DNA of 40,958 nt from Alphaproteobacteria bacterium (GTDB lineage: Bacteria; Pseudomonadota; Alphaproteobacteria; Puniceispirillales; Puniceispirillaceae), in the NCBI GenBank assembly GCA_009920665.1, contig RFZL01000019.1:1-40958 (forward strand), given 5' to 3'. Of the stretch, positions 1 through 40,958 are shown piece after piece. Under the pieces are notes generated by a model that saw only the letters and a program-made list of their open reading frames with translations, was not told the DNA's origin and did not search any database. The position numbers and the translations under genes were made by a program. The stretch's first letter is position 1; each line of letters opens with the position of its first letter.

Positions 1-77
1 TCTATGACGAGCTGTCGGAAATGGGGCATGGCCGCGGCGATACCTCGTCGCTGATCCGCCGCCTGCGCAAGGGGTAA
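1..77 (+). CDS. C-terminal end of a probable NAD(P)-dependent beta-hydroxyacid dehydrogenase (partial)
   Basis: An open frame enters from the left edge (first full codon at base 3) and stops with TAA at 75-77, giving the last 24 residues of a protein. The tail has the pattern GHGxxDxSSLIRxL. That resembles the end of 3-hydroxyisobutyrate/beta-hydroxyacid dehydrogenases, which often finish with a G-(H/Y)-G-x-x-D-x-S-x-(L/V)-I segment. The assignment rests on this short tail only. Third-position GC matches the neighbouring genes, so the frame is probably coding. It converges with the outer-membrane protein gene that follows. Confidence 0.35.
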   Translation, partial: YDELSEMGHGRGDTSSLIRRLRKG

Positions 78-138
78 ATTTGTCTCATTCACATATTGAC
101 GGGGATGACATCCGGCATCCCCGCCGCGCCGGTCAGGC

Positions 139-753
139 TCAATCGAAACTGAATTTCAGACCCACATAGGTCATGAATGTGGTGTCTTCCTCCATGCCGA
201 AGCCGTCCATGCCGGCCATGAGGGCGACTTTGTCGGTCGCCGCATATTCGATGCCAAGACCAGTCATGACATCAACGCCATCATCCTTCACAGAGATATT
301 GTCCAAGGCACTGGAAATCTTTCCGTCTATCTCCCATGAATGCAGGCCGATCTTGGCGCTCAGGCGGGTTCCTTCGTAAATATCGAAATGATATTTACCA
401 GCTATTCCGACCGATTTTGCGGTTGCGGTGAAAGTGGTGCTTTCATTGAACACATACTCCTCCCCCTCTAACTTGAATGTAGCCCCGGTTTTGCCTGACA
501 GTTTGGCCTTCCCAAGGTTGGCATAAAAGCCTTCCACGGCGATGTTGTCGTCAAACTCCCGACCAAAAAAAATATAACCTGCCGATGATTTGTTATCGAT
601 GGTTGCGCCCTTGCCGGCTGAGAGATCACTCTCAAATTCCGATTGTCCGCCGACGATGCCGGCATAGTATCCATCCGCCTGAACGGCTGTTGTGAACAGC
701 AGCAGTGATATACCTGTGAGAATATAAAAAATGCGGGGGAATAATCTCGCCAT
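139..753 (-). CDS. Small outer-membrane beta-barrel protein (OmpA/OmpW-like porin family)
   Basis: A 204-residue protein with a clear signal peptide: a basic start (MARLFPR), a hydrophobic core, and a likely cut after VQA near residue 26. The mature part alternates polar and hydrophobic residues and is rich in Gly and aromatics (GYYAGIVGG, AGYIFFGREF, AGKYHFDIYEG). It ends in a strand closing with YVGLKFSFD, typical of eight-stranded barrels inserted by BAM. The start is supported by AAAGGAG just upstream on the minus strand. Its third-position GC is lower than that of most neighbours. The substrate or role is unknown. It could be a surface adhesion barrel or a small porin. Confidence 0.7.
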   Translation of the reverse strand: MARLFPRIFYILTGISLLLFTTAVQADGYYAGIVGGQSEFESDLSAGKGATIDNKSSAGYIFFGREFDDNIAVEGFYANLGKAKLSGKTGATFKLEGEEYVFNESTTFTATAKSVGIAGKYHFDIYEGTRLSAKIGLHSWEIDGKISSALDNISVKDDGVDVMTGLGIEYAATDKVALMAGMDGFGMEEDTTFMTYVGLKFSFD

Positions 754-940
754 GCCAATCTCCTTTGATGATGCAGGGATTGGACAAAAGGATAGGTCTG
801 GTTAGTGCTTTGGGCGCCATCACATAGACGTGAGAAAAATTAATATAAACATTATGTTATGATATTATATGGCGCTGTAGGTGCCAATGCCGGATATGAT
901 CTGGTCTTGAGAGCCATGTCGTCATTTTTGGGGATTTCAG

Positions 941-1494
941 GTGACGCAATTTCTGACCATGAATGGCGCATTGATTGGCGCGCTGCTTGTCACCTGTGTC
1001 ATCACTGCCGGTCCGATACAACGGCCGCCGCCTTGCGGGTCTATCTCGGTGTCTGCCTCGGCTTTCCAGCGATGGTCTTTGTCGTGTCGCTGGCCGTCGC
1101 CCATTATGGCGAGGCCATCATCGACCAGCTGACCATCATCAAATATCTCGGTATCGGCTTTCTGCTCTATCTGGCGGTCAAGCTGTTCCTCGCCGCGCCA
1201 AGCGACCTGTCCGGGCGGACCGGCACCGCGCCGGGCTTCATCTTCGCGTTCCTGTTCCAATGGACAAATCCAAAGGCCTGGGCGATGGCGTCAAGCACCG
1301 CTGTCATCGCCGGGCCCGAGCTGTTCTTCCTGCCAGCGCTGATTTACCAGATCGTGATCTTCCCCTGTGTCGGGGTCTGGTTCTGGTTTGGCGACCTGTT
1401 GAAGCGCCGGATCCTCGGCACGCCGTATGAGCGGTATCTCAACCGCGCGCTCGCCGTGCTGCTGGCGCTCAGCGTCCTGATGATGGTGATCTGA
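941..1494 (+). pseudogene. LysE/RhtB-family amino-acid exporter, frameshifted remnant
   Basis: Two pieces of a LysE-type exporter lie in different frames. From a GTG at 941 the protein begins like LysE proteins and reaches ITAGP, the counterpart of the family's ITPGP turn. From about 1020 the homology continues in the next frame (LRVYLGVCLGF, then FQWTNPKAWAM) to a TGA at 1492-1494. Only about 29 bases separate GP from LGVCLGF, where the family usually has about 20 residues. This suggests a deletion of roughly 31-34 bases that also broke the frame. A continuous frame runs from 859 to 1494, but its first ~55 residues do not look like an exporter. A sequencing or assembly error is the alternative. 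The remainder holds several membrane segments. Confidence 0.6.
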
Positions 1495-1509
1495 GCCTGA
1501 AATTCAAAT

Positions 1510-2961
1510 CTACAGACCGACGCAGACGAATTTGATCTCCAGAAACTCGTCGATCCCGTATTTCGAGCCCTCGCGGCCGAGGCCCGAGCTCTTCACCCCA
1601 CCGAACGGCCCGACCTCGGACGAGAAAATGCCGGTATTCGCCGCCACCATGCCATATTCCAGCGCCTCGCTGACGCGGAACAGCCGCGTCGTGCTGTCGG
1701 TGAAGATATAGGCGGCAAGGCCGAATTCGGTGTCATTCGCCATCGCGACGGCCTCCTCGTCAGTGGAGAACCGGAACAGGCCCGATACCGGCCCGAAGGT
1801 CTCCTCGCCAAACATCTGCATTTCAGGCGTCATGCCGGACAGCACGGTCGGCTGGAAGAAGGTGCCGCCAAGCTCATGCCGGCCGCCGCCGGTCAGCAGT
1901 TCGGCGCCCTTGTCCAGCGCGTCGGCGACATGGCGCTCGATCTTGTCCAGCCCCTGTTCGTCGATGATCGGCCCCTGCTCGACGCCATCCTCCATGCCGT
2001 TGCCGACCTTCATTGCGGCGCTGGCCTCGACAAGCCGGCGCGCGAATTCATCATAAATGCCGTCCTGCACGAAAATGCGGTTGGCGCAGACACAGGTCTG
2101 GCCGGCATTGCGGTATTTCGAGGCCATGGTGCCGGCGATCGCGACGTCGATATCGGCGTCGTCGAAGACGATCAGCGGCGCGTTGCCGCCAAGCTCGAGG
2201 CTCATCTTCTTCAGGGTGCCGGCGCTCTGGCGCATCAGGATGCGGCCAACTTCGGTCGAACCGGTGAAGGTCATCTTGCGGATCCGGTCATCGGCACACA
2301 GCGCCGTGCCGATGGCCGGCGCGTCCATGCCGGTGACAATGTTGATCACGCCGGCCGGAATGCCGGCGCGCTCAGCCAGTTCGGCCAGCGCCAGTGCCGA
2401 CAGCGGCGTCTGTTCGGCCGGTTTCAGAACGCAGGCGCAGCCGGCGGCGATTCCGGGCGAGACCTTGCGGGTGATCATCGCGATCGGGAAGTTCCAGGGC
2501 GTGATCGCGCCGAACACGCCGACAGGCTGCTTAAAGGTCAGGAAGCGCTTGTCCGGGATCGGACTCTCCATGACATCGCCGCAGACCCGCCGCGCCTCCT
2601 CGGCGAACCAGTCGACAAAGGTGGCGCCATAGGCGATCTCGCCACGCGCCTCGGTGATCGGCTTGCCCATCTCGGTGGTCAGGATGACGGCCAAATCCTC
2701 GGCATTGGCGAGGATCAGCTCGTACCATTTGCGCATCACCATGGCACGGTCCCTAGCGGTGCGCGCGGCCCACGCCGCCTGCGCCGGCACCGCGGCATCG
2801 ATCGCCGCCGTGACCGCCTCCGCGCCCAGATTGGCCACTTCGGCGACGGTCTCGCCAGTTGCCGGGTTGGTTACGGCAAAACGCCTGTTCTGCGGTGCCT
2901 GCACCCAGTCACCATCGATATATGCGTCGGTGCGAAGCAGGGTCGGATCGTTCAGCTTCAT
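1510..2961 (-). CDS. gabD: NAD(P)-dependent succinate-semialdehyde dehydrogenase (ALDH superfamily)
   Basis: A 483-residue aldehyde dehydrogenase that oxidises an aldehyde to an acid, most likely succinate semialdehyde to succinate at the end of GABA breakdown. The Rossmann-fold region carries TPWNFP with Asn157. The general base Glu256 lies in SLELGGNAP, and the catalytic Cys290 in GQTCVCANR. The C-terminal PFGGVKSSGLGREGSKYGI block is typical of GabD and related enzymes. I chose the ATG of MKLNDP because AGGAAAG precedes it; a longer reading adds nine residues. No gabT is adjacent. Other semialdehydes, such as glutarate semialdehyde, cannot be excluded. The gene converges with the broken exporter. 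Confidence 0.85.
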   Translation of the reverse strand: MKLNDPTLLRTDAYIDGDWVQAPQNRRFAVTNPATGETVAEVANLGAEAVTAAIDAAVPAQAAWAARTARDRAMVMRKWYELILANAEDLAVILTTEMGKPITEARGEIAYGATFVDWFAEEARRVCGDVMESPIPDKRFLTFKQPVGVFGAITPWNFPIAMITRKVSPGIAAGCACVLKPAEQTPLSALALAELAERAGIPAGVINIVTGMDAPAIGTALCADDRIRKMTFTGSTEVGRILMRQSAGTLKKMSLELGGNAPLIVFDDADIDVAIAGTMASKYRNAGQTCVCANRIFVQDGIYDEFARRLVEASAAMKVGNGMEDGVEQGPIIDEQGLDKIERHVADALDKGAELLTGGGRHELGGTFFQPTVLSGMTPEMQMFGEETFGPVSGLFRFSTDEEAVAMANDTEFGLAAYIFTDSTTRLFRVSEALEYGMVAANTGIFSSEVGPFGGVKSSGLGREGSKYGIDEFLEIKFVCVGL

Positions 2962-3024
2962 GGTTCGGGCTTTCCTGGAAAGAATCAATCAGCCCCGGTC
3001 CCGGTTCCGGGCTTAGTCACGGTT

Positions 3025-3642
3025 TCAATCACGGGGCGGCAGGGGTCGCCGGTTCAACGTCTCGAACGGCCCGCCATCGGAGCCGAGCCGGTGCGCCCGC
3101 GCCACCTCGACATATTGCGACGCTGATTTGCGGTTGTTGGCGAGATCCTCACCGCTGAGGTCGCGCATCTTGCGGGCCGGCCGGCCGGCCCATAATTCAC
3201 CCGCCGGGATCACCTTGCCCGGGGTCAGCATGGCGCCGGCGGCCAGCATGCCGGTTGGCTCGATCACCGCGCCATCCATGACAATCGCCCCCATGCCGAC
3301 GAAGCCGCCATCGCCGATGGTACAGGCATGGACCAGCGCGCAATGGCCGATCGTGACGCCATTGCCGATGATTGTCGGAAAGGTGCGGCTGTCGATATGG
3401 ATACAGCTATTGTCCTGGATATTGGTGTTCGCGCCAATGGTCACATAATTATTGTCGCCGCGGATGGTCACATTGTGCCAGACGCTGCTGTGCGCGTCGA
3501 TTCGCACCGCGCCGACAATGGCGGCGGTCGGCGCGACAAATACGGTGCCGTCGATTTCCGGCACCAGATCCATGAAGGGCGCGATATAGGCGCGCCTGAT
3601 ATGGGCGCCGGACGGGCCGTCCTCGGTCAGGTCATAGGTCAT
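3025..3642 (-). CDS. Gamma-class carbonic anhydrase family protein (left-handed beta-helix)
   Basis: A 205-residue hexapeptide-repeat protein of the gamma carbonic anhydrase/YrdA/CaiE group. The IGxxxxI-type repeats form the beta helix. The residues of the zinc site are visible: Arg61-Gly62-Asp63, His82 in CIHID, and His100 and His105 in GHCALVH. These match the three-histidine site of the trimeric enzymes, so it could hydrate CO2, although many YrdA-like relatives have little activity. The start MTYDL is preceded by GAAGGAG; an upstream ATG would add 11 residues without a good ribosome site. It is transcribed away from sodB, with which it shares a 143-base control region. A 62-base gap separates it from gabD downstream. 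Confidence 0.85.
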   Translation of the reverse strand: MTYDLTEDGPSGAHIRRAYIAPFMDLVPEIDGTVFVAPTAAIVGAVRIDAHSSVWHNVTIRGDNNYVTIGANTNIQDNSCIHIDSRTFPTIIGNGVTIGHCALVHACTIGDGGFVGMGAIVMDGAVIEPTGMLAAGAMLTPGKVIPAGELWAGRPARKMRDLSGEDLANNRKSASQYVEVARAHRLGSDGGPFETLNRRPLPPRD

Positions 3643-3785
3643 GTGGATGCTCCTTCGGGCCGAATAGCATAACATGACTTACCGTCAACAGGTGCCGATT
3701 TACAGAGATTTTTAACCTTCATGTTTATTGAAAACGCCAACTGCTGTACCAAGATACGGAACAACGCAAATCTATGGAGGCTGAC

Positions 3786-4385
3786 ATGGCATTCACTCTA
3801 CCGGACCTGCCCTACGCGCATGATGCGCTGGCCAATCTGGGCATGAGCGCGGAGACGCTCGAATATCACCACGACCTGCATCACAATGCCTATGTGGTGA
3901 ACGGCAACAAGCTGGTCGCCGGTACCGAATGGGAAGACAAGTCTCTCGAGGACATCATCACCGGCACCTATGACGCCTCCGCCGTAACGCAGGGCGGAAT
4001 CTTCAACAACGCCTCGCAGCATTGGAACCACAACCAGTTCTGGGAAATGATGGGCCCGGGCGAGTCCGGCATGCCGGGCGAGCTGGAATCAGCGCTGAAT
4101 GAAAATTTCGGCAGCGTCGATGCCTTCAAGGATGAATTCAAGGCGGCCGGTGCCGGACAGTTCGGTTCGGGCTGGTGCTGGCTGGTCAAGACAGCCGATG
4201 GCGGGCTGAAGGTGACCAAGACGGAAAATGGTGTGAACCCGCTCTGCTTTGGCCAGACAGCGCTTCTTGGCTGTGATGTGTGGGAACATTCCTACTATAT
4301 CGATTTCCGCAACAAGCGGCCTGACTATCTCGCCAATTTCCTCGACCGGCTGGTCAATTGGGAAAATGTGGCCTCGCGCCTCTAG
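3786..4385 (+). CDS. sodB: Superoxide dismutase, Fe (or Fe/Mn) type
   Basis: A 199-residue superoxide dismutase that converts superoxide to oxygen and hydrogen peroxide. The metal ligands are all present: His28 in EYHHDLHH, His82 in HWNHNQFW, and Asp164 and His168 in DVWEHSYYIDF. The N-terminal hairpin and C-terminal alpha/beta domain are complete. Its relationship to FeSODs is suggested by the compact length and the AFTLPDLPY start; metal choice cannot be settled by eye. The ATG at 3786 is preferred because GGAGG lies seven bases before it; the ATG at 3774 sits in front of this site. A strong terminator follows. No signal peptide, so cytoplasmic. Sarcosine oxidase in this window makes peroxide, but no link is shown. 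Confidence 0.95.
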   Translation: MAFTLPDLPYAHDALANLGMSAETLEYHHDLHHNAYVVNGNKLVAGTEWEDKSLEDIITGTYDASAVTQGGIFNNASQHWNHNQFWEMMGPGESGMPGELESALNENFGSVDAFKDEFKAAGAGQFGSGWCWLVKTADGGLKVTKTENGVNPLCFGQTALLGCDVWEHSYYIDFRNKRPDYLANFLDRLVNWENVASRL

Positions 4386-4407
4386 GCACGCAACATTTAT
4401 CTTTCAG

Positions 4408-4439
4408 CCCCGCCAGGCCCCGGCCCGGCGGGGTTTTTT
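4408..4439 (+). terminator. Intrinsic terminator of sodB
   Basis: CCCCGCC at 4408-4414 pairs with GGCGGGG at 4427-4433 and is followed by six T residues (4434-4439). It begins 22 bases after the sodB stop. This is a textbook Rho-independent terminator for the plus strand. Confidence 0.9.
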
Positions 4440-4563
4440 AATGTTCTGACTTTTTGCACGCGCCGCATTTACACCGCAAACGCGCCACATTGAGATACTT
4501 AATCGGCGTTATGATGAGACCAGTTCGAGAGTCCCTCCCAACCAAGAATGAAAGGATCGAATC

Positions 4564-4791
4564 ATGGCAGCAGCAGCCATTCTGTTTCTCGTCGGCATCG
4601 GTTTCTACAACAGCGACGGCATGTCCGAATTCCGCGAACACAGCAATCACAACGCACAATATGTCTTCGCCTATGTCGAGGAATGCGAAAGCGGCCTTCG
4701 CGACTCGGGATATGCATACGCACCGTCGGGAAGCATTGTCCTGAAACAGGTCAATCGCGACGGCACTGTCGGTGATGTCTGCGCCGAGTAG
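4564..4791 (+). CDS. Small protein of unknown function, 75 residues
   Basis: I do not recognise this protein. It starts with a short hydrophobic stretch (residues 2-13, AAAAILFLVGIG), too short and uncharged for a standard signal peptide but able to act as one or as an anchor. Two cysteines, Cys41 in VEECES and Cys73 in DVCAE, could form a disulfide if it is exported. The frame ends in TAG at 4789-4791. Codon use follows the GC-rich third-position pattern of nearby genes, and AAAGGA lies about nine bases before the ATG. It is bounded by the sodB terminator and the convergent argG, so it is probably its own transcription unit; a TATGAT hexamer about 50 bases upstream could be a -10 box. Confidence 0.5.
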   Translation: MAAAAILFLVGIGFYNSDGMSEFREHSNHNAQYVFAYVEECESGLRDSGYAYAPSGSIVLKQVNRDGTVGDVCAE

Positions 4792-4828
4792 AGTAGAGTC
4801 GATCAGGGCCGCCCGTTAAGGGCCCTCG

Positions 4829-6058
4829 TCAGTCCTGCGAACTGCCGTCACCAACCATGCTGTTGACGCGCAGACGCAGGGCGTTGAGCCGGATGAAGCC
4901 ATGCGCATCCGCATGGTCGTAATCGACCGCCCCCTCCTCGAAGGTGACGAGATCGGCGTTATAGAGTGAATTCGGTGACTTCCTGCCGGTAACGATGACA
5001 TTGCCCTTGTAGAGCTTGACCCGCACGACCCCGCGCACGGCATCACGGCAACTGTCGATGGCCGCCTGCAGCATCTCGCGCTCTGGTGCGAACCAGAACC
5101 CGTTATAGACCAGTTCGGCATAGCGCGGCATCAGTTCGTCCTTCTGATGCGCCGCGCCGCGGTCCAGCGTGATTGATTCCATGGCGCGCCGCGCGGTCAG
5201 CAGAATGGTGCCGCCCGGGGTTTCATATACGCCGCGCGACTTCATCCCGACGAACCGGTTCTCGACCAGATCGATCCGGCCAATGCCGTTCGCGCCGCCA
5301 AGCTCGTTCAACCTTGTCAGTAGCTGTGCCGGCGTCATTTTCACGCCGTCGATGGCCACCGGGTCGCCGGCCTCGAACTCGATTTCGATTTCGGTCGGCT
5401 TGTCGGGTGCATCCTCGGGCGATACCGAGCGCGAGAAGACATATTCCTCCGGTGCCACCCACGGATCCTCAAGAACCTTTCCCTCGGCCGAGATGTGAAG
5501 AAGATTCGCATCGACGCTGAACGGCGCCTCACCACGCTTGTCGCGCGGGATTGGAATCTGGTTCTGCTCGGCATATTCGATCAGCTTCGTCCGTGACCCG
5601 AGGTCCCATTCACGCCACGGGGCGATCACCCTGATGTCGGGCTGAAGGGCATAATAGGCCAACTCGAACCGGACCTGGTCATTGCCCTTGCCGGTGGCGC
5701 CATGCGCAACGGCATCGGCACCGACGGCCCGTGCGATCTCGATCTGCCGCTTGGCAATGAGCGGGCGCGCGATCGAGGTGCCAAGAAGATACATCCCCTC
5801 ATAGAGGGGGTTGGCGCGGAACATCGGGAACACATAGTCACGCACGAACTCCTCACGCAGATCCTCGATGAAAATCTCCTTGATGCCCAGCAACTCGGCC
5901 TTGGCGCGGGCCGGTTCGACCTCATCGCCCTGGCCGATATCGGCGGTGAAGGTCACAACCTGTGCGTTATACCGGTCCTGCAGCCAGCGCAGAATGACCG
6001 AGGTGTCGAGCCCGCCGGAATAGGCCAGAACGACTTTTTTGACTGAATCCTGTTTCAT
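4829..6058 (-). CDS. argG: Argininosuccinate synthase
   Basis: A 409-residue enzyme joining citrulline and aspartate with ATP to form argininosuccinate, the next-to-last step of arginine synthesis. The N-terminal PP-loop ATP site is [12 protein letters not shown] (about residues 10-21). Further family blocks are [38 protein letters not shown] and [22 protein letters not shown] near the C terminus. Length is normal for the family. The start at [10 protein letters not shown] gives the usual N terminus; an ATG 12 bases upstream is possible, and neither has a strong ribosome site. Extension further upstream is an artefact running into the fhs control region. A 6-bp hairpin (4805-4826) lies after the stop but has no T run. 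The gene diverges from fhs, and a shared regulatory element lies 75 bases upstream. Confidence 0.97.
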
Positions 6059-6133
6059 GGCGTTTCTCATAACGGATCGTCTGTGTCCCCGCAACGCAGA
6101 TTTTATGTGCCACACAGGCCCGGCGAGGCCGTT

Positions 6134-6156
6134 CATGGGACGTTTTGTGGCGACAA
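6134..6156. promoter_or_regulatory. Putative regulatory element between argG and fhs, shared with the soxB promoter region
   Basis: These 23 bases match 13060-13082, upstream of soxB, at 20 positions. The common core is GACRTTTTGTGGCGASAA. It contains TTGT-GGCG-ACAA, a 4-bp inverted repeat, and a second TTGTGGC follows 19 bases later (6164-6170). It lies 77 bases before the fhs start codon and 75 bases before the argG start codon, so it could serve either. A TAAAAT hexamer on the minus strand (6100-6105) could be the argG -10 box. The binding protein is not known. Confidence 0.5.
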
Positions 6157-6233
6157 GGGCATATTGTGGCCCGGCTTTGGCGGGTAAGCCAGCAGTCATG
6201 GTGCCAGTCCACGACCCCGAAGGATGAAATCCA

Positions 6234-7910
6234 ATGACCCCCAAGACGGACATCGAGATCGCGCGTGCCGCAACCAAGCTGCCGATCCAGCAGATTGGCG
6301 ACAAGCTTGGCATTCCGGCGCAGGACCTTCTTCCCTTCGGCCATGACAAGGCGAAATTGTCAGCCGAGTTCATTGCCGCGGCTTCGGATCGCGAGGATGG
6401 CAAGCTGATCCTGGTGACGGCTATCAACCCGACCCCGGCCGGCGAGGGCAAGACAACCACCACGGTCGGGCTGGTCGACGGGCTGAACGCCATCGGCAAG
6501 CAGGCCACCGTCTGTATCCGCGAGGCTTCGCTTGGTCCCTGTTTCGGGATGAAGGGTGGCGCTGCTGGTGGCGGTTATGCGCAGGTGGTGCCGATGGAGG
6601 AAATGAATCTCCATTTCACCGGTGATTTTCACGCCATCACATCGGCCCATAATCTGCTGTCGGCGATGATCGACAACCATATCTACTGGGGCAACGAGCT
6701 GGAGATCGATCAGCGGCGCGTGACCTGGCGCCGCGTCGTCGATATGAATGACCGCGCGCTGCGTGATATCGTGTCCAGTCTTGGCGGCGTGTCGAACGGC
6801 TTTCCGCGGCAGGCCGGCTTCGACATCACCGTCGCCTCCGAAGTGATGGCCATCCTGTGCCTTGCGACCGATCTTGAGGATCTGCAGAAACGCCTTGGCG
6901 ACATCATCGTCGCCTATCGCCGCGACCGCTCGCCGGTCTATTGCCGTGACATCAAGGCAGATGGCGCGATGACGGTGCTGCTGGCGCAGGCGCTGCAGCC
7001 GAACCTTGTGCAGACCCTCGAGAACAACCCGGCCTTTGTGCATGGTGGCCCGTTCGCCAATATCGCGCATGGCTGTAATTCGGTGATCGCCACGAAGACG
7101 GCGCTGAAACTGTCCGAGTATGTTGTCACCGAGGCCGGTTTCGGGGCCGATCTCGGTGCCGAGAAATTCATGAACATCAAATGCCGCAAGGCCGGTCTGG
7201 CGCCAAGCGCCGTTGTCCTTGTGGCCACCATCCGGGCGATGAAGATGAATGGCGGCGTCGCGCGGGCCGACCTCGGCGCCGAAAATGTCGCCGCGGTACA
7301 GGCGGGGTGCGCCAACCTCGGACGGCATATCGAGAATCTGAAATCCTTTGGCGTGCCGGTTGTCGTGGCGGTGAACCATTTCACCGGCGATACCGATGCC
7401 GAAATCGCCGCGCTGAAGGCCTATGTCGCCGAGCAGGGAAGCGAGGCCATCATCTCACGGCACTGGGAACTTGGTGGCGAGGGCGCGAAGGAGCTTGCCA
7501 TCCGCGTTGCCGAAATTGCCGACGCCGACATGGCCAGTTTCGCGCCAATCTACCCCGATGACATGCCGCTGTTCGAAAAAATCGAGACCATCGCCAAGCG
7601 AATCTACCGTGCCGACGAGGTGCTGGCCGACAAGAAAATCCGCGACCAGCTGCGACAATGGGAAGATCAGGGCTATGGTCATCTGCCGGTCTGTATGGCA
7701 AAGACGCAATATAGCTTCAGCACCGATCCCAATCTGCGCGGCGCGCCAACCGGCCATTCGGTGCCGGTCCGCGAGGTCAGGCTGTCGGCCGGGGCCGGTT
7801 TCATCGTCGCCATCTGCGGCGAGATCATGACGATGCCGGGCCTGCCGCGCGTCCCGTCTGCGGAAAATATCTGTCTGAACGAGGCCGGTGAGATCGAAGG
7901 TCTGTTCTGA
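6234..7910 (+). CDS. fhs: Formate--tetrahydrofolate ligase
   Basis: A 558-residue enzyme that makes 10-formyl-tetrahydrofolate from formate, ATP and tetrahydrofolate, and can run in reverse to yield ATP and formate. Visible family features are the ATP loop [14 protein letters not shown] (about residues 67-80), the block [27 protein letters not shown] cut here into [15 protein letters not shown] and DNHIYWGN, and the C-terminal [15 protein letters not shown]. Full length. GAAGGA lies about nine bases before the ATG. It converges with soxG, with five bases between the two stop codons. Together with sarcosine oxidase, which produces 5,10-methylene-tetrahydrofolate, it probably completes oxidation of methyl carbon or supplies formyl groups; FolD would be needed and is not in the window. 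Confidence 0.97.
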
Positions 7911-7915
7911 TCCGG

Positions 7916-8476
7916 CTAGAGTGATGCCGCGGCGGTGGTCAGAGCGTGGTGAAGTGACTGTGCCGAGGCGCGCGGGCCATAGATGGTGAAGCCGATATAG
8001 GCGTCGCGGCAGACCAGAACACACAGCATATGATGAACAGGTGTCCGCACCGCCGCGCCGCCCTGCATCAATCGCGTATCGGCGGCGCTGAGCCGCTCCA
8101 GCATGGCCGGTACATCCTTGCCGGTGATGTCGAACCGGACCCACGCATCGCTCTGGTCGGTGATCGAGGCCGCCGCCCCGAAGCTGGCGGCAAGCCTGCC
8201 AGCAAGATCAGTTGCGCCGGTTTCGGCCTCGACAAGGAACTGGTCGGGCCCCATCCAGATCACCCCATGCGCATCGGTGCCGGCCCGCTGTCCAGGTGCC
8301 GGCAGGTCGGTGCCAAGGACCTTCCCGACGGCCTTTTCAAAATCGGCCATCCTGCCGCGCCGCATCGCCAGCGAGGCAAGACAGGTGTCGGCGATCTCGG
8401 CAATCCGGATGCCGCCGATGGTCTCGTCATAGGCGGTGATGCCGCCAAGCGCGGTGATTGCTGTCAGGCTAGCCAC
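7916..8476 (-). CDS. soxG: Sarcosine oxidase, gamma subunit
   Basis: A 186-residue gamma subunit of the heterotetrameric sarcosine oxidase. It has the family layout: a weakly conserved start, then VIWMGPDQFLVEAE and ITDQSDAWVRFDITG in the middle and DAYIGFTIYGPRASAQSLHHAL near the end. The fold is related to the aminomethyltransferase (GcvT-like) fold, but the subunit has no known catalytic residues and serves assembly. Its first codons overlap the last eight bases of soxA, so the two are translationally coupled. It is the last gene of soxBDAG. It stops on TAG inside a CTAG at 7916-7919, five bases from the end of fhs. Confidence 0.9.
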   Translation of the reverse strand: MASLTAITALGGITAYDETIGGIRIAEIADTCLASLAMRRGRMADFEKAVGKVLGTDLPAPGQRAGTDAHGVIWMGPDQFLVEAETGATDLAGRLAASFGAAASITDQSDAWVRFDITGKDVPAMLERLSAADTRLMQGGAAVRTPVHHMLCVLVCRDAYIGFTIYGPRASAQSLHHALTTAAASL

Positions 8477-11420
8477 GGAGTCGCTCTCCCTCGGGATCGA
8501 TGAAATGCGGGCTGCAGATGCGGGCGCGGGCTGATCGTCCTTCGAGCGGGTTCATCAGCCGCACCATCTCACCATGCCGGTCTGCGCCACGGGCGATGAA
8601 GCCAAGCCCGATCGAGGCCCCGATATGCGGCGACCAGGCAGCCGAGGTGACATAGCCCTCATCATGCGCCGGGTCGACCGGCGTGCCCTCGGCGAACAGA
8701 TGCGCGCCGGCGGTCACATTATCGCCATCGATGGCCTGCAGCCCGACAAGACACAGCCCGTCCTCGGCGACAAGCGCCTCGCGCCCGGCCAGCACCGCGC
8801 CGATGCTGTCCTTCTTCGTCGAGACCATCTTCGCCATGCCAAGATTGCGCGCGGTGATCGTGCCGTTCAGTTCATTGCCGGTAACGTGCCCCTTTTCGAC
8901 CCGCATGACGCCAAGCGCCTCGGTGCCATAGGGGGTAATGTCATAGGCATCGCCGGCCGCCATCAGCGCGCGGATCATCGCATCGCCATAGCGCGACGGC
9001 ACGGCGATTTCATAAGCCAGCTCGCCGGAGAAGGAGATTCTGAACAGCCGCGCCATCACACCGCCACAGACGCTGATCGTCCCGCAGGCCATAAAGGGAA
9101 ACGCCTCGTTGGAAATGTCATGTTGCGGGTCGACAACCACCTGCAGGACGCGCCTTGCGTTCGGGCCGGCTACGGCGAACTGAGCCCAGCTGTCGGTGGC
9201 CGAAATCAGCTGCACATCCATGTCAGGGCGCAGACACTGGCGCACGAATTCCAGATGCCGATAGACGCCGACGGCGTTCGCCGTGGTGGTGGTCATCAGA
9301 TAGTGCGTCTCGCCAAGCCGCGCCGTGGTGCCGTCATCCATCACCATGCCATCCTCGCGCAGCATCAGCCCATAGCGCGTCTTGCCAACCGGAAGGGTGG
9401 AAAACATGTTGCTGTAGACAAGGTCGAGAAAGGCGCCGGCATCACTTCCCTGGATATCGATCTTGCCAAGCGTGCTGACATCGCACACCCCGACCGAGCG
9501 GCGGGTGGCCAGAACTTCGCGATCGACCGATTCGCGCCAATGTGTTTCGCCCTCGCGCGGGAACCATTGCGCGCGAAGCCAGCTTCCCGCCTCGACAAAG
9601 ACGGCCCCTTGCTCGGCCGCCCAGTGATGCGATGGCGGCAGGCGTGTTGGCCGAAAATCGCGGCCGACCGAGCGGCCGGCAAAGGCGGCGATCGGCGTTG
9701 GCGTGTAGGGCGGGCGGTAGATGGTGGTGCCGGTCTCGGCGATGGTCTTTCCTGTCAGCTCGGCCATCACGGCAAGGCCGAGGACGTTCGAGGTGCGGCC
9801 CTGGTCACCTGCCATGCCAAGCGTGGTGTAGCGTTTCAGATGTTCGACAGCGCGGAAATTCTCCTGATGCGCCAGCCCGACATCCTTCACCGTGACGTCA
9901 TTCTGCTGGTCGAGCCAAGCGCGTTTTGTGCCGCCGACATGCCATAGCGGGGTGATGGTAACGGGCGCATCATCGGCCTCAGGCAGCGGCGCCGTTTTCA
10001 CCTTCATGCCAAGCTCGGCAAGCTGCGCCAGCGCCTGGTCCCGCCCGTCGGCAAGTGCGCTGGCGGTGCTGAAAATGCCGCGTGCGGCGCCGGCGACGGC
10101 AAGGCCGGGCGGCACCCCTTCGCCGGGGATGAAGGCGGCGATATCCTCCTGCCATTGCGGCCGGCCGCGATGATGGCATGTCAGATGGACATTCGGGTTC
10201 CAGCCGCCGGACACGGCCAGCGCTCCGCAGGACAGATGTTTACGTCCGCCATCGGCAAGCCGCAGCGTGACATGCCCGATGCCGCGCCGTCCGCTGCTGT
10301 TGCTGACAACGGCGCCGGCGAACAGTTCGGCGATATTGCTTGCCGGCGCGTCGGGCCGCGAATCTATAATGGCGGCAATCTCCACCCCGGCGGCGGCAAG
10401 GTCGGCTGCCGTGCGGTGCCCGTCATCATTGTTCGTGAAGATGGCGATGCGTTCGGCCGGCGCGGCGGCCCAGCGATTGACATAGGCGCGCATGGCGCCG
10501 GCCTGCATGATCCCCGGCCGGTCATTATTGTCGAAGGCGATCAGCCGTTCGGTCGCGCCGGCGGCCAGGATCGCGCGCTTTGCATAGACCCGCCACAGAA
10601 TCTGGCGCGGCGTTCCCGCGCGCGGCACTGGCAGATGGTCGGACACACGTTCCAGAACGCTGTAAATGCCGTGGTCGAAGATGCCGATGGCGGTGCTGCG
10701 CGGCATCACCCGTACATTCGGCAGGCCGGCAAGCTCGGCTGCTGCCTGCGCCGCCCATTCATTGCCGCTCAGGCCGCCGACAGATTCGCGCTCCATCGTC
10801 AGCCGGCCACCGGCGCAAAAATCCTCATCGACAAGAATCACCTCGGCACCGGCGCGGCCGGCTGTCAGCGCTGCCATCAGCCCGGCCGGTCCGGCCCCGA
10901 TGACAAGAAGATCGCAATGCCGGAAGCCGCGATCATAGACATCCGGATCAGGATCGCCCGACAGCGCGCCAAGCCCGGCAGCCTGCCTGATCAACGGTTC
11001 ATAGACACGCTCCCAGAAGGCTTTCGGCCACATGAAGGTCTTGTAGTAGAAGCCGGCACCGAGAAAGGCCGAGAACCGGTCATTGATCCCCATCAGGTCA
11101 AAGCCGAGAGAGGGAAACCGGTTCTGGCTGCGGGCCACCAGCCCGTCATGAAGTTCGGTCATGGTGGCGCGGCTGTTGGGCTCGCGGCGCGCGCCCTCGC
11201 GAAGCTCGACAAGGGCGTTCGGTTCCTCCGACCCGGCGGATATGATTCCGCGCGGCCGATGATATTTGAACGACCTTCCGACCAGCCGGACACCGTTCGC
11301 CAGCAGCGCCGAGGCAAGGGTGTCGCCGGCGAATCCCCCATAGCGCCGCCCGTCAAAGGTGAAGTCGAGCGGCGCTTCGCGGTCGATCAGCCCGCCATCC
11401 AGACGGTTCACCTGCGTCAT
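8469..11420 (-). CDS. soxA: Sarcosine oxidase, alpha subunit
   Basis: A 983-residue alpha subunit, the expected size. Domain order: an N-terminal ferredoxin-fold region (about 1-100) lacking iron-sulfur cysteines; an NAD-binding/FAD-like region opening with LLVIGAGPAGLMAAL near residue 170; a linker; and a GcvT-type tetrahydrofolate domain from about 600 to the end (VGVCDVSTLGKIDIQGSDAGAF, split here as VGVCDVSTLGK and DIQGSDAGAF; ending with PHFIDPEGERLRG). In known enzymes the oxidised methyl carbon of sarcosine travels through a cavity to this domain and becomes 5,10-methylene-tetrahydrofolate. Overlaps soxD by four bases (ATGA) and soxG by eight. Cytoplasmic. Confidence 0.97.
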   Translation of the reverse strand: MTQVNRLDGGLIDREAPLDFTFDGRRYGGFAGDTLASALLANGVRLVGRSFKYHRPRGIISAGSEEPNALVELREGARREPNSRATMTELHDGLVARSQNRFPSLGFDLMGINDRFSAFLGAGFYYKTFMWPKAFWERVYEPLIRQAAGLGALSGDPDPDVYDRGFRHCDLLVIGAGPAGLMAALTAGRAGAEVILVDEDFCAGGRLTMERESVGGLSGNEWAAQAAAELAGLPNVRVMPRSTAIGIFDHGIYSVLERVSDHLPVPRAGTPRQILWRVYAKRAILAAGATERLIAFDNNDRPGIMQAGAMRAYVNRWAAAPAERIAIFTNNDDGHRTAADLAAAGVEIAAIIDSRPDAPASNIAELFAGAVVSNSSGRRGIGHVTLRLADGGRKHLSCGALAVSGGWNPNVHLTCHHRGRPQWQEDIAAFIPGEGVPPGLAVAGAARGIFSTASALADGRDQALAQLAELGMKVKTAPLPEADDAPVTITPLWHVGGTKRAWLDQQNDVTVKDVGLAHQENFRAVEHLKRYTTLGMAGDQGRTSNVLGLAVMAELTGKTIAETGTTIYRPPYTPTPIAAFAGRSVGRDFRPTRLPPSHHWAAEQGAVFVEAGSWLRAQWFPREGETHWRESVDREVLATRRSVGVCDVSTLGKIDIQGSDAGAFLDLVYSNMFSTLPVGKTRYGLMLREDGMVMDDGTTARLGETHYLMTTTTANAVGVYRHLEFVRQCLRPDMDVQLISATDSWAQFAVAGPNARRVLQVVVDPQHDISNEAFPFMACGTISVCGGVMARLFRISFSGELAYEIAVPSRYGDAMIRALMAAGDAYDITPYGTEALGVMRVEKGHVTGNELNGTITARNLGMAKMVSTKKDSIGAVLAGREALVAEDGLCLVGLQAIDGDNVTAGAHLFAEGTPVDPAHDEGYVTSAAWSPHIGASIGLGFIARGADRHGEMVRLMNPLEGRSARARICSPHFIDPEGERLRG

Positions 11421-11701
11421 GACCGGCCTCCCGCTGTCACGACATCCGAGGCAAGTTCGACAGCCAGAATCTCATGCGTGGCGGTGTCGCGCGTGACAAC
11501 CAGCCAGCTGCGGTCGCCCATCTCATGGTACCAGAGTTCGCGATGCGTACCCGCCGGGTTGTCGCGAAGATACTGATAGTCGAAGAATGTCTCGGCGGCA
11601 TCGTCGGCGGACGCATCGGGCCGCTGCAGCAGGCTGGCATCGCCAAGACAGGTGAATTCCTGTGAGTCCCGTGGTCCCAGAAGCGGGTGTTCGATGATCA
11701 T
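11417..11701 (-). CDS. soxD: Sarcosine oxidase, delta subunit, variant without the usual zinc cysteines
   Basis: A 94-residue delta subunit in the standard place between soxB and soxA. Recognisable blocks are GPR near residue 9, FFDYQYLRDNPAGTHRELW in the middle, and LVVTRDTATHEILAVEL. In the structurally known enzymes this subunit binds zinc through a CPYCGPR motif plus a later His and Cys. Here the motif reads HPLLGPR (His5, Leu8), and the later pair is His59 and Asp63. Cys18 is the only cysteine. The zinc site is therefore changed or lost. Fifteen-base spacing to soxB and four-base overlap with soxA support the operon. Confidence 0.9.
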   Translation of the reverse strand: MIIEHPLLGPRDSQEFTCLGDASLLQRPDASADDAAETFFDYQYLRDNPAGTHRELWYHEMGDRSWLVVTRDTATHEILAVELASDVVTAGGRS

Positions 11702-11715
11702 GTCGTTACCGCTCC

Positions 11716-12978
11716 TCAGTGCAGGTTGGGCTGCGCGCCCGACCCCTTTTCATCAATCATCATGCCGCGTCTGAACCTGTCGAGCCGGAAAGCGGTGGCG
11801 GTGTCGTGAGGCGTGTCTGTCGCCAGAAGATGGGCAAAGCAATATCCCGAGGCGGGGGTCGCCTTGAAGCCGCCATAGCACCAGCCGCCATTGAAATAGA
11901 GACCGTCGACAGGCGTCCGATCGATGATCGGTGAGCCATCCATACTCATATCCATGATGCCGCCCCACATCCGCACCATACGGGCGCGCCCGATCATTGG
12001 CATCAATGTCATGCCGCCCTCGCAGACATCCTCGACCACCGGCAGATTGCCGCGCTGGGCGTAGGAATTATACATGTCGATATCGCCGCCAAAGACCAGC
12101 CCGCCCTTGTCGGACTGGCTGATATAGAAATGGCCGGCGCCATAGGTGACGACACCGGGGATCACCGGCTTCAACCCCTCCGAGACGAAGGCCTGCAGGA
12201 CATGGCTTTCGATCGGAAGCCGCATTCCGGCAGCCTGCATGACGCGGCTGCTGCTGCCGGCAACGGCGCAACCGACCTTGCGGGCGGCGATGAAGCCGCG
12301 GCTTGTCTCGACACCGGTGCAGCGCCCGTTCTGGATGCGAAAGCCGGTGACCTCGCAATTCTGGATGATGTCGACGCCGCGCCGGTCGGCGCCGCGCGCA
12401 TAGCCCCAGGCCACCGCGTCGTGGCGCACGGTGCCACCGCGGCGCTGGACAAGTGCGCCCTGAATGGGAAAACGGCCATTGTCGAAATTCAGGAAGGGGA
12501 TCTCGGCGCGAAGCTGCGCGGCGTCGAGAAGCTCGGCATCGGCGCCATGCAGAATCATCGCATTGCCGCGCCGCCGATAGGCGTCGCGCTGCCCGTCGGA
12601 ATGATAGAGGTTATAGACCCCGCGCTGGCTGACCATGGCGTTGTAGTTGAGATCCTGTTCCAGCCCTTCCCAGAGCTGCAAGGAGAATTCGTAGAAAGGT
12701 TCATTGCCGGGAAGAAGGTAGTTCGAGCGGATGATGGTGGTGTTGCGGCCGACATTGCCGCCACCGATCCAGCCCTTTTCCAGAACCGCCACCGAGGCCT
12801 CGCCATAGCGGCTTGCCAGGTAATAGGCTGTCGCCAGCCCATGGCCACCGCCGCCGACAATCACGAAATCATAGGCCTGTTGCGGCTCCGGATCACGCCA
12901 GGCAGGCCGCCAGCCACGGTTTCCGGTAAGACCTTCCCGCAGGATCCGGAATCCGGAATACCCTCCCATCTTGCGCAT
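11716..12978 (-). CDS. soxB: Sarcosine oxidase, beta subunit
   Basis: A 420-residue flavoprotein that oxidises sarcosine to glycine with release of hydrogen peroxide. The FAD-binding dinucleotide fold is FVIVGGGGHGLATAYYLA (about 38-55), followed by GGGNVGRNTTIIRSNYLLP. The block GGTVRHDAVAWGYAR (His186) lies where, as I recall, family members attach FMN covalently; the residue match should be confirmed. The C-terminal FNGGWCYGGFKATPASG is also family-typical. I chose MRKMGG because GAGG lies a few bases before it and related proteins begin with a similar short run; a longer reading adds 12 residues. First gene of the operon; a TTGACA hexamer (minus strand, 13034-13039) lies 55 bases upstream. 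Confidence 0.96.
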   Translation of the reverse strand: MRKMGGYSGFRILREGLTGNRGWRPAWRDPEPQQAYDFVIVGGGGHGLATAYYLASRYGEASVAVLEKGWIGGGNVGRNTTIIRSNYLLPGNEPFYEFSLQLWEGLEQDLNYNAMVSQRGVYNLYHSDGQRDAYRRRGNAMILHGADAELLDAAQLRAEIPFLNFDNGRFPIQGALVQRRGGTVRHDAVAWGYARGADRRGVDIIQNCEVTGFRIQNGRCTGVETSRGFIAARKVGCAVAGSSSRVMQAAGMRLPIESHVLQAFVSEGLKPVIPGVVTYGAGHFYISQSDKGGLVFGGDIDMYNSYAQRGNLPVVEDVCEGGMTLMPMIGRARMVRMWGGIMDMSMDGSPIIDRTPVDGLYFNGGWCYGGFKATPASGYCFAHLLATDTPHDTATAFRLDRFRRGMMIDEKGSGAQPNLH

Positions 12979-13059
12979 GACACCTCGCGTTCGCCGCAGC
13001 TGTTTCCCAATCACCAGACAGCCACCATTGTCGTGTCAATTCAAGTCGGAAGACGCCAG

Positions 13060-13082
13060 CATGCGACATTTTGTGGCGAGAA
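13060..13082. promoter_or_regulatory. Putative regulatory element upstream of soxB, shared with the argG-fhs region
   Basis: This matches 6134-6156 at 20 of 23 bases (core GACRTTTTGTGGCGASAA on the plus strand). It lies 81 bases before the soxB ATG and 20 bases upstream of a perfect TTGACA -35 hexamer on the minus strand (13034-13039). The matching -10 position is poor (GGTGAT at 18-base spacing). A good -35 with a weak -10 and an upstream site fits an activator-dependent promoter. That is an inference. Confidence 0.5.
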
Positions 13083-13106
13083 TTGGCAGCGCCCGGTGAA
13101 CCGGTG

Positions 13107-15641
13107 TCAGCTGTCGCGAAGCAGCGGTGCCGGCTTGCGGCCAAGGGTGCGTACGGCGCCGGCCAGCCCCAGCATCGCCGTTGCCGCGGCGCCGACCATG
13201 GTGGTCATCAGCACAAGCGTGAAATCAAGTTCGAAATCGGCATTCAGAAAGCCCTCGATCAGGCCCCAGCTGGCGAGGCTGCCGATGAGGGCCGCCGCCA
13301 CCGCGGCCAGCATGCCGAGAAGCGCATATTCAAGGAACCAGGCGATGGCGATGGAAAGACGGGTGGCGCCGAGAACCTTCAGGATCACCGAGTCGGCAAG
13401 CCGCTGCGCCTCGGTGCTGGCCACGGTGCCGGCAAGAACGGCGATTCCGGCAACAAGTGTGACCAGTGCCGTCAGCTGCACCGCCGCGCCAAGCAGGCCG
13501 ATCACCCGCTGTGCCGTGGACACAGCCTCGCGCACCGAAATGGCCGAAATATTGGAAAAGGCGGCGGCGACATTGCGGTCAACCGCGATCGCCGCGTCAT
13601 CATTGTCGACGCGTGTACTGGCCATCCAGCTGTGCGGTGCCGCTTCCAGCAGCCCCGGTGACAGGACGAAGACGAAATTGATGCTGAAACTTTCCCATTC
13701 AACCGCGCGGATGCTGGTGATCTCGGCGCTGACCGACCGGCCGAGGACATTGAAGGTGACGCTGTCACCAATCCAGACACCAAGCTCGCGCGCCTCCTCC
13801 TCGGACATCGAGGCCTGCGGTGGGCCGGCATAATCGGCCGGCCACCATGCACCGGCGATGATCTCGCCACTGTCCGGCGGGGTCGCCGACCAGGTCAGCG
13901 CACGGTCACCGCGGAGCACCCAGGCCGATCCGCCCTTCATGTCGAATTCCTCGGCCGGTTTGCCGCCGAGGCTTGTCACACGTCCGCGCAGAATCGGTGT
14001 CTTCGAGACCGAGGTCACACCCGGCGTATTGGTGGTGATCGCGATGAAACGGTCGATCTGGTCCGGCTGGACATCGATGAAGAACCAGGCCGGCGCGTCC
14101 TCGGCAACCCTGGTGTCGATCTGCCGGCCGATATTGGCCTGCGACAGCGACACGGTGACAAGAACCGACAGGCCAAGGCCAAAGGCGATGACAATGGCGC
14201 GCACCGGCGATCCCGGCCGCGTGATGGCCGACAGCGCCAGCCGCGCCGGCACATAGGACGGCACCGGCAACCGGCGCAGCGCCATCAGCAACAGCTCGCC
14301 AAGCCCGGCCAGAAGCACGATCGCCGCCAGCGAGCCGCCGATGAAGGTCAGTGTCAGAAGCAGGTCGCGTGTCGCCACAAAGGCCAGACCGGCAAGGCCA
14401 AGCAGGGCGGCAAGCGCCATCATCAGATAGACCGGCCGCGGCCGCCCGCCAGGCATGCTGTTCAGGCGCCTGAACAGATTTGCCGCCCGCACCTCTTCGG
14501 CCTTGGCAAGTGGCCATAGCGCGAACAGGAAAGAGGTGACAATGCCAAAGCCGGCCGCGACGATGAGAGGCAGAGGATAGACCGATACCTTGATCGGGAC
14601 GGTGACATAGGCGGATAGCAGATCGACGGCGAAGACCGGCGCGATGGCGGCCAGCCCGACACCCAGCCCGACACCCAGCCCGGCGATCAGCATCACCTGC
14701 AACAGATAGATCCGGAAAATCAGACGCGATGGCGCGCCAAGGCATTTGAAGGTGGCGATCACCGGCATGCGGCTGCCAAGCCAGGCCCGCACCGCGCCAG
14801 CGACGCCGAGCCCGCCGATCAACAGGGCCGTCAGCCCGACAAGCACCAGAAACACCTCGGTCCGGTCAATGAAGACATCAAAACCGGGGGCGGCATTCAT
14901 GACATCGCGCACGCGCACACCATCGTCACGCCCGGCCGTCCGCAGCGCGGTGACAGCCGCCTCGCGGTCGCCCTGATTCGCCAGAAGCAGCCTTGTCCGG
15001 TGGGTGATCATGGCGCCGGGCTGGTCAAGGCCGGTCATCTCGAGTGTGGCGCGCGACATCAATACGCGCGGCCCGAAGGTCACGAAACTGACCGACCTGT
15101 CCGGCTCATAGGTCAGCGTGTCGCTGACCGTCAGGTCGGCCTCGCCGATCCGCACCCGTGAGCCGGGCGCAATCTCGAGCGCGCGCGCCATCTGTGGGTC
15201 GATGACGATCATGCCGTCGCCAAGCGCATCGGTGACGGCCCCGCCGCCGCCAAGCGTCGCCGTGCCGACAAGAGGCCAGTTGCCCTCAACCGCCTTCAGC
15301 GCCACCAGCTTGCGCGCGTCATCTGTCTGCAGCATCGCGCGCATCTCGAGGCTTCGTGACAGCGTGCCGTATTCCGCGGCGATTGAGGTGACATTCTGTG
15401 GTGTCGGCCGGTAGAGGCTTCGCAGCTCCACATCGCCGCCAAGAAGAAGCTGTGCATTGCCGGCAATGCCGGTGCGCATCGCCTCGGCAACCGACCCGAC
15501 GGTGCCGATGGCGGCAACACCAAGCATCAGCGCACCGAGAAACACCCGGAAACGCGCTACCGAGCCGCGGATTTCACGCCGCGCCATCCGCCAGGCGAGG
15601 CGCCAGCCCGAATCTCCGCCAGTCATGACGTCATCAGCCAT
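13107..15641 (-). CDS. ABC transporter permease, FtsX/YbbP-like, with two MacB/FtsX modules
   Basis: An 844-residue membrane protein. One membrane helix lies near the N terminus (FRVFLGALMLGVAAIGTVG), followed by a large periplasmic MacB-core-like domain, then a three-helix FtsX block (VFLVLVGLTALLIGGLGVAGAV onward), further helices, a second periplasmic domain and a last FtsX block near the C terminus. This is the YbbP type. It pairs with the ATPase encoded just upstream. In E. coli ybbA-ybbP also diverges from tesA. The substrate is unknown; a role with lipids or lipoproteins is often suggested. The start is uncertain: the first ATG after the ATPase stop is used, eight bases away, with no clear ribosome site. 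A 12-base tandem repeat at 14652-14682 adds GLGV units. Confidence 0.85.
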   Translation of the reverse strand: MADDVMTGGDSGWRLAWRMARREIRGSVARFRVFLGALMLGVAAIGTVGSVAEAMRTGIAGNAQLLLGGDVELRSLYRPTPQNVTSIAAEYGTLSRSLEMRAMLQTDDARKLVALKAVEGNWPLVGTATLGGGGAVTDALGDGMIVIDPQMARALEIAPGSRVRIGEADLTVSDTLTYEPDRSVSFVTFGPRVLMSRATLEMTGLDQPGAMITHRTRLLLANQGDREAAVTALRTAGRDDGVRVRDVMNAAPGFDVFIDRTEVFLVLVGLTALLIGGLGVAGAVRAWLGSRMPVIATFKCLGAPSRLIFRIYLLQVMLIAGLGVGLGVGLAAIAPVFAVDLLSAYVTVPIKVSVYPLPLIVAAGFGIVTSFLFALWPLAKAEEVRAANLFRRLNSMPGGRPRPVYLMMALAALLGLAGLAFVATRDLLLTLTFIGGSLAAIVLLAGLGELLLMALRRLPVPSYVPARLALSAITRPGSPVRAIVIAFGLGLSVLVTVSLSQANIGRQIDTRVAEDAPAWFFIDVQPDQIDRFIAITTNTPGVTSVSKTPILRGRVTSLGGKPAEEFDMKGGSAWVLRGDRALTWSATPPDSGEIIAGAWWPADYAGPPQASMSEEEARELGVWIGDSVTFNVLGRSVSAEITSIRAVEWESFSINFVFVLSPGLLEAAPHSWMASTRVDNDDAAIAVDRNVAAAFSNISAISVREAVSTAQRVIGLLGAAVQLTALVTLVAGIAVLAGTVASTEAQRLADSVILKVLGATRLSIAIAWFLEYALLGMLAAVAAALIGSLASWGLIEGFLNADFELDFTLVLMTTMVGAAATAMLGLAGAVRTLGRKPAPLLRDS
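14652..14682. repeat. In-frame 12-base tandem repeat in the permease gene
   Basis: The unit cagcccgacacc occurs twice in full (14652-14663 and 14664-14675) and then as a 7-base partial copy. Read on the minus strand it gives repeated GLGV in a membrane segment. Such units expand or shrink by slippage without breaking the frame. Confidence 0.8.
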
Positions 15642-15649
15642 CGGCACGG

Positions 15650-16405
15650 TCACGCGGCGCGATGTGTCGAGGAGGCGCGGTCCTCGACGATGCGGCCATC
15701 CTCGATGGTCAGGACCCGGCTGCATTGCTCGGCAAGCCCGGGGTCATGCGTGACAAGGACCAGCGCGGCGCCGGCTACCGCCGTGGCCTCGAACAGGGTT
15801 GTGATGACCTTTTCACTGGTTCCGCTGTCCAGATTGCCTGTCGGTTCGTCGGCAAGCAGGATCTTCGGACGCGGGGCAATCGCCCGCGCGATGGCGACCC
15901 GTTGCTGCTCACCGCCTGACATCTGGTCGGGAAGGTGCGTTTTCCGGTGCCCGAGACCGACCGATGCAAGCGCCTCTGCCGCCAGATCCGCGGCGTCGGG
16001 GTGCCCGGCGAGTTCCAGCGGCACGGCCACATTCTGCAGCGCCGTCATCGAGGGGATCAGGCGGAAGGCCTGGAAGACGATCCCGACCTTGTCGCGGCGA
16101 AGCGCCGCCAGCGCGTCCTCTCCCATGCTGGTGATATCCTGGCCGGCAAGATGGATGTTGCCGCCGGTCAGGCTTTCCAGCCCGGCCATGATCATCAGCA
16201 GGCTTGTCTTGCCGGCGCCGCTCGGGCCCAGCACGCCGACCGTCTCGCCGCTGCCGATCCGCAGCGAGATGCTGCGCAGGATATCCACCATGCCGTCGGC
16301 GCTGGCCAGCGACAGGCAGGCATTGTCGAGTGCGATGATGGCGTCGCTGGCGTCGCTGTCAGCGGCACCGCCATTCGAACCGGGGGATGTGGTCTGGTCT
16401 GACAC
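15650..16405 (-). CDS. ABC transporter ATP-binding protein, YbbA/LolD-like
   Basis: A 251-residue ATPase that powers the permease next to it. Walker A is GPSGAGKTS, the signature is MSGGEQQRVAIARA, and Walker B is ILLADEPTGNLD; the switch His is in VLVTHDPGLAEQC. The sequence is closest in style to the LolD/YbbA/MacB group. I use the GTG start at 16405 because AGGAAGG lies about ten bases before it. An ATG at 16480 would add a 25-residue tail that lacks family similarity. The gene diverges from the esterase, with about 210 bases between, and is followed after eight bases by the permease. Confidence 0.9.
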   Translation of the reverse strand: MSDQTTSPGSNGGAADSDASDAIIALDNACLSLASADGMVDILRSISLRIGSGETVGVLGPSGAGKTSLLMIMAGLESLTGGNIHLAGQDITSMGEDALAALRRDKVGIVFQAFRLIPSMTALQNVAVPLELAGHPDAADLAAEALASVGLGHRKTHLPDQMSGGEQQRVAIARAIAPRPKILLADEPTGNLDSGTSEKVITTLFEATAVAGAALVLVTHDPGLAEQCSRVLTIEDGRIVEDRASSTHRAA

Positions 16406-16551
16406 GAATGTCGATCCTTCCTGGCAAGCCGGTTGCCCTGACAAGCTGGCCATCGGTGGACGGCCATCGGTGAAAGGCATTTGTCATGACCCGTCCCCGG
16501 CATGACGGGACCTGTTGATCTGGACTAACATCAGCCAGCTACATAAAGTGA

Positions 16552-16594
16552 CGTCGCGGCGATCCGGTTCGGACAACCATTTCGTCGCGGCGAT
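16552..16594. repeat. Pair of 12-base direct repeats in the ybbA-tesA control region
   Basis: CGTCGCGGCGAT occurs at 16552-16563 and again at 16583-16594, 31 bases apart start to start, close to three turns of the helix. The region lies between divergent genes, so a protein binding the same face twice is plausible. The second copy ends 24 bases before the chosen esterase start. Confidence 0.6.
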
Positions 16595-16618
16595 GCGACG
16601 CATATGGTGGTCACCCTG

Positions 16619-17293
16619 ATGTCAATCAACAGCCCCACATCAATCAACCGGCTTGTGCGCGGTATTTTCTCTCCCCTGCCGGTTCTTCTGGCGGTTCTTC
16701 TGGCGGTTCTGCTTCCGGCCGTGGCACAGGCCGATCAGCCACGGTTGCTGGTGCTCGGGGACTCGCTTGTCGCCGGCTATGGACTGCCGCCGGGGCAATC
16801 GCTACCCGACCAGCTGCAACGCGATCTGGCGGCAGGCGGAATGCCGGTGGCGGTGATCAATGCAGGTGTGTCCGGCGATACGACGGCAGGCGGGCTGGCG
16901 CGCCTCGACTGGTCGCTTGCCGACAATCCGGACGCGGTGATCATCGTTCTTGGCGGCAATGACATGCTGCGTGGCCTGCCGCCGGAAGGCACGGCGGCCA
17001 ATCTCGATGCCATCATCACCCGCCTTCGCGACCGGAATATGGAAGTGCTGCTCGCCGGCATGATGGCGCCGCGCAATCTGGGCCCCGCCTATGTCGAGGC
17101 GTTCGATGCCATCTACCCGGCGCTGGCGCGGCGGCATGACATCGAATTCTATCCGTTTTTTCTCGACGGGGTGGCGCTCGATCCGGCGTTGAATCTTGAT
17201 GACGGGCTGCATCCGAACCGGCAGGGAATCATCGAGATCAGCCGTCGCATCCTGCCATCTGTCGAGCGCCTCCTGGCGCGTCTCGAGCGGTGA
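16619..17293 (+). CDS. tesA: Secreted GDSL-family arylesterase / TesA-type lysophospholipase-thioesterase
   Basis: About 224 residues with a signal peptide ending in AVAQA near residue 38, so it acts in the periplasm. SGNH hydrolase blocks: nucleophile Ser49 in LGDSLVAGYG; Gly in NAGVSGDTTAGG; Asn in GGNDMLRG; and the catalytic Asp-His pair in DDGLHPNRQG. It hydrolyses esters or thioesters; the true substrate cannot be read from the sequence. The ATG at 16619 is preferred because GGTGG lies seven bases before it; an ATG at 16604 is also in frame. Its divergence from the ABC genes matches E. coli and suggests an envelope lipid role. A 12-base tandem repeat builds the LLAVLLAVLL core of the signal peptide. 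Confidence 0.9.
   Translation: MSINSPTSINRLVRGIFSPLPVLLAVLLAVLLPAVAQADQPRLLVLGDSLVAGYGLPPGQSLPDQLQRDLAAGGMPVAVINAGVSGDTTAGGLARLDWSLADNPDAVIIVLGGNDMLRGLPPEGTAANLDAIITRLRDRNMEVLLAGMMAPRNLGPAYVEAFDAIYPALARRHDIEFYPFFLDGVALDPALNLDDGLHPNRQGIIEISRRILPSVERLLARLER
16681..16710. repeat. In-frame 12-base tandem repeat in the esterase signal peptide
   Basis: ggttcttctggc occurs twice in full (16681-16692, 16693-16704) followed by a 6-base partial copy. It lengthens the hydrophobic core of the signal peptide by four residues per unit. Confidence 0.8.
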
Positions 17294-17466
17294 GTCCGGC
17301 TCCGGCCCAAAATTCTTTGCATCACCCTGCGAGGTGTCTTAAAGTGCCGCCGTTCATAAGGGGCGGCCGGCTGCTTTCATAAATTTGCCACAGTCTGGCG
17401 GCACCGTTCGGCGGATTATTCGCGGCGTGGCTGCGGCATGTGGTTGAGGCATGTGCCCGGCGCGCT

Positions 17467-17486
17467 GTCCGGTTTGTTGACCGGAC
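17467..17486. other. Hairpin in the leader of the IalB-like gene
   Basis: GTCCGGT at 17467-17473 pairs perfectly with ACCGGAC at 17480-17486 around a 6-base loop. It lies about 50 bases before the ATG at 17536, within a 242-base gap after the esterase gene. There is no T run, so it is not a typical terminator. GGCATGTG also occurs twice nearby (17435 and 17448). I find no known leader or riboswitch here. Confidence 0.35.
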
Positions 17487-17535
17487 TGACCAACTTTGAC
17501 ACCCGGAGCCTTTAACAGAGGATGATGATCGGACT

Positions 17536-18060
17536 ATGACGGTGAAGCGAAGTTTCGTTTTCTTGGTGGCGTCGGCGATGATGACGGCGCTGTTCGGCAC
17601 AATCTCGATGGCGGCGGAACCGCAACGCATGCTGACCGAACGGGACTGGCAGGCCTTCCGTGTCGATGAGGATAAGGGGCGGACCTGTTTCATCAGTTCG
17701 GTGCCGACCAAATCGACCGGCAAATACGACCCTGACAATCGTGGCGAGGTGCGGGTGTTTGTCTCGCATGGCCCGAACAAGGCCGAGCGCAATGTCGTGC
17801 AGTTCGTCGCCGGGTACAAGCACAAGAAACATTCCGATGTGACGGTGAATATCGATGGCAAGAAATTCACCCTCTTCACCATCGAGGGGCGCGCCTATGC
17901 CGAGTCCGAGGAGGATGATATCGCCATGATCAGGGCGATGAAGCGCGGCACGAAGATGTCGGTGGTCGGCACCTCGAGCCGGGGCACGAAGACCACCGAC
18001 ACCTATTCACTGTCGGGCTTCACCAAGACGAAGAACCTGATCGACAAGACCTGCAAGTGA
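17536..18060 (+). CDS. Secreted IalB-like protein (invasion-associated locus B family)
   Basis: A 174-residue protein with a signal peptide cut after SMA (about residue 26). The mature domain begins [22 protein letters not shown], has a beta-rich middle ([20 protein letters not shown]), and ends with [14 protein letters not shown]. Cys51 and Cys173 are the only cysteines and probably pair in the periplasm. The family is named after Bartonella IalB but is common in harmless alphaproteobacteria, often in several copies, and its role there is unknown. The name should not be read as evidence of virulence. AGAGGA lies upstream of the ATG. The gene is followed by rlmN. Confidence 0.75.
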
Positions 18061-18115
18061 ACCGGTGCAGTTCCATTTTGACCGGACAATGGCGCGCGGC
18101 GCCGGACCAGGGATA

Positions 18116-19267
18116 ATGACACACGCAGCCCAACTCCAGACACCGGCCGAGACGAACGCGCCCCGCGATCTTCTCGGCATGGGCCCGGCTGAGCTTGAGG
18201 CTGCGGTTGTCGCCGCCGGCCTGCCGAAATTCCGTGCCCGCCAGCTCTGGCGCTGGGTCTGGCGGCACGGGTTGACCTCGTTTGAGGAGATGAGCGATCT
18301 TGGCAAGCCGGTGCGCCAGGCCTTTGCCGACATGTTCACGCTTGACCGGCCGGCGGTGACGCGGCGCCTGACCTCCAGCGACGGCACCATCAAATGGCTG
18401 CTCCGCTTTCCTGACGGGAACGAGGCCGAGACCGTCTATATCCCGGACAAGGATCGCGGCACCCTGTGCATTTCATCGCAGGTGGGATGCACGCTGACCT
18501 GCAGTTTCTGCCACACCGGCACGCAAAAACTTGTCCGCAACCTGTCGGTCGGCGAGATCACCGGCCAGGTCATGCTGGCGATGGACGAGCTTGGGGACTG
18601 GCCGGCCGGCAAGCCGGGCCGGCGGCTGACCAACATCGTTCTGATGGGGATGGGCGAGCCGCTGTTCAATTACGAGAATGTCGCCGCCGCGATGCGCATC
18701 ATCATGAGCGGCGAGGGGGTCGGGCTGTCAAAGCGGCGGATCACCCTGTCGACCTCCGGCGTGGTGCCGGAGATCGCGCGCTGCGGGGCCGAGCTCGGGG
18801 TCAATCTGGCGATCTCGCTTCACGCGGTGCGCGACGAGCTTCGCGACGAGCTGGTGCCGATCAACAGGAAATACCCGCTCGCCGAGCTGATCGAGGCCTG
18901 CCGGACCTATCCCGGCCTCTCGAACGCACGCCGCATCACCTGGGAATATGTGATGCTGGACGGGGTCAATGACAGCGATGAGGATTGCGCGGCGCTGCTG
19001 AAACTGATCCGCGGCATTCCCTCGAAGATCAATCTGATCCCGTTCAACCCGTGGCCCGGCAGCCCCTATGAATGTTCCGGCGACCGGCGCATCGAGGCGT
19101 TCGCGGCAAGGGTGCTGAAGGCCGGCTATGCCTCGCCGGTGCGCACGCCGCGCGGTCGTGACATCCTGGCTGCTTGCGGACAGTTGAAATCGGCCTCCGA
19201 ACGCGCCCGCCGCCAGCCGACAGGGACTGGCAAGCCGGCATCGGGGATGACCGCCGATGCGACATGA
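18116..19267 (+). CDS. rlmN: 23S rRNA (adenine2503-C2) / tRNA methyltransferase, radical SAM
   Basis: A 383-residue radical-SAM enzyme that methylates C2 of A2503 in 23S rRNA and A37 of some tRNAs. The 4Fe-4S cluster motif is Cys125-x3-Cys129-x2-Cys132 in [12 protein letters not shown]. Other family blocks are [27 protein letters not shown], and the C-terminal AACGQL whose Cys receives the intermediate methyl group. The start is uncertain: ATG at 18116 has AGGGA very close to it, and in-frame starts exist at 18065 (GTG) and 18089. It follows the IalB-like gene at 55 bases and may be cotranscribed. Cytoplasmic. Confidence 0.95.
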
Positions 19268-19357
19268 AAATCATCTGTTCCAATGGCCGCAAAGCCTTGT
19301 AAACAGGCGTTTCGACGATTACATTCCTAATAACGGATTATCGATCAGGGGGTAACA

Positions 19358-20077
19358 ATGGCTGATAATCGCTTCATGAATACTGCTGCTGCCGAGGCGA
19401 CACAGGTCGATCTCGGGCTTCGCAGCTACATGCTTGGCGTCTACAATCACATGACGACCGCGTTGCTGATGACGGGCTTCTTCGCCTATGCGATGAAATT
19501 CGCCGTATTGAACGTTGCCGGGGTCGGTCAGCTGGTCTACGGCACGCCGCTGAAATGGGTGGTGATGCTGGCGCCGCTTGGCCTTGTCTTCTGGCTGTCG
19601 GCGCGTATCCAGTCGATGTCGGCATCAAAGGCGCGCAATCTCTTCTACGTCTATGCGGCGCTGATGGGCCTTTCGCTTGCTTCAGTGCTGTTTATGTTCT
19701 CGACCGCCAGCGTCGCCCGTGCCTTCTTCATCACCGCTGGTGCCTTCGCCGGTCTCAGCCTCTATGGCTACACCACCAAGCGCAGCCTTTCGGCCATGGG
19801 ATCCTTCATGATCATCGGCCTGTTCGGGCTGATTATCGCGATGATCGTGAACATTTTCGTGGCGTCAACAGCCATGGATCTGATGATTTCGGTCCTTGGT
19901 GTGCTGATCTTCGCCGGCCTGACGGCCTGGGATACGCAGAAGATCAAGCTGATGTATATGGCCGGTGACAGCGAGGCGGAGCGGACCAAGAAGTCGATCT
20001 TCGGCGCGCTGACGCTGTATCTCGATTTCATCAACATGTTCATGTTCATCCTGCATCTGTTCGGCAATCGCGAATAG
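19358..20077 (+). CDS. Bax inhibitor-1 / YccA family membrane protein
   Basis: A 239-residue inner-membrane protein with about seven hydrophobic helices. The family end DTQKIKLMY...(about residues 190-200) and FGALTLYLDFINMFMFIL is intact, including the Asp of LYLDF, which belongs to the pH-sensing di-aspartyl area in BI-1 proteins. Bacterial members have been linked to FtsH regulation (YccA) and calcium leak; its job here is not known. GGGGG lies seven bases before the ATG. The gene stands alone, with a strong terminator after it. Confidence 0.92.
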   Translation: MADNRFMNTAAAEATQVDLGLRSYMLGVYNHMTTALLMTGFFAYAMKFAVLNVAGVGQLVYGTPLKWVVMLAPLGLVFWLSARIQSMSASKARNLFYVYAALMGLSLASVLFMFSTASVARAFFITAGAFAGLSLYGYTTKRSLSAMGSFMIIGLFGLIIAMIVNIFVASTAMDLMISVLGVLIFAGLTAWDTQKIKLMYMAGDSEAERTKKSIFGALTLYLDFINMFMFILHLFGNRE

Positions 20078-20114
20078 CTTCGCCCCGAACAGAAACGGTA
20101 TGACGGAATTCAGG

Positions 20115-20149
20115 AGCACGCCCGGCCATATGGTCGGGCGTGCTTTTTT
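20115..20149 (+). terminator. Intrinsic terminator after the BI-1 family gene
   Basis: AGCACGCCCGGCC at 20115-20127 pairs with GGTCGGGCGTGCT at 20132-20144 (13 positions, one G-T pair) around a 4-base loop. A T run follows (20145-20149). This is a strong plus-strand Rho-independent terminator. The fbp gene begins 50 bases later, so it probably has its own promoter or depends on read-through. Confidence 0.9.
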
Positions 20150-20199
20150 ATTGTCCATTCTGGTGATGCCCTCCTCCGGCTGAACAGGAGCCATTTTTC

Positions 20200-21138
20200 A
20201 TGACAAATCTCGCCGCCTATCTCGACTCCCGCGCCGGACCCGAACTTGCCGCAGCGATCGGTGAACTGGCCGCTGCCGCGGCACGGATCAGCGCCGAGAT
20301 CCGCGCCCCGCGCCGCGTGCTGGATGCTGTCGCCGGCGATGTCAACGCCGATGGTGACACGCAAAAGGCGCTGGATGTCCTGGCCGACGAGATCATCCTC
20401 GGGGCGGCACGGCAGGCCGGTGCGGCGGCCTACATGTCGGAGGAGCGCGAGGCGGCGATCCCGCTGGAGCCGGACGGACCATTCATCATCGCCAGTGACC
20501 CGCTCGACGGGTCGTCCAATATCGGGGTCAATGTGTCCATCGGGACGATCTTTTCGGTTTTGCCGACCGCGGGCGCGGGGCTTGTCGCCGGACGGGCGCA
20601 ACATGCCGCCGGCTTCTTCGTCTATGGGCCGCAGACAACGCTTCTTGTCACGGTCGGGGCTGGTGTGGCCTCTTTCAGGATGGATGCTGACGGGAATTTC
20701 CAGATGATCGACGACAATGTCCGGATTCCCGAACAGACAGGTGAATTCGCCATCAATGCCGGCAATCAGCGATACTGGCTGCCACCGGTGCAGCGCTATA
20801 TCGCCGACTGTGTTGCCGGGGCCGATGGCCCGCGCGGCAGGAATTTCAGCCAGCGTTATGTGGGATCGCTTGTCGCCGAAGCCTGGCGGATTTTCAGCCG
20901 TGGCGGGGTGTTCCTGTATCCGGCTGATTCGCGGGACGGCTTTGCTGATGGCCGGCTGCGCCTTGTCTATGAGGCGGCGCCGATGGCGCTGCTTGTCGAA
21001 CAGGCCGGTGGGCGCGCCACCGATGGCACGCGCGATATTCTGGACATCACTCCGACCGCCGTTCACCAACGGGTGCCGCTTGTCTTCGGATCATCCGAGG
21101 AGGTCGATGAGGTGGCCAGCCAGCACGCCGCCGGCTAG
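20200..21138 (+). CDS. fbp: Fructose-1,6-bisphosphatase, class I
   Basis: A 312-residue class I enzyme that removes the 1-phosphate from fructose 1,6-bisphosphate in gluconeogenesis. The metal-binding signature is SDPLDGSSNI (Asp100, Asp103), with the acidic pair Glu81-Glu82 in YMSEEREAA. RYVGSLVAE and RLRLVYEAAPMALLVEQAGG match the substrate-binding end of the family. CAGGAG lies nine bases before the ATG. No Calvin-cycle genes are nearby, so gluconeogenesis is the simplest reading; this suits growth on methylated amines and propionyl-CoA sources. Its TAG stop shares a CTAG with the convergent gene. Confidence 0.93.
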   Translation: MTNLAAYLDSRAGPELAAAIGELAAAAARISAEIRAPRRVLDAVAGDVNADGDTQKALDVLADEIILGAARQAGAAAYMSEEREAAIPLEPDGPFIIASDPLDGSSNIGVNVSIGTIFSVLPTAGAGLVAGRAQHAAGFFVYGPQTTLLVTVGAGVASFRMDADGNFQMIDDNVRIPEQTGEFAINAGNQRYWLPPVQRYIADCVAGADGPRGRNFSQRYVGSLVAEAWRIFSRGGVFLYPADSRDGFADGRLRLVYEAAPMALLVEQAGGRATDGTRDILDITPTAVHQRVPLVFGSSEEVDEVASQHAAG

Positions 21139-21992
21139 CCGTCCCTTTCGGCCGCCAGGATCGCGGCGAGCCCGCTTTCATAGTCGGGATAGAGAAGCTC
21201 GACCCCCAATTCCGGCCCGATGACGCGCGAGGCGACACGCCGCCGCGAGACATAGAAGGTCCGCGCCATCGGCGACAGTTCGGCCTCCTCGAGGGATTGT
21301 GGTTGTGGCGGTTCGACGCCGATCAGTGCCGCCGCGTGCCGCATCACCTCGCCCTGCGCGGCCGGGCGCGTATCGGCAAGATTGATGATGCGGCCGGGTC
21401 GCGGGGATTTGATCGCCGCCTCTATGATCCGGCAGATGTCATCGACATGGATGCGGTTGAAGACCTGGCCGCGATGCTCGATGATCCGTGCCGTGCCGGC
21501 GCGAAGGGCGTCGAACGGGCTGCGCCCCGGCCCGTAGATTCCGGCGGCACGAAAGATTTCACTTTGCAGCAGCGACAGCCACCGTGACTCGGCCGCCACA
21601 CGTGCGCGGCCGCGCGCCGTGGCCGGGTCGGTCGGCGTGTCCTCATAACAGAACCCGTCTGGCCGGTCGGGATAGACCGAGGTCGCCGACACATAGCCGG
21701 TCCAGCCCGTGAAGTCAGCCAGAATATCCTGATGCGCGTCAAGAACCGGGTCACTGCCACCGATGGCGGTGATGGTCGACAGTACGGCATCGACGCCGTC
21801 GAGGGCGGCGGCGGCATCGGCAAGCGGCAGGTCATCGGCAAAGCGATGGATCTGCCAGCCCGCTGCGGTTTCGGCGGCCAGCCTTTCGGGGGTGCGGGTG
21901 GTGCCGCGGATCCGCCAGCCGGCGGCGGCAAGACGGTGCCCGAGCGGGCGTCCCACATAACCAAGTCCGAAAATGAAGATCGTTCGCGCCAT
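21135..21992 (-). CDS. NAD(P)-dependent epimerase/dehydratase-like protein (YeeZ-like atypical SDR)
   Basis: A 285-residue Rossmann protein. It opens with MARTIFIFGLGYVGRPLGHRL, the GxGxxG NAD(P) loop in a GLGYVG form typical of YeeZ-like atypical short-chain dehydrogenases. Later blocks are YVSATSVYPDR, in the place of the active-site Ser-Tyr region, FRAAGIYGPGRSPF, and FNRIHVDDICRII. The reaction is unknown. The long in-frame extension upstream runs into the M23 peptidase gene and lacks similarity. The two genes are 16 bases apart and probably cotranscribed. The stop overlaps the fbp stop in a shared CTAG. Confidence 0.85.
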   Translation of the reverse strand: MARTIFIFGLGYVGRPLGHRLAAAGWRIRGTTRTPERLAAETAAGWQIHRFADDLPLADAAAALDGVDAVLSTITAIGGSDPVLDAHQDILADFTGWTGYVSATSVYPDRPDGFCYEDTPTDPATARGRARVAAESRWLSLLQSEIFRAAGIYGPGRSPFDALRAGTARIIEHRGQVFNRIHVDDICRIIEAAIKSPRPGRIINLADTRPAAQGEVMRHAAALIGVEPPQPQSLEEAELSPMARTFYVSRRRVASRVIGPELGVELLYPDYESGLAAILAAERDG

Positions 21993-22008
21993 GGTCCCGG
22001 GTCCCGGC

Positions 22009-22881
22009 CTATTCGGCCCGCTGGCCGGCAAGCTGCCGGCGCACCAGCGCCGCGTCAAGCCGCCGCCCCTGCCAGTCAAGCCGCCAGTCGAGATGCGGGC
22101 CGGTTGACCTGCCGGTCGATCCGACAGTGCCGATGATGCCGCCACGTTCCACCTCCTCGCCCGCGGCGACCGTGACGCTGTCAAGATGCAGGAAGGCCGA
22201 GTTGAGGCCAAGGCCATGTGTCATCAGAACCGTCCAGCCGGAAAAATACAGATCCCTGACAAGCGTTATCCGCCCGCCGGCCGGTGCCGCGACCGGTGTG
22301 CCGCGCGGCGCCGCGATGTCGATCCCGTAATGTGGCTGGCGCGGCTCGCCATTGAGGATTCGCTGGCTACCATAGACACCGGTGACCTGCCCTTCGACCG
22401 GCATGTCGAGGCCATTCAGGAAATCGCCGGCAAGCAGGCCGGCATCATGGCGCGCGCGTGCCGCCCGTACCGCCGCGGAATCGGCGCCGATGCGTTCCAG
22501 CACCGCGGGTGGTGGGGTCACATGGTCACGCTTCAACCCGTCGATCCGCTGCACGGCATAGTCGCGCTGCGCGGCCTCGAGGATGATGATGTGCCGTGTG
22601 CCGTCCTGATTCGTGACAACAAGGTGCGCCGGCACATCGCTGTCGCGGTGGAAGCCGATCATGGCATGGCCGTCAGCGGTCAGTGGCAGGGGCTCGCCAT
22701 CAAGGGCAAGCCTCACCCCGGGCGCGACGCGGGCCACCATCAGGCCACCTTCGACGGCACCGCCGGAAATCCATGAAAGGCCGGCCGCTTGTCCCGGAAG
22801 AGGGGGCTGCTGCGCGCCGGCCGGCAGGGTGAAAAACAGGGCCATGCAGGCCAGAAAGATGGTGAACGGGCTTGGAATCAT
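22009..22881 (-). CDS. M23-family (LytM) cell-wall metallopeptidase, HxD variant
   Basis: A 290-residue secreted protein with a signal peptide ending in PAGAQ (about residue 23), an N-terminal beta-rich region, and a C-terminal LytM domain (about 160-275). Zinc motif one is His184-x3-Asp188 in PHYGIDIA. His232 in FLHLD is the usual catalytic His. The HxH motif is instead His263-Leu-Asp265 in GPHLDWRL, so the last zinc ligand is an Asp. It may cut peptidoglycan cross-links, or be a weak or inactive activator of amidases like EnvC/NlpD. It is the upstream partner of the epimerase-like gene and diverges from trxB. Confidence 0.88.
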   Translation of the reverse strand: MIPSPFTIFLACMALFFTLPAGAQQPPLPGQAAGLSWISGGAVEGGLMVARVAPGVRLALDGEPLPLTADGHAMIGFHRDSDVPAHLVVTNQDGTRHIIILEAAQRDYAVQRIDGLKRDHVTPPPAVLERIGADSAAVRAARARHDAGLLAGDFLNGLDMPVEGQVTGVYGSQRILNGEPRQPHYGIDIAAPRGTPVAAPAGGRITLVRDLYFSGWTVLMTHGLGLNSAFLHLDSVTVAAGEEVERGGIIGTVGSTGRSTGPHLDWRLDWQGRRLDAALVRRQLAGQRAE

Positions 22882-23001
22882 CGCCCGCCGAGGCTACCAT
22901 CGCGCGATATTTTTGGCACGTCAAAACGGCCCTGATAGCCGGGCCGGGCAACCATCGGAATATCATCATCAAATCAGGCCGGTTGGCCGAAAGCAGGTAT
23001 A

Positions 23002-23940
23002 ATGTCGAATTCAACGCATGAGAAAGTTGTCATCATCGGGGCTGGCGCGGCTGGTCTGACGGCCGCCATCTACACGGCACGTGCCAATCTGTCGCCGGTC
23101 ATCCTTGCCGGCCTGCAACCCGGCGGGCAGATGACGATCACCACCGATGTCGAGAACTATCCCGGCTTTGCCGAGGTCATCCAGGGGCCGTGGCTGATGA
23201 CCGAGATGCAGCAGCAGGCCGAGAATGTCGGCGCGCGCGTGGTCTACGATATCGTCACGGCGCTCGATGCCTCGAGCCGGCCATTCCGCCTGACGCTGGA
23301 TTCAGGCGACAGGATGACCGCCGATGCGGTGATCGTGGCGACCGGTGCGCAGGCGCGCTGGCTCGGGCTTGAATCGGAACAGGCCTTCAATGGCCGCGGC
23401 GTGTCGGCCTGCGCCACCTGTGACGGGTTTTTCTACAAGGAACGCGACGTCGCCGTCATCGGGGGTGGCAACACCGCTGTCGAGGAAGCGCTGTATCTGG
23501 CCAATATCTGCAAGTCGGTGACGTTGATTCACCGCCGTGATTCGCTTCGCGCCGAACAGATCATGCAGGACCGGTTGCTGCGCCATGACAAGATCAGGGT
23601 GGAATGGAACCGCACCGTTGCCGAGGTGCTTGGCGATGACAGCGGCGTGACCGGATTGCGGCTGGCCTCGACCACCGGTGAGGATGATCTGGATATCGCC
23701 GTCCAGGGAATGTTCGTGGCCATTGGCCATGATCCCGCCACCGCCGCCTTCAACGGTGTTCTCGATCTTGATGATGAGGGATATATCCTTGCCGAGACCG
23801 GTGGCACCCGCACTTCGGTTGACGGTGTGTTCGCCGCCGGTGACTGTGTCGACAAGATCTATCGCCAGGCCGTGACCGCTGCCGGCATGGGCTGTATGGC
23901 GGCGCTTGACGCCGAAAGGTGGCTTGGCGAACAGGCCTGA
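23002..23940 (+). CDS. trxB: Thioredoxin reductase (NADPH)
   Basis: A 312-residue flavoenzyme that passes electrons from NADPH through FAD to thioredoxin. The FAD loop is IIGAGAAGLTAAIY (about 11-24), the redox pair is Cys137-Ala-Thr-Cys140 in SACATCDGFFY, the NADPH loop is VIGGGNTAVEEALYL, and the C-terminal FAD block is GVFAAGDCVDKIYRQ. All are complete. GCAGGT lies before the ATG. It diverges from the M23 peptidase gene and converges with the MFS gene. It maintains thiol balance in the cytoplasm. Confidence 0.96.
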   Translation: MSNSTHEKVVIIGAGAAGLTAAIYTARANLSPVILAGLQPGGQMTITTDVENYPGFAEVIQGPWLMTEMQQQAENVGARVVYDIVTALDASSRPFRLTLDSGDRMTADAVIVATGAQARWLGLESEQAFNGRGVSACATCDGFFYKERDVAVIGGGNTAVEEALYLANICKSVTLIHRRDSLRAEQIMQDRLLRHDKIRVEWNRTVAEVLGDDSGVTGLRLASTTGEDDLDIAVQGMFVAIGHDPATAAFNGVLDLDDEGYILAETGGTRTSVDGVFAAGDCVDKIYRQAVTAAGMGCMAALDAERWLGEQA

Positions 23941-23971
23941 GACAGCATGGTTTGAAACTATATTGCCGGGG

Positions 23972-25195
23972 TCAGGCTGCTGCCGGTCGCGGGCTGGCGA
24001 CCGGCTGTTCACGGATCATCCAGTTGACGGTGAATGCGAACAGCGCCGCCGCGACATTCAGCCACCACATCAGATCGTAATTGCCGGTGATATCATAGAG
24101 CACGCCGCCAAGCCAGGAGCCGACGAACGAGCCGACCTGATGCGAGGCGAAGGCCAGCCCATACAGCATGCTGAGATGTTTCGGGCCGAAGAATACGACG
24201 ATGAGACCACTTGTCAGCGGGATCGTGCCAAGCCAGAGCAGCCCCATCGCCGCGCCGAAGATGAGCGCGGACACCGGGGTGACCGGCAGCAACAGGAAGC
24301 TGCAGATGACAATTCCGCGGAGAAGATAGACCGTGGCAAGAGTCTTGCGCTTGGAAGCATGGCCGCCAAGCCAGCCGCAGAGGAACGCACCGACAATATT
24401 GAACAGCCCGATCAGCGCCAGCGCCCAGCTGGCGATCTGCGGCGGCACGCTCCGGTCACCAAGAAATGCCGGCAGATGCGTTGTGATGAACACCAGCTGC
24501 AGCCCGCAGACAAAAAAGCCGGCGGTCAGCAGCAGATAGTCGCGACTTCCCGCCGCCACACGAATCGCCTCGGCAGTTGTCAGCTCGGCGACATCGGCGG
24601 TCCTGGCTGCCGGTGCCCCGCGAAGGCCAAGCGCCACCGCCATCGCCGCCGCGGTCAGGAAGGACAGCAGCAACAGGGCTGTCTGCCAGCCATGCGCGCT
24701 CATCAGCATCTGTGTCACCGGCAACAGCGCGAACTGCCCGAATGACCCGAAGCTTGTCACAAGACCGAAGGCCAGCGAGCGTCGCCCCGGCGGCACGACC
24801 CGGCCAACCGCGCCGATGGCGATCGAAATGCCGGCACTGCCAAGCCCCAGCCCGATCAGCATCTGGCCAAGAAACAAACCCGAGGGGGTGATGAAAAACG
24901 CGCTTGCCAGCAGCCCGGCGGTGTAGATCGCGCCGCCAAGGATGGCCACCTTCCAGGCGCCGATGCGGTCGGCAAGGGCGCCAAACAGTGGCGAGGAAAA
25001 GCCCCAGACAAGGTTCTGGATGGCAATGGCGAGCGCTACCAGCTGCACGCCGCTGCCAAGCGCATCCGACATCGGCACGACAAACAGTCCGAATACCTGT
25101 CTTATACCGAAGGTGATGGTGACAAGGGCGGCGCCGGCGATGAGGACCCGCAACCAGATATCAGGCCTTGCAGTGCCCGGTGAAGAATGTGTCAT
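23972..25195 (-). CDS. MFS transporter, about 12 membrane helices
   Basis: A 407-residue major-facilitator protein. It begins with a short cytoplasmic tail, then ITFGIRQVFGLFVVPMSDALG, and has the loop 2-3 signature SPLFGALADRIGAWKV. The central loop separates two six-helix halves, and HLSMLYGLAFASHQVGSFVGSW is in the tenth-eleventh helix area. This pattern resembles monocarboxylate/oxalate-formate-like MFS proteins, but the substrate cannot be named. There is no strong ribosome site at the first ATG. The gene stands between trxB (convergent) and the cold-shock gene (same strand, 184 bases away). Confidence 0.85.
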   Translation of the reverse strand: MTHSSPGTARPDIWLRVLIAGAALVTITFGIRQVFGLFVVPMSDALGSGVQLVALAIAIQNLVWGFSSPLFGALADRIGAWKVAILGGAIYTAGLLASAFFITPSGLFLGQMLIGLGLGSAGISIAIGAVGRVVPPGRRSLAFGLVTSFGSFGQFALLPVTQMLMSAHGWQTALLLLSFLTAAAMAVALGLRGAPAARTADVAELTTAEAIRVAAGSRDYLLLTAGFFVCGLQLVFITTHLPAFLGDRSVPPQIASWALALIGLFNIVGAFLCGWLGGHASKRKTLATVYLLRGIVICSFLLLPVTPVSALIFGAAMGLLWLGTIPLTSGLIVVFFGPKHLSMLYGLAFASHQVGSFVGSWLGGVLYDITGNYDLMWWLNVAAALFAFTVNWMIREQPVASPRPAAA

Positions 25196-25278
25196 GATGG
25201 CATTCTGCCCTGGTGCGGCGGCTTCAAGAGGCGCGACAAAGCTGCCGCAACCGGCACGATCCTAGCCGCGCGAACGGG

Positions 25279-25295
25279 GAAAGCGAAACGCTTTC
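25279..25295. other. Perfect 7-bp hairpin downstream of the cold-shock gene
   Basis: GAAAGCG (25279-25285) pairs with CGCTTTC (25289-25295) around AAA. It lies 85 bases after the cold-shock gene stop in that gene's direction and before the MFS gene. A second 6-bp palindrome, GGCCGG-tg-CCGGCC, touches the stop at 25367-25380. Neither has a full T run. Either could slow RNA decay or weakly terminate transcription. Confidence 0.35.
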
Positions 25296-25379
25296 TCAGC
25301 CGTGCCGCCTGCATCGCGGTGCGGGTTTACCGTCGACCTGCCTGCAGGACCGGGCGGGTCCAAAGGGGCCGGTGCCGGC

Positions 25380-25886
25380 CTATTCGGCCAGCAACCGGAC
25401 AGAATTCACCTGCAGGCCGCGGCTTGACGAATCCACCTTGACCAGCAGCTTTTGCCCCTGGATCAGCGAATGAAAGCCGCAGTCATTCAGAACCCGCGAA
25501 TGTACGAAGACATCCTCATCCGATGAATCGGTTGTAACGAATCCGTAGCCGCGAAGGTCATTGAAGAATTTGACCACAGCAAACACCTCGCCCTCCTCCG
25601 GCTCGGACGCCACCGGCGGGGTCGGCGTCACTGGCCGTTCGACCGACAGCAGATCCTTGATCACCCGCCCATGTTCATTCGAACTGAGCGAGACGGTGAT
25701 CAGGTCGCCCGTCAGCAAACGGACAAGCCCGAAGCGGTCAAGCGTCGAGCGATGAAGAAACACTTCCTCCTCGCCGATCCTGACGAACCCGTAGCCCTTG
25801 CGTTCATTGTACCAGACCAGCTGTCCCTGGCTGATTTCGATATCCTGCGACGTGTCGCGGGTTGCCACATCCTTTGTCATTGTCAT
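25380..25886 (-). CDS. Cold-shock protein with two CSD domains
   Basis: A 168-residue protein with two cold-shock OB-fold domains joined by an acidic, proline-rich linker. Domain one (about 20-75) has GQLVWYNERKGYGFVRI and VFLHRSTL. Domain two (about 100-165) has AVVKFFNDLRGYGFVTTD and DVFVHSRVL. Both keep the RNP1-like GYGFV and RNP2-like VFxH motifs, so both should bind single-stranded nucleic acid. Double-CSD proteins are common in alphaproteobacteria and are often tied to stationary phase or stress. AGGAAAG precedes an ATG ACA ATG run, so either ATG could be used. An 18-base repeat lies upstream. Confidence 0.9.
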   Translation of the reverse strand: MTMTKDVATRDTSQDIEISQGQLVWYNERKGYGFVRIGEEEVFLHRSTLDRFGLVRLLTGDLITVSLSSNEHGRVIKDLLSVERPVTPTPPVASEPEEGEVFAVVKFFNDLRGYGFVTTDSSDEDVFVHSRVLNDCGFHSLIQGQKLLVKVDSSSRGLQVNSVRLLAE

Positions 25887-25934
25887 CTTTCCTGGGCAGC
25901 CTTGTACACGACACCGGTAATCGCCTTGTCCCGG

Positions 25935-25970
25935 CCGGTGATCACAGCAAACCGGATGATCACAGCAGAC
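25935..25970. repeat. Near-perfect tandem repeat upstream of the cold-shock gene
   Basis: TGATCACAGCA occurs at 25939-25949 and 25957-25967, 18 bases apart, each preceded by CCGG or CCGGA. Each copy contains the palindrome TGATCA. The pair lies 53-81 bases before the first cold-shock start codon, where a regulator or promoter element would be expected. Confidence 0.6.
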
Positions 25971-26047
25971 CAGGGGACATTACGCCGGGCGTGACAGGCA
26001 CCACCAAATTTGCCTCCACACCGATGGTCAAGCATGCCGTGCGTTAA

Positions 26048-26078
26048 GACCCGGGCCGAAGGATGAAAATCCCGGGTC
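26048..26078. other. Perfect 8-bp stem-loop between pyrF and the cold-shock gene
   Basis: GACCCGGG at 26048-26055 pairs with CCCGGGTC at 26071-26078 around a 15-base loop. It starts 37 bases past the pyrF stop in the direction of transcription. No run of T follows on the minus strand, so it is at best a weak or Rho-assisted terminator. Confidence 0.4.
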
Positions 26079-26115
26079 ACGAGTATGTGAATTCGGTGAA
26101 AGAGTCCTGAAAGCC

Positions 26116-27018
26116 TCAGACGGTGCGAAGCGCCGCCCGGCTGGCCTTGATGGCGTCGCTGATCGCGCCCCGCCAGTCGCCGGCGGAGCGGGCATCCGCC
26201 GCGCCAGCCGGGAAAATCAGGCCGCGCGTGCTGTTGACCAGACCGCCTTCCGGCCCGGCGGGGCCTGTGGTCAGCCCGGCAAGTGCCTGCCCGGGACCGG
26301 CACCCTGCGCGCCAAAGCCCGGCACCAGGAAAGGGGCGCTCGGCAGGGTTTGGCGCAATGCCCTCGCCTCGTCCGGCCAGGTGGCGCCGGCAACGATGCC
26401 AAGCGAGGACAGGCCAAGCTCGCCGACGCGTTCGGCGGCAAGCGGTGCCAGCCCGGCGGCCAGATGCTGGAAAACCGCCGCGCCGTCACAGTCCAGATCC
26501 TGCAGATCGCCGGCCCCCGGATTGCTGGTGCGGGTCAGCACGAACAGCCCCGCTCCCGTGTTGTCGGCGCGTGCCAGAAGCGGCGCGAGCGTATCCAGCC
26601 CGAGATAGGCATTGACGGTCAGCGCATCGCTGGGAAAGGGAGCATCATGGCCGATCCAGGCCTCGGCATAGGCGGCGTTGGTGCTGCCGATATCATTGCG
26701 CTTGGCATCCATGATGACGAGGACACCGGCATCAATCGCGGCGCGGCCAAGCCGTGCCAGCACATGCATTCCGTCCGGCCCCTGCGCCTCGAAAAAGGCG
26801 GCTTGCGGCTTGATGGCGGCGACATGGCCGGTCGCCATCTCAAGACAGGCCATCGTGAAATCCTCGATGGCGCGCAATGTCGACGGGCTGCCGGGATCGC
26901 TGACATCACCGAACAGCGCCGGCATCAGCGACAGATGCGGGTCGATCCCCATGCAGAGCGGGGTTCCCGCGCCGCGAATGGCGTTGGTCAGCCTTGTGCC
27001 GAAATGGTCCGCCGCCAT
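26116..27018 (-). CDS. pyrF: Orotidine 5'-phosphate decarboxylase, type 2
   Basis: A 300-residue enzyme that removes CO2 from OMP to make UMP, the last step of pyrimidine synthesis. The catalytic block is MDAKRNDIGST (Asp104, Lys106, Asp109). The N-terminal CMGIDPHLS and AAIKPQAAFFEAQG, and the larger size, place it in the type 2 (PyrF_2) subgroup; type 1 enzymes are about 230 residues. The start has no clear ribosome site; it lies 14 bases after gapR, so coupling is likely. It is the last gene of DUF1244-gapR-pyrF. Confidence 0.93.
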   Translation of the reverse strand: MAADHFGTRLTNAIRGAGTPLCMGIDPHLSLMPALFGDVSDPGSPSTLRAIEDFTMACLEMATGHVAAIKPQAAFFEAQGPDGMHVLARLGRAAIDAGVLVIMDAKRNDIGSTNAAYAEAWIGHDAPFPSDALTVNAYLGLDTLAPLLARADNTGAGLFVLTRTSNPGAGDLQDLDCDGAAVFQHLAAGLAPLAAERVGELGLSSLGIVAGATWPDEARALRQTLPSAPFLVPGFGAQGAGPGQALAGLTTGPAGPEGGLVNSTRGLIFPAGAADARSAGDWRGAISDAIKASRAALRTV

Positions 27019-27032
27019 GCGCCGCGCCGCCG

Positions 27033-27284
27033 TCAGACGAGGCCGACCGCGGCGCGGTAGGTCTGCAGCAACTCGTCCTGTTCCTGTAGCAGGTCGCGGT
27101 CCATGGCCCGCATCTTGACAAGCTGGCGCATGATCTTCGGGTCAAACCCGGTCGCCTTTGCCTCGGCATAGACATCACGGATGTCGGCCATCATGGCGCG
27201 CTTTTCTTCCTCGAGACGTTCGATTCGCTCGATATATTGTGTCAGCTGGTCGGCGCCGGCGCCGGTGCCTGCGATAAGTGCCAT
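27033..27284 (-). CDS. gapR: GapR-type nucleoid-associated protein (DUF2312)
   Basis: An 83-residue basic, mostly helical protein. GADQLTQYIERIERLEEEKR is the start of the coiled coil, and AEAKATGFDPKIMRQLVKMR is the most conserved family segment. In Caulobacter, GapR forms clamps around overtwisted DNA and assists topoisomerases ahead of replication and transcription. The family is largely alphaproteobacterial, which helps place the organism. ATG at 27284 gives the usual N terminus; the long upstream frame is an artefact through the DUF1244 gene. In many relatives this gene sits beside DUF1244 and pyruvate kinase; here pyrF follows. Confidence 0.92.
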   Translation of the reverse strand: MALIAGTGAGADQLTQYIERIERLEEEKRAMMADIRDVYAEAKATGFDPKIMRQLVKMRAMDRDLLQEQDELLQTYRAAVGLV

Positions 27285-27315
27285 GGCCTTTTGTCCCCGT
27301 GGATGTGCAGCGGCG

Positions 27316-27618
27316 TTACGTGTCGCCGTGATTGTGAATGGCGTCGTATTTTTCCCGTTGCTCGGCCGTGGCCTCGGTCTGGTATTTCGCCTTCCATTCG
27401 GCGTAATCCATGCCATAGACAGTGGCGCGTGCAGCCTTGTCATCCATCTCCAGCCCATGCTCGCCGGCCGCCTCGCGATACCAGCGCGACAGGCAGTTGC
27501 GGCAGAACCCGGCCAGATTCATCATATCGATATTCTGAACGTCGGTGCGTTCCTGTAGATGCGCGACAAGGCGCCTGAAGGCGGCGGCCTCGAGTTCGGT
27601 CTGTGTTGAGTTGTCCAT
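27316..27618 (-). CDS. DUF1244 family protein
   Basis: A 100-residue protein of unknown function that is recognisable as DUF1244. It has a conserved helical core with AFRRLVAHLQERTDVQNIDMM cut here to AFRRLVAHLQ and NIDMMNLAGFCRNCLSRWY. The Cys-Arg-Asn-Cys pair (Cys39, Cys42) and later WYREAA and VYGMDYAEWKAKYQ are family marks; the two cysteines could bind metal. GGGGT lies before the ATG. First gene of a three-gene unit with gapR and pyrF, divergent from mntR with a 237-base shared control region. Confidence 0.85.
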   Translation of the reverse strand: MDNSTQTELEAAAFRRLVAHLQERTDVQNIDMMNLAGFCRNCLSRWYREAAGEHGLEMDDKAARATVYGMDYAEWKAKYQTEATAEQREKYDAIHNHGDT

Positions 27619-27855
27619 GGAAACCCCACTGGTCGCAAAGCTGATGGCGCGGCCCGATGGCCGGCGTCCGGGATGGCCCGAACTTTATCCAAACCGCGCT
27701 GCATAGGCAACTGCCTTGCTGGCGATGACCCCGCCATTTCCGGCGCCAGCTCCGGAGCGATGATCCACACGACAAATGTAAAGGAAACAAGAAATTTTTG
27801 ATGTGGCTAAATTTATTGATTGGCTTTATGAATGGCGAAACTTTCGAGGCCTTTC

Positions 27856-28293
27856 ATGTCAGACAGCACGAACCAGCCAGATGTCGCCGACAGTGCGGCG
27901 AAATTCGACCGTATCCGGCGGGCTCATCAATCCGAGGTGGCCGAGGATTATGTCGAGATGATCTCTGACCTGATTGCCGAGACCGGCGAGGCGCGGACTG
28001 TCGATCTGGCAGCGCGGTTCGGGGTCACCAGCCCGACGGTCAATGCCATCATCCGGCGGTTGCAGCGCGAGAATCTTGTCGAGACCCGCCCCTACCGGTC
28101 GATCTTCCTGACCGAGGCGGGTCAGGCGCTGGCCGCGGCAAGCCGCGCCAGGCATCGGATTGTGCGGGATTTTCTGGTCACCATCGGGGTCCCGGTCGCC
28201 ATCGCCGAAGAGGATGCCGAGGGTGTTGAACATCATGTCAGCAAGGAAACGCTGGCGGTGTTTGCCAGAATCACCGAACAGGGCCGGCTCTAG
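27856..28293 (+). CDS. mntR: MntR-like manganese-responsive transcriptional regulator (DtxR family)
   Basis: A 145-residue regulator. A winged-helix DNA-binding region runs from about residue 30 to 95 (VDLAARFGVTSPTVNAIIRRL is the recognition area, here over 20 residues in the protein; key part GVTSPTVNAIIRRL). A short dimerisation and metal-binding part follows (AEEDAEGVEHHVSKETL). Length and motifs match the E. coli-type MntR, which represses mntH and similar genes when manganese is plentiful. The ATG at 27856 is chosen because GAGG lies six bases ahead; an ATG at 27832 is also in frame. No manganese transporter gene is adjacent. The TAG stop shares CTAG with the convergent glycosyltransferase. 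Confidence 0.88.
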   Translation: MSDSTNQPDVADSAAKFDRIRRAHQSEVAEDYVEMISDLIAETGEARTVDLAARFGVTSPTVNAIIRRLQRENLVETRPYRSIFLTEAGQALAAASRARHRIVRDFLVTIGVPVAIAEEDAEGVEHHVSKETLAVFARITEQGRL

Positions 28294-29813
28294 TTCGAAC
28301 CGCTTCCCTGATCCTCGATACCCTGATGAAGATATATGCGGCGCGTGACGTTGTGGCTGATCTCGGCTGTCGAGACCAGTGGTGGCGGTGCCGTGACCCA
28401 GGTGACCCCCGCCATTTCCGGCGGAACCATGTCGCCCCCAAGCACAATCAGTCGCCGCCCCGGTTGCTTGGGGTCAGGAGGGCGTGACCAGGCCAGATTC
28501 TGTTCGAAATGATTGCTGGGGATGCCATCTTCATCATGCACCAGGACGTCGATGCCGGTGCCGTGGAAATGCCAGCTCAGCAGGGCCGCTGCGGCGCGCC
28601 TGTCGGCGATGATCATTGTCGCATCATGGCGGGTCAGCGCTGCCGCGCTGTCGCCGGCCAGCTGGCTCCAGCCCCGTTGCCGGCGAAACGGATCGGACTC
28701 GGGCGTCAGCGGACCCAATGATCCGGCAAATGTCACCGCGAGGATGACGGCCGAAAGGGCGGCGTTGATGGTCAGCGCGGCCACGCCAACCCGCACCCGC
28801 GCGGGTGATGATGCCCGGCCGGCAAGCCACCCCGCCAGCCATACAACCAGCGCCGGCATCGCCGCCAGCGCCCAGTTGGCGTTGGCCTCGCTGAGAAATG
28901 CCTGCACCATGATGATGGCGATCACCGGCAGCGACAGGCACAGCAGCAGCCTTGCCACCGGATCGCGGCCACCCTTCAGGATTCCGAACATCAGCGCAAA
29001 GACCAGGGGCCCGGCGGTGGCGAATTGTGCACCCAGAAACCGCAGGCTGTTCAGCGGGTCATGGCTTTGACGGTCCAGATTGGCATTGTCGCCCAGATGA
29101 CGGACGGTGGTGAAATCATTCGTCAGGTTCCACAGCAGATTCGGGCTGGCCGCGATGACCATCGCGCTGGCAAAGACCAGCAGTGATGCCGGGCTGACAT
29201 GCCGACCGCCGGCCACCCGGTCGAACACCCAGAACAGGCCAATCCCGAGAAGACCGTAGATAGCGGCATATTTGCCAAGCAGCGCCAGGCCGAACGCAAC
29301 GCCGGCAAGCGCCATCGCCCGGCTGGCGGCGATGCGGCCGGTCACGGCGCCGACCAGCGCCAGCAGGCCAAGCGACCAGAACAGCAGTAGCGGGGTGTCG
29401 GTCGAGATGACGAAACTGCCAAGCGCGACTGCCGGCAGACAGGTCCAGAGAAGCGCTGCCCAGCGGCCGGCAGCGGCGCCGGCATGCCAGAAAGCGGCGC
29501 GCCAAAGCACCAGTGCGGTCAGAAGGTGAAGCCATGGTGCCGGCAGCCGCACGGCCCAGACATGATGCCCGAAAAGCTGGTGCGAGACGCCGATGATCCA
29601 GCTTGTCAGCGGCGGCTTCGTGTAATAGCCGAAATCGAATGTGGTGCTCCACAGCCAGTACTGCGCCTCATCGACGCCAAGCTCCAGCGGGCTGAGGACA
29701 ATGCCGAGGTTGCGCAGCACCGCCACCAGCACAATCAGGCCCAGAACCAGCCGGTCCGGACCTGCCCAGCCACCGGACCGTGCGGAATCAGATGTGGCGC
29801 TGACCGCCGGCAT
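28290..29813 (-). CDS. ArnT-like membrane glycosyltransferase (family 39)
   Basis: A 507-residue inner-membrane protein with about ten or more hydrophobic segments and a C-terminal soluble domain (from about residue 380). The first periplasmic loop holds LGVDEAQYWLWS with Asp48-Glu49, the catalytic acidic pair of GT39/PMT-type enzymes, and GYYTKPPLTSWIIG, a block shared with ArnT-like proteins. It probably moves a sugar from a polyprenyl carrier to a lipid or protein on the outer face of the inner membrane. The acceptor is not known. GAGG lies six bases before the ATG. It diverges from mutA and shares its stop with mntR. Confidence 0.85.
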   Translation of the reverse strand: MPAVSATSDSARSGGWAGPDRLVLGLIVLVAVLRNLGIVLSPLELGVDEAQYWLWSTTFDFGYYTKPPLTSWIIGVSHQLFGHHVWAVRLPAPWLHLLTALVLWRAAFWHAGAAAGRWAALLWTCLPAVALGSFVISTDTPLLLFWSLGLLALVGAVTGRIAASRAMALAGVAFGLALLGKYAAIYGLLGIGLFWVFDRVAGGRHVSPASLLVFASAMVIAASPNLLWNLTNDFTTVRHLGDNANLDRQSHDPLNSLRFLGAQFATAGPLVFALMFGILKGGRDPVARLLLCLSLPVIAIIMVQAFLSEANANWALAAMPALVVWLAGWLAGRASSPARVRVGVAALTINAALSAVILAVTFAGSLGPLTPESDPFRRQRGWSQLAGDSAAALTRHDATMIIADRRAAAALLSWHFHGTGIDVLVHDEDGIPSNHFEQNLAWSRPPDPKQPGRRLIVLGGDMVPPEMAGVTWVTAPPPLVSTAEISHNVTRRIYLHQGIEDQGSGSN

Positions 29814-29890
29814 TGGCTATCCTCAGAATTGCATTTCACCTGGCGGCTTTCAGCCGGGACTATAGCCCGGTAAGCTTGAGAAAGAAACCG

Positions 29891-31483
29891 ATGGACATGC
29901 CCAGTACGCAAGCGGAGTTCGAGCCAGCCGACATGGCGCAATGGACCGCCATGGTCGGGCGGATCCTCAAAGGCGCGGCGGCTGACAGTCTTGACCGGAC
30001 TGATGAGGACGGCCTTGTCACCCACGCCCTGTATCCGGTCGATGCTACCGCGGCACCGGCAATGCGCCAGCTTCCCGCCGCCCCGCCTGCCCGCCTTGCC
30101 GAGGGATGGCAGGTGCTGCAGACCGTGCCCGCGGGCATGTCAAATGCCGACATCCTCGACGCCCTTTCCAGCGGCGCGACCGGCCTTTGCCTGACGGTGC
30201 ATGATCCAGCTGTCATGGAGGGCCAGCTTGCCAGTGTCATCCTGCCGGCGGTCGCGATCAGCCTTGATGGTGCGGCGGCGACACCGGCGCATTACCGGCG
30301 TATCAAGGCGCTTGCCGGGGCGGAAGCGGCGGCCACACAGATTGATCTGGGGCTTGATCCGGTGGACGGATTCGCCGCCGGCATGGCGCTCCATGCCGAT
30401 GCGCCGACATCGCATTGTCTGTTCCGAAGCGATGGCTGGCACTGGCACAACCGGGGTGTGACGGCGGCGCAGGAGCTTGGGATTGTCATCGCCGGCTGCG
30501 CGGCTGTGCTGCGCGCAGCCGATGCGGCAGGCGAGGATATGGCGGTAGCGGCGCAACGGATTTCGGCCCGCATCGCGCTGCCGACTGACATGTTTGCCGG
30601 CCTCATCCTCTGCCGGGCGACGCGGCGGCTCTGGGACGGGCTCCTTGCCGGCTGCGGGATCGACCCGGTGCCGCTGCCGGTCAGTGGCCATGCCTCGCTG
30701 CGGATGATGTCGCTGCTTGATCGGGAAGTGAACATGCTGCGGATGACGACGGCGCTTCTTGGCGGTGCCATTGGCGGCGTCGATGCGATGGCCGGGTACG
30801 GGCATGATCTTTTGACCGGCGAGAGTGCCGGCGCACGCCGTATGGCGCGTCTTGCGCAGGTGATGATGATGGCCGAATCGCATATCGGGGCCAGCCTCGA
30901 TCCGGCCGCCGGCGCGCCCTTTGTCGAATCACGCACCGCCGCGCTTGCCGAGGAAGGCTGGCGCTGTTTCCAACAGATCGAACAGGCTGGCGGGCTGGCC
31001 GTGGCCCGCGCGGACGGGCTCATCACCGGTTGGGCCGATGATGCCGCAACGGCGCGTGAGGCCCGGATTCGCAGCGGTGACAGTGAAATTCTGGGTGCAA
31101 CGCTTCAACCGCGCAGCGAAGCGGTGCCGGCGCTGCTGCCGGAATTTGCCGATATCCGGCGTCCGGCCGCCTTGATCGAGGATATTCGTCGTGCCGCCGC
31201 CGCGACCGCGCCGCGGGTGTTGATCCTCTGCGGCGACGGTGCCATGCAGGATGGTGCTGTCCGCAGCGCTCTGGCCATCGCCGGGCTTGCCGCGGTGACG
31301 CTACCGGAAGGCGATCCGGGGATTGATGCGGCGCGTCCCGACTGGGTGATCGGCTGCGGTGTCGATACGCCGCCGGCGGGCATTCCCGCGTCGCGGTTCC
31401 TGACGGCAGGGGACTTGCTGCCGGCCGGTGACAGACTGGCCGTGCTGGCGCGGCTGACCGGAAGCGTGGAGGCCGGATCGTGA
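29891..31483 (+). CDS. mutA: Methylmalonyl-CoA mutase, small (non-catalytic) subunit
   Basis: A 530-residue subunit resembling the beta/alpha barrel of the mutase, with a degenerate C-terminal B12-like domain (about 440-530, [20 protein letters not shown]) that lacks the DxHxxG cobalamin motif. Well-known small subunits are over 600 residues, so this one is short, mainly through trimmed termini. It pairs with MutB to form a heterodimer that converts methylmalonyl-CoA to succinyl-CoA. MDMPSTQ is used as the start because GAGAAAG lies ahead; a longer frame overlaps the divergent gene. The four-base GTGA overlap with mutB shows coupling. A dyad CCGGG-n7-CCCGG lies upstream at 29854-29870. Confidence 0.88.
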
Positions 31484-33639
31484 GGTTTCCCGATTTCACC
31501 GCGCTGCCATTACCGCCGGCCCGTGAGGCGCCATTGCCCGATCTTCCGGCCCCGATGCCGACCGATGAAGGGATCGATATCCCGCCGCTTGTCTCGCCCG
31601 ATCCGGTGGTGCAGGCCACCGCCGCGGCGGCGCTTCCCGGCATTGCCCCGTTCCTGCGCGGCCCCTATGCCACGATGTATGCCACCAGGCCCTGGACAAT
31701 CAGGCAATATGCCGGGTTCTCGACCGCCGAGGAATCGAACGCCTTCTACCGGCGCAACCTTGCCGCCGGTCAGATGGGCCTGTCGGTGGCGTTCGATCTG
31801 CCGACGCATCGTGGGTATGATTCGGACAACCCGCTGGTCGCCGATGATGTCGGCATGGCCGGTGTGGCGATCGATTCCATCGCCGATATGGCCCTGCTGT
31901 TCCGGGACATTCCGCTGGACCGAATGTCGGTCTCGATGACGATGAATGGTGCGGTGATGCCGGTGCTGGCGATGTTCATTGTCGCCGCCGAGGAACAGGG
32001 CGTGCCGCCGGAGGCGCTTGCCGGCACCATCCAGAACGATGTTCTGAAGGAATTCATGGTGCGCAATACCTATATCTATCCGCCCGCCCCCTCGATGCGG
32101 ATCGTGTCGGATATTTTCGGCTATTGCGCCGCCAGCATGCCAAAATTCAATTTCATCTCGGTCTCCGGCTATCACATGCAGGAGGCCGGCGCGTCAAACG
32201 ATCTGGAGCTTGCCTATACGCTTGCCGACGGGCTGGAATATGTGCGGGCCGGGGTCGCCGCCGGGCTGGATGTCGACGCCTTCGCGCCGCGGCTGTCCTT
32301 TTTCTTTGCCAACGGCATGCATTATTTCATGGAGATCGCCAAGCTGCGCGCGGCACGCCTGTTATGGGCCGAATTGATGAAGTCGCATTTCGATCCGCAG
32401 GACCCGAAATCGCTGATGCTGCGCACGCACTGCCAGACCTCCGGATGGTCGCTGGCGGCACAGGATGTCTTCAACAATGTGGCGCGCACCTGTATCGAGG
32501 CCAGCGCCGCGGTGGCCGGCCATACGCAGTCGCTTCACACCAATTCGCTGGATGAGGCGCTTGGCCTGCCGACCGACTATGCGGCGCGGATCGCCCGCAA
32601 CACGCAGCTTCACCTGCAGACCGAGGGCAATATGGCGCATGTCATCGACCCGTTTGGCGGTTCATACCATGTCGAAAGGCTGACACAGGGGCTTGTCGCC
32701 CGCGCACGGGCGCATATCGCCGAGGTCGAATCGCTTGGCGGCATGGCGGCGGCGATCGAGGCCGGCATTCCGAAAATGCGGATCGAGGAGGTTGCCACCG
32801 CCTCGCAGGCGGAAATCGATTCCGGCCGCCGCCGGATCATTGGTGTCAACAGCTGTCAGCCGGTGCAAGCCACCAATGGTGGCGAGGAAGTGCAGGTCCG
32901 CCGGATCGACAACAGCCTGGTGCGCGCACAGCAGCTTGAACGCCTGGACAGCGTGCGTTCCGGTCGCGACGAGGCGCGTCTCACCGCGGCGCTGGCCGCG
33001 CTGTCAGATGCGGCCGGGGGCGCGGACAATCTGATGCCGCTGGCGATCGAGGCGGCGCGAAGCCGTGCCACTGTCGGTGAGATTTCGGACGCGCTGGGTC
33101 GCGTCTGGGGTCGCCACAAGGCCGAGATCAAGGGTGTGCGGGGGATCTGGAAAGCCCGTATGGCCGCCGATGCTGACCTGGAGATCCTGCGTGAGCGCGT
33201 GGCGGTGTTCACCGATGCGGCCGGGCGCGCGCCGCGTCTGCTGGTCGCCAAGCTTGGCCAGGATGGTCACGATCGCGGCCAGAAGGTGATCGCCTCGGCC
33301 TTTGCCGATCTTGGTTTCGACGTCACCATCGGGCCGCTTTTCGCCAGCCCGGATGAGGTCTATGACATGGCGATCAGGCATGATGTCGACGCTGTCGGCA
33401 TTTCCACCCTCGCCGCCGCGCATCTCAGCCAGGTGCCAAGCCTGCGTCGCCGGCTTGATGCCGGGGAGGGTCGTCACATCGAACTTGTCGTTGGCGGGGT
33501 GATCCCGCCGGGGGACGTGCCGGCGCTGACCGAAGCCGGCGCCGCGGCGGTGTTCCCGCCGGGGACGAAATCGACCGATGCGGCAAGCCGCCTTCTTGAT
33601 CTTCTGGCGCGTCGTCGCAATATCGCGGCAAGTGCCTGA
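31480..33639 (+). CDS. mutB: Methylmalonyl-CoA mutase, large (catalytic) subunit
   Basis: A 719-residue adenosylcobalamin enzyme that rearranges methylmalonyl-CoA to succinyl-CoA in propionyl-CoA breakdown. The barrel domain includes [19 protein letters not shown] (CoA-binding block) and [12 protein letters not shown], plus [12 protein letters not shown] and [10 protein letters not shown]. The C-terminal B12 domain has [14 protein letters not shown] with Asp595, His597 and Gly600, where His is the lower cobalt ligand. It starts with GTG inside the last codons of mutA. A chaperone GTPase gene (meaB) and propionyl-CoA carboxylase are not in the window. sufE follows after 33 bases. Confidence 0.96.
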
Positions 33640-33672
33640 ACCCGGCACCGACCCATTATCAGGAGCCGCCCC

Positions 33673-34077
33673 ATGAACCGCGCCGCCGAAGCTGCCAGTG
33701 AAATCGTCGATGAATTCGGCTTTCTCGATGACTGGGAGGACCGCTACCAGCTGCTGATCGATCTCGGGCGCCGGCTGCCGCCCCTGCCGGCGGAATATCA
33801 GACCGAGGCGTACCGGCTTCGCGGCTGTCAGTCCGTGGTCCATTTCGCGGCCGAGACAAAGGATGGTGAGATCACCTTTCATGCCGGATCGGACGCCGCC
33901 ATCGTGCAGGGGCTGATCGCCCTGTTGCTGCGTGTCTATTCGGATCGCACGCCGGAGGAAATCCGCGACACCGAGGCTGAATTCCTGTCCGAGATCGGGC
34001 TTGATTCACACCTGTCGGCAACCCGCAAGACCGGCCTTGCCAGCATGCTGACAGCGATCAAGGCAGCGGCCGGCTGA
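33673..34077 (+). CDS. sufE: SufE-type cysteine desulfurase activator
   Basis: A 134-residue protein that accepts sulfur from the cysteine desulfurase SufS and passes it to the SufBCD scaffold. The acceptor Cys52 lies in RLRGCQSVVHF, the family signature. The rest fits the SufE fold, including the IVQGLIALLLRVYSDRTPEEI helix region (key part GLIALLLRVYSDRTP). AGGAG lies ten bases before the ATG. No other suf genes are in the window. The 33-base gap after mutB makes cotranscription likely but functional linkage doubtful. Converges with the GlxA-family regulator. Confidence 0.92.
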   Translation: MNRAAEAASEIVDEFGFLDDWEDRYQLLIDLGRRLPPLPAEYQTEAYRLRGCQSVVHFAAETKDGEITFHAGSDAAIVQGLIALLLRVYSDRTPEEIRDTEAEFLSEIGLDSHLSATRKTGLASMLTAIKAAAG

Positions 34078-34112
34078 TCCTCGCCGGCGCGCCGTTCCGT
34101 TCACCCTGACTG

Positions 34113-35102
34113 TTATCCCGGTGCGCGTTCGGCGCGTGGTGTGCGCCCATAGCATTCGCGGTAGCATTTGGAGAAATGCGAGGCCGAGACAAAGCCGCAG
34201 GCAAGCGCCACCGACAGGATCGACATCGAGGTCTGGCGCAGCAGATGCCGCGCTCGGGCGAGCCGCAGATTCAGATAATAGCGTGTTGGTGTCGTGTTCA
34301 GATATTTGCGGAACAACCTTTCGAGCTGCCGCGTCGACAGGTTGGTCATACGGGCGATGTCGGTCTGCGCCAGCGGCTCCTCAAGATTGTCTTCCATTGT
34401 CTTCACGACGGCCAGCAATTTCGGATGGCTGACCCCAAGGCGCGAGCGCAGCTCCATGCGCTGGCGGTCGGTCGGTTCGCGAATGCGGTCATGGATGAAC
34501 TGGTCGGACACCTCGGCCGCCAGCGCTGCGCCGTGCGACTGTGCAATCAGGTTCAGCATCATGTCGAGCGAGGCGGTGCCTCCGGAGCAGGTCACGCGGG
34601 TGCCGTCCACCTCGAACAGATCGTTGGTGATCTCCAGCTCGGGAAATTCCTCGCTAAGACCGTCGATATTCTCCCAATGGATGGTGCAGCGCCGCTCGTC
34701 AAGCAGGCCGGCCGCCGCCATGACATAGGTGCCGGTGCAAATGGCCCCGATGACGGCGCCGTTGCGGTCTAGCCGTCGCACCAGGTTCAACACGTTGCGG
34801 TTGGTATTCTCGCGCACATTCAGCCCGGCGCAGACAAACACCATTCGGCAATCCTGCAATACCGCCGCATCACCGTCCGAGGCCACCTCGACACCGTTGC
34901 TGGCGACCGCCGGCCTGCCGGTCGGGCTGGCAATAACCCAGTCATAGAGATTGCGGTTGCTTTGCCTGTTGGCGGCGCGCAACGGCTCGATCGCCGAGGC
35001 GAAGGCCAGCATTGAGAAATCATTGAGAAGTAGAAATCCGATCTTCTGCGGCGATGTGCTGCTGTCATGCTGCAGCAGTGACTTGATGGTCTGCACACTC
35101 AT
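34113..35102 (-). CDS. GlxA-family transcriptional regulator (DJ-1/PfpI-like domain plus AraC HTH)
   Basis: A 329-residue regulator. The N-terminal half (about 20-190) is a DJ-1/PfpI-like sensor domain, with IGFLLLNDFSMLAFASAIEP and CTGTYVMAAAGLL containing the conserved Cys turn. The C-terminal half (about 225-325) holds two AraC-type helix-turn-helix motifs (LAQTDIARMTNLSTRQLERL and LSVALACGFVSASHFSKCYR). GbdR, SouR and CdhR, which sense glycine betaine, sarcosine and carnitine in Pseudomonas, have this layout. A role with sox genes 21 kb away is possible but not shown. A perfect 11-bp inverted repeat lies upstream. Diverges from the SpoU methyltransferase gene. Confidence 0.9.
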   Translation of the reverse strand: MSVQTIKSLLQHDSSTSPQKIGFLLLNDFSMLAFASAIEPLRAANRQSNRNLYDWVIASPTGRPAVASNGVEVASDGDAAVLQDCRMVFVCAGLNVRENTNRNVLNLVRRLDRNGAVIGAICTGTYVMAAAGLLDERRCTIHWENIDGLSEEFPELEITNDLFEVDGTRVTCSGGTASLDMMLNLIAQSHGAALAAEVSDQFIHDRIREPTDRQRMELRSRLGVSHPKLLAVVKTMEDNLEEPLAQTDIARMTNLSTRQLERLFRKYLNTTPTRYYLNLRLARARHLLRQTSMSILSVALACGFVSASHFSKCYRECYGRTPRAERAPG

Positions 35103-35166
35103 CGCAGATATCCCCTACAAGCAGAACCAAAAGCCCGATAATCAGGGTGGCCCGTTGCATATCCTG

Positions 35167-35212
35167 AAATTTTTTGTACGACGAAAAAAGTCGGAATTGA
35201 AACAAAAAATTT
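35167..35212. promoter_or_regulatory. Perfect 11-bp inverted repeat between glxA-type regulator and SpoU gene
   Basis: AAATTTTTTGT at 35167-35177 is the exact reverse complement of ACAAAAAATTT at 35202-35212, with 24 bases between. A smaller dyad, CGAC-n7-GTCG (35179-35193), is nested inside. The pair lies 65-110 bases upstream of the regulator start codon and about 34-80 bases before the SpoU gene start. It could be an operator for the regulator itself or bring two sites together by looping. Confidence 0.55.
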
Positions 35213-35246
35213 GGGCCTCGAGACGGTTTTTGCTAGGACAGCCGGC

Positions 35247-36050
35247 ATGAATGACATCGTCCCGGATATTATTACCAGCGCCGGCAACGCCGAGGTGAAG
35301 CGGCTGCGGTCGCTTCATGAACGTAAATTCCGCCGCCAGACAGGCTGGTTTCTGGCCGAGGGCATGCGAATCTGCACCGAGGCTGTGGCGCTCGGCTGGC
35401 GCATGCACAGGCTTGCCTATCTGGCGTCACGCGCCGATGATCACCAGGTGCGCGCGCTGCTGCAGGCGCTGTCGCGCGACGGTGGGCGTGCCCTGCCTGT
35501 CACTGAATCGCTGTTGGTACGGGTCAGCCGCAAGGATAATCCGCAAATGGTGCTTGGCGCGTTTGAACAGCGCTGGCTTGCCGCCGATGAGGTGGTTCCG
35601 GATCCGGGCCGGTGCTGGATCGCGCTCGACCGGGTGCGTGACCCGGGCAATCTCGGGACCATCATGCGCACCGCCGATGCCACCGGCGCGCGCGGTGTGA
35701 TCCTGATCGGTGACTGCACCGACCCCTATTCGGTGGAAGCGGTTCGCGCCTCCATGGGCGCGGTGTTCAATGTCGAGCTGGCGCATATGTCGGAAACGGC
35801 GTTTCTCGCCTTTGCCGCCGGCTGGCCCGGGCGCGTTGTCGGCACGGCGCTGCCGGCGAGTGTCGATTACCGCGAGGCGGATTACAGCGGGCCGCTGATC
35901 CTGTTGATGGGCAATGAACAGGCTGGCCTTACCGATGCGTTGATGGCGGCCTGCAACCAGCTTGTGCGGATGCCGATGCTGGGCCGGTCGGATTCGCTGA
36001 ACCTGGCGGTGGCCAGTGGCCTCGTTCTTTATGAGGCGTTGCGCCGGTGA
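35247..36050 (+). CDS. TrmH/SpoU-family RNA 2'-O-methyltransferase
   Basis: A 267-residue knotted (SPOUT) methyltransferase. An N-terminal substrate-binding domain (about 1-95; SAGNAEVKRLRSLHERKFRR) precedes the catalytic domain. Motif 1 is RDPGNLGTIMRTADATGA, motif 2 is LLMGNEQAGL, and motif 3 is RSDSLNLAVASGLVLYEALRR split here as DSLNLAVASGLVLYE; these form the S-adenosylmethionine knot. It most likely modifies a ribose in rRNA or tRNA; the target base is not known. ATG at 35247 has AGGA eight bases ahead; a start at 35211 is less likely. It converges with another methyltransferase gene. Confidence 0.92.
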   Translation: MNDIVPDIITSAGNAEVKRLRSLHERKFRRQTGWFLAEGMRICTEAVALGWRMHRLAYLASRADDHQVRALLQALSRDGGRALPVTESLLVRVSRKDNPQMVLGAFEQRWLAADEVVPDPGRCWIALDRVRDPGNLGTIMRTADATGARGVILIGDCTDPYSVEAVRASMGAVFNVELAHMSETAFLAFAAGWPGRVVGTALPASVDYREADYSGPLILLMGNEQAGLTDALMAACNQLVRMPMLGRSDSLNLAVASGLVLYEALRR

Positions 36051-36068
36051 CGACCGGTGCGCGGGACG

Positions 36069-37031
36069 TCACCCTGCAATCCAGCGCGCGAAATTGGCCT
36101 GGCTTATCACACGCGGATCATCGCCTGTCTCGACACTGACAAGCTCGCCGGACGACACGGCCCCCGCGGCCCCGGCCATCATATCGGCAAGCGCGTAATG
36201 CGCCGCCTGTGACGAGGCGCGGATGGCATAGATGGTCAGCAGCAGAAACAAGGGCGTATCGGACAGCAGCTCGCGGCAGCCGCGCAACAGCGGGACAAGG
36301 TCGGTCTCGATCTGCCAGCGCTCACCCTTCGGGCCACGGCCATATTTCGGCGGGTCGAGAAGAATGCCGTCATAGGACCGCCCGCGCCGGATCTCGCGCT
36401 CGACAAACCGCCCGGCATCCTCGGTGATGAAGCGGATCGGCGCCTCACCAAACCCGGACTCGTCGCGGTTTTCAAAGGCTTGCGCGATGGCCTTGCGGCT
36501 GGCATCGACATGCGCCACCTCGGCGCCGGCGCGCGCGGCATGAAGGCTGGCGACACCCGAATAGGCGAACAGGTTCAGGATTCGCGGCGCCCGCCCGTAC
36601 CGCGAGATGAAATCGCCAATCAGCCCGGCGCACCAGTTCCAGTGCGGTGCCTGTTCGGGAAAGAATCCAAGATGCCTGAACGGGGTTGGCCGCGCCAGGA
36701 ACCGCAGCCCGTCATAGCTGACCGGCCAGCGGGATGGCAGCGACGGCGACAGCGTCCAGCCGCCGGAATCCTCGTCATCATCGCCGCGTCCCTGGCTGGC
36801 CACAAACCGCCCGTCGGCGGCCTGCCAGTCGGCATCCGTCAGGCGCGGTGTCCACATCGCCTGCGCTTCCGGACGAACGAAGGTGAAGCTTCCGAACCGT
36901 TCAAGCTTCCGCCCGTCTCCACTGTCGAGAAGCGCGTAATCCTGCCAGTCACTGGCGGCCAGAAGGCGTGGCTGCGGCATCGCTCCGGCGGGCATTTCGG
37001 CGGACAGATCGGGGATTTCGGCATCACTCAT
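36069..37031 (-). CDS. Class I SAM-dependent methyltransferase, RlmI/RlmK-like
   Basis: A 320-residue Rossmann methyltransferase. The SAM-binding motif I is ILNLFAYSGVASLHAARAGA (about 150-170), the acidic loop is VAHVDASRKAI, and the catalytic motif IV is ILLDPPKYGRGPKGE. This set matches rRNA cytosine/guanine methyltransferases such as RlmI and the C-terminal half of RlmL/RlmK. It lacks the PUA domain of RlmI at the N terminus; instead there is a short beta-rich lead (LERFGSFTFVRPEAQAMW). The exact rRNA target is unknown. Diverges from the Lrp gene, sharing a 222-base AT-rich control region with two dyads. Confidence 0.85.
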   Translation of the reverse strand: MSDAEIPDLSAEMPAGAMPQPRLLAASDWQDYALLDSGDGRKLERFGSFTFVRPEAQAMWTPRLTDADWQAADGRFVASQGRGDDDEDSGGWTLSPSLPSRWPVSYDGLRFLARPTPFRHLGFFPEQAPHWNWCAGLIGDFISRYGRAPRILNLFAYSGVASLHAARAGAEVAHVDASRKAIAQAFENRDESGFGEAPIRFITEDAGRFVEREIRRGRSYDGILLDPPKYGRGPKGERWQIETDLVPLLRGCRELLSDTPLFLLLTIYAIRASSQAAHYALADMMAGAAGAVSSGELVSVETGDDPRVISQANFARWIAG

Positions 37032-37102
37032 GCGCGGACCATGCCGCCTTGGCCCGGCAAAATCAACCCCGATGAGATGGCCTTGATCACACCCTGAATG
37101 GC

Positions 37103-37158
37103 GCGAAAATTTCGCTCAAATAAAGTCGATTATCAGGTTAATTGGAATATATTTCCAA
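37103..37158. promoter_or_regulatory. Two perfect dyads upstream of the Lrp-family gene, probable operator
   Basis: GCGAAA-A-TTTCGC at 37103-37115 and TTGGAA-TATAT-TTCCAA at 37142-37158 are both perfect 6-bp dyads. Their centres are 41 bases apart, about four helical turns. They sit 96-150 bases ahead of the Lrp ATG in AT-rich DNA. Lrp/AsnC regulators commonly bind several phased dyads of 13-17 bp near their own gene. The divergent methyltransferase gene starts at 37031. Confidence 0.55.
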
Positions 37159-37253
37159 AATAGGTTGGGAATTGATGTGTGCTGCTTTATACCGGCCGCA
37201 TCGAATGCCGGGCCTGATGCCCGGTCTGCAAGCCAGCGCGAAAGGATGTCCCC

Positions 37254-37730
37254 ATGGCAACCATGGATGCAACCGACAGGAAAATCCTCGGTCATCTTCA
37301 GGAGAATGCGGCGCAGCCGGTGGCCGAAATCGCGCGCAAGGTCGGCCTGTCGGTGACACCTTGCTGGCGACGTATCCAGAGGCTTGAGGAAATCGGCGTG
37401 ATTCGCAAGCGCGTGGCGCTGCTTGACCCGACAAAGGTCGGGGTCGGGATGTCGGTGTTTGTCGCGTTGCGGACCGACCAGCATAATGCCGACTGGCTTG
37501 AATCCTTTGCAACGATGATTGCCGAAATGCCCGAGGTGGTCGAATTCTACCGGATGAGCGGCGAGGTGGATTATCTGCTGCGCGTCGTTGTCGCCGACAT
37601 GGCCGCCTATGACGCCTTTTACCGGCAGCTCATCAGCAAGGTGCAGCTGACCGATGTCAGCTCATCCTTTGCGATGGAGGAGATCAAATTCACCACGGCA
37701 TTGCCGATCGCTGCTGACCCGGCCGCCTAG
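37254..37730 (+). CDS. Lrp/AsnC-family transcriptional regulator
   Basis: A 158-residue regulator. An N-terminal helix-turn-helix (MDATDRKILGHLQENAAQPV, EIARKVGLSVTPCWRRIQRL; about 4-55) is followed by the RAM/AsnC_trans_reg ligand domain (about 70-150) with VVEFYRMSGEVDYLLRVVV, the usual G-E/D-x-D-Y-L-L segment where amino acids bind. The effector is probably an amino acid; the neighbouring genes do not identify it. AAAGGA lies seven bases ahead of the ATG. Two dyads upstream suggest self-control. Its TAG stop overlaps the stop of the convergent asparagine-synthase-like gene in CTAG. Confidence 0.93.
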   Translation: MATMDATDRKILGHLQENAAQPVAEIARKVGLSVTPCWRRIQRLEEIGVIRKRVALLDPTKVGVGMSVFVALRTDQHNADWLESFATMIAEMPEVVEFYRMSGEVDYLLRVVVADMAAYDAFYRQLISKVQLTDVSSSFAMEEIKFTTALPIAADPAA

Positions 37731-39496
37731 CCGCGCGCGGCCAGGATCTCGGCGACAGGCTGTTCGGCATCGACGCCGCGACAGTGGATCTGGTGCCACA
37801 GCGCGTAGAACAGAAGCCGCCAGGCGAGAAGCCCGCCCCGACCATTACCGCGGCCATCGGCAGAGTCGATAACCGCCCGTGCCGCGCCGGCGCTGATCAG
37901 CCCGGCTACACCCTCCTGCGCTGCCACAAGCGGTGCCAGCGTGCGCGATTCCTCGGCGATCCAGCCGCCGACAGGCACCGTGAAACCACGCTTTCTGGCA
38001 AAGGGCCGGCAGGCGGGCAGGCGTTCGGCAAGCCAGGATTTGACAAGATGCTTGCCGCCGCCATGCCCGATCTTCGCCGCCACCGGAAGGTGAAACCCGA
38101 AGGGCGACAGCTGCCGGTCGATGAAGGGTGTGCGCCCCTCCAGACCATGGCGCATCAGGCAGCGGTCAAGCTTGATCAACAGATCATTCGGCAGCCAGTC
38201 ATCAATGTCGTGGCGTTGCAGGGCGGCAAGGGCGCCGGGCCGGTTGGCAAGCCGCTGCAGGACGCCGGGCATGGCGCCGCCGGCGCGCTCATAGCGCGTG
38301 GTCAGTCGCTGCGTCACATCATCACCGAACAATCCGGCCCGCAGCGCCGGGCCGGGGCGGGTTGGAAATTTCGCGCCGATGGCGCGCAGGCCGGCCCGAT
38401 AGCGGCCATAGCCGGCAAAGAATTCATCGCCACCCTCGCCGGACAGCACCACCTTGACATCGCGCGCCGCCCGCCGCGCCAGATGCAGCGTCGGCAGGAT
38501 CGCATAATCGGCCACGGCGTCGTCGCAGGCCAGCGCCGCCAGCCCGGCATTGGCGGCAAGTGACGCCGCGAGGGCTGTTTCATCATCCGCGCCGCGGTCA
38601 AAACGCACCGTATAGGTCAGGATCGGCTCGGAACCCCCGTCGCGTGACCGCAGATCGGCAAGCGCCGCGAGGATGGCCGTTGAATCAACACCGCCAGAAA
38701 AGAACAGCCCCAGCGGGACATCGGCCATCAGATGCGCCTCGACACTGTCATGGAGCTGCGTTGCGAACCCTGCTGTCGTCGGCGCGGCCGCGTCGATCAG
38801 GCTCGTCTCAAGCGGCGCGTCGGTCATTGCCTCGGCGATCCGCCCGTCGCGGATGACAAGCATCTCACCGGGGGCGACACGCCGGATTGCCGGGAAGGCC
38901 GGCAGGTCGTCCGGCGCGTATTGGCGGTCGATGATGCAGCCGGCGTGAAGCGGGTCTGGCGCGGCCCGGTCTGGCGCTGTTTCGGCAAGGCCGGTGGCGC
39001 GAAGCGCGGCGATCTCCGAGGCGAAGAACAGCCCGTCCGCCGTCTCGCAGATATAGAGCGGCTTGATCCCGAACGGATCGCGGATCAGCAGCCCTTCACC
39101 GCTGCCCGGATCATAAAGCGCCGCCGCATACATGCCGCGAAGCTGTTGCAGGGCAGCGGTGCCATGCCGCGACCACAGCGCCAGCATTGTCTCGCAATCC
39201 GATCCGGAGCCGAAATCATAGCCGCCGCAATGCGATTGCCGCAGCGCCGCGTGATTGTAGATCTCGCCATTCGCGATCAACACCGCGCCGCCTTCGCCGA
39301 CAGGCGCGATAAAGGGCTGCGCTCCCTTTGCCAGATCGACAATCGACAGGCGCGTATGGATGAATCCGACATGGCTGTCGGTGAACCGCCCGCTGCCATC
39401 AGGGCCGCGATGCGCCAGCGCGGCCTCCATCCTGTCGAGCGCCGCTGCCGGCGCGGCGCTGCCGGGGCGCAGAAAATAACCGCCAATCCCGCACAT
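37727..39496 (-). CDS. Glutamine-hydrolysing asparagine synthase / AsnB-like amidotransferase
   Basis: A 589-residue class II glutamine amidotransferase. Cys2 in MCGIGGYF is the glutaminase nucleophile, with HTRLSIVD and ANGEIYNH as glutamine-binding blocks (about 47-82). The C-terminal synthetase domain has the PP-loop SGGVDST (267-273) and VLSGEGGDEFFAGYGRY. Enzymes of this type make asparagine or amidate acids in surface polysaccharide synthesis; members beside glycosyltransferases often do the latter. Its ATG overlaps the TGA of the upstream glycosyltransferase by one base (TGATG), so they are translationally coupled. Confidence 0.9.
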   Translation of the reverse strand: MCGIGGYFLRPGSAAPAAALDRMEAALAHRGPDGSGRFTDSHVGFIHTRLSIVDLAKGAQPFIAPVGEGGAVLIANGEIYNHAALRQSHCGGYDFGSGSDCETMLALWSRHGTAALQQLRGMYAAALYDPGSGEGLLIRDPFGIKPLYICETADGLFFASEIAALRATGLAETAPDRAAPDPLHAGCIIDRQYAPDDLPAFPAIRRVAPGEMLVIRDGRIAEAMTDAPLETSLIDAAAPTTAGFATQLHDSVEAHLMADVPLGLFFSGGVDSTAILAALADLRSRDGGSEPILTYTVRFDRGADDETALAASLAANAGLAALACDDAVADYAILPTLHLARRAARDVKVVLSGEGGDEFFAGYGRYRAGLRAIGAKFPTRPGPALRAGLFGDDVTQRLTTRYERAGGAMPGVLQRLANRPGALAALQRHDIDDWLPNDLLIKLDRCLMRHGLEGRTPFIDRQLSPFGFHLPVAAKIGHGGGKHLVKSWLAERLPACRPFARKRGFTVPVGGWIAEESRTLAPLVAAQEGVAGLISAGAARAVIDSADGRGNGRGGLLAWRLLFYALWHQIHCRGVDAEQPVAEILAARG

Positions 39497-40545
39497 CAGC
39501 CGGCAACCCTTTCCAGAAACGCGATCCAGTCACCGGTCACCTTGCGGGGCGACAGGCTGGCCTGCCAACAGGCGCGCCCACCCTCCGCCAGTCGCGCCGC
39601 CAATGCCGTGTCGGCGATCAGTCCGGCAATCGCGTCGGCCATTGAAGCGGTATCATCGACCGGCACCAGCAGGCCATTGACGCCATCCTCGATCAATTCG
39701 CGGCCACCATTGGTGCGGGTCGAGATGACCGGCTTGCCGCAGGCCATCCCCTCGGCGATGACATTGCCGAAAGGTTCGTGCCGCGACGGGCAGACAAGAA
39801 TATCGGCACCGCGGATGACGGCCTGCGGGTCTTCCTGCCATCCCAGAAACGCCACCCGCCCGGCGACACCAAGCTCATCCACAAGATCGCCAAGCATGCT
39901 GCGCTGCGGCCCCTCGCCGGCAAGCCACAGCACGCCTTCCGGCAGGGCGGCGAAGGCGCGGATCAAGGTGTCGAACGCCTTGTTTTCGTGCAGCCTGCCA
40001 AGCGCGGCGATAACCGGTCCGTCGCCGCGCCGCCCTTCGAACACCGGGCCGTCGGTGCCGTCCGGGACGAAATTGATCTGGTGGTGAACGCGGTCCTTCG
40101 GCACGCCCTCGGCGATCAGGTAATCGGCAATATCACGCGTGTTGGCGACCAGCCAGTCGCAGCCACGATAATATTTCAGGTTATAGAATCCGCCGAGTCT
40201 TGCGACATGCGGGCACCCGGTCGGCGGTGTCAGTATCGTTGCCCGGTTCATCCAGCTGAGAACGACGTCGGGCGCGGCGCGCCGTATGGCGGCGGCAATC
40301 CGGCGGCGATGCAGCGGTGCCAGGATTGGCGAGAATCCGCACCCCGTCACATCAAGCCCGGCCGCGCGCAGGCGCGACATGCGGTCGCTGTCGGGCTTGA
40401 TCATCAGCTGCTGCGTCATGCCGGTCCCCTGAAAGGCGATGGCAAGCCGTTCGAAGAATAGCTCGGCACCACCATGGCTGGCGCCGGCCATGGTCTGGAA
40501 CAGCCGCAGATCGGTGCGCGGGGTGGATGATGGGGATGTCGTCAC
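39496..40545 (-). CDS. Glycosyltransferase family 4 (GT-B fold)
   Basis: A 349-residue cytoplasmic glycosyltransferase. The N-terminal domain contains FQTMAGASHGGAELFFERL, where GGAE is the usual acceptor-side glycine loop. The C-terminal domain holds the nucleotide-sugar block EPFGNVIAEGMACGKPVIST and NGLLVPVDD, with the E-x7-E pattern of GT4 enzymes. The sugar donor and acceptor are unknown; lipopolysaccharide or exopolysaccharide is likely. It starts with GTG, with no clear ribosome site, 11 bases after the aldehyde dehydrogenase stop, which suggests read-through from that gene. It ends in the coupled TGATG with the asparagine-synthase-like gene. Confidence 0.9.
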   Translation of the reverse strand: MTTSPSSTPRTDLRLFQTMAGASHGGAELFFERLAIAFQGTGMTQQLMIKPDSDRMSRLRAAGLDVTGCGFSPILAPLHRRRIAAAIRRAAPDVVLSWMNRATILTPPTGCPHVARLGGFYNLKYYRGCDWLVANTRDIADYLIAEGVPKDRVHHQINFVPDGTDGPVFEGRRGDGPVIAALGRLHENKAFDTLIRAFAALPEGVLWLAGEGPQRSMLGDLVDELGVAGRVAFLGWQEDPQAVIRGADILVCPSRHEPFGNVIAEGMACGKPVISTRTNGGRELIEDGVNGLLVPVDDTASMADAIAGLIADTALAARLAEGGRACWQASLSPRKVTGDWIAFLERVAG

Positions 40546-40556
40546 GCGGCGTCCGT

Positions 40557-40958
40557 CTAGAGCTGGATATAGGTGGCCTTGATCTCGCTGTAGGCTTCCA
40601 GCGAGTAGGCGCTGTTCTCGCGGCCGAAGCCGGATTGCTTGACCCCGCCGAAGGGCAGTCCCGGCGGCAGGATATTGTAGGTGTTGACCCAGACATTGCC
40701 ACTCTCAAGCCGCGCGGCGACGCGGTGCGCGCGCGCCAGATCGCTTGTCATCAACCCGGCACCAAGACCAAAGCTGGTGGCATTCGCGCGGGTAATGGCC
40801 TCCTCCTCATCCGTAAAGGTCAGTACCGACATCACCGGCCCGAAGATTTCCTCCCTGACATGCCGCATATCGTCCCGGCAGCCGGTGAGGATGGTCGGCT
40901 CCATGAAATAGCCATTCTCGAATCCTTGCGGGTGGACGCGCTTGCCGCCGGCGGCAAG
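40557..40958 (-). CDS. betB: Betaine-aldehyde dehydrogenase, C-terminal part (cut by the window edge)
   Basis: The last 133 residues of an aldehyde dehydrogenase run in from the right edge. EEIFGPVMSVLTF, the segment VNTYNILPPGLPFGGVKQSG (Asn-Thr-Tyr-Asn then PFGG-x-KQSG), and GRENSAYSLEAYSEIK follow the BetB pattern more closely than GabD. BetB oxidises betaine aldehyde to glycine betaine with NAD. The catalytic Cys and Glu lie outside the window. Other aminoaldehyde dehydrogenases are possible. The stop is 11 bases before the glycosyltransferase start. Glycine betaine could feed, through dimethylglycine, the sarcosine oxidase of this window. Confidence 0.8.
   Translation of the reverse strand, partial: LAAGGKRVHPQGFENGYFMEPTILTGCRDDMRHVREEIFGPVMSVLTFTDEEEAITRANATSFGLGAGLMTSDLARAHRVAARLESGNVWVNTYNILPPGLPFGGVKQSGFGRENSAYSLEAYSEIKATYIQL

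Follow-up and report, generated by a model that had tools for sequence, protein, structure and literature searches.

A SoxD variant with His, Leu, His and Asp at the zinc-ligand positions is widely spread in alphaproteobacterial sarcosine oxidase-type operons

The sarcosine oxidase delta subunit (SoxD) encoded in a 40,958 bp stretch of an alphaproteobacterial genome (contig RFZL01000019.1, positions 1 to 40,958; the window) belongs to a real and widely spread enzyme variant, present in well over a hundred alphaproteobacterial relatives, that has His5, Leu8, His59 and Asp63 (H-L-H-D) in place of a C-C-H-C zinc set. Our preferred explanation, to which we give a probability of about 0.6, is that these operons encode a working N-demethylating enzyme of the sarcosine oxidase type, forming a paralogous subfamily in which a metal-free polar site with packing of Leu8 takes the place of the delta-subunit zinc. 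The earlier note described the operon as intact, and all four genes are found on the minus strand of the window in the order soxB-D-A-G, with the following features (soxD codon coordinates are reckoned from the ATG at 11701):

11716–13014, minus strand: soxB, beta subunit; TIGR01373 694.7 bits, above cut-off; aligned to 2gag_B; His of RHDAV and Lys of GGFK present
11417–11701, minus strand: soxD, delta subunit, 94 aa; ATG start; identified by PF04267, alignment, and column and distinct-gene counts
11678–11701, minus strand: soxD codons 1–8, with His5 at 11687–11689 and Leu8 at 11678–11680; the place of CPxC in canonical SoxD
11513–11527, minus strand: soxD codons 59–63 (HEMGD); His59 retained, Asp63 where Cys is expected
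8469–11420, minus strand: soxA, alpha subunit; TIGR01372 1337.8 bits, above cut-off; 4-base overlap with the end of soxD
7916–8476, minus strand: soxG, gamma subunit; TIGR01375 63.7 bits, below cut-off of 143.95; 2gag_C match with E of 3.3e-9
6234–7910, plus strand: formate--tetrahydrofolate ligase; PF01268 889 bits; convergent with soxG

Together these form a heterotetrameric sarcosine oxidase gene set, with the alpha and beta subunits scoring above the model cut-offs and gamma below its own. The conserved beta-subunit His, which we take to be the site of covalent FMN attachment, and the conserved Lys, to which we likewise presume a role, are kept in 90 of 90 variant, 116 of 116 C-C-H-C and 14 of 14 C-N-H-T SoxB sequences compared. 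A YbbA/YbbP-like ABC exporter pair lies upstream of soxB on the same strand (13110–16480, minus); its YbbP-like permease is present at 7 of 106 variant loci, the window counted.

The HPLLGPR segment near the N terminus of the window SoxD aligns with CPNCGPR of the solved delta subunits 1vrq_D (Corynebacterium U-96) and 2gag_D. The alignment is nearly full-length and the later His is shared, but the solved proteins have Cys6, Cys9 and Cys63 where the window SoxD has His, Leu and Asp. The zinc ligands of the delta subunit, which we take to be Cys6, Cys9, His59 and Cys63, thus match window residues His5, Leu8, His59 and Asp63, and the CxxC...H...C set is absent, although metal-capable side chains are still at three of the four former ligand positions and all four residues are fixed. 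The replacement of CPYC by HPLL and of the later Cys by Asp63 with retention of His59, as proposed in the earlier note, is therefore borne out both by this alignment and by the clade columns described below, and the translation agrees with it that Cys18 is the sole cysteine. Cys18 is poorly kept, being Cys in five and Tyr in 69 of the 86 variant clade sequences. The protein passes the Pfam SoxD model PF04267 (100.1 bits; gathering cut-off 27), and its score of 83.8 bits against the NCBIfam SoxD model TIGR01374 is below the cut-off of 116.5; a second variant SoxD (L272) scores 78.6 bits with the latter. Two trivial explanations can be set aside. First, a misread start codon is not the cause, as the 16 in-frame residues upstream of the ATG have no Cys, so that a longer N terminus would not supply the cysteines as the earlier note had considered, and they overlap the end of soxB. 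Second, a sequencing error is contradicted by the nearest relative among the matches listed, which is 94% identical and has the same residues, and by the agreement of 129 genes.

A predicted structure of the window SoxD (pLDDT 88.7, pTM 0.77, from 53 sequences) matches the fold of the solved delta subunits, with Z of 9.7 to 2gag_D (89 residues aligned, rmsd 3.5) and 9.6 to 1vrq_D; the fold matches after these have Z of 5.6 and less. In the model, strands end at residues 5 and 59 and are followed by loops at 6–8 and 60–65, a predicted arrangement in keeping with a zinc site built of two knuckles. The title of the 2gag structure calls the enzyme a metalloenzyme.

We examined the distribution of the four residues in 211 SoxD sequences, comprising 131 places from a class-wide search (SoxD in 74 of 190 genomes) and the best 80 loci of a window-seeded search of named genomes, which gave at least 593 candidates with at least 449 encoding a relative. 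By alignment column there are 106 C-C-H-C, 86 H-L-H-D, 14 C-N-H-T and two C-N-H-S sequences, together with single instances of C-H-H-S, A-H-H-S and D-L-N-H; none of the 211 is intermediate between H-L-H-D and C-C-H-C. Six of the 131 sequences drawn without the window as bait are H-L-H-D, the window counted. Within the order of the window, matches scoring at least 95 bits occur in 57 of 136 genomes, the next being 67 bits, and the 47 of these genomes that were read are all H-L-H-D, down to 58% identity. In a phylum-wide sample, nine of 398 genomes score above 130 bits, including that of the window, and all are in the same class; the next score is 101, and the next 21 loci (L222–L242) are all C-C-H-C. 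These nearest C-C-H-C relatives are 49–62% identical to the window SoxD over the matched part and have surroundings very similar to it (e.g. ELWYHGAGCRSWLVVTRDT in L224), but keep all three cysteines. In a family of Rhodobacteraceae type SoxD is present in 145 of 149 genomes, and 14 hand-picked genomes that were read are all C-C-H-C with no variant among them. Plasmid records of Paracoccus denitrificans PD1222, Phaeobacter and Ruegeria encode relatives that are 69–75% identical and annotated as sarcosine oxidase subunit delta, and the P. denitrificans sequence and one from Phaeobacter inhibens have the same four residues. Two Parasedimentitalea marina plasmids (NZ_CP033221.1 and NZ_CP033222.1), with two and three matching places respectively, encode SoxD that is 73.4% identical to that of the window. 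The suggestion in the earlier note that the clade is perhaps marine holds in part, as the record titles also include Cypionkella aquatica, Gemmobacter, Sinirhodobacter populi, Hongsoonwoonella zoysiae and Defluviicoccus, which we take to be non-marine.

The four residues are strictly conserved within the variant. All 86 clade sequences have H/L/H/D by alignment column, as do 129 of 129 distinct genes, although this larger set was picked by a text pattern that contains His5 and Leu8, so that independent counting for these two relies on the 86 of 86 and on the sequences read in the window's order. On the tree of the 129 genes there are no amino acid steps at any of the four sites, with 38, 41, 29 and 15 codon steps at sites 5, 8, 59 and 63 respectively. 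The four sites are not alone in being fixed, as no variation is seen among the 129 genes at 26 of the first 92 residues. By these sequence comparisons the ligand site is one that was rebuilt and is maintained, and not one in decay.

A separate HPLLGPR clade, raised as a possibility in the earlier note, is recovered in trees of the beta subunit. With FastTree and 165 SoxB sequences the H-L-H-D operons form one clade inside the C-C-H-C operons with a starred support of 98, and in a more careful IQ-TREE analysis of 39 rows the clade has support of 94/88, which is below the limit for a star. The latter analysis also rejects a topology that groups every C-C-H-C row on one side of a split (p-AU 0.0002), two of the C-C-H-C rows being long-branched. 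The root was placed on a group with CPLNG-type SoxD that itself does not have the full cysteine set, which leaves the direction of change on the deepest branch unfixed. Several starred branches among C-C-H-C rows separate the variant from this root, and for it the straightforward interpretation is that the cysteines were lost. The minimum number of changes of the C-C-H-C label is three on the FastTree tree when starred branches are used, and two on the smaller tree.

Two other departures from C-C-H-C are placed elsewhere in the SoxB tree. The first is the CPLNG-type SoxD (18 sequences: L161, L183, L184, L188, L193, L194, L196, L197, L198, L200, L201, L203, L205–L209 and L211), which resembles the window variant in not having a complete zinc set, but is mostly C-N-H-T/S and forms a separate deep clade (17 rows). 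The second is a single SoxD in L204 (approximately 6884–7234), with Asp5, Leu8, Asn59 and His63, which is a mirror image of His5/Asp63 in the window with the same Leu8. The L204 genome is 1.2 Mb and is the only representative of its family and order in the collection searched; no further Asp5/His63 SoxD was found in a class search in which 137 of 385 genomes matched and 29 other loci were read, all of them C-C-H-C. Viral contigs contain no relative of either the window or the L204 SoxD. We know of no job assigned to the delta-subunit zinc, and the series of C-C-H-C, H-L-H-D, C-N-H-T/S and one D-L-N-H represents a natural test of its role. The series extends to culturable bacteria (P. denitrificans and P. 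inhibens), and the purpose of the zinc and life without it are directly testable. We also note that the single annotation "sarcosine oxidase subunit delta" spans subfamilies that can coexist in one genome.

A mechanism consistent with these observations is that an ancestor with the C-C-H-C zinc set underwent a single exchange to His5-Leu8-His59-Asp63 on the branch to the variant clade. The resulting site would bind no zinc, Leu8 would occupy the core at the position of the first knuckle, and a hydrogen-bonded or ionic pair of His5 and Asp63, perhaps joined by His59, may take over from the metal in tying the two loops to each other. With its loops held by this polar pair the delta subunit would still dock in the complex, in which sarcosine or a related N-methyl amino acid would be oxidised and the formaldehyde handed to tetrahydrofolate. 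The metal-free reading is suggested by three observations: a fourth position that is Leu in all members read, the lack of a clear new partner ligand, and the L204 mirror pair. A direct contact between residues 5 and 63 would yield a swap such as the Asp5/His63 of L204, and the mirror pair supports a putative contact, although a single sequence such as this may have arisen by chance. As for compensating ligands, columns specific to the clade, defined by a residue fixed in at least 95% of variant sequences and in no more than 10% of sisters (24 for alpha, 23 for beta and nine for gamma), are limited to a Gly in alpha and a Met in beta, with gamma having none, and the partner subunits thus have no obvious new ligand. 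The earlier note proposed that either a structural zinc has been lost or another ligand set is used, and this is supported in outline by the sequences.

The strongest rival to the metal-free reading is that His5, His59 and Asp63 hold zinc or another divalent ion, with the fourth position taken by water or a residue of another subunit. These residues are metal-capable, invariant, and at three of the old ligand positions, and the idea is a serious though unlikely one: the fourth position is Leu in 129 of 129 genes, the partner subunits have gained no obvious ligand (with just nine sisters for gamma), and L204 has the His/Asp pair yet no His59. A bolder proposal along the same lines, which we consider distinctly improbable, is that His5, His59 and Asp63 form a rebuilt, open three-ligand iron or zinc centre, by which a structural zinc knuckle would have become potentially reactive within a complex that handles formaldehyde.

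Another explanation is that the variant is a zinc-sparing isoenzyme that replaces the canonical SOX under zinc scarcity, in the manner of the cysteine-free ribosomal protein paralogues described in PMC5007448, PMC7363858 and PMC13343924. In its favor, the genome of the window encodes both SoxD forms, the second being C-C-H-C (CPHC...H...C; L001:1453–1872), and 40 of the 57 genomes of the window's order with a variant-level match hold at least one further SoxD match. However, although this paralogue is of the same family and in the same gene order as the window operon, its SoxB belongs to a different large section of the SoxB tree, and its neighbours are different. Nearby are a trimethylamine-methyltransferase-like gene (228 bits, short of the 525-bit cut-off) and a gene whose 826-residue product has one half resembling SoxB and the other resembling SoxA/GcvT, the arrangement of dimethylglycine dehydrogenases. 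By these neighbours the paralogue looks like a betaine-pathway SOX and the window operon like a different isoenzyme. In addition, some genomes seem to hold the variant as their sole SoxD; candidates are G169 (99% complete), with one SoxD by Pfam search (L195), and G754 (100% complete), with one match in a protein search. Upstream of soxB nothing is above chance, with a Zur-type box within three mismatches in one of 83 regions and approximately 2.9 expected from shuffles, using a consensus that may differ from the host lineage's own box. We therefore regard zinc sparing as a poor candidate. Simple decay, with a redundant subunit or site drifting and no longer mattering, is scarcely credible, since the NCBIfam score below cut-off is set against zero amino acid steps with 15–41 codon steps at the four sites, 26 invariant residues, and retention of the whole operon.

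Returning to the preferred reading of a working N-demethylase with a metal-free delta site, gene neighbours support its putative function in feeding one-carbon metabolism. In P. denitrificans, soxBDAG (PDEN_RS24425–24410, plasmid 1 of PD1222) is followed by folD and purU and a GlxA regulator is encoded divergently; a regulator similar to this is present at 56 of 106 variant loci, and one GlxA-like regulator has its best score to GbdR (227 bits, below the cut-off of 480). FolD, PurU or formate-tetrahydrofolate ligase genes are present at only 13 of 106 variant loci, the ligase at seven of them, with the window included in both counts and the flanks being short at most loci. On a P. inhibens plasmid the neighbours are an acyl-CoA dehydrogenase, dmdD and a BCCT transporter. 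In one genus of the window's order the operon is bordered by ABC and TRAP transporter genes that run on the opposite strand. Rhodobacteraceae SoxBDAG is described as the sarcosine step of betaine degradation in a passage of PMC7574528, and a Ruegeria proteome table in PMC9938194 includes SOX proteins; the SOX passages of these two sources mention neither zinc nor two subfamilies, and sarcosine is not mentioned in the main text of PMC11306105. Among the open-licence literature matches listed, we found no paper on zinc in the SoxD delta subunit or on the H-L-H-D variant.

There are two further minor observations. First, SoxD-like stretches with internal stops in two genomes of 1.2–1.3 Mb (G856:C1:445129–445401 and G938:C1:802587–802862) are possible broken copies; each genome also carries a SoxD-like stretch without stops. 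Second, there are five matches to a Zur-type box across the window with 0.78 expected, none of them near the sox genes; AT-rich, palindrome-like matches at 715–729 and 855–869 lie near an OmpA-like gene.
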